Assembly (NCBI GenBank): GCA_015069425.1
Contig: SVIP01000006.1
Coordinates: forward strand, 1-64,000
Length of the DNA: 64,000 nt
Direction of reading: 5' to 3'
DNA from: Clostridiales bacterium
GTDB lineage: Bacteria; Bacillota; Clostridia; Christensenellales; Borkfalkiaceae
In this document: positions 1 through 64,000 of the stretch, piece after piece
How positions within the stretch are numbered: the stretch's first letter is position 1
Layout of the letters: each line of letters opens with the position of its first letter
Notes under the pieces: generated by a model
What the model was told of the DNA's origin: nothing
The model's database searches: none
Seen by the model: only the letters and a program-made list of their open reading frames with translations
Position numbers and translations under genes: made by a program

Positions 1-135
1 CATCTTTTGAGCGTTACCCAAAGAAGATAAAGTCATAGTGATAGCCGCGGTAAGAGTAGTTTTACCGTGGTCAACGTGACCGATAGTACCGATGTTAATG
101 TGCGGTTTGCTTCTGTCAAATTTAGCCTTTGCCAT
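1..135 (-). CDS. tuf: Elongation factor Tu, N-terminal part (cut by window edge)
   Basis: EF-Tu delivers aminoacyl-tRNA to the ribosome as a GTP complex. Only the first 45 codons are inside the window. The reverse complement starts with [20 protein letters not shown] and runs into the P-loop GHVDHGKTT, the diagnostic EF-Tu G1 motif. The ATG at 133-135 is preceded by a GGAGG-like site. The gene lies 122 bases after fusA on the same strand, the usual end of the str operon (rpsL-rpsG-fusA-tuf). The rest of the gene is outside the window. Confidence 0.95.
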
Positions 136-257
136 TATAGTTTCCTCCAAATTTTCAATAATGATAATTTTTTATTTTTTAATTTTTTTATTTTTTTGTT
201 AATTTTTGTAACGTTAATCCTATTTTACAATAAAATTTATTAATTGTCAACAGTTAA

Positions 258-2327
258 TTACGCTTTTTTGCCCATTATCTTTTCAGCAACGGACTTAGGA
301 ACTTCAGAATAGTGACTGAACTGCATTGTGTAGTTACCTCTACCCTGTGTTCTTGAACGAAGGTCGGTTGCATAACCAAACATTTCTGCTAGCGGAATAT
401 GCGCGTCGATTACTTTAACACCGTTTCTATCGTCTGTACCTTGAATAATACCACGACGAGCAGTTACGTTACCCATAAGGTCACCGAAGTAATCGTCCGG
501 AGTAATAATTTCAACCTTCATAACTGGTTCTAAAAGTACGCTCTTTGCTTTTGCAAGACCATCTTTAAGAGCCATAGAACCTGCAATCTTAAACGCCATT
601 TCAGAAGAGTCAACGTCGTGGTAACTTCCGTCATAAACGGTTACCTTAAAGTCAACAACTTCGTATCCTGCTAAAATACCGTTCTTAGATGCTTCCATAA
701 TACCTTTGTTGATAGGTTGGATAAATTCCTTAGGAATTGAACCGCCGACTGTTTCGTCAACGAATTCGTAACCCTTACCAGCCTCTTGTGGTTCAAGACG
801 AATCTTACAGTGTCCGTATTGACCGTGACCACCTGACTGACGTTTGAATAAGCCTTCTGCTTCAACTGCCTGTCTGATAGTTTCCTTGTAAGAAACTTGG
901 GGTTTACCAACGTTTGCTTCAACTCTGAACTCACGGAGCAATCTGTCTACGATAATTTCAAGGTGAAGTTCGCCCATACCTGCGATAATGGTTTGACCAG
1001 TTTCTGCATCGGTATGTGTTTTGAACGTGGGGTCTTCTTCTGCAAGTTTTGCAAGAGCGAAGCCCATCTTTTCTTGACCTTGTTTGGTCTTAGGTTCAAT
1101 AGCAACTTCGATAACGGGATCTGGGAATTCCATTTGTTCAAGTATAACTTGATTGCTTTCGTCACAAAGAGTATCACCAGTAGTGGTATCTTTTAAACCA
1201 ACGAGTGCGCAAATTTCTCCAGAATATACAGCGTCAACTTCTTCTCTGTGGTTAGCGTGCATTCTTAAGATACGTGCAACTCTTTCTTTCTTACCCTTTA
1301 CACTGTTGTAAACGTAAGAACCAGTCTTTAACACACCTGAATAAGCACGGAAGAATGCAAGTTTACCAACGAACGGGTCGGTCATAATCTTGAATGCAAG
1401 TCCACTGAACGGTTGATCGTCACCAGGTTCTCTAGTTACGTCTTCGCCCTTAGTGTTAACACCTGCAACAGCACCTACGTCTAAAGGACTTGGCAAGTAT
1501 TCAACAACTGCGTCAAGAAGGTTTTGTACGCCCTTGTTCTTGTATGATGAACCGCAAAGAACGGGGGTTACTCTCATTGCGAGTGTTGCTGCACGTAAAC
1601 CTTTCTTAATTTCTTCGATAGAAAGGTCGCCTTCTTCAAAGTATTTTTCCATTAACGCATCGTCCATTTCTGCAGCGATTTCAACAACCTTTTCTCTGTA
1701 TTCTTCACAGATATCTTTTAAGTCTGCAGGAACTTCTTGTACGTCAATTTCTCTTCCTAAATCGTCAAGATAAATATAAGCTTTTCTTTCGATAACGTCT
1801 ACGATACCTTTGAAAGTATCTTCTTTACCAACAGGAATAACGATAGGTAACGGATTAGTGTGGAGTCTTTCTCTCATCATGTTGACAGCGTTGTCGTAGT
1901 TAGCACCGTTGATATCCATCTTGTTAATGTATGCGATACGTGGAACTTTATATTTATCCGCTTGACGCCATACCGTTTCACTTTGAGGCTCAACGCCACC
2001 CTTAGCACAGAATGTTGCTACTGCACCGTCTAAAACACGGAGCGATCTTTCAACTTCTACGGTAAAGTCAACGTGTCCGGGGGTATCAATTATGTTAATA
2101 CGGTGTCCTTTCCAGTAACAAGTAGTTGCCGCTGACGTAATGGTAATACCACGTTCTTGCTCTTGAACCATCCAGTCCATAGTTGCGCCACCCTCGTGGG
2201 TTTCGCCTAACTTATGGGTTTTACCGGTATAGAACAAAATTCTTTCGGTAGTGGTTGTTTTACCAGCGTCAATGTGCGCCATTATACCTATATTTCTGGT
2301 TACACCTAAATCAAAATCTCTCGGCAT
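258..2327 (-). CDS. fusA: Elongation factor G
   Basis: EF-G is the cytosolic GTPase that drives ribosomal translocation and, with RRF, ribosome recycling. The 689-aa protein has the family's normal length. Visible motifs are the P-loop [12 protein letters not shown] (residues 17-28), G3 DTPGH (81-85), G4 NKMD (135-138) and the domain IV segment with SGGHGQYGH. It sits 15 bases downstream of rpsG and upstream of tuf. Its start [15 protein letters not shown] matches canonical EF-G N-termini. It resembles the translational EF-G type rather than a tetracycline-protection paralogue, given the str operon position. Confidence 0.97.
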
Positions 2328-2342
2328 AATGAATCTCCCAAA

Positions 2343-2813
2343 TTAAAATCTGTAATGTGCGAATGCCTTGTTTGCTTCCGCCATTCTGTGTGTATCTTCT
2401 TTCTTCTTAACAGCGCTACCAGTGTTGTTGAATGCGTCAACGAGTTCAGCTGCGAGTCTTTGAGCCATTTCTCTTTCGCCTCTCTTTCTTGCTGCTGCTA
2501 CCAACCATCTGATTGCGAGTGTTTGTCTTCTTTCAGCACGGATTTCGATAGGTACTTGATAGTTAGCACCACCAACTCTCCTTGCTTTTACTTCTACCAT
2601 AGGCATAATGTTATTAAGTGCTTGAACGAACATTTCTTTTGCGTCCTGACCAACTTTTTCAGCTGCTGCTGTAAAAGCTTCATAAACAATGCCTTGCGCT
2701 ACGCCCTTTTTACCGTCGAGCATAACTTGGTTAATAAGTTTTGTTACAACCTTATCGTTATACACGGGATCGGGCAAAACGTCTCTTTTTGCAATATTGC
2801 CTCTTCTTGGCAT
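2343..2813 (-). CDS. rpsG: 30S ribosomal protein S7
   Basis: S7 nucleates the 30S head by binding the 3' domain of 16S rRNA. The 156-aa product begins [18 protein letters not shown] and includes the typical [14 protein letters not shown] segment. Length and sequence are standard. It is preceded by an AAAGGAGG site and, unusually for neighbours in this operon, by about 200 bases of structured non-coding sequence after rpsL. In E. coli, S7 represses its own operon through the rpsL-rpsG intercistronic region, so the gap may be functional here. Confidence 0.97.
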
Positions 2814-2819
2814 ATTTAA

Positions 2820-3021
2820 ATCCTCCTTTAAATTTTTTTGCGCATATTTTGCGCGTCTTTAAGGGTAAACCCTTCGTTTTAAGTACAGCTATCGCTTGCC
2901 TAATTAGGTAGCGAACCTTCTGTCTTTCGACATACTGCCTACCTATCGGGTTTATTTTCCGAATTTCCGATTATAAGTAGGTGTCTTTTGTTTAAGTCTA
3001 ACTTTCTAATTTCTATTAAAC
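2820..3021 (-). promoter_or_regulatory. Structured rpsL-rpsG intercistronic region, candidate S7 control site
   Basis: This is 202 bases with no ORF. Read on the minus strand it contains several hairpins: AGGTAG pairing with CTACCT around an inner TGTC-GAAA-GACA stem with a GNRA-type tetraloop, then AAGGGT-tt-ACCCTT, then GCGC-aaaata-TGCGC just before the rpsG ribosome-binding site. No T-run follows a strong stem, so it is not an obvious terminator. The S7 role is inferred from the E. coli precedent and position only. Confidence 0.4.
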
Positions 3022-3393
3022 TTATTTAGGTCTCTTAGCGCCGTATTTAGATCTTGACTGTCTACGTTTTGCAACGCCTGCAGTATCAAGTGCGCCACGA
3101 ACAATGTGGTATCTTACACCAGGTAAGTCTTTTACCCTTCCACCACGGATTAGAACTGAACTGTGTTCTTGTAAGTTGTGTCCTTCACCGGGGATATATA
3201 CGATACCTTCTGCTTTATTAGTTAAACGTACTCTGGCAATCTTACGAAGTGCTGAGTTAGGTTTTTTAGGCGTAGTTGTTGTTACTGATAAGCACACCCC
3301 ACGCTTTTGCGGACATTCTTCCAAAATCGGTGATTTCGATTTGTAAGTTGTTTGCTTTCTTCCCTGTCTAATTAACTGTTGAATTGTTGGCAT
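3022..3393 (-). CDS. rpsL: 30S ribosomal protein S12
   Basis: S12 is a decoding-centre protein. The 123-aa product contains PQKRGVC and [13 protein letters not shown]. The lysine in TPKKPNSA whose mutation gives streptomycin resistance is wild type. It starts [14 protein letters not shown] behind a strong AAAGGAGGTG site. It heads its own unit (rpsL-rpsG-fusA-tuf) with a promoter at 3498-3526, separated from rpoC by 197 bases. Confidence 0.97.
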
Positions 3394-3465
3394 AGTACAC
3401 CTCCTTTCTTTTTTTCGGATATTCAGAAAACGGATTCGGAAAACTCCGTCTATGAAACGTTTTTC

Positions 3466-3493
3466 ATTCGGTGAGCATAAATGCCCACCGAAT
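3466..3493 (-). promoter_or_regulatory. 5'-end hairpin of the rpsL operon transcript
   Basis: A near-perfect inverted repeat, ATTCGGTG(A)GCAT-aa-ATGC(C)CACCGAAT, begins about where transcription from the 3498-3526 promoter should start. The mRNA would carry a stable stem at its extreme 5' end. No T-tract follows, so it is not an intrinsic terminator. It could protect the mRNA or be a regulatory leader. Confidence 0.45.
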
Positions 3494-3497
3494 TATT

Positions 3498-3526
3498 ATT
3501 TTATCATTTTTTATCTTTTTAGTCAA
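3498..3526 (-). promoter_or_regulatory. Sigma-A-type promoter for rpsL-rpsG-fusA-tuf
   Basis: On the minus strand TTGACT is followed by a 17-base spacer and TAAAAT, giving a start about 100 bases upstream of the rpsL ATG. It lies in the rpoC-rpsL gap. Confidence 0.65.
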
Positions 3527-3590
3527 ACAAAAAGCAGTTATTTACTCTTTTTTTGACATTTTAGAGTGGTTTTCTTATCAAACACACCTA

Positions 3591-6500
3591 TTATTCTTGA
3601 ACTTCTGCAGTTCTTTGAATTACAGTTTGAGGTTCAACGTTCTTATAGTTCTTAATTCCCGTACCTGCTGGGATAAGTTTACCTATAATTACGTTTTCCT
3701 TTAAGCCGATAAGCGGGTCAATCTTGTTCTTGATTGCTGCTTCTGTAAGAACTCTAGCCGTTTCTTGGAATGATGCTGCGGATAAGAAACTTTCTTTTGC
3801 AAGTGCGGCTTTAGTGATACCAAGAAGTATTCTTTTACCTTGTGGTGGAACTAAGCCGTTTTGAAGTGCATTCATAGTTTCTTCTTCAAACTTATGAACG
3901 TCAAGTTTTTCACCAGGTAATATATCAGTACCGCCAGGATTTTCAACTTGAACTTTCTTCATCATTTGACGAACGATAATTTCAACGTGTTTATCGTTGA
4001 TATCAACGCCTTGTGAACGGTAAACGCTTTGAATTTCACGCAAGATATAATCTTGAACGCCCTTGATACCCTTTGTCTTTAAGATATCTTGTGGGTAAAC
4101 AGATCCGTTGGTAAGAACGAAACCTGGTTCAACCTTGTCGCCAGTCTTAACGATAACGCCTGTTCCGAACGGAATGGTGTAATCTTGTCTTTGACCGTCG
4201 TCAGTTTTAACGATAACGTGAATAATCTTATCCTTTTCTTCAATTTCAACCTCACCGCTGTGTTCACAAACGATTGCAGCGTGTTTGGGTTTTCTTGCTT
4301 CGAAAAGTTCTTCAACTCTAGGAAGACCTTGCGTGATGTCGCCCGTACTTGCGATACCACCAGTGTGGAAAGTACGCATGGTAAGCTGTGTACCAGGTTC
4401 ACCGATTGATTGAGCAGCGATAATACCAACTGCCTCACCGATTTGAACAGGGTTGTTGTTACTCATGTTCTTACCGTAACACTTAGCACATACGCCAGTC
4501 TTACACTTACAAGTGAATACGCTTCTGATTTCCACTTCTTCAATTCCGAGTTTAACGATTAAATCAGCGTCGTCTTCAGAAATCATTTCATTTGCTTTAA
4601 CGATAACTTCACCAGTTTCAGGGTTTACGATGTCGCTAATAGTAAATCTACCTGCGATTCTATCGCGTAATCCTTCGATTACTTCGCCCTTGCTACCCTT
4701 GATAGCAGAAACTTTGATGCCCTTTGGAGCGTCTCCACTACTTGCAAAGCAGTCTTCTTCGTTGATAATAACTTCTTGCGAAACGTCAACGAGACGACGA
4801 GTTAAGTAACCCGAGTCAGCCGTCTTAAGAGCGGTATCGGCAAGACCTTTACGTCCACCGTGTGAAGAAATGAAGTATTCAAGAACTGAAAGCCCTTCAC
4901 GGAAACAAGATTTAACAGGAATTTCAATAGTTTTACCATTCGGGTCGGTCATAAGACCACGCATACCTGCAAGTTGTTTAATTTGGTCGATTGAACCACG
5001 GGCACCTGAGTTTGCCATCATAAGGATTGGGTTGAATTCGTCAAGTGTCTCTTTAAGTTTTGCAGTTACGTCGTCGGTTGCTTGTTTCCACAAACTTACG
5101 ACTTTCTTATATCTTTCATCGTCGGTTATGAAACCTTTCTTATAAAGTTCTTCAACCTTAAGAACGTGCTTTTCAGCCTCTTTCAAGATTGCAGGCTTAT
5201 CTTTAGGCATATGCATATCGAACACACTGGTCGTAATTGCACCGATGGTAGAATACTTAAAGCCAAGAGCCTTAATCTTATCAAGAACGTCCGCTGCGCA
5301 ACTTGCGCCAAGTCTCTTAAAGCAAGCGCCGACGATTTTTTGTAAGTCTTTTTTGCCTACAAGTTTATCAATTTCGTATTTCACGAAATCTTCTTTAGTT
5401 TTTCTTTCAACAAAACCGAGGTTTTGTGGAATTGCTTCGTTGAAAATGATTTTACCAACAGAAGTCTTTACTCTGCCAGAAATCTTTTCTCCGTCAACTT
5501 CGACTTCACGACGAACGATAATTTCGTCTTGCAAGCCAATTTTACCAGTCTGATAAGCCATGATTGCTTCTTCAGGACAGGTATATGAAACGGTATACTC
5601 AGGAACGCCGTAAACGGTGCCGTTCTCATCTTTTCTACCTTTTTCGTTATATTTTTCACCAATCTTTCTCTTAATAATGGTTAAATAGTACGAACCCATG
5701 ACCATATCTTGGGTAGGACTCATAACTGGTTTACCATCAGAAAGTTTTAAGATATTGTTAGATGCAAGCATTAAGAATCTTGCTTCTGCTTGTGCTTCGA
5801 CTGAAAGCGGAACGTGAACTGCCATCTGGTCACCGTCGAAGTCGGCGTTGAACGCACCACAAACTAACGGGTGAAGTTTAATTGCACGGCCTTCAATAAG
5901 TACAGGCTCAAACGCTTGGATTGAAAGTCTGTGAAGAGTAGGTGCACGGTTAAGCATTACGGGGTGGTCTTTAATAACCTCTTCTAAAACGTCCCAAACA
6001 ACTGTCTTAGCACGTTCTACCGTACGCTTTGCGTTCTTAATGTTATGACAAATGTTGTTTTCAACAAGTTTTTTCATAACGAACGGCTTGAAAAGTTCGA
6101 TTGCCATTTCTTTTGGCAAACCGCATTGATAAAGTTTAAGTTCAGGTCCAACGACGATAACTGAACGGCCAGAATAGTCAACACGTTTACCTAAAAGGTT
6201 TTGACGGAAACGACCTTGCTTACCACGGAGCATACCTGAAAGTGACTTAAGTTCACGATTTCCTGCACCGGTAATAGCCTTGCCGTGTCTACCGTTGTCG
6301 ATAAGAGCGTCTACTGCTTCTTGCAACATTCTCTTTTCGTTTCTTATAATGATTTCGGGCGCACCCAAATCCATAAGTTTTTTCAAACGGTTGTTTCTGT
6401 TAATAACTCTTCTATAAAGGTCGTTTAGGTCGCTGGTAGCAAATCTACCACCGTCTAATTGTACCATAGGACGGAGTTCTGGTGGAATTACGGGAAGAAC

Positions 6501-7193
6501 GTCCAAAATCATCCATTCAGGGCGGTTACCGCTCTTTCTGAACGCTTCGATTATCTCAATTCTCTTTACCGCACGGATTCTTCTTTGTCCAGAACCGTTT
6601 TCCTCGATAATTTTTTTGGTTTCTACGCTTTCTTTTTCAAGGTCAACAGCCATCAAGAGTTCCTTGATTGCCTCTGCACCGATACCAGTCTTGAAAGAGC
6701 CTTCACCGTATTGCTCTTCCATTTCGAGTTTTTCTCTGTCGCTAATAACTTGTTTATACTGTAAAGGTGTCGTACCAGGATCTAAAACAACGTGACTTGC
6801 AAAATACAATACGTGTTCTAATGATTTAGGACTCATATCAAGCATCAAGCCGATTCTTGACGGAACACCCTTGAAGTACCAAATGTGTGATACGGGAGCA
6901 GCAAGTTCAATGTGTCCCATTCTATCACGACGAACCTTTGATTTCGTGATTTCTACACCGCACTTATCGCAGATTACGCCCTTATAACGAATACGTTTAT
7001 ACTTTCCGCAGTGACATTCCCAGTCTTTGGTTGGTCCAAAAATTCTTTCGCAGAAAAGACCGCCCATTTCGGGTTTTTGTGTTCTATAGTTGATGGTTTC
7101 AGGCTTTGTTACTTCACCGTATGACCATTCTCTTATTTTTTCGGGAGAAGCTACTCCTATTTGTATGGAATCGAAATTGTTAAGTTCAAACAT
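3591..7193 (-). CDS. rpoC: RNA polymerase subunit beta'
   Basis: This is the catalytic beta' subunit of RNA polymerase. The 1200-aa protein has the N-terminal zinc-binding cysteines C60, C62, C75 and C78, the metal-chelating active-site motif [12 protein letters not shown] in the middle, and the second cysteine cluster [13 protein letters not shown]. The length matches Bacillota RpoC, with no large lineage insert apparent. It starts 17 bases after the rpoB stop and is clearly co-transcribed with it. Confidence 0.98.
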
Positions 7194-7210
7194 AATTTTC
7201 CTTATCCCCC

Positions 7211-10200
7211 TTAAATTTCTTCGTCTAATGCATCAAAATCGTCGTCAAACATTTCTTCATCAGGAATGGTGGTGTCGATTTCGTCGTCATCGTCTTCAAA
7301 CATATTGTCAAAACCAAGTTCGTCACTGAGTTCTTCGTCAGTATCCCCATCTTCAAATACGGTTTCGCCAATATCGTCCTCGTCAAAGTCGTCGATAGAA
7401 ACTTCGTCTTGAACAACCTTTTCACGAACGTACGGAATATCGTCAATATCGTTTTCAATAAGGTCTTTAACCGCAAGTTCTTCTTTGTTTTCAGTAAGAA
7501 CTTTCATATCGAGTGCCAAACTTTGTAATTCTTTTAATAATACTTTGAACGCCTCAGGAATACCTGGTTCGCTAATATTAGTACCTTTAACAATAGATTC
7601 GTAAGTCTTAACTCTACCAACGATATCGTCTGACTTAACGGTAAGAATTTCTTGAAGAATATGTGCTGCGCCGTATGCTTCGAGTGCCCAAATTTCCATT
7701 TCACCGAAACGTTGTCCACCGAATTGCGCCTTACCGCCAAGAGGTTGTTGTGTTACTAAGCTGTACGGACCTGTCGAACGCGCGTGAATCTTATCGTCTA
7801 CTAAGTGGATAAGCTTAATCATATACATTTGACCAACAGTAACTCTGTTTTCAAACGGTTCGCCCGTTCTTCCATCGTAAAGTTGAATCTTACCATCAAC
7901 TTCGCCGTCTGGATTAACTATATTGTTTTCACGGAGTAATTCTTTAATATCGCTTTCGCTTGCACCGTCAAATACAGGCGTTGCAATCTTCCAGCCGAGT
8001 TGCTTACAAACAAGACCTAAGTGCACTTCTAATACCTGACCGATGTTCATACGAGATGGAACGCCGAGCGGGTTAAGTACGATTTGCAGTGGTGTACCGT
8101 CAGCCATAAACGGCATATCAGATTCTGGTAAAATTCTTGAAATAACACCCTTGTTTCCGTGACGACCTGCCATCTTGTCACCGATAGAAATCTTACGTTT
8201 TTGAGCAATGTAAACTCTAACGAGTTTGTTAACACCAGGAGCAAGTTCGTCTTTATTAGCACGAGTAAAGATTTTAACGTCTACTACGATACCGCCTTCG
8301 CCGTGTGGAACTTTCAATGAAGTGTCACGAACTTCTCTACTCTTTTCACCGAAAATTGCACGGAGCAATCTTTCTTCAGGAGTGAGTTCGGTTTCGCCCT
8401 TAGGCGTAACTTTACCAACAAGAATATCTCCACTGTTTACTTCGGCACCGATTCTTACGATACCATCTTCGTCGAGGTCTTTAAGTGCATCGTCCCCAAC
8501 GTTTGGAATATCACGAGTGATTTCTTCTTCGCCAAGTCTAGTATCTCTTGCCTCGATTTCATGTTCTTCAATGTGAATTGTGGTAAACACGTCTTCACGA
8601 ACGAGTTTTTCAGAAAGTAAAATAGCGTCCTCGTAGTTATAGCCTTCCCAGCTCATGAAACCTACGAGTATGTTTCTACCAAGCGCAAGTTCGCCGTTCT
8701 TTGTAGATGGACCGTCGGCAATAGTTTGGCCAGCCTCTACTCTTTCGCCCTTGTCGACGATAGGTCTTTGGTTGAGGCAAGTGCCTTGGTTACTACGCTC
8801 GAATTTCTTTAAGATATATTCTCTTTCGGTACCGTCGTCTTCTTTAATAACGATAAGGTCGCTAGCAACTGATTGAACGATACCTGCGTTCTTAGCGTTT
8901 ACCATAACACCAGAGTCGTAAGCGATTCTTCTTTCAATACCCGTTGCAACGATAGCGTTTTCAGGACAGAGTAGTGGAACTGCTTGACGTTGCATGTTTG
9001 AGCCCATTAGCGCACGGTTGGTATCGTCGTTTTCTAAGAACGGGATAAGTGCCGTTGCGACTGAAATAAGCTGTTTCGGAGAAACGTCCATATAGTCCAT
9101 TTTTTCCTTAACGTCTTCAGTAATATCTTCCCTATGTCTGCAAGACACACGGTCGTTTACAAAGTATTTATTATCAATTAACGGCTCGTTTGCTTGTGCA
9201 ACGATGTAATTATCTTCTTCATCTGCCGTCAAGTAGTCAACGTGTTCGGTAACGATGGTTTCCATCTTGCCGTCTTCGTTTACTATATGTTCAATCTTTC
9301 TATAAGGCGATTCAATAAAGCCATATTCGTTTACCTTTGCAAAAGCGGCAAGCGAAGAAATAAGACCGATGTTTTGTCCTTCTGGGGTTTCTATCGGACA
9401 CATTCTGCCGTAGTGAGAGTGGTGAACGTCACGCACTTCAAAGGTTGCTCTATCACGGTTTAGACCGCCAGGTCCTAATGCAGAAAGTTTTCTCTTGTGA
9501 GTTAATTCTGCAATCGGGTTAGTTTGGTCCATGAATTGAGAAAGTTGTGAAGAACCGAAGAATTCCTTAATAGCAGAACTTACGGGACGTACGTTAATAA
9601 GACCTTGGGGAGAAACTTCCTTAGGATCTTGAGTACCCATTCTTTCTTTAATAACTCTTTCAAGTCTTGCAATACCGATACGGAATTGGTTTTGTAAAAG
9701 TTCACCAACAGAACGCACACGACGGTTGCCCAAGTGGTCGATATTGTCTACCGTGTTAATGCCTTGTATTAAATCAAGGTTTACAGATACCGATGCAACG
9801 ATATCGTCAACAGTAATATGTTTATGGTTAAGCTTATCCATAAGTGGACGAAGCGTTTTTCTATCTTCCGCACAAATTGTTTCAGGAAGTTCACCACCGC
9901 AAATTTCAGCAAACTTAACGCAAGCATCGATAAACTTAATACGAACTTCGCGTGCTTTTTCTTCGTTCTTTCTGTCTTCTGGTTTTTCTTCACCAGCAGG
10001 AGCTCTCTTATCGTCGATATAGAAGAAGTCGTTAATTTCCTTTCTTAAAATTTCCGCAGTTTGTTCTACGCCGTTTTCTAAAGCAGTAGCGTTAACCGTC
10101 TTAGCAAACTCTAAAACTGGATAATAAACGTAGTCTAAAAGTCCGAAAAGTCTTGGATTAATTCCAGTAACTTCTTTAAAGTCAACTACGTTATTTGCAA

Positions 10201-11221
10201 TGATTTTATGTTTTTCGCCATTAATTTCCGCAACGAAAGTATTGATACCTGCATTTTGAATCGCTTCAGCAACTGGCTTAGAAACAATCGTACCAGCTTC
10301 AACTAAAACTTCGCCATCAGGACTAATAACTGTTTCAGCAGATTTTAAGCCCACAATTCTTACACCAAGTCTTAGGCGCTTGTTGAACTTATATCTACCA
10401 ACTCTTGCGAGGTCGTAACGACGTGCGTCGAAGAAAAGATTTTTAAGATGTTGTCTAACAGCTTCGTCGGTAGGAATTTCACCTGGACGGAGACGACGGT
10501 AAAGTTCGATTAAACTGTCACTTTCCGATTTAGACGTATCTTTAGCCGAAGTATCGGCAATCATCTTATTATCAGTAAATAAGTTATTGTTAAGTTCATC
10601 GTCACTACCAAAGCCGAGTGCACGGAGAAGAACGGTTGCCGTAAGTTTTCTCGTTCTATCAACGCGAACCCAAAGCACGTTCTGTGAATCTTGCTCAAAT
10701 TCAAGCCAAGCACCCCTTGACGGGATAACGGTAGTATTGAAAAGTTTCTTACCAGACTTGTCCACTTCCGAGCCATTATAAACACCAGGAGAACGAACGA
10801 GTTGAGAAACGATAACTCTCTCCGCACCATTAATGATGAAAGAGCCATTGTCTGTCATGAGTGGGAAATCACCCATAAACACTTCTTGGTCGATAACTTC
10901 ATCAGTTACCTTATTGACGAGTCTAACTTTAACTCGGAGCGGGAGCGCAAAAGTTGCGTCCCTATCCCTACATTCCTTTTCGTCATACTTGGGCTTACCA
11001 TCAAGGTTATAGTCCAAAAAATACAATTCAAAGTGATCTGAATAGTCGGTAATTGGAGAAAAATCTTCCAAAACTTCACCGATACCTTCTTTAATGAAAG
11101 CGTCGTAAGAATCCTTTTGAATTTTTACAAGATAAGGAAGTTCTATTGCTTCTTTAATTTTACTGAACGTCCTTCTCTTGACCTTGCCACTAACGATTTC
11201 GGGTAGAACACGTGTCATCAA
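7211..11221 (-). CDS. rpoB: RNA polymerase subunit beta
   Basis: This is the beta subunit of RNA polymerase. At 1336 aa it is longer than the roughly 1190 aa usual in Bacilli. The rifampicin-region segment [20 protein letters not shown] is present; it carries lysine where E. coli has R529. Extra length sits between the [12 protein letters not shown] segment and [16 protein letters not shown], including a charged stretch around [19 protein letters not shown]. The C-terminus ends in a tail of about 65 residues dominated by Asp and Glu. The start [10 protein letters not shown] could be either of two adjacent Met codons. The gene has a long leader and is not preceded by rplL. Confidence 0.97.
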
Positions 11222-11263
11222 AACACACTCCTTAAAAAATATTACAATAATTATTCAACAAAG

Positions 11264-11292
11264 TTTACAAAACAATAAATATATTGTATAAT
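11264..11292 (+). promoter_or_regulatory. Plus-strand promoter inside the rpoB leader
   Basis: TTTACA, a 17-base spacer and a perfect TATAAT face away from rpoB. Transcription would start near 11299 and meet the terminator at 11326-11357 within about 60 bases. It could give a short RNA antisense to the rpoB leader or an attenuated leader for rqcP. Confidence 0.55.
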
Positions 11293-11325
11293 AGACCTTG
11301 TCGGGTAAGTTTTTACCGAATTATT

Positions 11326-11357
11326 AGTTGTTTTCTATAGAAAAAACAACTTTTTTT
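11326..11357 (+). terminator. Intrinsic terminator / attenuator upstream of rqcP
   Basis: AGTTGTTTT pairs with AAAACAACT (9 bp, loop about 8 nt) and is followed by seven T residues on the plus strand. A second weaker stem (TCGGGTAA/TTACCGA, 11301-11319) lies just upstream. Read on the minus strand there is no T-run, so it should not stop rpoB transcription. Confidence 0.65.
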
Positions 11358-11418
11358 CAAAGATAAATTTGAAAAAGGCGATAAGATTCGATAATAACCT
11401 ATCATAATGCATTTTATA

Positions 11419-11447
11419 ATGTTATCTTATTTGGTCAATAATGTCAA
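11419..11447 (-). promoter_or_regulatory. Candidate rpoBC promoter
   Basis: On the minus strand a perfect TTGACA is followed by 17 bases and TAACAT (4 of 6). It predicts a leader of about 190 nt before the rpoB ATG. The rest of the 11222-11513 interval is AT-rich. It also holds an ATAAGAT/ATCTTAT inverted repeat and the plus-strand promoter-terminator pair. Confidence 0.5.
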
Positions 11448-11513
11448 GTATTTTTAAGGACTTTTTAAAATAATTTTATTTTCCGACTTTTATTGACAAT
11501 TTTCGAGGTAATA

Positions 11514-11759
11514 ATGAGAGTAGATAAGTTTTTAAAAGTTTCAAGATTATTAAAGAGAAGAACGGTTGCACAAGAGGCGTGCGACGGTGGAAGAGTAAAA
11601 GTGAACGGCAGAACGGTCAAACCCTCTGCCCAACTTAAAGTCGGCGACGTGGTTGAACTAGGTTTTAATAGTGGTACTGTAAAATTTAAGGTATTAGATA
11701 TTAAAGAAACGGTTAGAAAAGAACAAGCCGAATCTTTATACGAAATTTTAACCGATTAA
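11514..11759 (+). CDS. rqcP: S4-domain RNA-binding protein, RqcP/Hsp15 family
   Basis: RqcP binds obstructed 50S-peptidyl-tRNA complexes and helps RqcH add alanine tails in ribosome-associated quality control. The 81-aa product starts MRVDKFLKVSRLLKRRTVAQ and contains the S4 core GGRVKVNGRTVKPSAQLKVGD, the signature of the YabO/RqcP group. The ATG at 11514 is preferred over an upstream in-frame TTG because CGAGGT lies at the right distance. It is 13 bases from ispDF and likely co-transcribed. Assignment as RqcP rather than another small S4 protein rests on length and sequence. Confidence 0.8.
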   Translation: MRVDKFLKVSRLLKRRTVAQEACDGGRVKVNGRTVKPSAQLKVGDVVELGFNSGTVKFKVLDIKETVRKEQAESLYEILTD

Positions 11760-11772
11760 AGGGGTAAAACAG

Positions 11773-12888
11773 ATGAAAACCAATTTAATTCTTGCCTGTG
11801 CTGGCAAGGGCGAACGTGCAAATCAAAAAAAGAACAAGCTTTTAGTTCCAATAAACGGCGAAACTTGTTTAGAGCGTACGCTTAATACATTTAAGGATAC
11901 GGGATTGTTTGATAAAATCGTAATAACTTCTTCCTTAAGTGATTTTGAAGAAATATCCGCACTTGTTAAAGGCAAAGCTACGGTAGTCCTTGGCGGAAAC
12001 ACACGCAGTCAATCGGTAAAAAACGCACTAGAAACTTTAGAAGACGGCATTGTGTTAATTCACGATGGTGCAAGACCTTTCGTTTCTAATAATATTATTA
12101 AGGATTGTATTGAAAGCGTTAAAAAGTACGGGAGCGGGATTGTAGCATACCCCACTAGAGATACCGTCGTTTCGGCAAATGATGGAGAAATTGAAAGTTA
12201 TTTAGGGAAAGGCGGACTTTATTCCGTTCAAACTCCGCAAGGATTTTTTGTAAATCAAATTAAAAAGGCTTACAGTTTAGCCGACAACAAAACTTTTAAT
12301 GACGACGGAGAAGTTTATAAAGAGTATATTGGTACTCCACGTATTGTTCTTGGTAGTAGTGACAACGTTAAAATTACCTTCCCTGAAGATTTACAGTTGC
12401 TTTGCTCCAATACTCCACGGTTTGGCACGGGGTTTGATTGCCACAAACTTGTGGAAAATAGAAAACTCATTTTAGGCGGAATAGAAATCCCACACGATAA
12501 AGGGCTTTTAGGTCATTCAGATGCAGACGTATTAACGCACGCAATAATGGACGCTATTCTTTCCGCCCTATCTCTCCGTGATATTGGTTATCACTTTAGC
12601 GATAAAGATGAAAAGTATAGGGATGCTAACAGTATGGACTTGTTAGATAAGGTTTTAGATATGATTAAGGAAAAAGGATATAAAGTGGACAGTATCTCTG
12701 CTACGATAATGGCAGAAAAACCAAAACTTTTAACCCATATACCGAAAATCACTGAAAATTTAGCAACCGCATTAAACATACCAAAAGATAAAGTAGGTAT
12801 AGGCGCAACTACTTTGGAGGGGTTAGGCTTTGTTGGGCGTGAAGAGGGAATTTGCGCTCAAGCGACGGCTGTTCTGCTATTAATATAA
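11773..12888 (+). CDS. ispDF: Bifunctional IspD/IspF of the MEP isoprenoid pathway
   Basis: IspD makes CDP-methylerythritol and IspF makes the 2,4-cyclodiphosphate. The 371-aa product is a fusion. Residues about 1-213 form an IspD nucleotidyltransferase with LIHDGARPFVS and a degenerate N-terminal CTP loop (ACAGKGERANQKKNK instead of AAGxGxRM). From about 215, IspF begins with FGTGFDCHKL (metal-binding Asp and His) and continues with LLGHSDADVLTHAIMDA and ATTLEGLGFVGREEGI. The upstream MEP enzyme gene dxr lies 8 kb away. ATG follows a GGGG-type site. IspDF fusions are known in several bacterial groups. Confidence 0.92.
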   Translation: MKTNLILACAGKGERANQKKNKLLVPINGETCLERTLNTFKDTGLFDKIVITSSLSDFEEISALVKGKATVVLGGNTRSQSVKNALETLEDGIVLIHDGARPFVSNNIIKDCIESVKKYGSGIVAYPTRDTVVSANDGEIESYLGKGGLYSVQTPQGFFVNQIKKAYSLADNKTFNDDGEVYKEYIGTPRIVLGSSDNVKITFPEDLQLLCSNTPRFGTGFDCHKLVENRKLILGGIEIPHDKGLLGHSDADVLTHAIMDAILSALSLRDIGYHFSDKDEKYRDANSMDLLDKVLDMIKEKGYKVDSISATIMAEKPKLLTHIPKITENLATALNIPKDKVGIGATTLEGLGFVGREEGICAQATAVLLLI

Positions 12889-12929
12889 TATATACATTAT
12901 ATAATAAGAGTTAAATTTAATATAATTGA

Positions 12930-13018
12930 AAATAAACAGCGGAGTGGGTATTTGATGTGAGCCCAAAAGATTAGACAAACTTTAGAAGGTGCATTTCAAT
13001 CCACTCCGCTGTTTATTT
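12930..13018. repeat. 89-nt element with perfect 18-bp inverted ends
   Basis: AAATAAACAGCGGAGTGG at 12930-12947 is repeated as its exact reverse complement at 13001-13018, around 53 bases of interior with only weak pairing. The ends are GC-richer than the surroundings. No T-tract follows immediately on either side. It lies between convergent ispDF and rpmF beside a separate terminator. It could be a MITE-like element or a long-loop terminator. Confidence 0.6.
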
Positions 13019-13027
13019 AAAAGTCAA

Positions 13028-13065
13028 AAAGCACGACAATTTAAATTGCGTGCTTTATCGTTTTT
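13028..13065. terminator. Bidirectional terminator between ispDF and rpmF
   Basis: AAAGCACG pairs with CGTGCTTT around the palindromic CAATTTAAATTG. T-rich tails follow in both directions (ATCGTTTTT on plus, TTTTTGACTTTT on minus), which suits the convergent gene ends. Confidence 0.75.
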
Positions 13066-13080
13066 ATTTAATCTTAAAAA

Positions 13081-13275
13081 CTAGTCTTTCTTTTCTTTCT
13101 TGGAAGTATCAACTACTTGTTTGCCGTCATAATAACCGCACTTAGGACAAACCCTGTGAGACGCTTTTAATTCGTGGCATTGTGGACATTCCGAAAGATT
13201 AGGTGCAGAAATTTTCCATTGTGCAAATCTAGTATTAGTTCTTTGTTTAGAAGTTTTACTTTTCTGTACTGCCAT
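13081..13275 (-). CDS. rpmF: 50S ribosomal protein L32
   Basis: L32 is a small 50S protein. The 64-aa product starts MAVQKSKTSKQRTNTRFAQW and has two zinc-binding CxxC pairs (CPQC and CPKC). It lies 17 bases after the DUF177 gene, the widespread ylbN/yceD-rpmF pair. Confidence 0.96.
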   Translation of the reverse strand: MAVQKSKTSKQRTNTRFAQWKISAPNLSECPQCHELKASHRVCPKCGYYDGKQVVDTSKKEKKD

Positions 13276-13292
13276 TATTTATTACCTACCTA

Positions 13293-13733
13293 TTATTTTT
13301 TACATTTGCATTCGCCGTCGTTTAAGTTGACACCGCAACCAACGCATATCCCCTTGCAATCTTCCTTGCAAAGAAAGGTCATCGGTTGATTAATCAAAAT
13401 TACTTCGTCCACGATTTCCGCTAAATTAACGGTATCGTTTTTGACTGAAAATCCATCTTCGTTATCCACTTCTAACGCTTCGGCAAAACTTACGGGATAG
13501 TACTTTTCCGTCTCGTTAAGACATCTAGTGCACTCCCCTTTTATTCCGAAAACAACTTCGCCCTCAACAAAAGCGCTGTGCTCGCCAGTGAGCGACAACT
13601 TCCCCTGAACTTTTACCGGAGTAATAAGTTCTGTCGACGGCAAGTCGACAAGTTCCGCTTGGGGTTCGTAGTCAAAGAAAAAGTCGGTCTGGTCTTTTCC
13701 GCTTCTTTTCAGTTTTCTAAGGTCTATAATCAT
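13293..13733 (-). CDS. ylbN: DUF177 (YceD/YlbN) protein
   Basis: This family is nearly always encoded next to rpmF and is linked to 23S rRNA accumulation; the precise biochemistry is unclear. The 146-aa protein has the conserved GECTRCLNE motif and a cysteine-rich C-terminus (CKEDCKGICVGCGVN, then CKCKK) that could bind zinc. It begins behind AGGTG and is driven by the promoter at 13762-13790. In B. subtilis ylbN-rpmF lies near tmcAL (ylbM), and here tmcAL is 2.5 kb away. Confidence 0.88.
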   Translation of the reverse strand: MIIDLRKLKRSGKDQTDFFFDYEPQAELVDLPSTELITPVKVQGKLSLTGEHSAFVEGEVVFGIKGECTRCLNETEKYYPVSFAEALEVDNEDGFSVKNDTVNLAEIVDEVILINQPMTFLCKEDCKGICVGCGVNLNDGECKCKK

Positions 13734-13761
13734 AATACACCTACTTTAATTAAGCCATACA

Positions 13762-13790
13762 AGTATATACTATTTATCGCCCATTGTCAA
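13762..13790 (-). promoter_or_regulatory. Promoter for ylbN-rpmF
   Basis: A perfect TTGACA, a 17-base spacer and TATACT on the minus strand place the start about 25 bases before the ylbN ATG. The operon therefore appears independent of ackA. Confidence 0.75.
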
Positions 13791-13829
13791 CGATTTAAAC
13801 CTACTTTTTCTACTGAAAAGGTTTTAATT

Positions 13830-15026
13830 CTAATTTTTTGCGGTTAAAGTCTTGGTTTCTCTTGCAATTGAAAGTTCTTCGTTTGTAGGAAGAACGATTA
13901 TCTTAACCTTACTGTCGTCCGCATTAATATATCCGATGCCATTAGAATATTCTTTGTTTTTAGCATCGTCAAACTTAGCACCGCAGAATTCCATGTTTTC
14001 CATTACCAAACGACGAATTCTTGGAGAGTGTTCGCCAATACCACCAGTAAATACTACTGCGTCAACACCGCCCAATACTGCGATATAACTACCAACGTAT
14101 TTTCTAACTCTATATGCAAGCATTTCAAGAGCGAGCAATGCCTTTTCGTCGTCGTTTGCAACTGCTGCCTCTAAGTCACGGAGGTCGCTTGAAATTCCGC
14201 TAACGCCAAGCACACCGCACTTCTTATTGAGGTAGTTTACTACTTCTTCTGGTTTTAAGTTAAGTTTAACTCTTAAATAGTCAACTGCTGCGGGGTCAAT
14301 ATCACCAGAACGGGTACCCATTACTAAGCCCTCAAGCGGTGTAAAGCCCATTGAAGTGTCTTGACATTTTCCGTCTTTAACAGCAGAAATTGACGAGCCG
14401 TTTCCTAAGTGACAGATAACGATTTTAGATTCTTTCTTGCCTAAAAGTTTAATAGTTTCTTCGCTAACAAACTTGTGTGATGTACCGTGGAAACCGTACT
14501 TTCTGATTTTATGCTCTTGATATACTTCGTAAGGAATACCGTACATATATGCTTTAGCAGGCATGCTAGAATGGAAAGTAGTATCGAATACTGCTACCAT
14601 TGGTACGCCTTTCATAACTTCACGGCAACTCTTAATGCAAGCAATGTTACCAGGCATATGAAGAGGTCCTAATTCAGCGTTCTTCTCGCAGATTGCGATA
14701 ACTTCGTCGTCAATTACAACTGAACTGTGGAAATCTTCTGCTGAGTGGAGAACACGATGACCTACCGCACTGATTTCATCAACGCTCTTTAATGCACCGT
14801 TTTCTTTGTCGAGCATAGCCTTTAATACCAATTCCATAGCCTCTTTATGAGTGGGCATGTCTTGCTTAATAACACATTCTCTACCGTCAAAAGTTTTTTG
14901 AGTTAAGATACCGCCAGCAAAAGTAATTCTTTCGCAAACACCTTTTAAGATTACGCTTTCGTCTTGCATATTGATAAGTTGATACTTAAGTGAAGAACTA
15001 CCTGCGTTAATAACTAAAATTTTCAT
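13830..15026 (-). CDS. ackA: Acetate kinase
   Basis: AckA makes ATP and acetate from acetyl-phosphate in the cytosol, the energy-yielding end of acetogenic fermentation. The 398-aa protein has the N-terminal NAGSSSLKYQL, the HLGNGSS phosphate-binding loop, GTRSGDIDP and GGIGEHSP motifs of the ASKHA fold. Length is normal. It lies 59 bases downstream of pta on the same strand, giving the classical Pta-AckA pathway in reverse gene order. Confidence 0.97.
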   Translation of the reverse strand: MKILVINAGSSSLKYQLINMQDESVILKGVCERITFAGGILTQKTFDGRECVIKQDMPTHKEAMELVLKAMLDKENGALKSVDEISAVGHRVLHSAEDFHSSVVIDDEVIAICEKNAELGPLHMPGNIACIKSCREVMKGVPMVAVFDTTFHSSMPAKAYMYGIPYEVYQEHKIRKYGFHGTSHKFVSEETIKLLGKKESKIVICHLGNGSSISAVKDGKCQDTSMGFTPLEGLVMGTRSGDIDPAAVDYLRVKLNLKPEEVVNYLNKKCGVLGVSGISSDLRDLEAAVANDDEKALLALEMLAYRVRKYVGSYIAVLGGVDAVVFTGGIGEHSPRIRRLVMENMEFCGAKFDDAKNKEYSNGIGYINADDSKVKIIVLPTNEELSIARETKTLTAKN

Positions 15027-15085
15027 ACCTATATTTTCCTTTTATAATTTTATCTTTTTTATTTTTACACACGATAAAGTAACTA

Positions 15086-16120
15086 TTATTGTGCTTGTAA
15101 TGCAGTTATTGCGATAACTGCAATTACGTCGTCTGAACTACAGCCACGAGACAAGTCGTTGATTGGTTTAGCGAAACCTTGACAAATTGGGCCGAGAGCC
15201 ATATATCCACCGAAACGTTGAGCAATTTTGTAACCAATATTACCAGCGTTGATGTTGGGGAAAATAAATACGTTTGCATTACCAGCAACTGGTGAATCTG
15301 GTGCTTTAAGTTTACCAACTTCGGGAGCAACTGCTGCGTCGAATTGGAATTCACCGTCGAGTTTAAGGTCGGGAGCAGCGGCTTTTGCGAGTTTGGTTGC
15401 CTCTTGCATTTTAGGAACTGACTTAAAGAACTTATCGTCGTTACCAGAACCCATAGTTGAGAAAGAAAGCATAGCAACTCTTGGTTCGATACCTGCTATA
15501 TTTTTAGCCGTTTCCGCAGAAGAGATTGCAATGTCCGCAATTTGTTGTGCGTCTGGCTCAATATTGATAGCGCAATCTGCAAAAACAGCAACGCCGTCAG
15601 GGTTATATTTATTTTCACGGTCTGCTACCATAATGAAACTACTTGAAACAGTGTTTATTCCAGGAGCAGTCTTAATTACTTGTAAACCAGGTCTAAGAGT
15701 ATTAGCGGTTGAGTGGCATGCACCTGAAACTAAACCGTCAACGTCACCTGCTTTAAGCATTAACGCAGCGTACATAGTATAGTCTTTTAAGATGCTAGCA
15801 ACTGCAGCGTCAACGTCTGCATATTCGGGAAGACCTGTCTTTTTATTAATTTTACCCTCTCTTGCCTTGAAAAGAATTTCTGCATAGTCACGGGTTTTTG
15901 CATTGGTTACGGGATCAATTACGGTTACGCCCGTTAGGTCAACGTCGGGATTGTTTTTCTTAATTTCATCTAGGTTACCTAAAAGAACAACTTTAGCAAG
16001 TTTTTCTTTTACTGCTTGAGCGGCAGCAACAACCACTCTTGAATCTTCTCCCTCAGGAAGAACGATGCACTTAGAAAGCGCAGAGGCTTTACTCTTAATA
16101 TTTTCTAAAACGTTGGACAT
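15086..16120 (-). CDS. pta: Phosphate acetyltransferase
   Basis: Pta converts acetyl-CoA and phosphate to acetyl-phosphate. At 344 aa it is the short catalytic form without the N-terminal DRTGG regulatory region. Recognisable segments are IVLPEGEDSRVV, SGACHSTANTLRPGLQVI and the C-terminal PICQGFAKPINDLSRGC. It is preceded by an AAGGAGA site. The upstream gap to tmcAL contains a 15-bp inverted repeat that may be an operator. Confidence 0.96.
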   Translation of the reverse strand: MSNVLENIKSKASALSKCIVLPEGEDSRVVVAAAQAVKEKLAKVVLLGNLDEIKKNNPDVDLTGVTVIDPVTNAKTRDYAEILFKAREGKINKKTGLPEYADVDAAVASILKDYTMYAALMLKAGDVDGLVSGACHSTANTLRPGLQVIKTAPGINTVSSSFIMVADRENKYNPDGVAVFADCAINIEPDAQQIADIAISSAETAKNIAGIEPRVAMLSFSTMGSGNDDKFFKSVPKMQEATKLAKAAAPDLKLDGEFQFDAAVAPEVGKLKAPDSPVAGNANVFIFPNINAGNIGYKIAQRFGGYMALGPICQGFAKPINDLSRGCSSDDVIAVIAITALQAQ

Positions 16121-16174
16121 AATAAATAGCGTCTCCTTTTAAATTTTCTTTTAATTCATTTTGTAAATTTGGTA

Positions 16175-16218
16175 AAATGTTGTAAAATATTTACTGACCA
16201 CTTTATTTTACAACATTT
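16175..16218. promoter_or_regulatory. 15-bp perfect inverted repeat between pta and tmcAL
   Basis: AAATGTTGTAAAATA at 16175-16189 is mirrored exactly at 16204-16218, with a 14-base centre. It sits in the 141-base divergent gap where both promoters must lie. The arms are very AT-rich, so an operator for a dimeric regulator is more likely than a terminator. No regulator can be named from the sequence. Confidence 0.5.
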
Positions 16219-16261
16219 ATTTAAAAAAGTAAATTAATAGTTTGAGGTTTTTAGATTTTTT

Positions 16262-17434
16262 ATGAAAATTTGCGCTTTAATTGCTGAATACAACCCTTTT
16301 CATAACGGGCATCTTAAACACATTGAGTATATTAAAAACCAACTCGATGCTGATAGAATAATTGTTTTAATGAGCGGTAACTTCACTCAACGCGGAGAAC
16401 CTGCACTATTAAATAAATACACGCGTGCACGCCATGCAATTTTAGCGGGAGCGGATTTAGTTATCGAACTCCCAACCGTCTTTGCTACTGCAAATGCAGA
16501 AACTTTCGCAACGGGCTCGATAAATATCTTAAACGCACTGGGCGTTGTTGACGGAATTTGTTTTGGTGTTGAGAGTGGCGTTAAAGAAGAGTACACTGCT
16601 TTAGCAAGTGCAATGCTAAACGAGAGCAAAGATTTTAAAAAGATATTAAAAACAAAACTTGAACAAGGCGTTTCCCTTGCTAAGGCCAAGTTTGAAACGG
16701 TCAAGGAATTTTACCGAACGGAATTTAACAGTTCGCTTATAGGCTCGCCAAACAATATTTTGGGGCTAGAATACACCAAAGCCATCTTAAAAAATAAAAG
16801 TAATATTGAAATTTACCCAATGCTACGAGAGGGCGACCACAATGACTCTCGCTTAAAAAAGGGCATAACCAGTGCATCAAGCATTCGACTCACCGTTAAA
16901 GAGGGAAAAAAGAAAAAAACCAAAAAATGTTTACCAAAATACTCTTTTAAGGATATAAAAGAATATCCTTTCGCTTTTGACAAAATGATAATGACAAGCG
17001 TCTTGACGACAAGCGAACAAAAAATGTCGCAAATACCCGATTGTACGGAGGGATTGGAAAACCGAATTAAGGCACTTTCAAAAGACAACCTATCGGTAGA
17101 TAAATTAATAGAAAAGGTCACCACTAAACGCTATCCCTCTTCACGCATACGCAGAATACTTATCTCTTGCCTATTAGATATAGATAAAAACTTAGTCGAC
17201 GAGTGTTTAGAGTGTAAATTATACGCAAAAATACTTGCCGTAAACGAAGATAGTAAAGATTTAATTTCATTACTTTGTGAAAAGAGCAAAATCCCCGTTT
17301 TAACTAGAAAAAGCGACGTAGACAAACTAAAAAAGACAGCGGAAAAATGTTTTAGAAAAGACGTTTTAGCAAACGACCTATATTCCCTTGCGACCAACCA
17401 AAAACTAAACGAAAATAACATGTTAATAATTTAA
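16262..17434 (+). CDS. tmcAL: tRNA(Met) cytidine acetate ligase TmcAL
   Basis: TmcAL uses ATP and acetate to form N4-acetylcytidine at the wobble base of elongator tRNA-Met. The 390-aa protein starts MKICALIAEYNPFHNGHLKH, with the HxGH nucleotidyltransferase motif, then LMSGNFTQRGEPA and the long helical C-terminal domain. Length matches the YlbM family. It is divergent from pta-ackA, whose product acetate is its substrate, and near ylbN-rpmF. The metabolic link is suggestive but inferred. Confidence 0.92.
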   Translation: MKICALIAEYNPFHNGHLKHIEYIKNQLDADRIIVLMSGNFTQRGEPALLNKYTRARHAILAGADLVIELPTVFATANAETFATGSINILNALGVVDGICFGVESGVKEEYTALASAMLNESKDFKKILKTKLEQGVSLAKAKFETVKEFYRTEFNSSLIGSPNNILGLEYTKAILKNKSNIEIYPMLREGDHNDSRLKKGITSASSIRLTVKEGKKKKTKKCLPKYSFKDIKEYPFAFDKMIMTSVLTTSEQKMSQIPDCTEGLENRIKALSKDNLSVDKLIEKVTTKRYPSSRIRRILISCLLDIDKNLVDECLECKLYAKILAVNEDSKDLISLLCEKSKIPVLTRKSDVDKLKKTAEKCFRKDVLANDLYSLATNQKLNENNMLII

Positions 17435-17438
17435 AATT

Positions 17439-17484
17439 AAAAGCACCGACAGGCGTGTACTTTTGTACATAACTGTTGGTGCTT
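17439..17484 (+). repeat. 46-nt hairpin repeat, copy 1
   Basis: This hairpin (AGCACC and ACAG arms pairing with CTGT and GGTGCT, inner TGTAC/GTACA) is identical over all 46 bases to the copy at 17553-17598. It lies immediately after the tmcAL stop and may serve as its terminator. Confidence 0.8.
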
Positions 17485-17515
17485 ATATATTCAAATTACC
17501 CTATTATAAGCTGTA

Positions 17516-17640
17516 TTTTAAGGGCTTAGTTGCGAGCAAGACGAGGCAAACGAAAAGCACCGACAGGCGTGTACTTTTGTACATAACTGTTGGTGCTTTG
17601 ATGTTTAACAAAGTATTGCGATGTAAATAAGCCCTTAAAA
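17516..17640. repeat. 125-nt nested palindrome flanking hairpin copy 2
   Basis: TTTTAAGGGCTTA (17516-17528) and TAAGCCCTTAAAA (17628-17640) are exact inverted 13-mers. Between them the arms show further imperfect mirror similarity and enclose the second hairpin. The element ends one base before the gdhA stop codon, between convergent tmcAL and gdhA. Confidence 0.65.
17553..17598 (+). repeat. 46-nt hairpin repeat, copy 2
   Basis: This is an exact second copy of the hairpin at 17439-17484, 114 bases downstream in the same orientation. It forms the tip of the larger palindrome 17516-17640. Confidence 0.8.
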
Positions 17641-17641
17641 A

Positions 17642-19057
<1,416 letters not shown>

Positions 19058-19097
19058 CTATCATTTTTTTATAAAAATTTTTTATGTTAAATAAAAA

Positions 19098-19123
19098 TAT
19101 CGGTTATCTTTCCATAACCGATA
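19098..19123 (-). terminator. Terminator of the pyrH-rseP operon
   Basis: TATCGGTTAT pairs with ATAACCGATA, loop 6 nt, followed on the minus strand by TTTTTATTT just after the rseP stop. Confidence 0.8.
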
Positions 19124-19129
19124 CTTATA

Positions 19130-20254
19130 TTAAAAGCATTGTTGTAAATCAATGAATATTGCAAACATCAAAATCAAGGCAAAGCCTACCGTGTGTATAA
19201 GCCCTTCAACACGTCGACTTATCGGTTTTTTCCTTATCCCCTCGATAGCGGTGAACACCACTCTACAACCGTCTAGAGCAGGTATAGGTAACAGATTAAA
19301 CACTGCGAGGTTTACACCGATAAAAGAGGCAATGTTGAGTAAATTTCTTATGCCACCGACTTTAACTGCCGTTGCAGTTACCGATATGGTCGTTACCGTT
19401 CCGCCAATCGAACTTATACCTAGCGCACCCGTTATTAATTGACCTAGCACCATAAATATTGAAAGGGCAAGTTTAAAAGAATACTCAAAACTCATTGCTA
19501 TAGTTCTAAAAAAACCCAGTTTTAGTCCTGTAGTTGCAAAACCCATTGCAGTTAAATTGCCTTGTTCGTCCGTTGTGTACTTAATGCCAAGCGATTTTGC
19601 AAGACGAACGTTATCTTCTAAATTAGCAAACTTTGTGTCTGAACGAAGTTTAATGATAATCTCAACGTCTTTCCCTGCACGGCGGACGGTAAAAGGAATA
19701 AGTTCGCCTTGTTCCTTATCTTTAATAGCCCCCATAAGGTCAGTTGTCAAATATATATTTTCCCCATTGGCTTTTATAATTACGTCACGATTTTGAAAAC
19801 TTTGCTCAGCCGTATAAATAGGCGTTGGGTCTTCAACTGCATAAGTCATAAGCGCACTCTGCCCATAAACCCCGAACATTGTCACTATTATTAGTAGTGC
19901 CAAAACGTAATTCATAAACGCACCTGAAATTAGCACGATTATTCTTTGCCAAGGTTTTTTGTTATTGAACGCAGTCGGGTCGTCGCTATCCGCATCTTCC
20001 CCTTTAAATGCACAGAACCCACCGATAGGTAAAAGACGGACGGAAAAAATTTCTCCGTCCTTTTTCTTTTTGCTAAAAAGCTTTGGGCCAAAACCGATTG
20101 CAAATTCTTCTATTCCAAACCCTAAAATTTTACCTGAAAGATAGTGCCCTAATTCGTGTACGGTTATCATAACAAGCAAAACCAATACCGCAAGCGCAAT
20201 ATACCCTACGTAACTAATTATTTCTCCAAAAGAAGTCAACAATAATGAATTCAT
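19130..20254 (-). CDS. rseP: RIP metalloprotease, RseP family
   Basis: This is a site-2-type intramembrane zinc protease. The 374-aa protein has the active-site helix VHELGHYLSGK near residues 33-43, an RLLPIGGF segment, a central PDZ-like region (residues about 130-220), and the C-terminal membrane motif LPIPALDGCR, with Cys in place of the usual second Gly. It overlaps dxr by 4 bases, in the conserved cdsA-dxr-rseP order. Substrates are probably anti-sigma factors or signal-peptide remnants (family knowledge). Confidence 0.92.
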   Translation of the reverse strand: MNSLLLTSFGEIISYVGYIALAVLVLLVMITVHELGHYLSGKILGFGIEEFAIGFGPKLFSKKKKDGEIFSVRLLPIGGFCAFKGEDADSDDPTAFNNKKPWQRIIVLISGAFMNYVLALLIIVTMFGVYGQSALMTYAVEDPTPIYTAEQSFQNRDVIIKANGENIYLTTDLMGAIKDKEQGELIPFTVRRAGKDVEIIIKLRSDTKFANLEDNVRLAKSLGIKYTTDEQGNLTAMGFATTGLKLGFFRTIAMSFEYSFKLALSIFMVLGQLITGALGISSIGGTVTTISVTATAVKVGGIRNLLNIASFIGVNLAVFNLLPIPALDGCRVVFTAIEGIRKKPISRRVEGLIHTVGFALILMFAIFIDLQQCF

Positions 20255-21390
20255 TTCACCCCAAATAAGTCGCTGACGTATCTTCTTGCAAATGCATCTG
20301 CATCAATCAAATCTTCTAAATGAACGTGATGTCCACCGTCAAAAGACTGCACTGCTCCATAAATCGACTTATATATATCTTTATACGAAATTTTTCCTTT
20401 TAAGAACAATTCCACCGCTCTTTCGTTAGCGGCGTTTGCAACTGCGGGAAACAATCCCCCCTCTTTTGCCACCTGTAAGACTAAATTAAAACACGGAAAA
20501 CGCTCGTGGTCAATCTCTTCAAACGTAAGTTTTTTAAGCGAGGCAAAATCTAACGGTTTTATACCCGTGTCTAGCCTATTCGGATAGGTAAGTGCAAGTT
20601 GAATAGGCAATTCCATAGACGGATAACTCATCTGTGCTAAAACTGCGCCATCAGAAAACTCCACCATAGAATGTATGATACTTTCGCGGTGAATTATAAC
20701 GTCAATTTTGTCGAAATTTGTATTATAAAGCCACTTTGCCTCGATTACTTCAAAAGCCTTATTAACTAAGGTTGCACAGTCCACAGTAATCTTTGCACCC
20801 ATATTCCAGTTAGGGTGTTTTAATGCCTCGGTTGCCGTAACCTTTTCAAGTTCCTCTTTACTTAAATCACGGAAAGCACCACCGCTTGCAGTTAATATTA
20901 TGCGTGAAAATGGTGTGGAATAATCAAAACCCATTGCCTGCCAAACAGCAGAGTGTTCACTATCGATAGGCATAATGCGAACGCCCTTTTCCCTAGCCTT
21001 TTCCATAACGAGTGCACCACCCACTACTAGGCTTTCTTTATTTGCCAAGGCAACGTCTTTGCCCTTTTCAATTGCGTCCAATACGGCAATAATGCCCTTA
21101 AACCCAACGAGTGCAACGATAACCACGTCCACCTCTTGTGTTATAGCCTCTTTAAACGCATCTTCGCCAAAAAAGAACTCCGTTCCCTCAAACTTTTGGG
21201 GAATAGAAAGAGTTTCGCTCGCTAAAGTTGCCACGGACGGTTTAAATTCTTCAACCTGCGACAAAAACTCGCCGACGTTTGAACCTGCGGCGAGTGATAC
21301 AATCTTAAATTGTTCGGGATAACGGCGCACAACTGACAAGGTTTGCTTGCCAATTGAACCCGTGCTACCTATCAAAGCAATTTTTTTCAT
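20251..21390 (-). CDS. dxr: 1-deoxy-D-xylulose 5-phosphate reductoisomerase
   Basis: Dxr converts DXP to MEP with NADPH, the first committed MEP step. The 379-aa protein shows the NADPH motif GSTGSIGKQTL (residues 8-18), ALANKESLVVGG, MPIDSEHSA and the flexible-loop LKHPNWNMG. Length is normal. Overlap with rseP and an 11-base gap to cdsA indicate one operon. With ispDF at 11.8 kb, it makes MEP the isoprenoid route feeding UppS. Confidence 0.96.
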   Translation of the reverse strand: MKKIALIGSTGSIGKQTLSVVRRYPEQFKIVSLAAGSNVGEFLSQVEEFKPSVATLASETLSIPQKFEGTEFFFGEDAFKEAITQEVDVVIVALVGFKGIIAVLDAIEKGKDVALANKESLVVGGALVMEKAREKGVRIMPIDSEHSAVWQAMGFDYSTPFSRIILTASGGAFRDLSKEELEKVTATEALKHPNWNMGAKITVDCATLVNKAFEVIEAKWLYNTNFDKIDVIIHRESIIHSMVEFSDGAVLAQMSYPSMELPIQLALTYPNRLDTGIKPLDFASLKKLTFEEIDHERFPCFNLVLQVAKEGGLFPAVANAANERAVELFLKGKISYKDIYKSIYGAVQSFDGGHHVHLEDLIDADAFARRYVSDLFGVK

Positions 21391-21400
21391 AATTCTCCAA

Positions 21401-22225
21401 CTATACGAACAAAAACGCTAAGTATATAAATACTATTACAAATGACGTTCCGTCAATTCTATCCATAATTCCGCCATGCCCAGGTAATATTTTACCCATA
21501 TCTTTAATATTGACACGACGCTTAACGTAACTTTCAAACAAGTCGCCAAAAACGTTCACTACACTTGCTATTAAACCTATTAAAATAAAGAATAACACAG
21601 GAGAGGGGAAGTTAATGCTCGGCTTAAAAATCAAATACACTACAAGTGCTCCTAACGCTCCGCCAACCGTACCGCCGATTGCACCCGACCAAGTTTTTTT
21701 AGGGCTTAGTTTAGGGCATAATTTCTTACCGCCTATTAAACTTCCCACAAGGTATGCAAAAGTGTCCGATAATGGCGAAACTACAAATGATAATAGTAAA
21801 ATTATAAACCCTTTTCCGCTGTCGTTTGCAAGCATCATAAAAAGTAGTAGAACTAGCGGGTAAACAAAGGGTAACAACCATGGTAGCGTACGCTTAAAGC
21901 CATTTTTAACAATAACCGCATATATGGAAACAAATACAATTCCTATAACTATTAACAACCCCACTGCAAGAAAACCTTTTCCGCAAGTAATTAGGTAGTT
22001 AAACGCACAATATATTGGAACTGCTAGTGCCGATTCCGTTATCGCAATAACCCTTAAAATCTTAGGTACATATTCTTTTACTGCGTTTGAAACTTCAATA
22101 GTTCCTACTATTAATAAAAAACAAGTTAAAATATGAAACAAACGAGTATCTATAAATTCACGGAGCAGAAAAAAGCCCACTAATACAGCGATATATCCTG
22201 CACCCGTAAGAGTTCTTTTAAACAT
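21401..22225 (-). CDS. cdsA: Phosphatidate cytidylyltransferase
   Basis: CdsA makes CDP-diacylglycerol at the membrane. The 274-aa protein has about eight hydrophobic segments and the C-terminal signature, seen as SPKKTWSGAIGG followed by FGDLFESYVKRRVNIKDMG and LPGHGGIMDRIDG. It overlaps uppS by 8 bases. Confidence 0.94.
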   Translation of the reverse strand: MFKRTLTGAGYIAVLVGFFLLREFIDTRLFHILTCFLLIVGTIEVSNAVKEYVPKILRVIAITESALAVPIYCAFNYLITCGKGFLAVGLLIVIGIVFVSIYAVIVKNGFKRTLPWLLPFVYPLVLLLFMMLANDSGKGFIILLLSFVVSPLSDTFAYLVGSLIGGKKLCPKLSPKKTWSGAIGGTVGGALGALVVYLIFKPSINFPSPVLFFILIGLIASVVNVFGDLFESYVKRRVNIKDMGKILPGHGGIMDRIDGTSFVIVFIYLAFLFV

Positions 22226-22913
22226 TTTTCACCCCACCAAAACGGCGTTTGCGACGAGAAAAATCGTCGAGTGCTTTTTCAAGTTCAGTCTCATTAAAAT
22301 CCGGCCATAAAACGTCGGTAAAATATAGTTCACTGTACGCACCTTGAAACAATAAGAAATTGGAAATTCTATACTCTCCCCCCGTCCTTATTATAAGGTC
22401 GGGCTCACCAAAAGGTGAAGTATAAAGGTTATCCAAAATACTGTCTACCGTAACCTCTTCGCCTTTTTTAATGAGATTATTTACCGCGCGAACAATTTCC
22501 TGTCTACCACCGTAATTTATAGCGATATTTAAGGTAAAATCTTTATTTTCTTTACTTAAATTCTCACACTCACAAATTGCGTCTACCAAATCTTTGCTCA
22601 GTTCTTCTCTACTTCCAGAAACGACCAATCGCACGTCTTTTTTCGCAAACTTTTTTGCAAACTTAACTAAATAAGTTTTTAATAGTCGCATTAATTCACG
22701 CACTTCCTTTTCTGGTCTAGACCAGTTCTCAGAAGAAAAAGCGTACAAAGTGAGTGTCTTTACACCGAGTTTAAAAGCGTGAGTGGCAATTTTTTCTACG
22801 TTCTTTGAACCCTCAATATGTCCTTTAGACCGTTCTTTACCACGACGTTCCGCCCAACGCCCGTTCCCGTCCATTATTATGGCGACGTGACTTGGAATTT
22901 TTCTCTCAACCAT
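22218..22913 (-). CDS. uppS: Undecaprenyl diphosphate synthase
   Basis: UppS is a cis-prenyltransferase that builds the C55 carrier for cell-wall synthesis. The 231-aa protein has the catalytic HVAIIMDGNGRWAERRG, LTLYAFSSENWSRP and the C-terminal DLIIRTGGEYRISNFLLFQ (commonly GExRLSNFLLWQ). It shares one base with frr upstream and overlaps cdsA downstream. Confidence 0.96.
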   Translation of the reverse strand: MVERKIPSHVAIIMDGNGRWAERRGKERSKGHIEGSKNVEKIATHAFKLGVKTLTLYAFSSENWSRPEKEVRELMRLLKTYLVKFAKKFAKKDVRLVVSGSREELSKDLVDAICECENLSKENKDFTLNIAINYGGRQEIVRAVNNLIKKGEEVTVDSILDNLYTSPFGEPDLIIRTGGEYRISNFLLFQGAYSELYFTDVLWPDFNETELEKALDDFSRRKRRFGGVKNV

Positions 22914-23488
22914 TATACCGATAATACGTCCTTTTCTTTGTCGGCACAGAGTTTTTCTATCTTTTCAATCGTTTCAGCAATAACTTTATCAACGTCCTTT
23001 TCGCATACTGCGTGTTCGTCTTCAGAAAGTTCCTTGTTGTTCTTCATTTTCTTTAATGCATCCATTCCGTCACGACGAACGTTACGAACTGCAACCTTGC
23101 TGTCTTCTGCCATCTTTTTAATTTGCTTAACGATTTCCTTTCTTCTCTCTTCAGTAAGAGCAGGGAAAACCAAACGGATAACTTTACCGTCGTTTACAGG
23201 CGTAATACCTAGATTTTCCGCGAGAAGTTGTTTTTCAATTACTTTTAACATACTTGCATCCCACGGAGCAATAACCAAACATCTGCCTTCTGTTACTGAA
23301 AGGTTACCAACTTGGTTAATAGGGGTTGGCGTTCCGTAATAATCAACTAAAACTTTATCTAAAATGTGCGGATTTGCTCTGCCCGCACGAATAGTAATAT
23401 ACTCGCTGTTTAATACAGAAACCGTTTTTTCGGTTTTTTCCATAACTTCCATCATTATCATTTCAAATTGTTCGTTTTCTATTGCCAT
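22913..23488 (-). CDS. frr: Ribosome recycling factor
   Basis: RRF splits post-termination ribosomes with EF-G. The 191-aa protein contains TIRAGRANPHILD, IAPWDASMLKVIEK and VRNVRRDGMDALKKMKN. It lies between pyrH and uppS in the standard order. Confidence 0.96.
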   Translation of the reverse strand: MAIENEQFEMIMMEVMEKTEKTVSVLNSEYITIRAGRANPHILDKVLVDYYGTPTPINQVGNLSVTEGRCLVIAPWDASMLKVIEKQLLAENLGITPVNDGKVIRLVFPALTEERRKEIVKQIKKMAEDSKVAVRNVRRDGMDALKKMKNNKELSEDEHAVCEKDVDKVIAETIEKIEKLCADKEKDVLSV

Positions 23489-23552
23489 AATTATTCTCCT
23501 TTATCGTATCAATTATTTTTAATTTTTGTTTTTAATTATATTCAAGAACATT

Positions 23553-24260
23553 CTATTTAATCAGTGTGCCAATCTTTTCGCCAGAAACCGCACGGAGAAG
23601 TGCATTTTCTTCAAAAAGACCAAACGCTAGAACGTGAATATTGTTTTCCATACAAATTGTAATTGCCGTCGTGTCCATTGCCTTTAAGCCTTGCGCAATA
23701 AATTCTTTATATGAAACGGTCTCAAGTTTTTTAGCATTCGGATTAGTTTTGGGGTCGGAATCGTAAATTCCGTCCACGTTTTTAGCAAGAAGTAAAACTT
23801 CCGCACCGATTTCCGCAGCTCTTAAAGCCGCCGCCGTATCGGTAGTAAAGTATGGGTTACCCGTTCCGCAAGCAAAGATAACTACTCTGCCTTTATTTAA
23901 GTGGGACATTGCCTTTCTTAAAATATAAGGTTCAGCAACACGTGTCATTGTTAGCGCAGTTTGAACACGAGTGGGAACGCCTTTTCTCTCCAAAGCATCT
24001 TGAACGGCAAGCGCATTTATTACGGTTGCAAGCATACCCATATGGTCTGCGGTAGTTCTATCCATTTCTTTACCTTGTCTACCACGCCAGAAATTTCCGC
24101 CACCAACAATAATACCAATTTCCACGCCTAAATCTTTAACAGCGATAATTTGATTAGTTATATCGTCTAAAACTTGTTCGTTAATGCCGTTACCTTGCTC
24201 GCCAGCAAGTGCCTCTCCCGAAAGTTTAATAATTACTCTCTTGTAAACTGCTTTTTCCAT
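23553..24260 (-). CDS. pyrH: UMP kinase
   Basis: PyrH phosphorylates UMP in pyrimidine nucleotide synthesis. The 235-aa protein has [46 protein letters not shown] and the [12 protein letters not shown] loop. It heads the pyrH-frr-uppS-cdsA-dxr-rseP operon. In most Bacillota it directly follows rpsB-tsf; here a 2-kb plus-strand island intervenes, and pyrH has its own promoter. Confidence 0.96.
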
Positions 24261-24298
24261 AGAACAATACTCCTTACGGTAAAATCTTTATCTTATTT

Positions 24299-24327
24299 AT
24301 TATATACTTTTTTTTCCAATTTGTAAA
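24299..24327 (-). promoter_or_regulatory. pyrH operon promoter
   Basis: TTTACA, 17 bases and a perfect TATAAT on the minus strand give a start about 30 bases before the pyrH ATG, between the island and pyrH. Confidence 0.75.
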
Positions 24328-24373
24328 TACTAAACGAAACAAAAACTCAAAAAGAAAGAAAAAAAGACCGCCA

Positions 24374-24409
24374 AGTTAGTCGCTCTTCCCATAGGGAATA
24401 GCGACAACT
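24374..24409. repeat. Boundary hairpin before the hairpin array
   Basis: AGTT-(A)-GTCGCT-C-TTCCC pairs with GGGAA-T-AGCGAC-AACT around ATA, a stem of about 15 bp. It lies one end of the array and differs from the array hairpins in length and in lacking the 7-nt linker. Confidence 0.65.
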
Positions 24410-24585
24410 AAATAAATCCTTACGGATTTGTTATATTTGCTTACGCAAGTTATATTGCCTTACGGCAGTGATATTTGCCTAACGGCAAGTTAAGGATTTA
24501 TTTAATATAACTTTGACTGTAAGTCAAAATATAACTTTTAGACTTGCTCTAAAAATATAACTGTTTGCTATGCAAACAATATCAC
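24410..24585. repeat. Array of seven mini-hairpins joined by inverted 7-nt linkers
   Basis: Seven short perfect hairpins (starts about 24414, 24437, 24456, 24475, 24512, 24536, 24562) have different stem sequences. They are joined by linkers GTTATAT, GTTATAT and GTGATAT on the left half, and ATATAAC, ATATAAC, ATATAAC and ATATCAC on the right half, which are the reverse-complement form. The first four hairpins have TTAC or TAAC loops. An outer 13-bp inverted repeat (24410-24422 with 24491-24503) encloses them. The array ends exactly where the -35 of the four-helix gene begins. It is not a CRISPR: units are 12-19 nt hairpins, not spacers. Confidence 0.8.
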
Positions 24586-24614
24586 TTTACTAAAAACTTG
24601 ATTTATGCTATAAT
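24586..24614 (+). promoter_or_regulatory. Promoter of the four-helix-bundle gene
   Basis: TTTACT, 17 bases and a perfect TATAAT end 6 bases before the ATG at 24621. The predicted start of transcription coincides with the start codon, so the mRNA would be leaderless. The -35 box abuts the last linker of the hairpin array. Confidence 0.6.
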
Positions 24615-24620
24615 TAACTT

Positions 24621-24974
24621 ATGAGTGAAAGCATTTTAAGAGAAAAAGCAAAAGAGTTTGCTAAAAACATTGTTTTTATTACAAGAGAAATTAAGTCTAA
24701 CAATAAAGAAAGCGTTTTAACTAATCAACTTTTACGTTCGGGAACAAGCATTGGTGCAAATATCCACGAAGCACAATACGCACAAGGAACAGCTGACTTT
24801 ATTTCTAAATTTGAAATAGCGCTGAAAGAATGTTTTGAAAGTGAATATTGGCTAGAACTATTATTTGAAACAGGCTATTTAGAAGAAAATCAATATAAAA
24901 AACTTAATAATGACTGTGGTGTTATTCGAAAAATGCTAATTTCTTCGTGCAAAACATTAAAAGAGAAAAAATAA
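24621..24974 (+). CDS. Four-helix-bundle protein of the 23S rRNA IVS / bAvd-like family
   Basis: The 117-aa protein matches the family by the central LLRSGTSIGANIHEAQYAQ followed by DFISKFEIALKECFESEYWL and by its all-helical content. Members are encoded in 23S rRNA intervening sequences or stand alone, and relatives (bAvd) assist diversity-generating retroelements. The biochemical role of stand-alone members is unknown. Here it is not in an rRNA gene and no reverse transcriptase is visible. It follows a palindromic hairpin array, has no Shine-Dalgarno site, and is closed by a strong terminator, making a self-contained cassette of about 650 bases. Basic and acidic residues are evenly mixed, so RNA binding cannot be judged from charge. 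Confidence 0.85.
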   Translation: MSESILREKAKEFAKNIVFITREIKSNNKESVLTNQLLRSGTSIGANIHEAQYAQGTADFISKFEIALKECFESEYWLELLFETGYLEENQYKKLNNDCGVIRKMLISSCKTLKEKK

Positions 24975-24978
24975 ATGA

Positions 24979-25008
24979 AACTCGACTTTTGGTAAGTCGA
25001 GTTTTCTT
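24979..25008 (+). terminator. Terminator of the four-helix-bundle gene
   Basis: AACTCGACTT pairs perfectly with AAGTCGAGTT (10 bp, loop TTGGT) followed by TTCTTTT on the plus strand, directly after the stop codon. Confidence 0.85.
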
Positions 25009-25027
25009 TTATCTACGCAAAAACTGC

Positions 25028-25056
25028 TTGATAAAATTTTTTATATGTGCTATAAT
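25028..25056 (+). promoter_or_regulatory. Promoter of the structured leader RNA
   Basis: TTGATA, 17 bases and a perfect TATAAT predict a start near 25063, exactly at the 5' arm of the long outer stem of the leader. Confidence 0.75.
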
Positions 25057-25062
25057 AAATAT

Positions 25063-25235
25063 GCCAAACTAACTTAATAAACGCAATTAGTGGTGTAATT
25101 TTCTTTTTTATAAGGATAATTATATCTATTTTTGCCACAATAGTATTATTGAATTTGATAAAATGCAGATTCTACTTGTGCTATTGTGGTTACACCATTT
25201 TGCGTAAAGTTAGTTTGGCGACTATCGGAGTCTGC
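25063..25235 (+). ncRNA. Structured leader RNA, riboswitch-like, unknown class
   Basis: Nested stems on the plus strand are P1 (25063-25075 with 25207-25219, 13 bp), P2 ACGCAA/TTGCGT, P3 TGGTGTAA/TTACACCA and P4 CCACAATAG/CTATTGTGG. The P4 loop holds GCAGATTC (25165-25172), which can pair with GAGTCTGC (25228-25235) just outside P1, forming a pseudoknot. An AT-rich 36-nt bulge separates P3 from P4 on the 5' side. It has its own promoter and is followed by an intrinsic terminator before a lipoprotein gene. I do not recognise it as a known riboswitch. A stand-alone small RNA is also possible. Confidence 0.55.
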
Positions 25236-25241
25236 GTTTTT

Positions 25242-25270
25242 GTGCGTTTACTTCGGTAGGCGCACTTTTT
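25242..25270 (+). terminator. Terminator between the leader RNA and the lipoprotein ORF
   Basis: GTGCGTTTAC pairs with GTAGGCGCAC through a C(TTCG)G tetraloop, then five T residues. It lies 17 bases before the ATG, so expression of the gene requires read-through or antitermination. Confidence 0.8.
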
Positions 25271-25287
25271 GTTTTGTGGAGGGTTTT

Positions 25288-26157
25288 ATGAAAAAGTTTT
25301 TAGTTTCTATTTTATCTATTATATTAGTGCTTAGTTCTTTTAATTTGATTGCTTGTGGAAATAATCCCAATAAATATTTGGGACATAGGCATAACGGGCT
25401 TTATCATGGAGACTTTTGTGAAGAATGTGATACAATTTGTTGGGACAGTGAAGAAGGATACGTTGTTATGGAATTAGAAATTGATTCTAAGCAATATTTC
25501 TTGCTAGAAGTTTATACCAATAATGCTTTTTCTATGTTGAAAAAAAACAAAATTATACATAGTGGCTCCTACAGCTATACTCTTAATGGAAGAATAAAGT
25601 ATGTGTATATTGCGCCTACGATAACTACAATTCCGAGTGAAGCGTTTGATGAGTGCTATAGTTTAGAAACTATTATTTTAAGTGAAGGACTAAAAAAAAT
25701 AGGAGAGTCCGCTTTTTCGCATTGTGAAAATCTTAAAAAAATAGATTTACCTAATAGCATAGAACGTATAGGCGATTATGCCTTTTTCAGAGCGCCAATT
25801 AAAGAAATAGAATTCGGCTCCAACTTAATTGAAATTGGCGGTGCTGCGTTTAGAGAAACAAATCTTACATCCATTTCTATTCCAAATAGCGTAGAAAAAA
25901 TTGGAGCAGGTGCTTTTTCAAAAACAAATATTAAAAATGCCACTATAGGTAAAAACGTAGCTTACATTGGTGAGGCTGCTTTTCGTGAATGCAATAAAAA
26001 CCTAAAGGTTAAATTTGAGGAAAAAGCAAATTGGTTTGTTAAAAACGACTATTATGAACATATAGACATTGATAAAAAAACAATATCAAACAAGAAAAAG
26101 GCTGGGGATTTGCTTTTAAATAAATATTGTTATTATGAATGGCTTCGTACAATTTAA
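25288..26157 (+). CDS. Lipoprotein with BspA-type leucine-rich repeats (LRR_5)
   Basis: The ATG at 25288 follows GGAGGG and gives 289 aa. The first 24 residues are a lipoprotein signal (MKKFLVSILSIILVLSSFNL, lipobox LIAC). A Cys/His-rich patch follows. Residues about 95-250 form five or six BspA-like repeats, seen as IPSEAFDECYSLETI, IGESAFSHCENLKKI, IGDYAFFRAPIKEI, IGGAAFRETNLTSI and IGAGAFSKTNIKNA. Such repeats mediate surface binding in gut and oral bacteria. A longer ORF start at 25186 is rejected because it runs through the structured RNA and terminator. It likely belongs to the same accessory island as the upstream cassette. Confidence 0.85.
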   Translation: MKKFLVSILSIILVLSSFNLIACGNNPNKYLGHRHNGLYHGDFCEECDTICWDSEEGYVVMELEIDSKQYFLLEVYTNNAFSMLKKNKIIHSGSYSYTLNGRIKYVYIAPTITTIPSEAFDECYSLETIILSEGLKKIGESAFSHCENLKKIDLPNSIERIGDYAFFRAPIKEIEFGSNLIEIGGAAFRETNLTSISIPNSVEKIGAGAFSKTNIKNATIGKNVAYIGEAAFRECNKNLKVKFEEKANWFVKNDYYEHIDIDKKTISNKKKAGDLLLNKYCYYEWLRTI

Positions 26158-26172
26158 TGATATTAAGTGTAG

Positions 26173-26252
26173 CACACTATACTTTGCAAGCAAAGTTGTG
26201 TGTTTTTGCAAAGCAAAAAGAAAAAGGATAGCAAAAATTTTGCTATCCTTTT
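26173..26252. terminator. Two stem-loops between the lipoprotein gene and tsf
   Basis: The first (26173-26207) pairs ACTTTGC/GCAAAGT and CACAC/GTGTG and ends in TTTTT on plus. The second (26222-26252) is a perfect AAAAGGATAGCAAAA/TTTTGCTATCCTTTT stem that can act in both directions, serving the convergent tsf and lipoprotein genes. Confidence 0.75.
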
Positions 26253-26330
26253 ATGCTATCTAAAAAATCCCTAAGGGAAACGCCCTTAATTTAGCGGTCT
26301 TTATTATGCTTTTTATAGGTTTTAAGTGGT

Positions 26331-27212
26331 TTACTTTTTCATTTGCGCTTCTACTTCAGCGGCAAAGTCATCGTTTCTCTTTTCTAAACCTTCACCCATT
26401 TCAAATCTGGTGAAACGTTTAACGGTAAGAGTTTTACCCATTTTATCAGAATAACTCTTAACGAGCTTTTCAATGGTGAGTGATGGGTCTTTAACGAATG
26501 CTTGGTTCATAAGACAGAATTCGTCGTAGTATTTTTTAACTCTACCTTCAACCATTCTATCAACGATAGCAGCAGGTTTACCTTCGTTTAAAGCTTGTGC
26601 TTTTAAGATTTCCTTTTCGTGCTCTAAAATTTCAGCAGGAACTTCGCTTGCAACTAAATATAAAGGCTTAGATGCTGCGATTTGAAGAGCAACGTCGTGA
26701 GCGAGTTCTTTAGCAGAATCACAAGTACAACCTTCGATTTCAACTAAAACGCCAACCTTACCACCCATGTGGATATAACTTTCAACGATACCGTTTTCAG
26801 CAGTGTATTTTGCAAAACGACGGATAGCGATTTTTTCACCGATTTTTGCGGTTGCAGCAATCGTTTCGTCATTTTTAACTGCTACTAATTCGTCGATATC
26901 TTTAACGTCGTTTGCTATTACGTAGTCAACAACGCTGTTAACGAATTCCTTATATTGGTCGCCCTTTGCAACGAAGTCTGTTTCACAGTTTACTTCTACA
27001 AGTGCGCCTACGTTTCCGCTAATTTTAGCAGCAACGATACCTTCAGCAGCGATTCTTGATGCTTTTTTAGCAGCGGTTGCTATACCTTTTTCTCTTAAGA
27101 AGTCAACAGCCTTTTCCATGTCGCCGTTTGTTTCTTTTAATGCTTTTTGGCAATCTGCAACACCTGCGCCCGTCTTTTTACGGAGTTCCATTACGTCTTT
27201 AGATGTAAACAT
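26331..27212 (-). CDS. tsf: Elongation factor Ts
   Basis: EF-Ts is the nucleotide exchange factor for EF-Tu. The 293-aa protein starts [27 protein letters not shown]-like (conserved TGAGxxDCKKAL motif), continues into [23 protein letters not shown] and has two core subdomains. It lies 26 bases after rpsB. Confidence 0.97.
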
Positions 27213-27238
27213 ATTTTTAATCTCCCTTATTTTTTAAA

Positions 27239-28009
27239 TTATTCTGCTTTTTCAGTAGCAACTTCTTCAGCGGGTGCTTCAGCAACTTCAACTGCTTCTT
27301 CGCCTGCCTCTTTTGCCATCTGTTCGCCTTGGTTTGCTTCGATTACAGCGTCAGCGATAACTGATGCGATAAGTTTAACTGCTCTAATAGCGTCGTCATT
27401 ACCAGGGATAACGTGGTCGATTAAATCGGGGTCACAGTTAGTATCGGTAATTGCTACGATAGGAATGTTAAGTTTCTTTGCTTCTAAAACAGCAATATCT
27501 TCTTGTTCTGGGTCAACGATAAACATTAAGCCAGGAAGAGTTCTCATATCCTTGATACCGCCAAGATTGGTTTCAAGTTTTTCCATTTCAGCCTTTAATT
27601 GGCTAACTTCCTTTTTGGGTAATAAATCAAATTCACCCATTTTTTCCATGTTGGTAAGCTTGTTAAGTCTATCAATTCTTGATCTGATGGTTTTGAAGTT
27701 GGTTAAAGTACCACCGAGCCATCTAGCATTGATGTAGTATTGACCGCATCTTTCTGCTTCTTCTTTGATAGCGTCTTGCGCTTGCTTTTTAGTACCAACG
27801 AAAAGTACGCTCTTGCCTTGTTTAACCGTTTCAACTACGAAAGGATAAACGTCGTTTTCGATAAGTTCAACGGTCTTTTCAAGGTTGATAATGTGAATAC
27901 CGTTTCTTTCACCGTAGATGTACTTCTTCATCTTTGGGTTCCAACGTCTTGTTTGATGTCCGAAGTGAACACCAGTTTCTAAGAGTTGCTTCATTGAAAT
28001 AACTGCCAT
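27239..28009 (-). CDS. rpsB: 30S ribosomal protein S2
   Basis: S2 binds the 30S platform. The 256-aa protein contains [46 protein letters not shown] and [13 protein letters not shown]-like [12 protein letters not shown]. The C-terminus is Glu/Ala-rich. It begins behind CGGAGG and has a structured leader at 28035-28113. Confidence 0.97.
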
Positions 28010-28034
28010 AATAAATATACCTCCGTTCTGCCTC

Positions 28035-28113
28035 CCCGTAAGCCTTTAATTAAGATTACATTCCCAACTGCAAAATTTATTTTTGGGAACACGAAAATCT
28101 TTAACTTATCGGG
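28035..28113 (-). promoter_or_regulatory. rpsB leader, probable S2 autoregulatory RNA
   Basis: On the minus strand three nested stems form: CCCG(A)TAAG with CTTACGGG, TTAAAGATT with AATCTTAA, and TTCCCA with TGGGAA. The 3' arm runs into the ribosome-binding region. Position and architecture match bacterial rpsB leaders; which class it belongs to cannot be told by eye. Confidence 0.6.
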
Positions 28114-28132
28114 TGCGAATTTTTGCTTGTAT

Positions 28133-28161
28133 ATTTTAACATAATTGCATAATTAAAGCAA
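28133..28161 (-). promoter_or_regulatory. rpsB-tsf promoter
   Basis: TTGCTT, 17 bases and TAAAAT on the minus strand start transcription about 117 bases before rpsB, just upstream of the leader stems. Confidence 0.55.
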
Positions 28162-28241
28162 CGGTTTTAACACCGTTTTTTAAACTTTTTAATACATTTT
28201 GCCCTATTTTTTTAACAATTTTAAAAGTCTTGTGGTAAACG

Positions 28242-28270
28242 AAAAACCGCATACAAAATATGCGGTTTTT
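28242..28270. terminator. Terminator after the DUF1292 gene
   Basis: AAAAACCGCATA pairs with TATGCGGTTTTT around CAAAA, giving T-runs on both strands. It separates the DUF1292 gene from the rpsB promoter. Confidence 0.8.
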
Positions 28271-28295
28271 TGCAGTTTTTTATAAAGTTTTTCTC

Positions 28296-28685
28296 TTATC
28301 TTTCCAAAGATTCTGCTTCGTCTGCAAGTTCGTCTTCTTCTAAAACACGGCAGAATTCTTCAAATACTTCGTCAAGGAGTGCATCGTCTTCTACTGGGAG
28401 AAGATCTGCAGTTTCTTCGTCGTCACCACTAAGTTCAAAAATGATGAGGTCATCATCTTCAATACCGTCGATTTGTTCTGCTGGTTCAAACGCTGAATAA
28501 TTTTTACCCTTGTATTCAATAGTTCCAACAAAATAGAATTTTAATTTCTTTCCGTCCTCTGTTGTAAGTTCTACGATATCTTCTTCGCATCCGCAATCAC
28601 AATCGCAGTCGTGATCGTGCTCGTGATCACAGTTACATTCGTGTTCATCACATCCGCAAGTACATTTCTTTTCTTTTTCGCTCAT
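28296..28685 (-). CDS. DUF1292 protein with Cys/His metal-binding head
   Basis: The 129-aa protein has two parts. Residues 7-32 are almost only Cys, His, Asp and Glu (KCTCGCDEHECNCD, HEHDHDCDCDCGC), a likely zinc, nickel or copper-binding segment. Residues 33-110 match the DUF1292 (YrzB) domain, with VELTTEDGKKLKFYFVGTIE, and the end is acidic. YrzB-like genes usually sit beside ruvX, as here (12 bases apart). The DUF1292 role is unknown. The metal-rich head is not a general feature of the family as I know it. Confidence 0.8.
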   Translation of the reverse strand: MSEKEKKCTCGCDEHECNCDHEHDHDCDCDCGCEEDIVELTTEDGKKLKFYFVGTIEYKGKNYSAFEPAEQIDGIEDDDLIIFELSGDDEETADLLPVEDDALLDEVFEEFCRVLEEDELADEAESLER

Positions 28686-28697
28686 AATAAAACTCCT

Positions 28698-29123
28698 TTA
28701 TATTTTACCTTTATTTTTGTCGTTTAAAAATCCTTGTAAGATTGTCGCCGCCGCCAAGCTATCCACCATTTGTTTGCGTTCTTCCCTACTCTTCCCTTGC
28801 TCGATTAAAACTTCTTCCGCCTCACAAGTAGAGCAACGCTCGTCAACAGTATAAATTTCCACCTTTAAAAGCTCTTTTAGCTTTTCAATAAAAAACTCGG
28901 CTTTTTGGGTCTGTATTGACGGCGTACCGTCAAAGTTCACTGGCAGTCCGCAAACAAGAGCCGTCGCCCCCTTTTCTTTAACGTATTCTGCAATTTTACT
29001 TAAATCAGTCTTTAAGTTTTTGCGGTGATAAGTTTCCACCGGCAAAGAATACGAATTAAAGGGGTCTGAAACGGCAACGCCTATTCTTTTATCGCCTATA
29101 TCAAGGCACAAAAATCTTTCCAC
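28698..29123 (-). CDS. ruvX: Pre-16S rRNA nuclease / RuvX (YqgF)
   Basis: This is an RNase H-fold protein implicated in 16S rRNA 5' maturation. The 141-aa product has LCLDIGDKRIGVAVSDP (first catalytic Asp), VCGLPVNFDG and the C-terminal VDERCSTCEAEEVL and DSLAAATILQGFL. It precedes the DUF1292 gene, the common arrangement. Confidence 0.92.
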   Translation of the reverse strand: MERFLCLDIGDKRIGVAVSDPFNSYSLPVETYHRKNLKTDLSKIAEYVKEKGATALVCGLPVNFDGTPSIQTQKAEFFIEKLKELLKVEIYTVDERCSTCEAEEVLIEQGKSREERKQMVDSLAAATILQGFLNDKNKGKI

Positions 29124-29174
29124 TTTTATATTGTACCAAATTAGATAAATAAATGCAATCGTTTTATAAAAAAT

Positions 29175-29194
29175 GACGGAGAGAGTTCTCCGTC
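29175..29194. terminator. Terminator after the small membrane protein gene
   Basis: GACGGAGA pairs with TCTCCGTC around GAGT, with T-runs on both sides (ATTTTTTAT on minus, GTTTTTTG on plus). Confidence 0.7.
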
Positions 29195-29205
29195 GTTTTT
29201 TGTTG

Positions 29206-29376
29206 TTAGTCAGAATTTTTAGATTTCTTTTCTTGTTCTTTGCCGAATTCTTCTACTTTTTGTTTAACTTGTGCTTGACCGTCTTTAACCATTTGTCTTG
29301 CTTTCGCTGAATTAGTGGCAAGTACAGCCCCACCGATAACGCCAAGTAGCATACCGCATAAAAACTTATCGTCCAT
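29206..29376 (-). CDS. Small YtxH-like membrane protein (56 aa)
   Basis: This gene is shorter than 60 codons. It begins MDDKFLCGMLLGVIGGAVLA, with one hydrophobic glycine-rich segment (residues 5-20), then a charged amphipathic tail (SAKARQMVKDGQAQVKQKVE) that ends KKSKNSD. AAGGGGG stands 6 bases before the ATG and a terminator follows the stop, so it looks genuine. The pattern resembles YtxH/gas-vesicle-like small envelope proteins; function is unknown. It lies between iscU and ruvX. Confidence 0.75.
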   Translation of the reverse strand: MDDKFLCGMLLGVIGGAVLATNSAKARQMVKDGQAQVKQKVEEFGKEQEKKSKNSD

Positions 29377-29441
29377 AATTCCCCCTTAAATCCGCCAAAA
29401 TTATTGTGTGCGAATTTTAGAAAATTATGCAAAATTTTGTT

Positions 29442-29813
29442 TTAAGCGTTTTTCTTTGCTTGATAATCTTCTATCGCTTTCTTGATTGCTTCTTCTGCTA
29501 AAACTGAACAGTGAAGTTTTTGACTTGGAAGTCCACCCAAACATTCAACAACCTTTTTGTTGGTTACTTTTAATGCCTCATCAATCGTCATACCGATAAT
29601 CATGTCGGTTGCAGTAGAACTCGTTGCGATTGCAGCAGCACACCCAAAAGTCTTAAACTTAGCGTCAACGATTATATCATTTTCAATTTTAAGTGATATT
29701 TGCATTATATCTCCGCAAGATGCGTTACCAACCGTGCCGATTCCATCGGGATTTTCTATTTCACCCACGTTTTTGGGATTCTTAAAAACTTCCATTACCT
29801 TTTCGTTATACAT
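29442..29813 (-). CDS. iscU: Fe-S cluster scaffold IscU/NifU
   Basis: IscU assembles [Fe-S] clusters from sulfur supplied by IscS. The 123-aa product from the ATG at 29813 starts MYNEKVMEVFKNPKNVGEI and has the three conserved cysteines in NASCGDIMQ, GCAAAIATSS and LHCSVLAEEAI. The internal ATG is chosen over the longer ORF because AAGGAG lies 9 bases upstream. Its start overlaps the iscS stop by 8 bases. Confidence 0.95.
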   Translation of the reverse strand: MYNEKVMEVFKNPKNVGEIENPDGIGTVGNASCGDIMQISLKIENDIIVDAKFKTFGCAAAIATSSTATDMIIGMTIDEALKVTNKKVVECLGGLPSQKLHCSVLAEEAIKKAIEDYQAKKNA

Positions 29814-30993
29814 ACTTAATTTCTCCTTCTGCTTTAAATAGTGGTGACATTTCTCTAAGTCTTTGAACAGACTCCTTAATAACGTCCACCGCATAATCTA
29901 CTTCTTCAATCGTGTTGTGTTTACCAAACGAAAATCTTATAGAACCGTGCGCCAACTCTTCGGGAAGTCCTAAAGAGAGCAACACGTGCGATGGTTCTAG
30001 CGAACCTGACGAACACGCAGAGCCAGACGATACCGCAATCCCTGCTAAATCGAGGCTAAATAATATTGATTCGCCCTCGATAAACTGGAAAGAAAAGTCT
30101 GCGTTTGCAGGAAGCCTGTTTTCTCTCGGTCCGTTAAGCTTAACGAACGGAACTTCGGATAAAACCCTATCAATAAAATGGTCACGAAGAGATGAGACGT
30201 ATTCAAAATTTTTGTCTATATCTCTTATAGCGATACGGAAAGCCTCGCTAAATCCAACTATACCCGCAACGTTAGTCGTCCCGCCACGTTTCATTCTTTC
30301 TTGGTGTCCACCAGTTAAAATACTTTCAACTTTAAGTCCGTTTCTAATATATAATGCGCCAACCCCTTTAGGTCCGTAAATTTTATGAGCACTCATACTC
30401 ATTAAATCCACACCTAAGTCCTTAACGTCAATCTTCAAAACGCCTGCCGCTTGAACTGCGTCTGTAAACATTACCGAGCCGTTTGCGTGCGCTATTTGGG
30501 CTATTTCTTTAATTGGTTCAATAGTTCCCACTTCGTTATTAGCCATCATACAGCCAACGAATATTGTATCTTTACGAATTATACTCTTTAAGTGTTCTAA
30601 GTCAACAAAGCCGAACTCGTCCACTTTCATATATTCAATTTCAAAGCCCTCTTTTTTAAGCGCTTTTGCCGTAGTAAGCATTGCCGCGTGTTCGATTGGG
30701 CTTATAATTATATGTTTACCTTTTTCTTTATAGGCGTGCGCTACGCCACGGAGCGCCCAGTTGTCACCCTCTGTTCCGCCCGAAGTAAAATACACTTCGT
30801 TAGGTTTGGCGTTTATAATTTTAGCAATAGAATCTCTTGCCTCGTCCACAGCCTTAACAGATTCTCTACCATAATAGTGTTGACTATTTGGATTGCCGAA
30901 AACTTCACTAAAATACGGGAGCATTTTATCTAATGCCTCTTTGCAGAGAGGCGTTGTCGCTGCGTGGTCAAAATATATAGGTTTTTTCTCCAT
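29806..30993 (-). CDS. iscS: Cysteine desulfurase IscS/NifS
   Basis: This PLP enzyme releases sulfur from cysteine for Fe-S assembly. The 395-aa protein begins KPIYFDHAATTPL, has SAHKIYGPKGVG with the PLP lysine, GGHQERMKRGGTTN, and the active-site loop SSGSACSSGSLEPSHVL. It is 11 bases downstream of iscR and overlaps iscU, an iscRSU operon. Confidence 0.96.
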   Translation of the reverse strand: MEKKPIYFDHAATTPLCKEALDKMLPYFSEVFGNPNSQHYYGRESVKAVDEARDSIAKIINAKPNEVYFTSGGTEGDNWALRGVAHAYKEKGKHIIISPIEHAAMLTTAKALKKEGFEIEYMKVDEFGFVDLEHLKSIIRKDTIFVGCMMANNEVGTIEPIKEIAQIAHANGSVMFTDAVQAAGVLKIDVKDLGVDLMSMSAHKIYGPKGVGALYIRNGLKVESILTGGHQERMKRGGTTNVAGIVGFSEAFRIAIRDIDKNFEYVSSLRDHFIDRVLSEVPFVKLNGPRENRLPANADFSFQFIEGESILFSLDLAGIAVSSGSACSSGSLEPSHVLLSLGLPEELAHGSIRFSFGKHNTIEEVDYAVDVIKESVQRLREMSPLFKAEGEIKYV

Positions 30994-31004
30994 TACTCTC
31001 TCCT

Positions 31005-31406
31005 TTACTGTAACTCACCATCTATCATTTGTTTTAAGGTCATATCGTCAAGCAGTTTGTTTATTCCCTCGTATAACCTTTTCCAAACCCCGCTTGACGG
31101 ACAACATTTGCACTTGGCGTCGCCTTTAACGCACTCAACTATTTCCATATCGTCCTCTAAGGCTCTGACAATCTCGCCTATCGTTATTTCTTCTGGCGAA
31201 CGAGCAAGATAATACCCTCCGCTAGCACCTCGGCTTGCCGAAACGATATTTCTTTTAGTTAATAGCCTCATTATCTTTTCTAAATATTTACTCGATACCG
31301 CAATATAACTTTCTAATGCACTTGCAGATACCGAATTGTCAGGATAATTTAGCCCCAAAATATGACAGGCTTTAATGCCGTATTTTGCTTTTGACGATAA
31401 TTTCAT
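31005..31406 (-). CDS. iscR: Rrf2-family regulator, IscR-like
   Basis: IscR-type regulators sense Fe-S status and control isc genes. The 133-aa protein starts MKLSSKAKYGIKACHILGL (winged helix-turn-helix), has SSKYLEKIMRLLTKRNIVSASRG and a cysteine cluster CVKGDAKCKCCPSSG suited to a [2Fe-2S] cluster. ATG at 31406 is chosen; a TTG 33 bases upstream lies inside the operator palindrome and at the predicted transcription start. Confidence 0.92.
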   Translation of the reverse strand: MKLSSKAKYGIKACHILGLNYPDNSVSASALESYIAVSSKYLEKIMRLLTKRNIVSASRGASGGYYLARSPEEITIGEIVRALEDDMEIVECVKGDAKCKCCPSSGVWKRLYEGINKLLDDMTLKQMIDGELQ

Positions 31407-31416
31407 ACTTTTACTC

Positions 31417-31441
31417 AATTGCAACCTTTTTAGTTGCAATT
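31417..31441. promoter_or_regulatory. Palindromic operator at the iscRSU start
   Basis: AATTGCAAC-N7-GTTGCAATT is a perfect 9-7-9 inverted repeat that begins at the edge of the -10 box and covers the predicted transcription start, 10 bases before the iscR ATG. Autoregulation by the Rrf2 protein is the simplest reading. Confidence 0.7.
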
Positions 31442-31443
31442 AT

Positions 31444-31472
31444 ATTATATTCATATTATTAGCCATTGTCAA
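31444..31472 (-). promoter_or_regulatory. iscRSU promoter (perfect consensus)
   Basis: On the minus strand both boxes match fully: TTGACA, 17 bases, TATAAT. Such strength suggests the operon depends on repression for control. Confidence 0.85.
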
Positions 31473-31481
31473 ACAAATTAA

Positions 31482-31510
31482 CCCCGAAAAACCAAGATTT
31501 GTTTTCGGGG
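31482..31510 (-). terminator. Terminator upstream of the iscR promoter
   Basis: CCCCGAAAA pairs with TTTTCGGGG, loop 11 nt, between the end of the 31518-32219 gene and the isc promoter. The T-tail (TTAATTTGTTTG) is moderate. Confidence 0.6.
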
Positions 31511-31517
31511 CTTAATG

Positions 31518-32219
31518 TTAATTTAGCATTTTAGATTTTTCTTCACGCTTAAAGAATTTAAGTGCATCAATCGGCTGATTTGTGCCGTATAAAAGGGTGT
31601 ATAGTTTGAGATTTTCCTTTTCTAATTGGATAATTCTTTGTTTTAAAAACTCGTTTTCTTTTTGTGTTTTTAAGGATATTTTACCGACCAAGTTATTTAT
31701 TTCATTTTTAAGTTTATTAAACTGTTCGTCGGTTACGCCCTCATATACAGACTTTGATTTGTTTTCCAAAGCAACGTTAATACCGTTTAAGGAAAGTTCG
31801 TTTATGATTTCACTAATAAGTTTAGGATTATTTTTTATTGCGTTTCTATACTTATTTTGATAGCGAAGTGCTATCTTTCCGTCACCGTTGGCAAGTTTCA
31901 TAATCTCACTTCTAACCGAAAGACCTTGATTTTTGGCAATTAAAATCTTTTTTATTAGTTGTCTTTCTTCGCACTCGTTAAACTCCACTATTTTACTTAC
32001 TTGTAGCGGTTTTCCGTCTAAGTACTTTTGACAAAATTCCTTGTCGGTGACACTAAGTTTTGCAAGCGCATAGTATAAATTCCTTACAGTGCCTTTGGCT
32101 TTTTTATTTAATCTTCCGTATTCAGTAAAGGTTGACGTCAAAGATACGTTTTGTCTTGATTTCAAAAATTCAGCAAGTCCTATAACGTCTTTTTCTTTGT
32201 ACCCGTAAATTTTTTCCAT
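31518..32219 (-). CDS. Hypothetical protein, helical with C-terminal coiled coil
   Basis: I do not recognise this 233-aa protein. It starts MEKIYGYKEKDVIGLAEFLKS behind AAAGGAG. Residues about 15-60 (FTEYGRLNKKAKGTVRNLYY) look like a small basic helical DNA-binding module of the kind found in spore-former regulators. Residues about 160-215 form a Lys/Glu/Leu-rich coiled coil. A transcription or developmental regulator is possible but unproven. It is divergent from the unknown gene at 32305. Confidence 0.75.
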   Translation of the reverse strand: MEKIYGYKEKDVIGLAEFLKSRQNVSLTSTFTEYGRLNKKAKGTVRNLYYALAKLSVTDKEFCQKYLDGKPLQVSKIVEFNECEERQLIKKILIAKNQGLSVRSEIMKLANGDGKIALRYQNKYRNAIKNNPKLISEIINELSLNGINVALENKSKSVYEGVTDEQFNKLKNEINNLVGKISLKTQKENEFLKQRIIQLEKENLKLYTLLYGTNQPIDALKFFKREEKSKMLN

Positions 32220-32304
32220 AATTTCTCCTTTTTATGAATTTATATTTTGTTTACGGGTAGATTATTGACATAATAAAGTAATATTATACATAGCATAAAA
32301 CATA

Positions 32305-33252
32305 ATGTTTTATTATTTTTCTAGCGATTACCCTGCGGTAATAAAAATCAACGGTATGTTCTACGGTAAAATTCAAGACGTCATTAAACCGCTTAGAATT
32401 GAAAAGAATTTATCGCCCTTTATTGAAATTTGTCCTTTAAATGAGGACGGTTGTGCCGTCAACTTTATTCTTGACGGAGATTTTTTATGTTCTCCGCCAA
32501 AGGGAGTTAGCATTACAGACTTAAAAGGTGGATATTTAGTTAAATTTTATAACCGATACGACAAATTACCCTTTTCTATTTTAGCACAGGAAAAATTACC
32601 ATACGCAGTAGTAACTGTTTTTACAGAAAGTTCACTTAAACTGTCCATTGAAAGTCAGTCGGATTTTTATGCTGAAACCTTTAATATAAACTGCACTGAT
32701 GCAACAATAACCCCTTTCAATCTTAGCAATGAACGGTTTATTGCTATTAAGTTAAATGCAAGAGAGGTAACTTTATGCGTTTATCATATAGGTGAAAAGA
32801 CAAAAAAAGTCTTTTGTCGTTCAGTGTTTGATTTTTCCACCTCCCCCGAATTTACAACTACTGAAAAGTTTAACGATATTGCCAAGCACATTGTAAATAC
32901 CGTTTGGGAATTTAACGAAAATCAATTTAAAATTAAATCCGTTTCTTGTGCTAAAAAAGTTGGTTTTGACGCAAATTGTCTACCCGAACGACTAATTCCG
33001 TACGCTTTCTTAGAAAGTTTTTTGTCGGGCGATAATATAGAAGAGTTCTTATGCGAAAACATTAAAGAAAACGCAGATAAATTAAGTTCATACCTAGGCG
33101 ATTTTATTGGTATATTCCCACCCCCTACTTTTAGAGACATTAATGAAGTAGGATTGATTTATTCCATAACAGAGAATAAATACCAAGTGGAATATTTTAC
33201 CTTTGAATTGGAAAACAAAAAGATTTTTAACATTAAAAAAAGTGAGTGTTAA
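32305..33252 (+). CDS. Hypothetical protein of 315 aa
   Basis: The protein starts MFYYFSSDYPAVIKINGMFY. No signal peptide or membrane segment is visible. The N-terminal 200 residues look beta-rich with alternating hydrophobics. The C-terminus (FPPPTFRDINEVGLIYSITE onward) resembles a compact SnoaL/cystatin-like half-domain, but I cannot name a family. The ATG lacks a clear Shine-Dalgarno and a TTGACA lies about 35 bases upstream, so the transcript may be nearly leaderless. It is divergent from the 31518 gene and is closed by a terminator. Confidence 0.75.
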   Translation: MFYYFSSDYPAVIKINGMFYGKIQDVIKPLRIEKNLSPFIEICPLNEDGCAVNFILDGDFLCSPPKGVSITDLKGGYLVKFYNRYDKLPFSILAQEKLPYAVVTVFTESSLKLSIESQSDFYAETFNINCTDATITPFNLSNERFIAIKLNAREVTLCVYHIGEKTKKVFCRSVFDFSTSPEFTTTEKFNDIAKHIVNTVWEFNENQFKIKSVSCAKKVGFDANCLPERLIPYAFLESFLSGDNIEEFLCENIKENADKLSSYLGDFIGIFPPPTFRDINEVGLIYSITENKYQVEYFTFELENKKIFNIKKSEC

Positions 33253-33264
33253 TACACTCACTTT
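33239..33264. terminator. Bidirectional terminator
   Basis: AAAGTGAGTGT pairs with ACACTCACTTT around TAAT, with AATTTTTT on plus and a T-run on minus. It overlaps the last codons of the plus-strand gene and sits between convergent genes. Confidence 0.8.
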
Positions 33265-33283
33265 AATTTTTTATTTTCGTTAT

Positions 33284-34114
33284 TTACGCAACTTTAATGG
33301 AAACAACTTTCGCAGAAATTTCACCGTCAAAAGTAGGAACTTTTATGGTTTGCTTGTTATAGCAAACAAGTTGGTTGCCCTTTGCTTCAAAGTAGTCTTT
33401 TTCATCAAATGATTCACTATCAACAACGTGTGCGGTAAGACCATTATTTTCATTTGATTTACTTGCGTCATATTCACCAGTGTAATACAATACGTATTCT
33501 TCATAGTTACTATCTTCAAACGCATTGATGATTAAATCAAAAGCCTTTGCCGTTTCTTCGTCTTCCAAATCAATCATAGCGAATACACAGAACCAGTTAT
33601 CATAAGCGGTAATTGGTGAAGTAGGCATAAACCAAGTTGCTTTACCAGAATTCATTGCATCGTCACTGGTAGAAAAACTATCATTTTCATACCAAGATCT
33701 CCAAAGTCCGATTGCACCCTTTTGGTTTAAAAGGTTAGAACCTTTTACGCCATTTCTTTCAAACTCGCCATCTGTAGTTGGCATAGTGTATTTTGAAACT
33801 GCAACTTCACCGTTGTTATCAATTATATCGCCAAGGAAAATTTGAGAACGGTCACCAGATTTATAGAACACCGTGTTGTTATAATAACCTAATTGCACTG
33901 CTGAAATAATTTTATCAACAGTTTTTGGTGCAAGGTGTCCGTAAAGGTCTACCTTTAAGGTAAGGTCTTGACTTTCTTTTTCAGTTTGGTTATAAACCTT
34001 AACGTTTACTTCCAAAGTGGTGATGTCTTTGACACAACCCATCATTCCAAAACAAGCGGTACAAACAAGAAGTACGGCTAATAAATTTACAAAAATTTTT
34101 GTTAAACGCTTCAT
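33284..34114 (-). CDS. Cyclophilin-like lipoprotein, active site degenerate
   Basis: The 276-aa protein has a lipoprotein signal (MKRLTKIFVNLLAVLLVCTA, lipobox GMMGC). A cyclophilin-type fold follows: VDLYGHLAPKTVDKI then GYYNNTVFYKSG, matching the AP-TV and GYYDG-FHR region of peptidyl-prolyl isomerases. The catalytic Arg of FHR is replaced (FYK), and the later motif is altered (NSGKATWFMP instead of NSNxSQFFI). It may be an extracytoplasmic fold without isomerase activity. It has its own promoter. Confidence 0.7.
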   Translation of the reverse strand: MKRLTKIFVNLLAVLLVCTACFGMMGCVKDITTLEVNVKVYNQTEKESQDLTLKVDLYGHLAPKTVDKIISAVQLGYYNNTVFYKSGDRSQIFLGDIIDNNGEVAVSKYTMPTTDGEFERNGVKGSNLLNQKGAIGLWRSWYENDSFSTSDDAMNSGKATWFMPTSPITAYDNWFCVFAMIDLEDEETAKAFDLIINAFEDSNYEEYVLYYTGEYDASKSNENNGLTAHVVDSESFDEKDYFEAKGNQLVCYNKQTIKVPTFDGEISAKVVSIKVA

Positions 34115-34150
34115 ATTAAATCTCCATTGATTTTACAAATATGCTATTAT

Positions 34151-34179
34151 ATTTTACAAGTTTTTTAGTAAAATGTCAA
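34151..34179 (-). promoter_or_regulatory. Promoter of the cyclophilin-like lipoprotein
   Basis: TTGACA, 17 bases and TAAAAT on the minus strand lie about 40 bases before the ATG. The rest of 34180-34310 is AT-rich, with only a TTACGGA/TCCGTAA stem (34265-34304). Confidence 0.7.
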
Positions 34180-34312
34180 TGCTTATTAAGGATATAAAAA
34201 AGAAAGATAAATAAAAAGTTTTAAAATATGTATTTTTTTCGATAAAATCTTTAAACTAATACTGTTACGGATGTAGTTCATACGCAGCAGGAATAAGTCC
34301 GTAAATGACAAA

Positions 34313-34340
34313 AGCGGTATTGCCGTTTGGCAATACCGCT
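34313..34340 (-). terminator. Terminator of the rplJL operon
   Basis: AGCGGTATTGCC pairs perfectly with GGCAATACCGCT around a 4-base loop, followed on the minus strand by TTTTG. It closes the operon where rpoB would normally follow. Confidence 0.8.
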
Positions 34341-34370
34341 AATTGTTTTTAAATTGTTTGATAAAAGAAA

Positions 34371-34745
34371 TTATTCAGCAACAACGGTGCAGCCAACTTC
34401 TTTAAATCTAGCGATGATCTTGTCAGCTTCTTCTTTAGTTGCGCTTTCTTTGATAACGCCCTTAGCTTCAACAAGTGCTTTTGCTTCGCCAAGACCTAAA
34501 GAGGTGAATTCACGAACTGCTTTGATAACGTCAATTTTCTTGTCGCCGATTTCTTTAATAGAAACCTTGAATTCAGTCTTTTCTTCAGCAGCGGGAGCAT
34601 CTGCAGCCGCAACAGGAGCAGCAGCAACTGCAACAGGTGCAGCAGCGCTTACGCCGAATTCTTCTTCCAAAGCCTTAACGAGTTCGTTAAGTTCTAAAAC
34701 TGTCATACCTTTAACTTCTTCAATCATTTTTTGAATGTCTGCCAT
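34371..34745 (-). CDS. rplL: 50S ribosomal protein L7/L12
   Basis: L7/L12 forms the GTPase-recruiting stalk. The 124-aa product starts [24 protein letters not shown]. It has an alanine-rich hinge and the C-terminal [24 protein letters not shown] domain. The start at 34745 follows GGAGG; a Met five codons upstream lies in that site. It ends the rplKAJL unit, and rpoB is 23 kb away. Confidence 0.96.
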
Positions 34746-34834
34746 TTTTCTATCCTCCATTAGATAACTTTTAATTTTAATTTTTTATTTTTTAATTTTT
34801 TTGTTTTGCCAAACTACGTTTGGACTTTTTTCTT

Positions 34835-35356
34835 TTAAGCCTTTTTTTCTGCAATTGCATTAAGCGCAACTACTAAGCCCCTCGGCATAGCTGAAAGTAC
34901 ACCGACGAAGTTTGAAATAGGAGCCTGCAAAGAACCGAGCATTTTTGCAATGAGTTCTTCCTTGCTTGGCATTGATGCGAGTGCTTTAACACCTGCAACG
35001 TCAACCTTTCCACCTTCAACGTACGCACTCTTAACAGTGATTTTGTCCTGATATTTCTTAGCGGCTTCAACGATTACTTTTGCTGCTGCGGTTTCATCTT
35101 CACCAAAAGCAACTGAAGTAGGTCCGTTAAGGTCGTCGTCAAAATCAGTAATACCTAAATCGTGAAGAGCGTATCTAACTAACGTGTTCTTATAAACTTT
35201 GTACTCAACGTTGTTCTTTCTGAATTCACGACGGAGTTCAGTATCTTCTGCAACGGTAAGACCGTTAAACTTTACGAATACAACCGATTTAGCGTTTTGA
35301 ATTTTTTCTTTAATTACTTGTGCTAATTCAAGTCTTGCTTCTTTACTTGCTGACAT
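34835..35356 (-). CDS. rplJ: 50S ribosomal protein L10
   Basis: L10 anchors L7/L12 dimers to the ribosome. The 173-aa protein has the conserved VFVKFNGLTVAEDTELRREF, NTLVRYAL and the C-terminal helix that binds L12. It follows a recognisable L10 leader with its own attenuator. Confidence 0.95.
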   Translation of the reverse strand: MSASKEARLELAQVIKEKIQNAKSVVFVKFNGLTVAEDTELRREFRKNNVEYKVYKNTLVRYALHDLGITDFDDDLNGPTSVAFGEDETAAAKVIVEAAKKYQDKITVKSAYVEGGKVDVAGVKALASMPSKEELIAKMLGSLQAPISNFVGVLSAMPRGLVVALNAIAEKKA

Positions 35357-35526
35357 TTGTCTTTTACCTCCTTGATTTAATGAAAAAGCCCTTGCATTAC
35401 CAAAACGGAATACAAGGGCATAATTACACCTATAAACGTAATTATACTTACACCTTTAAGTTTCCGCCTCGGTTGGTCCGTCTTATGACGAGTTAAACAC
35501 CTACTGTCTTGGGCTATTTAATTTAC
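35357..35526 (-). promoter_or_regulatory. Ribosomal protein L10 leader with attenuator
   Basis: The minus strand carries the L10-leader-like segments AGACAGTAGG and GACCAACCGAGGCGGAAAC. A terminator stem CCCTTGTAT/ATGCAAGGG with CTTTTT then ends just before AAGGAGG of rplJ. By family knowledge, L10(L12)4 binding to such a leader represses rplJL. Confidence 0.85.
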
Positions 35527-35532
35527 TTAACG

Positions 35533-35561
35533 ATTATAGCACTAAAATTTTATATTGTCAA
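35533..35561 (-). promoter_or_regulatory. rplJL promoter (perfect consensus)
   Basis: TTGACA, 17 bases, TATAAT on the minus strand; the -35 box ends next to the rplA stop. It starts the L10 leader near 35526. Confidence 0.85.
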
Positions 35562-36248
35562 TTAAATTTTAGCGTTAATTTTTACGCCTGGGCCCATAGT
35601 ACTTGCAAGAGCTACACTCTTAACGTATTGACCTTTAGCGGCTGCAGGTTTTGCTTTAACGATTGCTTCCATAAGTGCTTCGTAGTTTTCCTTAAGTTTA
35701 ACATTACCGAAACTCTTCTTACCAATTGCACAGTGGATAATTGCGTTTTTGTCAAGTCTGTATTCAACTTTACCTGCTTTAGTATCTTTGATTGCCTTAG
35801 CAACGTCCATAGTAACGGTACCAGACTTAGGGTTTGGCATTAAGCCTTTAGGTCCTAAAATCTTACCGATACGACCAACTAAACCCATCATGTCGGGAGT
35901 TGTAATAATAACGTCGTAATCAAACCAGTTTTCAGACTGAATCTTTTGAATCATTTCTTCAGCACCAACAAAGTCTGCACCTGCTTCCTTTGCTTGGTCT
36001 GCCTTGTCACCCTTAGCAAGAACTAAAACTTTAACTTCTTTACCAGTTCCGTTAGGGAGTACGAGTACGCCACGAACTTGTTGGTCTGCTTGCTTAGGAT
36101 CAACACCTAAACGAACGTGAAGTTCAACTGTTTCGTCAAATTTTGCTTTAGCGGTATCAAGAACCAAATTTATTGCTTCGTCCACTTCGTAAAGTTTAGT
36201 GGATTCGATAGCTTTCACGCTATCAATATATTTTTTTCCGTGTTTCAT
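35562..36248 (-). CDS. rplA: 50S ribosomal protein L1
   Basis: L1 forms the mobile stalk that releases deacylated tRNA. The 228-aa protein shows [40 protein letters not shown] and [21 protein letters not shown]. It follows rplK by 57 bases in the usual order. Confidence 0.97.
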
Positions 36249-36305
36249 TTAATTTTACCTCCTGTGGTACGTTCGGGTATAAAAACCCTCCCACTTAATA
36301 TGTTC

Positions 36306-36731
36306 TTAGTCTACTACTTCAACGCCCATGCTTCTTGCAGTACCTGCAATCATGCTCATTGCACTTTCTAAAGTGTTAGCGTTAAGGTCGGGCATCTTTA
36401 ATTTTGCGATTTCTTCAACCTGAGCCTTGGTAATCTTAGCAACCTTGTTTTTGTTAGGTGCTGCGCTTGCGCTTTGGATTCCGCACGCTTTCTTAATAAG
36501 AACTGGTGCCGGCGGGGTTTTTAAGATAAACGTAAAAGAACGGTCTTGATAAATGGTCATAACGACCGGAATAATAAGACCTGCCTGATCCTGTGTCTTA
36601 GCGTTAAATTCTTTGGTAAATCCCGGAATGTTGATACCGTGAGGACCTAACGTTGAACCTACGGGCGGACCGGGTGTTGCCTTGCCTGCGGGCAATTGCA
36701 ATTTAACGATAGCCGTAACTTTCTTTGCCAT
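36306..36731 (-). CDS. rplK: 50S ribosomal protein L11
   Basis: L11 binds the GTPase-associated 23S region. The 141-aa product starts [20 protein letters not shown] and contains [15 protein letters not shown] and the C-terminal [12 protein letters not shown]. The ATG at 36731 follows GGAGG; the earlier Met lies in that site. Confidence 0.97.
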
Positions 36732-36858
36732 AATTGTTTCCTCCATTTGGTGGTAATATCGTCGTGCCAGTGTAAAGAATTTAACACAACTCCCACTCTA
36801 TAAACCACGGATTTCTCCGTTATTATATTCTTATTTATATTTATATAATGTTTAGCGT
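36732..36858 (-). promoter_or_regulatory. nusG-rplK intergenic leader, possible L1 site
   Basis: On the minus strand ACGG-agaaat-CCGT, GTGGGAG and a GTGGT/ACCAC pair lie before rplK. L1 represses rplKA by binding such a leader in other bacteria. The match here is suggestive only, and no terminator or separate promoter is evident. Confidence 0.3.
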
Positions 36859-37404
36859 TTATTCTGCTTCTTCAGTAGCGTTGACTTTCTTAACTTGAAC
36901 AAAATCAAGTTCAACGTCCGTCTTTCTGCCGAACATTTCAACGTTTACTTTAACCTTTTGAGTTGCCTCGTTAAGTTCAACGACCTTTCCGCTGAACGAT
37001 TCAATAGGTCCTGATACGACCTGAACGATATCGCCAACTGCAAAATCGATTTCTAAAGCAACTTCTTCTAAACCCATTCTAGCAACTTCGATTTCAGTAA
37101 GCGGTAAAGGTCTACCTTGTGGACCAACGAATCCCGTTACCCCTCTAGTATTAGTTACCAAATACCAAATATCGTTAGAATAAATCATTTTCAAGAAAAC
37201 GTAACAAGGGAATTTCTTTCTTTCAACGAGTTTCTTCTTTCCGTTTGCCTTTTCTTCTAAGGTTTCTTCGGTAGGAATCTTAATCTCAAAGATATTTTCC
37301 TGCAAGTTATTATTTTCGATTAATTTTTCGAGGCTGTCTTTCACCATTGCTTCATAGCCGGAATACGTGTGAATGACGAACCATCTTCCTTGTTCAATAG
37401 CCAT
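36859..37404 (-). CDS. nusG: Transcription elongation/termination factor NusG
   Basis: NusG links RNA polymerase with Rho and ribosomes. The 181-aa protein has an NGN domain (RWFVIHTYSGYEAMVKDSLE, NTRGVTGFVG) and a C-terminal KOW domain (FAVGDIVQVVSGPIESFSGK). It lies 12 bases downstream of secE. Confidence 0.96.
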   Translation of the reverse strand: MAIEQGRWFVIHTYSGYEAMVKDSLEKLIENNNLQENIFEIKIPTEETLEEKANGKKKLVERKKFPCYVFLKMIYSNDIWYLVTNTRGVTGFVGPQGRPLPLTEIEVARMGLEEVALEIDFAVGDIVQVVSGPIESFSGKVVELNEATQKVKVNVEMFGRKTDVELDFVQVKKVNATEEAE

Positions 37405-37416
37405 TTACAACACCTA

Positions 37417-37704
37417 CTATTTAGAAATGAGTTTAACTAAAGCGAGTAATCCTTGGTCGAAAGCAGTGATAAGCACCAAGAAAATAAGGACAACGGCAAG
37501 CACGACACCAGTCTGCTTAACAACTTTTCCGAAAGTAGGCCAACTAACCTTTTTAAGTTCGGAAAAAACGTCCTTAATTTTTCCGCCCAATTTCTTAAAG
37601 AAACCAGGTTTTTTATCCTTTTTCTTCGCTTTTTTAACTTCTTTTTGAGTTTTGGTTGATTCCGTTGAAACGAAATCAGCCGTAGCGTTCTTTTTTTCTT
37701 TCAT
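37417..37704 (-). CDS. secE: Preprotein translocase subunit SecE
   Basis: SecE is the small essential subunit of SecYEG. The 95-aa protein has a long Lys-rich cytoplasmic head, the conserved ELKKVSWPTFGKVVKQTGVV amphipathic helix and one C-terminal membrane segment. The head is longer than in minimal 60-aa SecE proteins. Confidence 0.94.
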   Translation of the reverse strand: MKEKKNATADFVSTESTKTQKEVKKAKKKDKKPGFFKKLGGKIKDVFSELKKVSWPTFGKVVKQTGVVLAVVLIFLVLITAFDQGLLALVKLISK

Positions 37705-37759
37705 TTACGCTTGCCCCTTAATTTATTAGTCTGCTAAACAGACTTTCACTTTGCGAAAA

Positions 37760-37924
37760 CTATTTCGCTTCCTTATGAGTGGTATGCTTTTTGCAGAATT
37801 TACAATACTTTTGCATTTCTAATCTTTCAGTATCGTTTTTCTTATTTTTAAAAGTATCATAGTTTCTCTGCTTGCACTCCGTACAAGCCAAAGTTATCTT
37901 AGCTCTTGCGCCTTTTGCTGCCAT
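37760..37924 (-). CDS. rpmG: 50S ribosomal protein L33
   Basis: The 54-aa product starts [20 protein letters not shown] and has the zinc-binding pairs CTEC and CKFC. The start at 37924 is chosen because upstream codons do not match the family. It heads rpmG-secE-nusG-rplKA. Confidence 0.94.
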
Positions 37925-37977
37925 AATGCACCTTCCGAACATCAAAAAATTACACCCCGTTACCGAGATGCTAATCA

Positions 37978-38006
37978 ATTTTAACAAATATATTCGTTTA
38001 TGTCAA
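37978..38006 (-). promoter_or_regulatory. rpmG-secE-nusG promoter
   Basis: TTGACA, 17 bases, TAAAAT on the minus strand, about 50 bases before rpmG. Confidence 0.75.
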
Positions 38007-38090
38007 GTTTTTTACGCTATTTTTTAAAGATTTTACCCTTAAAATCCCCTTTTTTTTACTCTCCTCCACATATTGCCATAATAGCAAAAA

Positions 38091-38116
38091 CCCGACCACA
38101 ATATATTGTAATCGGG
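38091..38116. terminator. Terminator after the SpoIVFB-like gene
   Basis: CCCGA pairs with TCGGG around the palindrome CAATATATTG. T-runs follow in both directions (TTTTTG on minus, ATTTTTTATTT on plus). Confidence 0.65.
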
Positions 38117-38167
38117 TGAATTTTTTATTTGATTTTTTTAGCGAATTTTTGCGTGTTTTTTACTTAT

Positions 38168-39004
38168 TTAAATATATTTGCTAAGGGGTGCGTATAATTC
38201 GCCTTTTTTTACAATTTCTAATATCTGTTCTTGTTTAAGAGTTGTCACGGGTGCGTCATCGTCGTAAACTACTATTTCACTTAAATAAGAAGTGTCTAGC
38301 ATACTCATCATCTTTTTTACGGTTGCGCTTTTATGTAAAGCTTGTTTCTTTACCTCCATTCCCCTTTTAAGCCGTTGAACGTCGATATCTTGATAAAGTT
38401 TTACGTAAATATTTTCCCTACCTTTCATAATAGCCCCAACGAAAACAAAGGATGCAAAAAACAAAAGTGAAAGATTTACAGTATTAAACGCACTAAAAAC
38501 AAACCCAACAAAGAGCAATAGTGAAAAAATAATGCCCGTTACCTTGCAAATTAAAAAACTTTTCTTTCTTCCAAAAATTTTTGATAAAGATGCGGAAAGG
38601 ACTCTTCCGCCGTCCAATGGAAAAACGGGCAAGAAGTTAATTATTGCAAGCGAAAAGTTAGCCTCTGCAACTATGTCTGTATAAGCGTAAAATATAGGAA
38701 AAATCCACCAAAGTGCGACGAAAAAAAGCACGATTGCAAGGTTAGTTAAAGGCCCAGCAAAGGCGATTTTCATTTGGTCTTTAATATCGACGTCATCAAT
38801 ATCTCCCCTAACAACCGCACCAAAGGGCATAAGGGTAATTTTATTTAGTTTATACCCACAATTTGACGCTACTAAAGAGTGCCCCAACTCATGGAGAAGG
38901 GCAGAAACCGTGTAAATAACAAACACGAATATTCTGCCCGTAAGCGCATAATAAACCCCGAACGCAAAGAACAACGGGTGAACGGATAAATTTATACCGC
39001 CCAT
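38168..39004 (-). CDS. spoIVFB: Intramembrane metalloprotease, SpoIVFB family (M50B)
   Basis: SpoIVFB cleaves pro-sigma-K in the mother cell during sporulation. The 278-aa protein has the zinc motif LLHELGHSLVA near residue 36, a further NFLPVFPLDGGR motif supplying the Asp ligand, about six membrane segments and a C-terminal CBS-like tail. It overlaps the upstream SpoIVFA-like gene by 13 bases, the spoIVFAB arrangement. No sigK is in the window. Confidence 0.85.
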   Translation of the reverse strand: MGGINLSVHPLFFAFGVYYALTGRIFVFVIYTVSALLHELGHSLVASNCGYKLNKITLMPFGAVVRGDIDDVDIKDQMKIAFAGPLTNLAIVLFFVALWWIFPIFYAYTDIVAEANFSLAIINFLPVFPLDGGRVLSASLSKIFGRKKSFLICKVTGIIFSLLLFVGFVFSAFNTVNLSLLFFASFVFVGAIMKGRENIYVKLYQDIDVQRLKRGMEVKKQALHKSATVKKMMSMLDTSYLSEIVVYDDDAPVTTLKQEQILEIVKKGELYAPLSKYI

Positions 39005-39789
39005 ACAACAGAGCCGTCAACTATCTGATAATCGGATATAACTAAGCCCTCTTGGTTCATAAAACACATAGTCGCTCCAGCGGTAACGTATCCAACGGGT
39101 ATGTTTTTATATACCGTTTGTTCTAAACCTGCATAAGCGTAGTCTATACCAGTAAGCAAGGTCTTAAAATTAGTGCTGTGCGTAATTTCTATTGAATATT
39201 TACCGTCGTCGCCTTGTATAACGTTGGTAACCGTTCCATCGCAAGGTGCGTAAACACTTCCGCTACCACTAAAGTTCATAATGCCGTCTGCTAAACTTAC
39301 TTGATTTTCGCCAACCGCAAGAACGGGGGTAAACTCGTCAAAAGTTCTCTCATCTACAGTCTTAGCCTGTTCTGTGCCAAACACTCCACGCAAGAATACG
39401 TTTATTCCGCTATCTGAGTAAAGTGCATTAGTTAAAAATATAGTCGCAACCAAAACACCTATAATGGTAAGTTGAATTCCTATCACTGAAAGTTTAAATT
39501 TATTTTTAGGCTTAACTTGCTTTTCTTGACACTCTTTATCATAAACTTCTTGCTCTAAAGCGCTATCGTCGTATTCATTTTGTATTTCTTGCTCTTGGCT
39601 CTCTACGTAACCAACCGATTGTTCGGGCATAACTTCCGTATTAACCTTTTCGATTAATTTGTTTTTAACCACCTCTGCATCTTCTTTTTTCTTTCTTTTA
39701 AATTTTCTCTTTTTTATCGGTGACAAAGTAATATTACAAGTGTTTACTGGTATTTCTAGCATAGATGCGTATTGTAATTTTTCGTTCAT
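38992..39789 (-). CDS. spoIVFA: SpoIVFA-like membrane protein with M23/LytM domain
   Basis: SpoIVFA tethers and modulates SpoIVFB. The 265-aa protein has a charged cytoplasmic region (1-95), one membrane segment near residues 98-121, and a periplasm-side M23-like domain (GSVYAPCDGTVTNVIQGDDG, then TLLTGIDYAYAGLEQTVYKN and IPVGYVTAGATM). The HxxxD and HxH zinc ligands of active M23 enzymes are absent, as in SpoIVFA. The sigma-E-like promoter at 39819-39848 supports the call. Confidence 0.75.
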   Translation of the reverse strand: MNEKLQYASMLEIPVNTCNITLSPIKKRKFKRKKKEDAEVVKNKLIEKVNTEVMPEQSVGYVESQEQEIQNEYDDSALEQEVYDKECQEKQVKPKNKFKLSVIGIQLTIIGVLVATIFLTNALYSDSGINVFLRGVFGTEQAKTVDERTFDEFTPVLAVGENQVSLADGIMNFSGSGSVYAPCDGTVTNVIQGDDGKYSIEITHSTNFKTLLTGIDYAYAGLEQTVYKNIPVGYVTAGATMCFMNQEGLVISDYQIVDGSVVWAV

Positions 39790-39818
39790 AATAATTCTCC
39801 TTTTTGCTCTTTCAATTA

Positions 39819-39848
39819 TCTTTATGACAAAAAGAAAAGGGATATGAC
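39819..39848 (-). promoter_or_regulatory. Sigma-E-like sporulation promoter
   Basis: On the minus strand GTCATATC is separated by 14 bases from CATAAAGA(T), close to the B. subtilis sigma-E pattern GTCATATT-14-CATACANT. It lies about 30 bases before the SpoIVFA-like ATG; spoIVFAB is a sigma-E target in B. subtilis. Confidence 0.55.
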
Positions 39849-39852
39849 AAAA

Positions 39853-39888
39853 AAATATCCCGCTTGGAAAATTCCAAGTAGGATATTT
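39853..39888 (-). terminator. Terminator of the duplicated-domain lipoprotein gene
   Basis: AAATATCC..CTTGGAA pairs with TTCCAAG..GGATATTT, followed on the minus strand by a run of seven T residues. Confidence 0.75.
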
Positions 39889-39899
39889 GTCGAAAATTA

Positions 39900-41576
39900 T
39901 TATTCTTCAATTGGCGTATCGTTTGCAGTTTCATCATCACTCGTGCGCCCAAAAGACGGATATACGCCCGCATGTTCTATACCCCTACCGCAATCGCAAC
40001 TGCGATAAAGGTACCCATCCTCGTGTGTTTGCCACTCGCCGAATACGTGCCCGAGTTCAGGCTCGTTTACTGTATATTCAGTATAGTCAAACACAACGGT
40101 ATGAAATTGATATAAAAGCCCTTCAATTTCTTTTATTCGCCAAACGCCGTTCAGTTTTTCCACGTAAACCTTAACGCCGTCAGCAACAAAGCACTTAACG
40201 AAAGTATCGACGAACTCAAAGTCTTTATTTTCTAAAATTTCTATAACTTCGCCAAGATATGAGTTTTCACCGTTTCCGCTTCCAACGGTAGACTCTAGCG
40301 CATTGTTTAATTCAATATCGGTAAAAATATACCAAATATGATTTGCTCGGCTGTAAATTCTGACATTTTCACCGTCTACGATAAAACAACCGTCCATAAT
40401 CGTTTGACCATCTTTGTCAAAGCAATAATACAAATTTTTTCCGTCCGAAACAAAACGCCTACTTTCAGTATCGGACGAGAAAGTAACGCCAATTCTATCA
40501 GTAAAAAAGTATTTTTCCTTTAGTTCCGCTATTAAAGAATTTAGATTTGGTTTTTCCTTGTCGGTGATAACTATTTCCGGAACACTTTCGTACTCTTTAA
40601 CAAAATCTCTTTCGTGGCAAGTACACTGTCTAAATTTATTCCCTTCGTGGTCGGTCTGCCACTCGCCTAAATTGTGTCCGCTAAAATTCGAGGGTATACC
40701 TATAGTAAAATTATTGTTAAATTTATAAGTTATCGTGCTTTTTACCTTCCCTTCGGAATCGTATAGTCGTACTTCACTAATCGAGCCATCATTAACGATT
40801 ACGCTGTAACGCCCGGAGATATACTCTCCCGTTTCCTCGTCAAACTCAAAATCGTTTTCCTCTATTAATTTATACACACTATAAAATGGCAAATCTTCAA
40901 TGCTGGCAGGCTTATCAGAATAAATAGCAAACTGCAAAATTTCGCTTAAATCACCGTCAATAATCTTTTCCCAATTCCTAGCCGTATCAACAGTTTCTAT
41001 GTAAGCCGTTCCTCTATTGCCATCTATCGGGAAAATATAACTACTTCGTGTGTAAACTATCTTTCCGTCCTCTTTCCCCGAAACTAAAAGCCATAAATTT
41101 TTCCCATCGCCTTTGTATAAATATTGATTGTCACCATAAGTATAATATATGTCGTAACGGCTACCAAACAAATTCAAGTCTCTTATTTGTGCAACGGCTT
41201 TATTTAGCACTGCTTGTCTATCGGTAACGAACGAACAAACCACGCAAGTTCCGTCTTTAACGGTATGTTCTTGCTTGTCTTTTACCTCCACTTCGTGCCC
41301 GCAAGAGGGGTTGTGCCAATGAAAATCTTGACTACTATCCCAATCACTTGAATATTGATGTTCGTTTCCCGTACTTTTAACCGTTTGCGTCTTTTTCTCT
41401 CCGCAATAACAAGAATATTCAATCACACCGTCGGTAGTGCAAGTAGCAAAAGTCTCACCCGTTTTATTAAACGAGTGATTATGCTCCTCGACTTGCGATT
41501 TTACGCAAGAGGCTAGCAAGACAGTCGACAACGACAAGATTATCAATAAAATTTTTAAAGATACGCTTTTAAACAA
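39900..41576 (-). CDS. Large lipoprotein with duplicated Cys/His-rich domains
   Basis: The 558-aa protein has a lipoprotein signal (lipobox LLASC at about residue 24). An HxH/Cys-rich stretch typical of gut Firmicutes surface proteins follows (CTTDGVIEYSCYCGEKKTQT, HWHNPSCGHEVEV). Then come two diverged copies of a module of about 200 residues (about 120-320 and 345-545). Each copy ends in a similar W-C-C motif: GHNLGEWQTDHEGNKFRQCTC and, in shorter form, GHVFGEWQTHEDGYLYRSCDC. Start is TTG at 41576 behind AGGTG, 8 bases after apgM. Function unknown; probably envelope-exposed. Confidence 0.75.
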   Translation of the reverse strand: MFKSVSLKILLIILSLSTVLLASCVKSQVEEHNHSFNKTGETFATCTTDGVIEYSCYCGEKKTQTVKSTGNEHQYSSDWDSSQDFHWHNPSCGHEVEVKDKQEHTVKDGTCVVCSFVTDRQAVLNKAVAQIRDLNLFGSRYDIYYTYGDNQYLYKGDGKNLWLLVSGKEDGKIVYTRSSYIFPIDGNRGTAYIETVDTARNWEKIIDGDLSEILQFAIYSDKPASIEDLPFYSVYKLIEENDFEFDEETGEYISGRYSVIVNDGSISEVRLYDSEGKVKSTITYKFNNNFTIGIPSNFSGHNLGEWQTDHEGNKFRQCTCHERDFVKEYESVPEIVITDKEKPNLNSLIAELKEKYFFTDRIGVTFSSDTESRRFVSDGKNLYYCFDKDGQTIMDGCFIVDGENVRIYSRANHIWYIFTDIELNNALESTVGSGNGENSYLGEVIEILENKDFEFVDTFVKCFVADGVKVYVEKLNGVWRIKEIEGLLYQFHTVVFDYTEYTVNEPELGHVFGEWQTHEDGYLYRSCDCGRGIEHAGVYPSFGRTSDDETANDTPIEE

Positions 41577-41584
41577 TTTTACAC

Positions 41585-42793
41585 CTAACCGTTTATCAAT
41601 TTTTTCATTAACTCATAACCAAATTCAACAAATGCGCCCGTCTTTTCTGCATTTTCTTCGTCGTAAGCACACGCACCGTTCCCACTATTTACCGAACTTT
41701 TGTAAATTAGGTAAGGAATAGGGTCAGAGCAGTGCGTCATTATAGATACGGGTGTGGGGTGGTCGGGGCAAATAAGTATATTAAAGTCCTCGCCCATCTC
41801 CTTAAGTCCTTCCACAACCGTCTTAACAACGCCGTCAATCTGTTCGATAGAATAAATTTTATTTTCAGTATCTCCGTGATGTCCGCATTCGTCGGGTGCT
41901 TCCATATGCACGTAGACAAAGTCTAGTCCATCTTTAAGTGCGTCAAGGCAAGCGTTTGCCTTGCCTTTAAAGTTGGTATCGTAGTTGCCAGTTGCACCCT
42001 CCACTTCGATAACACGCATATTAGCAAGTTTACCTATACCTTTTAATAGGTCAACTGCGGAAATTATGCCTCCGTCCAAATTAAAACGCTCCTTAAACGA
42101 CTGCAAGCAAGGTTTAGTACCTTCCCCCCAAAACCAAAGGGAATTTGCAGGGCGCTTACCGTCTGCGATTCTCTTTTTATTTACGGGGTGATCTTTTAGT
42201 AGTTCGTATGATTTTTTCATTAACTCAAGATATTTTTGTCCTTCTTCACTGGTCGGTAAATGTCCTTTGACCGGTTTGCCAGTAATATCGTGCGGAGGAG
42301 TTAAATCCCCAGCGACAACCCCATTATCAATTACCAAGCAATGTCTATAACTTATTCCTGAGTAAAGTTTAAGTTTATCACTATTCAATTCTTTTGCAAG
42401 ATATTCGATTAGCTCTTTTGCCTCTGGCGTAGAAATTTCTCCCGCACTGTAATCAATCATAGTTTTGTCATGATAATCCAACTCGTCGGAAACGGTAACT
42501 AAATTTGCACGAGCAGTAACGTCGGTCTCTTTTAACTCGATACCGATACTCGCCGCCTCTAAGGGCGAACGCCCAGTGTAACAATCGTGTGGATCATAAC
42601 CTAAAACTGAAAGGTTGGCAACGTCGCTACCAGGTTTCATACCGCACGGAACGGTACGGCAAAGTCCCACTTCACCGAGGCGTGAAAGATGGTCGATATA
42701 TGGTTTTTTTGCAAGCATTAACGGTGTTTTCCCACCAAGTGACGGTTGGCGATAATCCGCCATTCCATCTCCTAAAATTACTACGTATTTCAT
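41585..42793 (-). CDS. apgM: Cofactor-independent phosphoglycerate mutase, archaeal type
   Basis: ApgM interconverts 3- and 2-phosphoglycerate in glycolysis. The 402-aa protein has the metalloenzyme start VVILGDGMAD, MKPGSDVANLSVLGYDP with the phospho-serine, GRSPLEAASIGIEL and the metal-binding HMEAPDECGHHGD and ICPDHPTPVS. This is the aPGAM family, distinct from GpmI. It overlaps ung by 4 bases. Confidence 0.93.
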   Translation of the reverse strand: MKYVVILGDGMADYRQPSLGGKTPLMLAKKPYIDHLSRLGEVGLCRTVPCGMKPGSDVANLSVLGYDPHDCYTGRSPLEAASIGIELKETDVTARANLVTVSDELDYHDKTMIDYSAGEISTPEAKELIEYLAKELNSDKLKLYSGISYRHCLVIDNGVVAGDLTPPHDITGKPVKGHLPTSEEGQKYLELMKKSYELLKDHPVNKKRIADGKRPANSLWFWGEGTKPCLQSFKERFNLDGGIISAVDLLKGIGKLANMRVIEVEGATGNYDTNFKGKANACLDALKDGLDFVYVHMEAPDECGHHGDTENKIYSIEQIDGVVKTVVEGLKEMGEDFNILICPDHPTPVSIMTHCSDPIPYLIYKSSVNSGNGACAYDEENAEKTGAFVEFGYELMKKLING

Positions 42794-43458
42794 AAAGCAC
42801 TCCAGTCAATCGGCAAAATGCCGTGTTTAATAAGATATTCGTTAGTTTTCACAAAATGTCCACACCCAAAAAAGCCGTTGTATGCAGAAAGTGGACTAGG
42901 GTGCGCACACTCTAAAATCAAGTGTTTATCTCCGTCTATAAGCGGTTTTTTACTTCTAGCGTTTCCGCCCCAAAGCAAGAATACGACGTGTTCTCTGCCA
43001 CTTGAAATTTTTTTAATAATCCCGTCGGTAAACTGTTCCCACCCCTTGCCTTTATGAGAGTTGGCTTGGTGCGCACGAACAGTCAAAACGGTGTTTAACA
43101 ATAGAACGCCCTGTTTTGCCCAACCGATAAGGTTTCCGCTTTTTTTAACGGGGATACCCATCTCTGCGTACAGTTCTTTATACATATTAACTAATGAGGG
43201 CGGAACGTCAACCCCGTCTGGCACGGAAAAAGAAAGCCCCATTGCCTGCCCCTCGTTATGGTAGGGGTCCTGTCCTAAAAGCACAACCTTTATATCCCTA
43301 AAAGCCGTATATTTCATACTGTTAAAGATATCAAACATGGACGGGTAAACGGTGTGATTGTTGTATTCAGTTTTCAAAAATTCTCGAAGCGATAGATAAC
43401 TATTTGAAGAAAATTCTTCATTTAATATCTCGTCCCACTCTTTTGAAATTTTATACAT
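42790..43458 (-). CDS. ung: Uracil-DNA glycosylase
   Basis: Ung removes uracil from DNA in base excision repair. The 222-aa protein has the catalytic GQDPYHNEGQAMGL, LLLNTVLTV and the DNA-intercalating HPSPLSAYNGFFGC motif (family HPSPLS). It lies upstream of apgM and is divergent from mntP. Confidence 0.96.
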   Translation of the reverse strand: MYKISKEWDEILNEEFSSNSYLSLREFLKTEYNNHTVYPSMFDIFNSMKYTAFRDIKVVLLGQDPYHNEGQAMGLSFSVPDGVDVPPSLVNMYKELYAEMGIPVKKSGNLIGWAKQGVLLLNTVLTVRAHQANSHKGKGWEQFTDGIIKKISSGREHVVFLLWGGNARSKKPLIDGDKHLILECAHPSPLSAYNGFFGCGHFVKTNEYLIKHGILPIDWSAL

Positions 43459-43547
43459 AAAAATTCCTTTACTATTATTCGTAAATATGATAACATATTT
43501 TAGGTAATAAAATCAATATATTTATATATAATAAGCGAAAGGTTTTT

Positions 43548-44117
43548 ATGGATATTTTTGAAGTAATCATGATTGCAATCGCATTATCAATCGATGCGTG
43601 CGCAATAACAATAGCAAATTGCACGACCTATAAAAACAGTTTAACGCAAAAAAAAGAGTGGTTAATGCCCATTTGTTTCGGTGTTTTCCAAGGCATAATG
43701 CCGTTAATCGGGTTTTTTATCGGTTCGCTGTTTTTAAGTTTTATATCTGGATTTACTAAATTTTTATCGGCGGGAATATTTTTACTTCTCTCTATAAAAA
43801 TAGTGGTGGACATATTAAAAGAAGACGAGTGCAATATCGAAACAAAATGCGCCAAACCGTTCGGAATAACTTTAGTCATAATTCAGGCGATTGCTACTAG
43901 CATAGACGCACTAGCAATCGGCGTAACGATGGTAGAACTGACCTTTTCAATCTTTATTGCCGTAACGGTAATTGCGGTTATAACCTTTATTTTAGTAACG
44001 CTTGCCCTTTTCTTTGGTAAAACTCTAGGAAAACTTTTCGGTGCGTACGCCGAATGGATAGGCGCAGGGATACTCTTTATTTTAGCGTTAAAATCATTTA
44101 TGGAAGCGTTTATTTAG
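43548..44117 (+). CDS. mntP: MntP-like manganese exporter
   Basis: The 189-aa protein has six membrane helices arranged as two repeats, each with an Asp motif: ALSIDACAI near residue 13 and ATSIDALAIG near 116. This matches the MntP/LysE-superfamily. The start follows AAAGG. No yybP-ykoY riboswitch was seen in the 90-base upstream gap, so manganese control is not evident. A close relative is YtaF of spore formers. Confidence 0.8.
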   Translation: MDIFEVIMIAIALSIDACAITIANCTTYKNSLTQKKEWLMPICFGVFQGIMPLIGFFIGSLFLSFISGFTKFLSAGIFLLLSIKIVVDILKEDECNIETKCAKPFGITLVIIQAIATSIDALAIGVTMVELTFSIFIAVTVIAVITFILVTLALFFGKTLGKLFGAYAEWIGAGILFILALKSFMEAFI

Positions 44118-44140
44118 TAAAACGAATAAGACATAAATAA

Positions 44141-44171
44141 AAATGTCCACTAGTCTAACTGGTGGACATTT
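44141..44171. terminator. Bidirectional terminator between mntP and the XRE gene
   Basis: AAATGTCCACTAG pairs with CTGGTGGACATTT over 13 bp (one G-T pair) around TCTAA. Confidence 0.75.
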
Positions 44172-44209
44172 CTTTGCTCGATAAAAGAAAAAACCTAACT
44201 AATTAATTT

Positions 44210-44818
44210 TTATTTTTTCAATACTTTTTTGCACCAAGAACGCTTATTACATTTTGGGCATTTTAAGTAACGGGTAGTTCCAGCGTGCATTGCGTTAAGT
44301 GCTTGTGTATAGGTAGGAACAAACTCATTGCCACAGTGTTTGCACTTATATGCGCCTACGCTAACTTCAAGTTTTAAAGCAAAAAAGCACGGTATCAAAA
44401 ACACGACGCAAGAACCGATAATAGTAACAAGTTGCCATATACCTTCGGGTATAAAAAATGCAGCAATAAAGATACTTGCAATAAGGGCTGTAATACTTAC
44501 AATCATAATTAACCACATACAAGACCAAATCATCTTATTTTTCTTCTCTAATTCTTTTGTCATTTTAAGTAAAAGTTGTTCGTTCTTCTGATTATTATTT
44601 TCCATATTGATTTTCTCCCCGCTTAATAATTCGTTTACGGTGATACCGAGAACATCACAGAGTTCAAGCATAATCGAAGAGTCTGGCATTGCTATACCTC
44701 GTTCCCACTTAGATATTGCCTTGTCCGTGATGCCGAGTTTTTCTGATAACTGACTTTGCGTTAGGTTTTTTTGTTTTCTGCTCTCGGCAATAAATTTTCC
44801 AATTCTTATTTGATCCAT
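44210..44818 (-). CDS. XRE-family regulator with membrane anchor and zinc ribbon
   Basis: The 202-aa protein begins with an XRE helix-turn-helix (residues 5-60, KNLTQSQLSEKLGITDKAIS). A coiled linker follows, then two membrane helices (about 98-120 and 128-150) and a C-terminal CKHC...CPKC zinc ribbon. Membrane-tethered XRE regulators of this kind occur in Clostridia; the signal sensed is unknown. Start follows AAAGGAGG. It has its own promoter with a hairpin just upstream. Confidence 0.85.
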   Translation of the reverse strand: MDQIRIGKFIAESRKQKNLTQSQLSEKLGITDKAISKWERGIAMPDSSIMLELCDVLGITVNELLSGEKINMENNNQKNEQLLLKMTKELEKKNKMIWSCMWLIMIVSITALIASIFIAAFFIPEGIWQLVTIIGSCVVFLIPCFFALKLEVSVGAYKCKHCGNEFVPTYTQALNAMHAGTTRYLKCPKCNKRSWCKKVLKK

Positions 44819-44839
44819 AGGGAGCCTCCTTTCACTTTC

Positions 44840-44868
44840 ATTATAGCGGGTTTATCTTAAAATGTACA
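44840..44868 (-). promoter_or_regulatory. Promoter of the XRE regulator
   Basis: TGTACA, 17 bases and a perfect TATAAT on the minus strand. The inverted repeat 44871-44907 abuts the -35 box. Confidence 0.6.
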
Positions 44869-44870
44869 CC

Positions 44871-44907
44871 TACCGTTGGTTTAGTTAGACTTTGTAAACT
44901 AACGGTA
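44871..44907. promoter_or_regulatory. 13-bp inverted repeat at the XRE promoter
   Basis: TACCGTTGGTTTA pairs with TAAACTAACGGTA (one G-T) around an 11-base loop. No T-run follows on minus beyond TTTT after 8 bases. It could be an operator or a terminator of the upstream lipoprotein unit. Confidence 0.5.
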
Positions 44908-44913
44908 GAGTAA

Positions 44914-44940
44914 ATAATGCGCTCATCATGAGCGCATTAT
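44914..44940. repeat. 27-bp perfect palindrome
   Basis: ATAATGCGCTCAT-C-ATGAGCGCATTAT is a perfect 13-bp inverted repeat around one base, lying 12 bases after the small lipoprotein stop. There is no strong T-run, so terminator activity is uncertain. Confidence 0.6.
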
Positions 44941-44951
44941 CTTAAAATTTA

Positions 44952-45101
44952 TTAAAATTCATATTCATTATCGACTGCTTTGTCTGTCGAATAAAAACCC
45001 GTCCAACCGTCTTCGTCATCGTTCGGTTTTTGGCAAGCAGAAAAGCAAAGCGTAGCGACAAGCACCATTATTATTAAAATTAAACTTAACCCCTTTTTCA
45101 T
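44952..45101 (-). CDS. Small lipoprotein (49 aa)
   Basis: This gene is shorter than 60 codons. The reverse strand reads MKKGLSLILIIMVLVATLCF then SACQKPNDDEDGWTGFYSTD and ends AVDNEYEF. It has a clear lipoprotein signal with lipobox FSAC at about residue 23 and a mature acidic peptide of about 27 residues. The Shine-Dalgarno (AGGG) is weak. It lies between icd and the XRE gene on the same strand. No function can be assigned. Confidence 0.65.
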   Translation of the reverse strand: MKKGLSLILIIMVLVATLCFSACQKPNDDEDGWTGFYSTDKAVDNEYEF

Positions 45102-45131
45102 CGTTAACCCTACCAACAATTTAAATTTACT

Positions 45132-46331
45132 TTAAATTCTTTTTGCGATTGCTTGTAAAAATTCTCTTGAAGTGAGTTTTTTAGGCGTTACGCCCTCTTT
45201 TTTGAATAAGCCAACTAAGTCGCCCGTCATTTCGCCCTCTTCAATAGTTTTAATAGTTGCTTTTTCCAAGCGTTCTGCAAAATCCACTAAGTCGGGTAAA
45301 TTATCCATTTCCCCACGCTTTTTAAGCGCTCCGCTCCACGCAAATATGGTTGCAACGGGGTTGGTTGAAGTTTCTTCGCCCTTAATATATTTATAGTAAT
45401 GTCTTGTTACCGTGCCGTGTGCAGCCTCGTATTCGTAAACACCGTCTGGGGAAACCAATACGCTAGTCATCATTGCTAAACTGCCGTAAGCGGTAGCGAC
45501 CATATCGCTCATAACGTCACCGTCGTAATTCTTGCACGCCCAAACAATTCCGCCCTCACTGCGCACTATTCTTGCAACCACGTCGTCGATAAGCGTATAC
45601 ATATATTCTATGTTTGCACTTTCAAACTTTTCTTTATACTCGTTTTCGTAAATTCTTGCAAAAATTTCCTTAAACTTGCCGTCGTAAACCTTGCTTATAG
45701 TATCCTTTGTTGAAAACCATAAGGGAAGTTTCATGTCAAGTGCATAATTAAAGCACGCTCTTGCAAAACTTTCTATTGATTTGTCGGTATTGTGCATAGC
45801 GAGAACTATTCCGTCACCCTCAAAATCAAAAACGGTTTTTTGTGTTTTATTTCCGTCTCTATCTGTATAAACCAGTTCAGCCTTGCCTTTACCCGCAGTT
45901 CCATCTACTGCCTTATATATATCGCCGTACGCATGACGAGCGATAACTATAGGCTTTTTCCAAGTGGGAATATAAGGCGTTATTCCGTCCACTAAAATTG
46001 GGGCACGGAATACCGTTCCGTCAAGCATTGCCCTTATCGTGCCGTTAGGACTTTTATACATACTCTTTAAGTTGTATTCAGTCATTCTCTGTGCGTTAGG
46101 AGTAATTGTTGCACACTTTACTGCTACTCCGTACTTTTTGTTTGCTATTGCACTTTCTACCGTTACTTTATCGTCGGTCAAATCTCTATTAACAAGACCT
46201 AAATCGTAATATTCTGTCTTTAATTCTACAAACGGTTTTATAAGAATTTCTTTTATCCAGTCCCACAAAACCCTGGTCATCTCGTCGCCGTCCATTTCGA
46301 CTAGCGGTGTAATCATTTTAATTTTTTCCAT
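45132..46331 (-). CDS. icd: NADP isocitrate dehydrogenase, eukaryote-like dimeric type
   Basis: Icd oxidises isocitrate to 2-oxoglutarate and makes NADPH. The 399-aa protein begins MITPLVEMDGDEMTRVLWDW and has KCATITPNAQRMTEY, KSPNGTIRAMLDGTVFR, GDVMSDMVATAYGSL and EAAHGTVTRHYYKYIKGEET. These are hallmarks of the homodimeric NADP-IDH subfamily found in eukaryotes and some bacteria, rather than the E. coli type. It can supply 2-oxoglutarate for GdhA. No other TCA gene is near. Confidence 0.93.
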   Translation of the reverse strand: MEKIKMITPLVEMDGDEMTRVLWDWIKEILIKPFVELKTEYYDLGLVNRDLTDDKVTVESAIANKKYGVAVKCATITPNAQRMTEYNLKSMYKSPNGTIRAMLDGTVFRAPILVDGITPYIPTWKKPIVIARHAYGDIYKAVDGTAGKGKAELVYTDRDGNKTQKTVFDFEGDGIVLAMHNTDKSIESFARACFNYALDMKLPLWFSTKDTISKVYDGKFKEIFARIYENEYKEKFESANIEYMYTLIDDVVARIVRSEGGIVWACKNYDGDVMSDMVATAYGSLAMMTSVLVSPDGVYEYEAAHGTVTRHYYKYIKGEETSTNPVATIFAWSGALKKRGEMDNLPDLVDFAERLEKATIKTIEEGEMTGDLVGLFKKEGVTPKKLTSREFLQAIAKRI

Positions 46332-46382
46332 ATCGTGTCTCCATTATTTTATCCCGTTTATTTTAACACATACATGATTTTT

Positions 46383-47477
46383 TTACAAGCGTTTTGCGCT
46401 TTTACCGCCACTAAATGATAGAATACTTGTTGAATAAGTCTTTATTTCCGTAGATTTTTTTTTGTGTTTGCTCTCTGCAACCTCTATTAACTCGTTTAAC
46501 ATTCCCGAAAACTCTTTTAGCGTGTCGCAAAATAGATAATATGAGAGCGAGCCAGGAACGGAATTTATTTCATTTAAATATACCTTTCCCCCTAATACAA
46601 AGTAATCAATCCTTATTACTCCGATAAACCCAAGCGTTTGATATATTTTCTTTGTTATATTCTTTATTTTATCAGATATCTTTTTATCTATATCTGCAGG
46701 GAAAATCCTAGTGCCACTTTCATATTTATCATCAAAGGACAAAACTTTTCCCTTGCCGATAGGTCTTTCACACTCAGAAACACGAATTTCATCATCTTTT
46801 TTTCTATAAACCGCACAGTTTATTTCTATAAAATCTTCTAAACACGGCTCGATTATAACTGCCTCGCCATAGCGCAATGCGTACTCTACCGCACGCTCTA
46901 ACTCCTCTTTTGTGTCAGCCTTATTTACACCTATACTTGAACCCAATTTATTTGGCTTAACTAATAATGGATATTGCAAATCCTCTAATTCATTGACTTC
47001 GCTAGCAGAGTTGACCGTTACCGACGGCAACACCTTTATTTTAAGCGCTTTTGCAACTATTTTCGTAAACGCTTTATCCATTGCCACTGCAGATGAAAGC
47101 ATATCTGGCGATGCAAGCGGAATATTGCACATAGATAGTAGTCCTGCTAAACTTCCGTCCTCCCCCCTTTCGCCGTGCATACAGTTTATAGCAACTGCCA
47201 CTTCCGTAAGTTTATAGAGTCTTTTACCTTTAATTTCATAAAGGCGATTCTCCCCTGCTATAACCGAAACTTTACTTAATTTTTTGTTGTCTAATTTTTT
47301 ATAATTATCCAAATCGTAAAGTTCCTTGCCCGTTACCCAGTCGCCCGATTTGGTCACGTAAACAGGCAGTGCCTCATACTTTAATTTATCTATAGAGTTT
47401 AAAGTCATGACGCCCGTTATAATAGATACGTCGTGTTCTACGCTTTGCCCACCAAAAAATACTAAAACTACTTTCAT
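46383..47477 (-). CDS. ddl: D-alanine-D-alanine ligase
   Basis: Ddl makes the D-Ala-D-Ala dipeptide for peptidoglycan. The 364-aa ATP-grasp enzyme has GGQSVEHDVSIITG, MHGERGEDGSLAGLL, PLLVKPNKLGSSIGVNKA and YLNEINSVPGSLSYYLF. The dipeptide is the substrate of MurF, encoded 68 bases upstream. Confidence 0.95.
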   Translation of the reverse strand: MKVVLVFFGGQSVEHDVSIITGVMTLNSIDKLKYEALPVYVTKSGDWVTGKELYDLDNYKKLDNKKLSKVSVIAGENRLYEIKGKRLYKLTEVAVAINCMHGERGEDGSLAGLLSMCNIPLASPDMLSSAVAMDKAFTKIVAKALKIKVLPSVTVNSASEVNELEDLQYPLLVKPNKLGSSIGVNKADTKEELERAVEYALRYGEAVIIEPCLEDFIEINCAVYRKKDDEIRVSECERPIGKGKVLSFDDKYESGTRIFPADIDKKISDKIKNITKKIYQTLGFIGVIRIDYFVLGGKVYLNEINSVPGSLSYYLFCDTLKEFSGMLNELIEVAESKHKKKSTEIKTYSTSILSFSGGKSAKRL

Positions 47478-47545
47478 TAAAAAAACACCTCCGCAAAATT
47501 TTTCGCTTTGGTGTCTTATTTTTTTATCAATTGTTTTTAATTTTC

Positions 47546-49243
47546 TTAGTTATAATTATCGGGTAAATCGTTTTCAAAGAGCACCACGTCACCCTCTTTC
47601 ATAATCTCATTAAGTAGTGCGTTTCCTTTATTTAAGTTTTTAGCAAACTTAATGTTCTCTCTATTCATACCGCCTTCAATCAACCCGTTTATAAGCATTT
47701 CTGCGTTATGGTGACCTATAACTATAACCAAATCTGCATGAGAGGCTAGTTGTTTTCCAAACTCACGATTTGCAACGTTTTCCATCTTCCCTAGTTCAAC
47801 AAGCCCAGGCGTTAATACAATCTTTCTCCCCTTAAAGGTGTCTAAAACCTCCATTGCAGCGCCTATTCCGTCCACGTTTGAATTATAACTGTCGTCAATA
47901 ATAACTATCTTTTTATTGTTTGGCATCAATTCTAATCTATGCCCCACCGACTGCAATCTGTTAATTCCCGTCGCTATTTCTTTAGGCGTTAACCCGATTT
48001 TATAGGCAACTGCCGATGCTAGGCAAATATTTTTTACGCTGTGTTTTCCCAATAATACGGTAGTGCATTTAACGCTCTTTCCGTCCGCAAAGTTAAGGGT
48101 AAAAGTCATACCCCTAGTATCCGTTTTAATATCAGTTGCGGTCACTAAATTATTTTCTCCGTCTATGCCCGCACAATATTTTTCACCATTAAACCGTTCC
48201 ATTAATTCTAGCGAGTTAGCGTTATCAGAAGAGAAAAAACCCACGCTCCCCTCTACAAGGTTTTCAAACAGTTCGTACTTGGTATCTTTTGTATTTTCTA
48301 TTGAACCGAAAGTTTCCAAGTGTTGATTATTCACGCCTGTAAGTATACCGAATTTTGGCTTTACCATTTGCGCAAGTTCTTTTATATCCCCTTTGCTCCT
48401 AGCCCCCATTTCCGCAATAAACACGTCGTGAGTACTGTCAAGATTTTTTACGGTCAACGCTATACCTAGTGGTGTATTATAGTTTTCGGGCGTTGCCAAA
48501 ACTCTATAGCGTTGAGATAATATCGTCCTTAAAATTTCCTTAACACTTGTTTTTCCGTAACTGCCAGTAATGCCTATTTTTAGCACGCTAGAGGCGTTAA
48601 TTTTGTTAATTGCTATTCTTAAATACCTTTTTTTAAGTTTTCGCTCAAGGGGTTCGTTTATTCCGTAGGAAATAAAAAGTATATACGGCAATAAAATTGG
48701 CATACCGCAAATTATTGCATAACGAAGTTGAGCAAAAATCTCACTTTTAATTATGAATGCCAAAAAGTTCAAAAGCGTCACAACCGCAAAGGTAATAATC
48801 ACTAAAACCACCCAATAGGTTACGCAAAGCCTTACAATTCGCTTTGTCTTTCTGAGCGGAACTTTTGCATTCACACTGCTTTCCGTGTTAATATATAAAA
48901 TTGCAAACAATAAATATGACACAAAACCTATATAAGACCCCACCGTCTTTCCGTCATCACCGAAAAGTTTCGCCATAAGCGGAGCAAAACACATGTTTAG
49001 AACGCAGAAAAACAAGAACGCCAGCAAACACAATAGCATTAATCTTGATAGGTAAGGCGTTTGCTTGTTTGAAAGCCACTTAAAATATCGCCTTCCTTTA
49101 TATCCGCATTGCTGAAGCACCAATATAAATTTCATGGACGCAAAGAAGAGTAGCGTTGCGTTAAGCACGCTTAAGAAAAAGTATACCATTATTTGCTCGC
49201 CTGTAAATAATGCCGAGAATTGTTCTACGTTTAACGGATACAT
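47546..49243 (-). CDS. murF: MurF ligase with N-terminal membrane domain
   Basis: MurF adds D-Ala-D-Ala to UDP-MurNAc-tripeptide. The 565-aa protein departs from the usual 450 aa. Residues 1-205 hold about five membrane segments in place of the soluble UDP-substrate-binding domain. The Mur ligase core follows with the P-loop GITGSYGKTSVKEIL (about residue 225), TPENYNTPLGIALT, AEMGARSKGDIKELAQ and VIIDDSYNSNVDGI. It shares one base with the hydrolase gene. Ddl follows directly. Confidence 0.9.
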   Translation of the reverse strand: MYPLNVEQFSALFTGEQIMVYFFLSVLNATLLFFASMKFILVLQQCGYKGRRYFKWLSNKQTPYLSRLMLLCLLAFLFFCVLNMCFAPLMAKLFGDDGKTVGSYIGFVSYLLFAILYINTESSVNAKVPLRKTKRIVRLCVTYWVVLVIITFAVVTLLNFLAFIIKSEIFAQLRYAIICGMPILLPYILFISYGINEPLERKLKKRYLRIAINKINASSVLKIGITGSYGKTSVKEILRTILSQRYRVLATPENYNTPLGIALTVKNLDSTHDVFIAEMGARSKGDIKELAQMVKPKFGILTGVNNQHLETFGSIENTKDTKYELFENLVEGSVGFFSSDNANSLELMERFNGEKYCAGIDGENNLVTATDIKTDTRGMTFTLNFADGKSVKCTTVLLGKHSVKNICLASAVAYKIGLTPKEIATGINRLQSVGHRLELMPNNKKIVIIDDSYNSNVDGIGAAMEVLDTFKGRKIVLTPGLVELGKMENVANREFGKQLASHADLVIVIGHHNAEMLINGLIEGGMNRENIKFAKNLNKGNALLNEIMKEGDVVLFENDLPDNYN

Positions 49244-49959
49244 TACGTTTTTGAGAGCAAGAACTCCCTTACCTCCAAGTTAAATTTACAAGGTTTATCA
49301 ATAAAGCAAAAATGCCCTGCCCCCTTGTAGACAGACAGTTTGCTATTCTTTATGCCGTTATTTAGGCGTTTTGCCATATAAAGTGGGGTTTCCTTGTCGT
49401 CTTTACCAAAAATAACGAGTGTTTCATTTTCTATATCTTGTAAATAATCGTCAAGGTGTTCACCTATAATTTTCTTAAAACTTTCTTTCATTACGGGAGA
49501 TAGTGCAAGATAATCTTTTGAATAAAAGTTTCTTAACTTTTCTCGTCTGACAAAGGGTTTAAGTATATTAAAAAGCGTTTTTTTACACGCTTTTTTCAAC
49601 GTGATTTTAGGCTTTATTCCCGCACACCCCGTTAAAACAAGGCGGTCGCAAAAGTTCTTGTTTTTTGCGGTGGCTTTAATAGCGATTCTTCCCCCAAATG
49701 AGTGCGCAACGATATGCGGACAATTTAAGGCGTGCTTATATTTATACTCTTCAACTTCGTTTATATAATCGTCAAGCGAATAAGCATAATCCATTGCATT
49801 ATTTTCGCCAAAACCCTTTAGGTCGGGAGCAAAAACCTCGAACTCCCGCTCAAAAAATCGTGTTTGATAATTAAAACTATTTCCGCAAGAAAGATACCCG
49901 TGTAAAAACAATATTTGCCTATTTTCTTTGGTAGAAAATTTGCTAAAATTTGTATTTAT
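49243..49959 (-). CDS. Alpha/beta hydrolase with apparent AUA start
   Basis: This is a serine hydrolase of unknown substrate. The oxyanion segment ILFLHGYLSCG, nucleophile elbow VAHSFGGRIA (Ser), acid FGKDDKETP and catalytic His in GAGHFCFID are visible. An annotated TTG at 49911 would remove the first beta strand. The frame continues upstream, without ATG, GTG or TTG, to an ATA at 49957-49959. That ATA lies 7 bases after AAAGGAG and next to the rimI stop. This gives 238 aa. Its position between rimI and murF suggests an operon. Confidence 0.8.
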   Translation of the reverse strand: MNTNFSKFSTKENRQILFLHGYLSCGNSFNYQTRFFEREFEVFAPDLKGFGENNAMDYAYSLDDYINEVEEYKYKHALNCPHIVAHSFGGRIAIKATAKNKNFCDRLVLTGCAGIKPKITLKKACKKTLFNILKPFVRREKLRNFYSKDYLALSPVMKESFKKIIGEHLDDYLQDIENETLVIFGKDDKETPLYMAKRLNNGIKNSKLSVYKGAGHFCFIDKPCKFNLEVREFLLSKT

Positions 49960-49960
49960 A

Positions 49961-50392
49961 CTAAATCTCCTTTAACATTACCAAAGCGTTTTCACCATCG
50001 AAATAGTACTTCTTTCGTACGGAAATGGACTTAAACCCGAAAGATTTATAAAGGTTAATTGCTAGAAGATTACCCTCTCTAACCTCTAAAAAGACTTTCT
50101 CTTTTTTTTGTGCAGTTAGTTTTTCAAGTGCATAATTAATTAGCGCTTTTGCAACGCCTTTTCTTAAATGCTCTTTTTTTGTTACTACTCCCTCAATATC
50201 CGCCTCCGTTTCACCCACGGTTATTGTTAGAACACCGATAATCTCTCCCTCATTTTCCATACCAATGCACAAAAATCTGCCCTCGTTAAATGCAGAGATT
50301 AGCATATTTTCCTTCCAACCGTCAGAAAAATTATTCTCATACACTGCTAATATTTTAGAGATATCACTAGCAAAAAGTTCGGTTATTCTCAT
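49961..50392 (-). CDS. rimI: Ribosomal-protein-alanine acetyltransferase RimI-like (GNAT)
   Basis: The 143-aa GNAT enzyme has EGVVTKKEHLRKGVAKALIN (acetyl-CoA-binding R/K-x-x-G-x-A) and FLEVREGNLLAINLYKSFGF. Its position after tsaE-tsaB is the conserved tsaE-tsaB-rimI cluster. It overlaps tsaB by 4 bases. Confidence 0.9.
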   Translation of the reverse strand: MRITELFASDISKILAVYENNFSDGWKENMLISAFNEGRFLCIGMENEGEIIGVLTITVGETEADIEGVVTKKEHLRKGVAKALINYALEKLTAQKKEKVFLEVREGNLLAINLYKSFGFKSISVRKKYYFDGENALVMLKEI

Positions 50393-50997
50393 CTGCCCTC
50401 TTCCGCCTGACTTTTTCTAACGTAAAGGGGGGAAAGTAAATCTAAATCGTAACTTACTTTATCTATTTTTTCTTGTATTGCCTTTTCCAAACCATCGGAA
50501 ACGGATACTACTTTTACTGCTATATTTTCTATAGGCGTACTAGCAACCACCGTATCATACTCTTTAATAAGTTCTTCTACTTTTTCACGCATCAAGTAAG
50601 ACGGCTGGAAATCCACTTGTTTATTTTTATATCCACACACGTAAAAACCGTTATGTTTTGCATCAATCAACGCTAAAACCTTACCGCTTTCATTATATGC
50701 TAGCGTGTCAAAAGAAGTTACTGATAAACACGGTTTATTGAACGCAAAGCACATTGCTTTAACGGTTGCAACACCAATTCTTATGCCTGTAAACGAACCC
50801 GCACCTACAACGGAGGCAAAAAAGTCGGCTTTAGAAAAATTAAAGTCGCATTTACTTGCCAACTCTTCCACTCTAGGCATAAGTTCAACCGAGTGATTTA
50901 CACCACACTCGTCATCATTAAACCTAAAGACTTTACCGTCTTTACATATTAAAATAGTAAGATTTTTACCACTTGTATCTATTGCTAAATAATTCAT
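50389..50997 (-). CDS. tsaB: tRNA threonylcarbamoyladenosine protein TsaB
   Basis: TsaB partners TsaD and TsaE in making t6A37 on ANN-decoding tRNAs. The 202-aa protein starts LAIDTSGKNLTILIC and has VVGAGSFTGIRIGVATVKAM, typical of the ASKHA-fold TsaB. It overlaps tsaE by 4 bases. tsaD is not in the window. Confidence 0.93.
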   Translation of the reverse strand: MNYLAIDTSGKNLTILICKDGKVFRFNDDECGVNHSVELMPRVEELASKCDFNFSKADFFASVVGAGSFTGIRIGVATVKAMCFAFNKPCLSVTSFDTLAYNESGKVLALIDAKHNGFYVCGYKNKQVDFQPSYLMREKVEELIKEYDTVVASTPIENIAVKVVSVSDGLEKAIQEKIDKVSYDLDLLSPLYVRKSQAEEGR

Positions 50998-51404
50998 AAT
51001 ACGATTTTTCTCTCGTTTTCGTTAATTTTATTAATCGTCACTTTTTTATAAACTTCTGGCAAAACGTCCTCAATATTTTCCGCCCACTCGATTAAGCAAA
51101 TATTATCGCCGTTAAAGTAATCTGTTAGCCCCAACCTTTCCGCATCTTCCCCACAAGATAAACGATAACAGTCATAATGATATAACAAATCACCGTAAAT
51201 ATTTAAATATGCGTAAGTAGGACTTGTAACGCCGTCAAGCCCAAAAAATTTTGCCACGCCCTTGGTAAAGGCAGTCTTTCCCGCCCCTAAATCACCAGAT
51301 AAAACGACCACGTCACCCTTTTTTAAAGTTTTCGCATATTCAAAAGCAATTTGCTCTGTTTCTTTTGCACTTTTTGAAATTTTTTCCATGGTTTTATTAT
51401 ACAT
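50994..51404 (-). CDS. tsaE: tRNA threonylcarbamoyladenosine ATPase TsaE
   Basis: TsaE is the ATPase of the t6A system. The 136-aa protein has the Walker A motif LSGDLGAGKTAFTKG and TSPTYAYLN, then CLIEWAENIEDVLP. The start could be 51404 or the Met at 51389; neither has a strong Shine-Dalgarno, and the first overlaps the ribU stop by 8 bases. Confidence 0.93.
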   Translation of the reverse strand: MYNKTMEKISKSAKETEQIAFEYAKTLKKGDVVVLSGDLGAGKTAFTKGVAKFFGLDGVTSPTYAYLNIYGDLLYHYDCYRLSCGEDAERLGLTDYFNGDNICLIEWAENIEDVLPEVYKKVTINKINENERKIVL

Positions 51405-51990
51405 CTTTTTTATCGTTTTGCAAATTAATTTTTCTAAAAAGATAGGATACTTTTTTATATAGCAATACAGTTATTGTGGAAACGATTGCACTCTTAATTA
51501 AATTAAAGACTAAAACGTACGTCCAAAGCAGAGAAAACTGTTGTTCGCTAATCGCATTAGGAACGAACGGCACACTCCCCATAAAGAAAGGGAAATTTAT
51601 GTATTTATTAACTAAAAGCGATATGAGCGTTTGAAGAACGCACGCAACTACTAATGAAAAAATTACAGTTTTTAATCCTTTTTTATATTTATACAAAATA
51701 GATGGGAACAAAACGTAAAAAGAAGTTATTATAACGTTTGCAAGTTCGCCAACACCGCCAGTACTTCCCACAAAAATATGTATGCCTTCTTTTATCACAA
51801 CAACTATAAGTGCGGGTATCGGACCGTACATAAACCCAGCAAGCATAACGAACACGTTTGATAGGTCAAGTTCTAAAAAGCTTGCTGGTGTGCCTGCAAA
51901 AATCGGTATTTCTAATAGATATATCACAAATGAAAGGGCGGAAAACACCGCCATGCCTGCTATATTTTTGGTTGTAAACACGTTTTTCAT
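51397..51990 (-). CDS. ribU: Riboflavin ECF transporter S component
   Basis: RibU binds riboflavin or FMN in the membrane and pairs with an energy-coupling module encoded elsewhere. The 197-aa product from ATG 51990 starts MKNVFTTKNIAGMAVFSALS and has six membrane helices with FLELDLSNVFVMLAGFMYGP. The upstream FMN riboswitch fixes the substrate. The longer ORF start at 52035 is rejected since it lies inside the terminator hairpin. Confidence 0.92.
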   Translation of the reverse strand: MKNVFTTKNIAGMAVFSALSFVIYLLEIPIFAGTPASFLELDLSNVFVMLAGFMYGPIPALIVVVIKEGIHIFVGSTGGVGELANVIITSFYVLFPSILYKYKKGLKTVIFSLVVACVLQTLISLLVNKYINFPFFMGSVPFVPNAISEQQFSLLWTYVLVFNLIKSAIVSTITVLLYKKVSYLFRKINLQNDKKDV

Positions 51991-51999
51991 AATAAAAAA

Positions 52000-52023
52000 G
52001 CCCCTGAAAATTATTTTCGGGGC
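52000..52023 (-). terminator. Riboswitch-controlled terminator before ribU
   Basis: GCCCCGAAAAT pairs with ATTTTCAGGGGC, followed by TTTTTT and, 4 bases on, the ribU ATG. The only purine-rich ribosome-binding site (AGGGG) is inside the 3' arm, so the same stem can block translation. Confidence 0.8.
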
Positions 52024-52067
52024 GTGAAAAATCACAAAATTAAAGAGAAAAACACTTCTCCTAAAAA

Positions 52068-52173
52068 TTCTTTTCCCATCCGGACTATACCGTCGGTTTC
52101 GGAAATTAACCGAATCAGCCTTTCGGCTCGCAGACTTTACTGCCGATGGGGAATTTCACCCCGCCCCAAAGAA
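52068..52173 (-). promoter_or_regulatory. FMN riboswitch (RFN element)
   Basis: The minus strand carries the conserved RFN blocks GGGGCGGGGTGAAATTCCC, CCGACGGTATAGTCCGGATGG and the closing TTCTTT/AAAGAA pair. With FMN bound it should favour the terminator at 52000-52023 and reduce ribU expression. Confidence 0.95.
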
Positions 52174-52199
52174 TTAAATGTTTTTTGTTTATTGGTTAT

Positions 52200-52228
52200 A
52201 TTTTATAACTATTTATAAATTTTGTAAA
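52200..52228 (-). promoter_or_regulatory. ribU promoter
   Basis: TTTACA, 17 bases and TAAAAT on the minus strand start the transcript about 20 bases before the riboswitch. Confidence 0.7.
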
Positions 52229-52243
52229 GCGTTTTAAGGCCAT

Positions 52244-53101
52244 CTAAACGTTAACTGAAAATTTTTCTTGCAATTCCTTGCTAACCACAAGCGGATTTTT
52301 AAGATATACTCCGTCCACTTTTAAAGAAAGAAGTTCAGCGACAATATCAGTTTTTTCACTATCAATACACACGAACAACTTTTTCTTTCCTGAATAAGTC
52401 AATGCCGTTTTAGTAAATGTTGAAACACAATCTCTTTCTTCACCGTTGATTCGTAAAACCAATCGCTCGGCTTTAACAGACATAAGATGTGCAAGTGCTT
52501 TCTTTAACTTTTCATTATCTCCGTTAGAATTAACTATTAATCCCAAACGGTTTTTACTAATTTTAGACAATCTGTTTAACTGCATCTTGGTCTTTGACGG
52601 ATTTTTTAAAAACAACGCTATATCCGGCACGGTTATCATTATACTCTTAAATCCTCGCTTAGTGGCTTGTTTAACGTCCGCTAAGCGTGCATAATAAGAA
52701 CTCTCCCCCTTTGGGAAATCCAAAATTGCAGTAAACTTTAAGGGACTATCTTTAACCTTTTTTTGCGCTCCTTTTAAACCCGAAAAAAAATAAGGCGTAA
52801 CAGCGTACTCACCCACTCCGCTTTTTATTAGGCTTGTAAACCCATCGGTTTCTGAAAAATTTTCTTGCACTTCATCATTAAAGCAACCCGTCTTTGCCAT
52901 AAAACCTTTTATCTGATAATCATAAAATTCATTTTTTAGGCCACTTTCAGTCTTGCCAAGCGCCCTTGCTAAATCAAAACGAGTGTCAGTTTGCGGTTTT
53001 ACTTCAATCTTTTGGTTAGTTTCTTGTTTTTGCTCTTGAGTGCTTTCTAACTGTTCTTTTTCCGTTTGTTCGTTTTCTATTCTTTGTTCAACTTCCAACA
53101 T
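52244..53101 (-). CDS. Degenerate DeoC/aldolase-like TIM-barrel protein
   Basis: The 285-aa protein (ATG 53101 behind GAGGAG) begins with about 40 Glu/Gln/Lys-rich residues. A region resembling deoxyribose-phosphate aldolase follows: AILDFPKGESSYYARLADV, compare the DeoC VIGFPLG...K..E..A motif, and later strands LGLIVNSNG, AERLVLRIN and VDGVYLKNP. The DeoC catalytic lysine motif KTSTGF and the DMV acid are not seen. It may be a non-catalytic relative. The family call is tentative; I cannot assign a role. Confidence 0.55.
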   Translation of the reverse strand: MLEVEQRIENEQTEKEQLESTQEQKQETNQKIEVKPQTDTRFDLARALGKTESGLKNEFYDYQIKGFMAKTGCFNDEVQENFSETDGFTSLIKSGVGEYAVTPYFFSGLKGAQKKVKDSPLKFTAILDFPKGESSYYARLADVKQATKRGFKSIMITVPDIALFLKNPSKTKMQLNRLSKISKNRLGLIVNSNGDNEKLKKALAHLMSVKAERLVLRINGEERDCVSTFTKTALTYSGKKKLFVCIDSEKTDIVAELLSLKVDGVYLKNPLVVSKELQEKFSVNV

Positions 53102-53236
53102 AATACTCCTCAAACAATTTTTATATGTACAAAAAAATATGTATTATGTCATAAACGATAAAAAATCTTAATTTTTAACAAATAGTCACAGCAATCGGTA
53201 AGTTTTTTTTGTTAAATTTTTAAGGAGGTATAAAAA

Positions 53237-53479
53237 ATGAACTTTCCGTTATCCTTTTTTTTGGGTTTTATATGCACGGCAGGGTTGTTTGTTCTCTGTT
53301 ATATCTTAGTTATTGGTGCAAAAACGCTTTTATTTGCGGTCAAAAAATTTCTGCCAAAAAAAGAACTCCCTGTCCCAGTAGAGGTGGAAAAACCTACACC
53401 TAAAAAACCCAAAACCGTTAAAAGTATTGAAATAGACCCTGCTTTCGTTGATAAAATTTACGTCAAAAAATCATCTTAA
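53237..53479 (+). CDS. Small single-span membrane protein (80 aa)
   Basis: It starts MNFPLSFFLGFICTAGLFVL behind a perfect AAGGAGGT. One membrane helix (about residues 5-33) is followed by a Lys/Pro/Val-rich tail (KKELPVPVEVEKPTPKKPKT) ending DKIYVKKSS. It is convergent with rsfS, 4 bases away. No family is recognised. Its sharp ribosome-binding site makes it credible. Confidence 0.7.
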   Translation: MNFPLSFFLGFICTAGLFVLCYILVIGAKTLLFAVKKFLPKKELPVPVEVEKPTPKKPKTVKSIEIDPAFVDKIYVKKSS

Positions 53480-53483
53480 AGTT

Positions 53484-53828
53484 TTATTTATATTTAACAA
53501 TATTTTCGTCGTTGCCCCACAAACTTTCTAAGTGATAAAAAACTCTAGTTTCGTCGTTAAAAATGTGGACGATAACGTCGCCGTAATCAAGCACCGCCCA
53601 ACGTCCTTCTCTAACCCCTTCACGACGAACGGGTGCAACGCCAAGTTTATCCATTTCTTCTTCAACGTGATCAATAAGTGCACGAGTGTGCGTCATTGAA
53701 CGACCACCTGCCACTACGTAGTAATCTGCTACTTCCGTCTTTCCTCTAACGTCAATAGAAATAACGTCTTCAGCCTTGCGGTCAACGAGTGTTTTGCAAA
53801 TTTGTTCTGTAAAAGTTTTTGAATCCAT
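53484..53828 (-). CDS. rsfS: Ribosome silencing factor RsfS
   Basis: RsfS binds L14 and blocks 30S-50S joining. The 114-aa product starts MDSKTFTEQICKTLVDRKAE and has DYYVVAGGRSMTHTRALID and RWAVLDYGDVIVHIF. ATG 53828 follows GAGG at 8 bases. It is next to nadD-yqeK in the usual cluster. Confidence 0.94.
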   Translation of the reverse strand: MDSKTFTEQICKTLVDRKAEDVISIDVRGKTEVADYYVVAGGRSMTHTRALIDHVEEEMDKLGVAPVRREGVREGRWAVLDYGDVIVHIFNDETRVFYHLESLWGNDENIVKYK

Positions 53829-53846
53829 ATTATTTTTCCTCATTCT

Positions 53847-54971
53847 TTAGTTTTCTTTATAAAAATTATACGCATTTAGCGTTTCAACGTATATCTCTTG
53901 TTTTTTATTTTGTAAATGCAAGAGTTCTTCCCTTAAACATTCCCTAAAACAAAACTCAAAGTCATCTTTAAGATATAAATCTCTTAAATATTCAACGCCT
54001 TCGTAGTTTCTACCTTCTTCAACCATATCGGCAACAAAAATTAATTTTCCGAGCAAACTCATATCGGCTTTTCCCGAAGTGTGGTAACGAATAGCGTCCA
54101 AAATTTCCTCATCATTAATTCCCAACTCTTGCTCGGCAACAAAAGCGCCCAAAAAAGAATGTATGACTGGCTGAGGCACGCCCTCTGGCAATTTAAACCC
54201 ACTTACCGTAGTGTAATCACGGTATTTAGCAACGTCGTGCAAGGTAGCACTTATAAACACCTTTTGTTGGTCAAGCCCTAAATCCTTTGCTTTTGAAAGT
54301 GCGCTAATAACCACGTCTGCAGTGTGCTTAAGTCTTTTTTCAGGCAGTGCTTTTTTAACGAAGTCAACGTATTTGTCACCGTCATATAAATTATTTTCTA
54401 GTATATATTTTGCGACAGCAGGCGGTGCAAGAGTATCTAACGGTATACCGAATTGTGCATAGGTACGGATTTTAGTTGAGGAAAAATCCTTACCTATAAA
54501 ATTAAGCCTAATAAATTCTTTCCCAAAATGTTCTTTAAAATACTGCTTTTCAAAAGAAAAATCAGTAAAAACACCTTCTCTACCAAAAACTGCCAAATTA
54601 CATACGGCTAAAATACGCTCTGGATACTTCCAAGTCTTAAAATTAGTGAGCATATCACCGCCAACTATAAAAAACAATTCACAAGGGTTTTCGTTATAAA
54701 AATGCTCGACGGTTAAGTAAGTGTAACTCTTTCCCTCTTTTTGAATTTCATAGTCGCTAATTTCAATCTTTTCTTCCCCCTCAAAGGCTAGGTTAAGCAT
54801 ATTTAATCTATGTTTTGGGGAAATTGGCGCTTTAACTTTATGTGGTGGAAAAAACGTGGGCATTATTATTAGTTTGTCCAAATTTAATTCTTTTATTGCT
54901 GATTTTGCCACGGCAACGTGCTCAAAATGCACGGGATTAAAAGTTCCGCCGAAAATTCCGATTCTTTCCAT
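53847..54971 (-). CDS. nadD: NadD-YqeK fusion protein
   Basis: NadD adenylates nicotinate mononucleotide; YqeK hydrolyses Ap4A. Residues about 1-195 hold GIFGGTFNPVHFEHV with the HxxH motif, FIVGGDML and ISSTKIR-like FSSTKIRTYAQFG. Residues about 205-374 hold an HD domain with KHTADVV, TLHDVAKYRDYT, HSFLGAFVAE and YHTSGKADMSLLGKLIFVAD. They are usually adjacent genes; here they form one ORF. The start at 54971 fits NadD better than the Met six codons upstream; neither has a strong ribosome-binding site. Confidence 0.92.
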   Translation of the reverse strand: MERIGIFGGTFNPVHFEHVAVAKSAIKELNLDKLIIMPTFFPPHKVKAPISPKHRLNMLNLAFEGEEKIEISDYEIQKEGKSYTYLTVEHFYNENPCELFFIVGGDMLTNFKTWKYPERILAVCNLAVFGREGVFTDFSFEKQYFKEHFGKEFIRLNFIGKDFSSTKIRTYAQFGIPLDTLAPPAVAKYILENNLYDGDKYVDFVKKALPEKRLKHTADVVISALSKAKDLGLDQQKVFISATLHDVAKYRDYTTVSGFKLPEGVPQPVIHSFLGAFVAEQELGINDEEILDAIRYHTSGKADMSLLGKLIFVADMVEEGRNYEGVEYLRDLYLKDDFEFCFRECLREELLHLQNKKQEIYVETLNAYNFYKEN

Positions 54972-55100
54972 ATTTTTATTATCGCACATTTTAAAAATAA
55001 AATCAATAAAAATTTTTTCCTTTTCTTATGTAGTCATGGTATTTTTATCTTTTTTGAATAATTTATTAAGTTTTGGCAATAAAAAAAGAAAGGTAAAATT

Positions 55101-55889
55101 ATGAAAACGATAACGGCAACAATTTTAGACGCTGTTTTTACAGCAATTTTGGGGTTCTTTTTAAGTATCGTAATTTTAGGATATTTATTACGCCCGCCTT
55201 TCTCTATAATATTCTCCATAATACTGTCTTTAATTTTCACAGTGCTTTTTGTTAAATATTCACTGTCAAAAAACAATAAAGAAAAACTTAACAGTGCGGA
55301 TAGAAAGGCAAAAGAAATTATGAGCACTCAACTCAAACTCTACACTCTAACTGAACAGAACGACTTTCTAGAAAAGGTTATAAAATCCAGTGGAAACTCG
55401 GTTGAACGAAAAAAGGGTGGATTATTTATTAAAAACAAAGACTTAGCGGTCTTTTGTTTTTACAGTTACGACCAAATTAGAAAAACCGACGTTGTTAAAG
55501 TATTTAATTCCATTAGTAAAACGCAAAAGGCGTTCATTTTGTCAGATACTTTTCCAAGCGAAGTTAAAGAATTTGCCGATAGGTTTGACGGGCGAATAAT
55601 AACTGTCAACGACCAAAAACTATATGCTTACTTAAACGAGAAAAATCTTCTGCCCAAAGCAAAACATCTTTTTAGCGAAAGAAAAAAATATGACTTTTCA
55701 CAATTTAAAAATCTTTTAAAAAAGAAAAAAGCCAAAAACTTTTTAGCGTTTGGCTTAATATTCTTGCTAACAAGTTACTTTGTCCCAATAAAAACCTACT
55801 ACGTGATTTGCGGAACGCTATTTTTAATTTTCTCGCTTGTTCTTCACGTTTACGGACAAACTGAAAGCAAAGAACAAAATAGCGGATAA
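55101..55889 (+). CDS. Membrane protein with central nuclease-fold-like domain
   Basis: The 262-aa protein has two N-terminal membrane helices (about 7-50) and two near the C-terminus (about 213-250). The cytoplasmic middle (85-185) has a pattern of strands and helices (KKGGLFIKNKDLAVFCFYSY, AFILSDTFPSEVKEFADRFD, RIITVNDQKLYAYL) like a restriction-endonuclease/Mrr fold. The expected D-QxK catalytic triad is not evident. Start follows AAAGG. Function unknown. Confidence 0.65.
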   Translation: MKTITATILDAVFTAILGFFLSIVILGYLLRPPFSIIFSIILSLIFTVLFVKYSLSKNNKEKLNSADRKAKEIMSTQLKLYTLTEQNDFLEKVIKSSGNSVERKKGGLFIKNKDLAVFCFYSYDQIRKTDVVKVFNSISKTQKAFILSDTFPSEVKEFADRFDGRIITVNDQKLYAYLNEKNLLPKAKHLFSERKKYDFSQFKNLLKKKKAKNFLAFGLIFLLTSYFVPIKTYYVICGTLFLIFSLVLHVYGQTESKEQNSG

Positions 55890-55906
55890 ATTTCGATTTA
55901 TCCGCT
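55881..55906 (+). terminator. Terminator overlapping the stop of the 55101 gene
   Basis: AGCGGATAAAT pairs perfectly with ATTTATCCGCT around TTCG, followed by ATTTTTG on the plus strand. The stop codon lies inside the 5' arm. Confidence 0.85.
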
Positions 55907-55928
55907 ATTTTTGATTATATTAGTCTTT

Positions 55929-56222
55929 TTAAAATTCAATGTGCTCCACTTTAGGATTGTGGCTCTTTCTATAAAAAACAAGCTTTCTGCCCGTTGCACA
56001 AACGAATTCTGCACCGATTTTTTCGGCAATTTCAAAACCCGCCTCCTTAGGCTCTAAAAATGAATTTTCTAAAACGGTGACCTTTATAAGTTCTCTTTTC
56101 TCTATTGCTAAATCAAGACTTTCAATTAAACTATCGTTTACACCGAATTTGCCCACCTGTGTTACAGGCTCGATATTTGATGCGATTGAACGCAATTTAC
56201 TTCTTTGTTTTGACGTCAACAT
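55929..56222 (-). CDS. yhbY: CRS1-YhbY-domain RNA-binding protein
   Basis: YhbY associates with pre-50S particles. The 97-aa protein starts MLTSKQRSKLRSIASNIEPV and has VGKFGVNDSLIESLDLAIEK and GRKLVFYRKSHNPKVEHIEF. It follows obgE, a common pair in ribosome assembly. Confidence 0.92.
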   Translation of the reverse strand: MLTSKQRSKLRSIASNIEPVTQVGKFGVNDSLIESLDLAIEKRELIKVTVLENSFLEPKEAGFEIAEKIGAEFVCATGRKLVFYRKSHNPKVEHIEF

Positions 56223-56231
56223 ACTTTTCTC

Positions 56232-57494
56232 CTAATCTACAAATTCAAACTCTTCGCCACCGATAATTATGGTTGATTTATCGGTTGCGCCCATATTTTT
56301 AAGTTCTTTAATAATTCCTCTATCTCTTAACACCTTATGCATATATGCAAGCGAGTTCATGTCGTCCATAACTACGTTTCTCTTTAACACTTCTATTAAT
56401 GAGCCAACGATAACGAAAGTTTCGCCCTCTTTCATAATCTCGTAAGAAAGTCTATCGGGTTTAACGTAATTAAATTCTTCAAACTCAAGCGGTTTTACGG
56501 GCGGTAACTTTGATAGCGTATCATAAACGACCTTTTTAAGTTGGTCAAGCCCTACACCTGTTATAGCCGAAATTTCAATTATTTTATGTTTTTTACCAAT
56601 TTTTTCCTTTAATGCTTTAAGGTTTTCTTCCGCACCGAACATATCCGTCTTATTTGCAACGATAATCTGCTTTAACTTAGCAAGTTCCTTGCTGTAATTT
56701 TTAAGTTCAGCGTTAATCTTTAGATAATCTTCAAAAGGATCTCTTCCCTCAACCCCAGAAACGTCGATAACGTGAACGAGCATTCTCGTTCTCTCAATAT
56801 GTCTTAAAAATTCAATACCTAAGCCTGCGCCTTCGCTTGCCCCCTCGATTAAGCCAGGGATATCGGCAACCACAAACTGATTGTCATAATAATCCGCAAC
56901 GCCAAGGTTTGGAGAAAGCGTGGTAAAGTGATAGTTTGCTATCTTTGGACGGGCTCTTGTAATTTTGCTAAGAATTGTTGATTTCCCTACGTTCGGAAAA
57001 CCGACAAGTCCAACGTCCGCAATGGTTTTAAGTTCAAGAAGCACTTGTTTCGTTTCGGTCTTTTCGCCCGTTTGTGAAAAATGTGGAGTGTGTCTCCTTG
57101 CATTGGTAAACTTAGCATTACCCTTTCCACCGTCTCCACCAGTTAAAACCACCTTTTTCTGTCCGTCAAAAAACATATCTGCGATAATGTTTCCCGTTTC
57201 TTTATCACGAATTACCGTGCCTAGCGGAACCTTAAGCACCAAATCTTTACCCGACCTACCAAAGCAGTCTTTAGAACCGCCCTGTTCACCGTTTTCAGCA
57301 ACGTATTTGGTCTTATAGTAATAATCCGAGAGATTGCTTAAGTGCTTGTCCGCAACGAAAATTATATCTCCGCCTTTTCCGCCATCACCGCCGTCTGGGC
57401 CACCGCTCACCTTTCCTTTGTAATGTATAAAGGAGATGATACCGTTTCCACCGTCTCCTGCTTTTATAGTTATTAAAGCTCTATCAATAAACAT
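56232..57494 (-). CDS. obgE: Obg-family GTPase ObgE/CgtA
   Basis: This GTPase acts in 50S assembly and, in spore formers, sporulation onset. The 420-aa protein has the glycine-rich Obg fold (GGDGGKGGDIIFVADK), a G domain with GFPNVGKSTILSKI, DIPGLIEG and NKTD, and a C-terminal OCT domain (about 345-420). Length fits Bacillota Obg. It is 3 bases from nth. Confidence 0.96.
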   Translation of the reverse strand: MFIDRALITIKAGDGGNGIISFIHYKGKVSGGPDGGDGGKGGDIIFVADKHLSNLSDYYYKTKYVAENGEQGGSKDCFGRSGKDLVLKVPLGTVIRDKETGNIIADMFFDGQKKVVLTGGDGGKGNAKFTNARRHTPHFSQTGEKTETKQVLLELKTIADVGLVGFPNVGKSTILSKITRARPKIANYHFTTLSPNLGVADYYDNQFVVADIPGLIEGASEGAGLGIEFLRHIERTRMLVHVIDVSGVEGRDPFEDYLKINAELKNYSKELAKLKQIIVANKTDMFGAEENLKALKEKIGKKHKIIEISAITGVGLDQLKKVVYDTLSKLPPVKPLEFEEFNYVKPDRLSYEIMKEGETFVIVGSLIEVLKRNVVMDDMNSLAYMHKVLRDRGIIKELKNMGATDKSTIIIGGEEFEFVD

Positions 57495-57497
57495 AAT

Positions 57498-58130
57498 TCA
57501 CCTTTTAATTTTTTTACCGCATAATTCTTTAATAGGGCAATTTATACAATCTGGATTTTTTGCCTTGCAAAAACTTCTGCCTAAGTATATCAAATAATGA
57601 TGTGCCCTCGACCAATCTTTTTCGTCCAAAATTTCCATCAACTGCTTTTCCGTTTGAAGTACGTTTTGTGCTTTAGATAAGCCAATACGATTACTTACTC
57701 TAAAAACGTGCGTATCTACTGCAATAGCGTTTCCCTTAAAAGCAACGCTGTAAACCACGTTAGCAGTCTTTCTTCCAACCCCCGCAAGCGTACGCAAATC
57801 TTCTAAAGACGATGGGACTTGTCCATTAAACTTATACAAAATATCTTTGCTTGCACTTAAAATATGTTCCGCTTTACTTTTATATAACCCACAAGAATAT
57901 ATGTATTTTTCTAATTCTGCTTGCGAAAGAGAAAGCATTTTTTCGGGCGTATTATAATTTTTGAAAAGTATTTCGGTAATTTTATTTACACGCTCGTCCG
58001 TGCACTGTGCAGAAAGAATCACCGCGACGAGTAATTCGTACGGCGTGCTAAAATTAAGTGCAGGTTTATCCAAAAATACCCCTGATAATCTTTCAATTAC
58101 AGTTTTTGCCGTTTTTTTATCCATAATCAT
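57498..58130 (-). CDS. nth: Endonuclease III
   Basis: This is a DNA glycosylase/AP lyase for oxidised pyrimidines. The 210-aa protein has the helix-hairpin-helix LRTLAGVGRKTANVV with the catalytic Lys, AVDTHVFRVSNRIG with the catalytic Asp, and a C-terminal [4Fe-4S] cluster in CKAKNPDCINCPIKELC. Two nearby start Met codons are possible (58130 or 58124). Confidence 0.95.
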   Translation of the reverse strand: MIMDKKTAKTVIERLSGVFLDKPALNFSTPYELLVAVILSAQCTDERVNKITEILFKNYNTPEKMLSLSQAELEKYIYSCGLYKSKAEHILSASKDILYKFNGQVPSSLEDLRTLAGVGRKTANVVYSVAFKGNAIAVDTHVFRVSNRIGLSKAQNVLQTEKQLMEILDEKDWSRAHHYLIYLGRSFCKAKNPDCINCPIKELCGKKIKR

Positions 58131-58183
58131 ATAGATTTTACCACATTACACGGTGATTTTACAAGCGTTTTTTCTCAAAGTTT

Positions 58184-58441
58184 TTAAATGGTTTTTATCG
58201 TGCGTTTACCGCCCACAAAACTTGAGAGAAAAAATCCTGCAAACGAACTTAAATTAAGATGAAAAACAGCACGCTTAACCAAATAAAAATCCGTCTTTTT
58301 CGTCTTAACTGAAAGCCCACAGCCTACCCCCGCCTCTTTGGGGGTGTTTATTATTTCACTGCTTACACCAACGGATTTAAGAAAATTATAAAATTTTACC
58401 GTATGCTCGCGTGAACGAAATGCTACTATTAAGTATTCCAT
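58184..58441 (-). CDS. DUF3343, putative Se/S carrier-like protein
   Basis: The 85-aa protein starts MEYLIVAFRSREHTVKFYNF and has EAGVGCGLSVK with the conserved glycine-cysteine, and a C-terminal hydrophobic stretch. DUF3343 proteins are annotated as putative sulfur/selenium carriers and tend to be near class V aminotransferase (desulfurase-like) genes. One lies divergently 95 bases away here. Confidence 0.75.
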   Translation of the reverse strand: MEYLIVAFRSREHTVKFYNFLKSVGVSSEIINTPKEAGVGCGLSVKTKKTDFYLVKRAVFHLNLSSFAGFFLSSFVGGKRTIKTI

Positions 58442-58536
58442 AAAATCTTCTCCTTTGCATAAAAGAAAAATTTTTTCTATACAATATAATATTACCTAAT
58501 TTAAAGTTTTGTTACGCTAAATAAAAGGAGAAAAAT

Positions 58537-59661
58537 ATGATATATTTTGACAATGCGGCAACGGGCGGATTTAAACCAAATTCAGTAACAGAATCCGCAC
58601 AAACAGTAATGCGATATTTATGTGCAAATCCTGGCAGAAGTGGTCACCGATTATCAGTTGCAGGTGCAGATTTAGTTATGCGGTGCAGAGAATCGCTAGG
58701 ACAACTATTTGTTGCCTCACCCGATAAGGTCATTTTTACTAAAAATTGCACGGAGGCACTAAACGTCGCCGTTTTTGGGAGTCTTAAAGTCGGTGGTCAC
58801 GTAATAACTACAACTTTTGAACACAACTCAGTACTCCGTCCACTTTTTGCACTAAAAAACAAAGGACTAATTGAGTTAGACATTGTTTCTCCGTTTGAAA
58901 ATCTTTCAATCTTCGACGCAATTAAAGAAAAAATAAACCCTAACACTTACTTAATCGTAATGACCGCCGTTTCTAACGTAACAGGTTTAACTTTACCTAT
59001 AGATAAGGTTTCGGCACTTTGCAAAAAGCAAGGCATTAAATTGCTAATTGACGGTGCTCAAGGCGGAGGGCATATCCCCCTTTCCGTTAACGGAAGCGGT
59101 ATTTCTATGCTTGCACTTGCAGGGCATAAAGGTCTTTACGGAATCATGGGTAGCGGTGTGCTTATACTTGACGATGACACCGACCTATCCCCCCTAATCT
59201 ACGGGGGAACGGGGACGGAATCGTTTAATCTAAATCAACCCTCAACCTATCCCGAACGCTTAGAAGCAGGCACTCTCAATTTACCTGCTATTTCAGCATT
59301 AAACGAAGGCGTTAAATTCGTGTCCGAAAACATGAAAAATTTTAGCGACAATCTCTTTATACAGACAAGACAAATAATAAGCGGAATTTCGCAAATTAAA
59401 AACGCCAACTGCTATTCAAAACCAAACAGTTCGGGAATAGTTGCCTTTTCATTAGATAATTTACCCAGCACCGAAGTCGCTGATATTCTAAATAGTGACT
59501 ACGACGTAGCCGTGCGTGGCGGTTTGCACTGCGCACCGCTAACGCACGCACACTTAAAAACCAACGTAAACGGACTCGTTAGAGTAAGTCTTGCCGTGCA
59601 GAATAGTTCTAGAGAAATTACTTATTTTTTAAGTGCCATAAAAGAAATTGCAGGGCGTTAA
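58537..59661 (+). CDS. Class V aminotransferase, cysteine desulfurase-like
   Basis: The 374-aa PLP enzyme has YFDNAATGGFKP, FTKNCTEALNVA, TTTFEHNSVLRP, DGAQGGGHIP, the PLP lysine in LAGHKGLYGIMGSG (about residue 200) and the catalytic cysteine in VRGGLHCAP. It belongs to the Csd/SufS-like group of selenocysteine lyase/cysteine desulfurases, distinct from the IscS at 30 kb. No sufU or sufBCD is nearby. With DUF3343 divergent to it, a sulfur- or selenium-transfer role is inferred. Start follows AAAGGAG. Confidence 0.85.
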   Translation: MIYFDNAATGGFKPNSVTESAQTVMRYLCANPGRSGHRLSVAGADLVMRCRESLGQLFVASPDKVIFTKNCTEALNVAVFGSLKVGGHVITTTFEHNSVLRPLFALKNKGLIELDIVSPFENLSIFDAIKEKINPNTYLIVMTAVSNVTGLTLPIDKVSALCKKQGIKLLIDGAQGGGHIPLSVNGSGISMLALAGHKGLYGIMGSGVLILDDDTDLSPLIYGGTGTESFNLNQPSTYPERLEAGTLNLPAISALNEGVKFVSENMKNFSDNLFIQTRQIISGISQIKNANCYSKPNSSGIVAFSLDNLPSTEVADILNSDYDVAVRGGLHCAPLTHAHLKTNVNGLVRVSLAVQNSSREITYFLSAIKEIAGR

Positions 59662-59951
59662 ATTTTCTTTAGTTCATTTACAATCTTGTGTAAAATCTTG
59701 CGTTTTTTATCATCAAGTAAAGGCGCAAGCATTGATGCAAAATTGTCGATATCGTTATTTGAGAGCGTGCCTTGCATTTTACCTTTCTTTGCCTCTTCGT
59801 AAATAGCGGAAATAAGTTCGTTTTGACTTTTTCCATCAAAGCGACTGGCTAGTGAGTTGACCAAATTAAATAAATTGCTATCGACCTTTCCTGCATCACC
59901 GTTTTTTTGCGTGTACTCGTTATGTTTTGCGTATTCGTTAAAATCTTGCAT
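59658..59951 (-). CDS. Small helical protein, family unknown (97 aa)
   Basis: It starts MQDFNEYAKHNEYTQKNGDA and is rich in Asn, Lys and Leu. Residues 25-97 are predicted helical (SLASRFDGKSQNELISAIYE, DNFASMLAPLLDDKKRKILH). Its stop overlaps the desulfurase gene by 4 bases on the opposite strand. It is divergent to another small helical protein with similar size. No Shine-Dalgarno beyond AGGGGT is seen. Confidence 0.65.
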   Translation of the reverse strand: MQDFNEYAKHNEYTQKNGDAGKVDSNLFNLVNSLASRFDGKSQNELISAIYEEAKKGKMQGTLSNNDIDNFASMLAPLLDDKKRKILHKIVNELKKI

Positions 59952-60021
59952 AGTTCACCCCTAAAGATTTTTTCAATTTCATTTTATGAATTTCATATAC
60001 TATTATGTTAGCGGAGTGATT

Positions 60022-60303
60022 ATGGAAATATTACAAAATTTATTGTCTTTTTTCTTAAACCAATTTAACGACGGAAAATTCAAACCAATTTTTGAACTAT
60101 TAAAGAACAATTCTTTTGACATTAAAAAAGCATTAGGCAATCTTAATCTTGACGCTATTGCCCCGATAATTCAAGAATTGATGAAAAATAATAATTCCCG
60201 CCCAACACAAACCGTCGGGCGGGATTATGGACTTAACCCTATCGCAAAAATTGCAGATAAGGATATAGTTTATACTTTAAATCAATATTTTTACTCACCT
60301 TAA
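60022..60303 (+). CDS. Small helical protein, family unknown (93 aa)
   Basis: The ATG at 60022 (behind GGAG) is preferred to one at 59986 without a ribosome site. It begins MEILQNLLSFFLNQFNDGKF, contains KKALGNLNLDAIAPIIQELM and ends LNQYFYSP. The amphipathic helices resemble those of the divergent 97-aa neighbour. Its 3' end overlaps the ctpA stop by 9 bases. Function unknown. Confidence 0.65.
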   Translation: MEILQNLLSFFLNQFNDGKFKPIFELLKNNSFDIKKALGNLNLDAIAPIIQELMKNNNSRPTQTVGRDYGLNPIAKIADKDIVYTLNQYFYSP

Positions 60304-61590
60304 TTTATCTAGTGCCACGCTAATTACTTCTGTTTTTTTAGCGGGAGTGCCGTCAAGAACGCCCACGCTATGAATGCTTGTTTTCTTGTCTGGCCAGTAA
60401 ATCTTTGCGGTTGTAAGTTTTAGCGCACCGCCTGATACAAGTTTATAAGTGGTTTGCATAATCCCCTTTCCGTACGTTTTCGCCACCCCTTTATCGTTTT
60501 CTTCTAAAACGATATCGGTTATATCTTTTAGCACTTCTTTGTAATGGACAAGCGCACCTATTAAACACTCTGACGCAGACGCCGTATTCTCGTTAGCAAG
60601 TACTACCATTTTTTCCAAATTAGTAAAACAGTTGTTTTTAGGGGTTGTAAATGTTTCCGTCCCCGTCTTTCCCATAGCGTAAGCAAAGACGCTTTTCCTT
60701 TTTCCACCGTTGTCTATAAAGTAAGAACCTATTTCGCTCGCAGTGTCCATAAATCCACCGCCATTATTTCTTAAGTCTAGTATAAGTTTACTTCTACCAC
60801 GGCTTTTCATATAGGTAAGAGCATCTTTCATCTGCTCGGAAGCGTCGCCCTCAAATGCGTCTAACCTAATCAACGCAACGTCACTATCTATGATTTCACA
60901 CTCGGTGTTTTCTGTTTCCGTTCCAATCGGTTTATTAACGCCATGCCCCTTAAACGAATACTTAATGTCACTATCATAATAAGTTACGTATGAAGCAATA
61001 TAAGGACGGGTTGCAACCACTAACTGCATTTCTTGCCCGTTTCTCACTATATCTAAGGTTATATCTTTTCCAATAGGGCAGTCAATTAAAAACAAAATAA
61101 TTTCTGTTGCGGTATTAAAATAAACTTTTTCGGTATTTTCAACGCTTTGACCACTGACAATAATATCCCCAGCAAGCATACCTGCGTGGTCTGCAGGTGA
61201 ATTACCGATTACAACGTCAACTTGCGTGTCGGAATAATAAAATTCCACACCTATCCCCCAGTAATTTCCAGTACCTTGACTAACTTTCCCCTCGTATTCT
61301 TCTTTTGTATAGTAAGCAGAATAATCGTCTAAAAAGGCGTTGACTAGCGCATCGCCAATTTCTTCGCCCGTGATTTCACGCTCTTCGCCCGTTACCGGGT
61401 CGTAAATAAAGCCTACTTTATCCATTAGCGAAACGATATCACTCGCAACGCCAACGTTTTTACCACGAATTATATAGTTGGAAAAATAACCGCCCGTAAA
61501 GGCAAGCGCAAGGGATACAACGGCTATTATCCACGTCAAAACCTTATTTAAGGTGGAATTTTTGTTTTGTGTTTCTTTTTCTTTATTCAT
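60295..61590 (-). CDS. ctpA: C-terminal processing protease, CtpA/S41 family
   Basis: This is a secreted or membrane-anchored serine protease. The 431-aa protein has an N-terminal membrane anchor (about residues 15-37), a PDZ domain (about 100-190; YWGIGVEFYYSD, DHAGMLAGDIIVS) and the catalytic core LILDLRNNGGGF, NENTASASECLIGAL (Ser) and YGKGIMQTTYKL (Lys). Related CtpB acts in sigma-K signalling in Bacillus by cutting SpoIVFA, an interesting match with spoIVFAB at 38-40 kb, but not proven here. Confidence 0.9.
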   Translation of the reverse strand: MNKEKETQNKNSTLNKVLTWIIAVVSLALAFTGGYFSNYIIRGKNVGVASDIVSLMDKVGFIYDPVTGEEREITGEEIGDALVNAFLDDYSAYYTKEEYEGKVSQGTGNYWGIGVEFYYSDTQVDVVIGNSPADHAGMLAGDIIVSGQSVENTEKVYFNTATEIILFLIDCPIGKDITLDIVRNGQEMQLVVATRPYIASYVTYYDSDIKYSFKGHGVNKPIGTETENTECEIIDSDVALIRLDAFEGDASEQMKDALTYMKSRGRSKLILDLRNNGGGFMDTASEIGSYFIDNGGKRKSVFAYAMGKTGTETFTTPKNNCFTNLEKMVVLANENTASASECLIGALVHYKEVLKDITDIVLEENDKGVAKTYGKGIMQTTYKLVSGGALKLTTAKIYWPDKKTSIHSVGVLDGTPAKKTEVISVALDKLR

Positions 61591-61591
61591 T

Positions 61592-62632
61592 TTATTTTAC
61601 CAATTTTGTTAAAATTGTGATAAGACGAAAGGTAACTGCATCTGAAAATTTACGGATATTCAACCCGCTCTCCTTTTCTATCTTATCAAGCCTATATGTA
61701 AGGGTATTTCTATGTAAATATAGATTTCTAGAAGTTTCGCTAATATTTAAACTATTCTCTAAAAACTCTTCAGCGGTATTAGTCATTTCTTGGTCGGAAA
61801 AAATTCCGCTTGCGCCCGACTCTAAAAGAGTTTCTAAATATTCGTTAAGTTTATATTTGGGTAAATCTTCTAACATTTTAACTAGAACGTACTCTTTGTA
61901 AGTATGAATTTCCCCTTTTGAGTTTACTGCTAAACACATTCTAGCAGTTGTAAGCGCTTGCGAAAAAGATGCACTTAAATTTGAAACACTTTTAACCGTT
62001 CCGCCAATAGCAATTTGTATAGACGCCCCAGTCTCTTCATAAACAGACTGCTTAATAAACTCCGCATATTCGGTTGAAGACTGATACTCTTCGTTATCGT
62101 CACCAAAAAATTTAACAAAAGCCAACTGGTCGTCACCAATATCTAAAACGAAGTCTAACCCCTCTGCTCCGTACGATTCAAGCACGCTTTTAACGTCTTC
62201 TTTTCGCTCTCCCGTTATACTAATCACCATAACGAAAGCAGGGTGGTCTTTCATCTTAAACTTTCTCATATATCTAGAGATTTGAGTATGACTTGCCTCG
62301 CCCGATAAAATTGCTTTACAAAATTCTGCCCTAGTTAACCCTGTTTCTTTAAAAAAGGAATTTTCAGCAAGTTCGCCGATTAAAAAAGCGTAATTGGTTT
62401 GAACGTCACCCACGCCGTCAATTGCACCGATTAAAGATTTGCTTTTATACTTTATTAAAAATAAAGTTTTGTCGATTTTAGTATCCCCTTTAATTCCCGA
62501 AAAATCAGTACCGACACTCCCATCCTTATCCATATTCCCCGCAAGAAACTTGCCGTCGGAATCATAAATAGACAAATCTATCCCCGTCTTTTCACTAATA
62601 AAATTAATAAATGCTTTGATTTCTGAATCCAT
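61592..62632 (-). CDS. cdaR: CdaR/PucR-family transcription regulator
   Basis: The 346-aa protein has an N-terminal sugar-diacid-recognition domain (FISEKTGIDLSIYDSDGKFL), a central GGDEF-like region (about 150-245), and a C-terminal PucR helix-turn-helix (LNISETSRNLYLHRNTLTYR, then LDKIEKESG). CdaR proteins activate glycerate or aldarate use, but no such genes are nearby, so the true ligand is open. Start follows GGTGG with its own promoter. One base separates its stop from the ctpA start region. Confidence 0.85.
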   Translation of the reverse strand: MDSEIKAFINFISEKTGIDLSIYDSDGKFLAGNMDKDGSVGTDFSGIKGDTKIDKTLFLIKYKSKSLIGAIDGVGDVQTNYAFLIGELAENSFFKETGLTRAEFCKAILSGEASHTQISRYMRKFKMKDHPAFVMVISITGERKEDVKSVLESYGAEGLDFVLDIGDDQLAFVKFFGDDNEEYQSSTEYAEFIKQSVYEETGASIQIAIGGTVKSVSNLSASFSQALTTARMCLAVNSKGEIHTYKEYVLVKMLEDLPKYKLNEYLETLLESGASGIFSDQEMTNTAEEFLENSLNISETSRNLYLHRNTLTYRLDKIEKESGLNIRKFSDAVTFRLITILTKLVK

Positions 62633-62660
62633 AATCCACCATCAATTTAGTAATATAGCA

Positions 62661-62689
62661 ATTATAACCTTTTTTTAAATAAAATACAA
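62661..62689 (-). promoter_or_regulatory. Promoter of cdaR
   Basis: TTGTAT, 17 bases and TATAAT on the minus strand lie about 30 bases before the ATG. Confidence 0.65.
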
Positions 62690-62753
62690 TGAAAAAATTA
62701 AACTTTTAAAAAATTTTTTGTGCAAGTTGAACAAAAACTAAAATTTTAAAACT

Positions 62754-62781
62754 AAAAACGGCTTAATCTTAAGCCGTTTTT
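62754..62781 (-). terminator. Terminator of the 62805 lipoprotein gene
   Basis: AAAAACGGCTTA pairs with TAAGCCGTTTTT around ATCT, with TTTTTAGTTTT downstream on minus. Confidence 0.8.
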
Positions 62782-62804
62782 GTAACTTTTTATTAAACTA
62801 TGTT

Positions 62805-63260
62805 TTATGCGTTTTTAATTGCGTTCATGACCGTTTCTGCTGCAAGAGGATTGGTAGAGATAACCAAACAATTACCTTTTGCAAGTCCTTTTTCAACTAA
62901 AGAATCGTAAAACTCTTTAGCAGAACCGTCGTCTTTAACGTCTTGGACTAAACCTTGCATTGTGTCACTATCTTTGTAGTACTCAATCATATCGTCCGTT
63001 GCCTTAAACTCAAGAACGATAACAACGTTAAGTTTAAGCGCTTCTGTTAACTTAATGCTATCTTTATTTGAAAGAGCGTGTATGGTAACAGCAACGTCAC
63101 TTTCTTCTTTCATGTTTTCAGCTGTCGTATCGCTTTCAATAACTGCATATCCAATGTCAACTAAGGCTTTTTCTACCTTTTTGTATGATGAACACGCCAC
63201 CATTGTCAAAGACAATACCAATGTTAGTACTAAAACCAAAATTTTTGCCACTTTTTTCAT
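62805..63260 (-). CDS. Lipoprotein of unknown function (151 aa)
   Basis: A lipoprotein signal (MKKVAKILVLVLTLVLSLTM, lipobox MVAC) precedes a mature region of about 128 residues with alternating strands and helices (VDIGYAVIESDTTAENMKEE, NVVIVLEFKATDDMIEYYKD). No family is recognised. It is monocistronic, with a TTGACA-18-TATAAT promoter and terminator. Confidence 0.8.
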   Translation of the reverse strand: MKKVAKILVLVLTLVLSLTMVACSSYKKVEKALVDIGYAVIESDTTAENMKEESDVAVTIHALSNKDSIKLTEALKLNVVIVLEFKATDDMIEYYKDSDTMQGLVQDVKDDGSAKEFYDSLVEKGLAKGNCLVISTNPLAAETVMNAIKNA

Positions 63261-63293
63261 AAATCTTCTCCTTTAATGTTTTTGGTTAAGTTT

Positions 63294-63323
63294 ATTATAT
63301 CACAACTTTTTTAATTTTGTCAA
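63294..63323 (-). promoter_or_regulatory. Promoter of the 62805 lipoprotein
   Basis: Perfect TTGACA and TATAAT with an 18-base spacer on the minus strand. Confidence 0.75.
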
Positions 63324-63327
63324 ATTT

Positions 63328-64000
63328 TTAATTTTTTTCGTTCTTACTATTTATAATTTCTCCAATCGTCGTGCCTGTCTGTTCGGAATATGCGTGCCTA
63401 GTCTTATTTTTAATAAATTTCTCCACCACTTTAATCATTGGCTCATTTAAGGCAGAAATATCTATATTTAGCAGTTTTATAAACTCATTTATCTCTATTA
63501 TTTGTACTTTTTTGCCCCGTTCGATTGTTTGCTTTACAAGTTCTAATTTTTTACAATATACTCCTTGCCCGTCTAAAGTGGGTATGTCGTATTTAACAAA
63601 AACGTCACACTTGCTTGCAGACGGCACCACAAATCCCCCTGCGTTTTTGATTTTTTGAATAAGAACTAAGGTTTGATTATAATTTTCACGCTCAAAATTT
63701 TCACTTATACAAACAAACTTTCCTTTTAACTGTGGAATAAAATTCTTCTCCCTCGCCACCGAATAACGGCGAAACAAACGCAAAACGTTGTATTCGTCTT
63801 TATCAATAAGTTTAATACCTTTTTCCTTGCAATCTTCTAAGTAACGCTTATAGTTGTTTTTTCTAGCAACCGTCTCTGCGTAATCTTTAATAAGCCCACG
63901 ACTTCTAGGAGAATTTAAAATCATTTGCTCAGCGGTTACACCTTGCTTTTCGCAAAGCGTCTTAAAAACCAACATGGTTAAGTTAGCGTCAACGTCCGCA
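63328..64000 (-). CDS. DnaQ-like exonuclease with BRCT domain, 3' part
   Basis: The frame is open to the right edge, so the gene is cut. The first visible codons read ADVDANLTMLVF, matching the ExoIII region (H-x4-D) of DnaQ-family 3'-5' exonucleases, whose His lies just outside. A helical linker follows, then a BRCT domain at LKGKFVCISENFERENYNQT through KVQIIEINEFIKLLN. This architecture is seen in exonuclease/PolC-like and helicase-related repair proteins. The ATG at 63975 is internal and is not taken as the start. Confidence 0.75.
   Translation of the reverse strand, partial: ADVDANLTMLVFKTLCEKQGVTAEQMILNSPRSRGLIKDYAETVARKNNYKRYLEDCKEKGIKLIDKDEYNVLRLFRRYSVAREKNFIPQLKGKFVCISENFERENYNQTLVLIQKIKNAGGFVVPSASKCDVFVKYDIPTLDGQGVYCKKLELVKQTIERGKKVQIIEINEFIKLLNIDISALNEPMIKVVEKFIKNKTRHAYSEQTGTTIGEIINSKNEKN

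Follow-up and report, generated by a model that had tools for sequence, protein, structure and literature searches.

A hairpin array beside a four-helix-bundle gene as the probable control module of a small mobile element in a tsf terminator

Introduction

Why should seven mini-hairpins, joined by 7-nt linkers that reverse their orientation midway, stand directly before a gene of the S23/IVP four-helix family, a family with solved structures and no known stand-alone function? The locus that raises this question lies in a contig of a Clostridiales bacterium (SVIP01000006.1), of which a stretch of 64,000 nt was analysed (hereafter, the window). Our comparisons of this locus with related ones supply a context for the family, that of mobile elements. 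The four-helix-bundle gene and its protein are referred to as 4HB.

Results

Anatomy of the array

The array (24410-24585) consists of seven hairpins with three GTKATAT linkers followed by four ATATMAC linkers, all of them present as the sequence-only reading of this DNA had described them. Its parts, together with a partial match to the Rfam family Gut-1 and the promoter and gene that follow, are:

24405-24479, plus strand: sub-threshold match to Rfam RF01706 Gut-1 (46.1 bits; gathering threshold 50)
24414-24488, plus strand: forward half, with h1 (24414-24429), GTTATAT (24430-24436), h2 (24437-24448), GTTATAT (24449-24455), h3 (24456-24467), GTGATAT (24468-24474) and h4 (24475-24488)
24489-24504, plus strand: closing segment; 24491-24504 is the pairing partner of 24409-24422, in competition with h1
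24505-24585, plus strand: reverse half, with ATATAAC (24505-24511), h5 (24512-24528), ATATAAC (24529-24535), h6 (24536-24554), ATATAAC (24555-24561), h7 (24562-24578) and ATATCAC (24579-24585)
24586-24614, plus strand: promoter, with -35-like TTTACT (24586-24591), a 17-nt spacer and TATAAT (24609-24614)
24621-24974, plus strand: 4HB gene (PF05635/TIGR02436), 117 aa, identified by profiles and a structure match

The outer stem, previously given as 13 bp, exists and is a perfect 14 nt (24409-24422/24491-24504); since its 5' arm includes the 5' arm of h1, the outer stem and h1 are mutually exclusive. The array folds with z-scores of -6.5 as RNA and -5.9 as DNA, and 0 of 200 shuffles were as good in either. 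The features first reported within 24410-24974 are thus real, while that range missed a further long hairpin (24376-24411) and the outlying ends of the element described below.

Promoter and protein

The last linker contacts the -35-like box, as had been noticed from the sequence, and the ATG of the 4HB gene (24621) comes close behind the -10 box. With the start codon so near the -10 box, the array lies ahead of the promoter and is no part of the mRNA; a role for the array as a 5'-UTR regulator was rejected on this ground. In the wider set of loci, 52 of 67 have a promoter-like match (score of at least 9 of 12) immediately behind the last linker, against 11.6% of shuffled sequences.

The assignment of the gene to the 23S-IVS/Avd fold is borne out by the profiles (100.1 bits against a cut-off of 33.8, and 110.7 against 24 in a second search) and by structure comparison, in which the AlphaFold2 model (pLDDT 94.9) matches 2rld (TM 0.90), 2gsc (0.84), the Avd structure 4dwl (0.79) and the DGR complex 8ub7 (0.77). 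The 2rld and 2gsc entries each contain five chains, and the window protein, as a homologue of these PDB pentamers, would be ring-forming. Among 19 4HB proteins from several clades, Q36, R39, E50, D59, K63, K69, E70 and E73 are invariant, charged and polar residues that would seem to exceed the needs of a plain scaffold. The window genome (94.7% complete) has a single TIGR02436 gene and a single Gut-1 match, both at this locus.

Arrays and linker types across 4HB genes

Arrays were sought upstream of other 4HB genes with a finder that accepts any 7-nt linker alternating with hairpins and returning as its reverse complement. At least five units were found upstream of 108 of the 184 4HB genes used (six of 190 were dropped, their upstream DNA being too short), compared with 0/184 dinucleotide-shuffled copies and 1/184 gene-body stretches. 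Arrays of at least five units precede 36 of the 103 4HB genes from a class sample of 245 genomes, and arrays occur at 66 of the 75 genes (among the 184) that were retrieved by similarity to the window protein. The co-occurrence of array and four-helix gene that the window had suggested is therefore supported. In the usual layout, a left-end hairpin is followed by three or four units of forward linker and hairpin, then by a closing segment whose sequence complements the region of the first hairpin; reverse linkers with hairpins, the promoter and the gene complete the order.

The conservation of linkers beside variable stems, first remarked on in the window, holds across this array family. On a tree of 181 proteins (leaving out six genes with short upstream DNA and three duplicate proteins), the eight linker types of the 112 array-bearing proteins require seven changes, the fewest possible, whereas the minimum over 200 shuffles was 36. 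All 11 sampled genomes with at least two array-bearing genes contain at least two linker types, which indicates that the linker type follows the gene and not the genome. In 84 of 85 arrays the forward and reverse linkers belong to one class (our own grouping of the table), and in 60 of the 85 they are identical. The agreement between linker and clade is also expected from the joint inheritance of a linked unit; joint inheritance leaves unexplained, nevertheless, that the linkers within one element agree while the intervening stems differ. These patterns make the linker a well-motivated candidate for the recognised element. Gene-less arrays were also compared with the 4HB proteins resident in the same genome, and a match between the two found no support: 6 of 17 genome-type pairs agreed, against 4.6 expected, and one of the six is the array of the window itself, taken from a cut locus.

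Heptad repeats beyond the hairpin arrays

A 7-nt period also appears at relatives that have no hairpin array. Tandem periodicity was tested by lag at 69 loci that lack an array and at 7 on plasmids. Most of these gave no such signal, and all 13 strong tandem periodicities (at least 0.80; seven upstream and six downstream of the gene) were at lag 7 or 14, with none at other lags from 4 to 15; the 115 hairpin-array loci gave no lag signal of at least 0.80. The seven plasmid relatives, chosen from 25 records and coming from Bacteroidota, Spirochaetota, Clostridia, Cyanobacteriota and Chloroflexota, carry repeats before the 4HB gene and, as judged by eye, their reverse complement after it. The commonest 7-mer exceeded all shuffles in five of these seven loci, the exceptions being L315 and L319. 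A 7-nt period thus seems to be a recurring mark of the family, with the hairpins an addition in the window's group. Some 4HB genes of this set sit within operons resembling restriction-modification systems, between HsdS and HsdR in L315 (Monoglobus) and between a helicase and an N-6 DNA methylase in L319 (Chlorohelix).

Forward and reverse linkers might instead simply base-pair between themselves when the nucleic acid is single-stranded, with no protein recognising them. The reverse-complementary classes of the two halves in 84/85 arrays agree with such pairing, as does the return of the repeats in reverse complement behind the gene in distant phyla. Pairing in a nested arrangement would predict pair-specific covariation, and none was found: at linker position 3 (G or T), the reverse linkers R1-R3 correlate among themselves at 0.79-0.88, while the nested forward-reverse pairs give 0.55, 0.74, 0.32 and -0.24, no better than other forward-reverse pairs. 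This result concerns nested pairs and not register-free pairing; taken together, we give linker-linker pairing little credence as the explanation, and continue with recognition of the linkers by the 4HB protein.

A putative element set in the tsf terminator

In the window, the array and gene lie between pyrH and tsf (identified by TIGR00116), and hence not inside a 23S rRNA gene. More precisely, we read them as part of a longer unit that sits between the arms AAAGACCGC and GCGGTCTTT of the tsf terminator:

24359-24372, minus strand: left arm of the tsf terminator (host DNA), AAAAAAAGACCGCC; on the minus strand, the 3' arm with its T run
24376-26292, plus strand: whole putative mobile element, 1,917 bp, with ends set by analogy with 14 split-terminator elements
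24376-24411, plus strand: left-end hairpin, TTAGTCGCT..AGCGACAACTAA; left end common to L068 and L070
24973-25012, plus strand: terminator-like hairpin after the 4HB gene
25288-26157, plus strand: cargo gene for a BspA-type leucine-rich-repeat protein (LRR_5), 289 aa
26221-26252, plus strand: terminator-like hairpin before the right end
26262-26292, plus strand: right end, AAAAAATCCCTAAGGGAAACGCCCTTAATTT, whose TCCCTA is complementary to the apex of the left hairpin
26293-26302, minus strand: right arm of the tsf terminator (host DNA), AGCGGTCTTT

The stop codon of tsf (26331-26333) lies 38 nt beyond the right end of the element. The match between the two arms is 9 nt, which is weak alone, as 22.5% of mismatched pairs reach that length, and the window contains 11 occurrences of the left arm AAAGACCGCC with one mismatch allowed, where 3.5 are expected; what would carry the case for a split terminator here is its location next to tsf and against the conserved ends. 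Among 15 relative loci, the end of tsf was found in 10, and all 10 are without array and have the terminator-like hairpin intact (in L304 the best-scored hairpin is another one and the terminator is visible in the sequence; L150 and L302 give the same sequence). The earlier idea of a cassette of array, gene and terminator therefore stands as regards a mobile unit, with its extent revised to 24376-26292, a cargo gene added and the tsf terminator as its setting. Between the 4HB and LRR genes, 25060-25286 is likely a structured leader: CCAAACTAACTT, close to its beginning, pairs with AAGTTAGTTTGG, and a hairpin and a T run then precede the start of the LRR gene. This segment had no supported match to an Rfam family.

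Related elements, their sites and their cargo

Two pairs of related elements recur as near-identical blocks. L073 and L075 are 99.0% identical over 1,337 bp in unrelated places, with no flank similarity found, and L122 and L132 are 99.0% identical over 1,362 bp, the contig of L122 starting at the element. The blocks shared among gene-bearing loci begin together at the left hairpin and stop 0.36-1.1 kb after the gene start, and in the flanks beyond -300 and +1200 only L109 and L128 share DNA over 150 nt.

The two flanks of an element are frequently the arms of an intrinsic terminator. In 15 of 70 loci the left flank has an inverted match of at least 11 nt to the right region, compared with 1.4% of mismatched pairs. 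Twelve of these 15, together with L071 and L075 added by eye (10 and 9 nt), were assigned as 14 split-terminator elements and laid out beside that of the window (676 to 2,197 bp, with right boundaries set by hand), the other 56 of the 70 loci receiving no such assignment. L082, L107 and L138 were rejected as split terminators, the matches in L107 and L138 being to tRNA 3' ends. In 8 of the 14 elements, the genes on both sides end towards the element. The right end carries ATCCCTA in the window's group, and left hairpin and right end are complementary over 8-16 nt in 9 of the 15 laid-out elements (16/600 when shuffled) and over 4-6 nt in the other six, the window included (6 nt). No target-site duplication was seen by eye in these 15.

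The cargo is varied. Seven cargo proteins of other elements include a methyltransferase, a GIY-YIG protein, a NUDIX protein and an S51-peptidase-like fragment; of the remaining three, one had sub-threshold matches only and two had none. No transposase was found in the window cargo or in these seven proteins. Searches for empty sites found neither the L073 flank in the genomes of L074, L075 and L101, nor, in a genus search covering two genomes, an empty site around a G138 array. Overall, the mobility of the element and its target are well supported by sequence comparison.

These observations bear on a simpler explanation, in which the array is an operator only, that is, a multi-site autoregulatory region spread by ordinary recombination and with no mobility system of its own. 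Such a region would account for the contact of the last linker with the -35 box and for the promoter after the array in most loci. It would not account for the many arrays that have no gene, nor for sharp common ends, sites in terminator loops and near-identical blocks in unrelated flanks, and we consider it quite improbable compared with a mobile element that has the array as its control module.

Gut-1 and tRNA-adjacent arrays

The Gut-1 model, put forward as a noncoding RNA known only from human gut sequence (according to the excerpted text of PMC2864571), has matches in 44 of the 245 class genomes (29 above threshold). TIGR02436 is present in 75 of the 245, namely in 37 of the 44 genomes with Gut-1 and 38 of the 201 without (our own tally). 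Among the matches listed, of which at most 18 were scored in any one genome, many gene-less array copies are found per genome. These results suggest that Rfam Gut-1 is part of a mobile element and not an RNA gene. In L023, a frame that we take to resemble an IS200-type transposase comes soon after a Gut-1 array with a shortened reverse half.

A same-strand tRNA 3' end lies within 130 nt to the left of the array in 37 of 101 cases (those of 106 oriented arrays with enough left DNA), against 3.1% of random positions, and the three other arrangements of a tRNA were found at 0 of the 101. By eye, the terminator-like left hairpin is seen again after different tRNAs, which implies that it travels with the element. 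This tRNA-adjacent mode is a second kind of site. Split-terminator arms were rejected for it, as no clear ones emerged among 50 arrays outside L062-L141 (7/50 at 9 nt or more against 6.5%, and 4/50 at 10 nt or more against 2%, two, L195 and L199, being A/T-run arms); direct flank matches of at least 10 nt in the same 50 arrays, whose right ends are undefined, were seen in 4/50 against 3.8%.

Several individual loci of this kind deserve description. In L107 and L138, the tRNA 3' end on the left side of the element reappears reverse-complemented on its right (21 and 13 nt). Tandem elements follow tRNA genes in L178, L010 and L011, with ..CCA closing every right end and the next element beginning at that point (by eye). 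Finally, L320, a fecal phage record (MT835815.1), contains a tRNA-like sequence and an element that looks, by eye, the same as the Ruminococcus bromii element in L119.

DNA or RNA, and the enzymes searched

The stem mismatches carry information on the strand that folds. Inner stems of the reverse half have 25 G.T against 7 A.C mismatches (p = 0.002) and those of the forward half 4 against 9 (p = 0.27). In unit orientation, the totals are 34 against 11 (p = 0.0008), or 30 against 10 with near-copies collapsed (p = 0.002), counts that are small and come from related copies. The loops common in the reverse half are GAA, GCA, AAA and GGA, and the forward half has the complements, such as TTC; GNA loops give very stable DNA mini-hairpins (Yoshizawa 1997, as cited in the available part of PMC6479982). 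Mismatches and loops would both be consistent with hairpins that fold on one strand in the forward half and on the other in the reverse half, a pattern that a single RNA does not account for.

As to enzymes, RVT_1 (PF00078) had no match in the window genome, and it occurs in 10 of the 44 Gut-1 genomes against 94 of the 201 others; a reverse transcriptase was thus rejected as the driver. The Y1 transposase (PF01797, the only transposase profile searched at genome level) was found neither in the window genome nor in G088, which has many arrays, and was rejected in the same way, with 30/44 Gut-1 genomes against 114/201 others (our own tallies in both cases). An old insertion could have used either enzyme despite its absence from the window genome today.

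An element acting at the RNA level, like the 23S IVS, has to be weighed here: heptads and hairpins would act in RNA, the 4HB protein would bind RNA as Avd does, and the element would enter RNA hairpin loops and return via a reverse transcriptase acting in trans. The fold shared with Avd and the DGR complex agrees with this possibility, as do the noncoding RNA proposed for Gut-1 (in the part of PMC2864571 cited above) and the Coxiella rRNA IVS in helix 45, with heptameric repeats before its S23p ORF (as far as described in the excerpts of PMC4990558). The distribution of RVT_1 argues against it, together with the position of the array upstream of the gene's promoter and the stem mismatches pointing to opposite strands, the forward half not being significant by itself. 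We therefore regard an RNA-level element as unlikely, and a DNA element as the better account of the locus.

Discussion

A model for the element

Our preferred reading, to which we assign a probability of about 70%, is that the array, next to the promoter, serves as control module for a small mobile element (24376-26292) whose 4HB protein reads the linkers and which integrates into hairpin loops. As judged from the compared loci, related elements lie in the loops of intrinsic terminators, occur as near-identical copies in unrelated flanks and have conserved ends and varied cargo, and the window element has the same anatomy in the tsf terminator; the protein binding and the chemistry are what we infer.

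In this model, the 4HB protein would recognise the 7-nt linkers, which occur in both orientations. By occupying the last of them it would repress the promoter of its own gene, autoregulation being suggested by the promoter directly following that linker in most loci, and by bridging the array it would build a nucleoprotein complex for mobilisation. The array hairpins would be extruded as single-stranded or cruciform DNA, and integration would take place into a target hairpin loop, through an enzyme from outside or an unrecognised activity of the 4HB protein, the least certain step.

A wider reading, held tentatively and slightly on the doubtful side of even, is that of a new class of bacterial mobile elements in several phyla. 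The ring-forming 4HB protein would itself be the mobility protein, reading 7-nt repeats and directing hairpin-loop integration with no known transposase or reverse transcriptase, and the class would take in rRNA IVSs, Gut-1 and heptanucleotide repeats. In the open-access literature searched, no recognised link of four-helix-bundle genes to hairpin arrays, Gut-1 or terminator insertion was found; subscription papers lay mostly outside that search, which does not establish priority. For the S23/IVP family, 7-nt repeats that vary in sequence with the protein clade would be the likely ligand, and hairpin loops the likely target. The eight linker types and their proteins form a ready specificity panel, and the question of what rRNA intervening sequences are becomes testable.

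Comparison with known systems

The 23S rRNA IVSs with an S23p/IVP ORF in Coxiella and Leptospira have been proposed to be selfish or mobile, and that of Coxiella, with its site in helix 45, has heptameric GACAGAT repeats just before the ORF (both from the excerpts of PMC4990558). To the extent of that description, the 23S IVS and the window element share a PF05635-family protein, insertion at a hairpin and heptameric repeats upstream of the ORF. They differ in the site, here the tsf terminator, and in the hairpins between heptads, the own promoter and the cargo gene of the window element.

With the DGR protein Avd (4dwl, and the complex 8ub7), compared by fold and by reverse transcriptase, the window protein has in common the four-helix fold (TM 0.79 and 0.77), while the window genome lacks a match to the reverse transcriptase profile PF00078. 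The Gut-1 model spans the left half of the window array; it was proposed as a noncoding RNA, whereas its counterpart here, at 46.1 bits against the threshold of 50, is a DNA module beside a four-helix gene.

REP/BIME repeats with RAYT, and IS200/IS605 elements, comprise interspersed hairpin repeats with gene-less copies. The arrays resemble them in both respects and differ from them in that no Y1 transposase was found in the window genome or in G088. Group IIC introns target terminators and need a reverse transcriptase; they insert after the terminator stem, whereas here the insertion splits the stem. Lastly, the cyanobacterial STRRs are heptanucleotide tandem repeats, and 7-nt tandem repeats flank 4HB genes in plasmids of Nostoc, Planktothrix and Euhalothece. 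Likened by their description, STRRs would correspond to the 7-nt tandem repeats at 4HB genes and, unlike the window array, have no hairpins between the repeats; the element would offer a source for heptanucleotide repeats.
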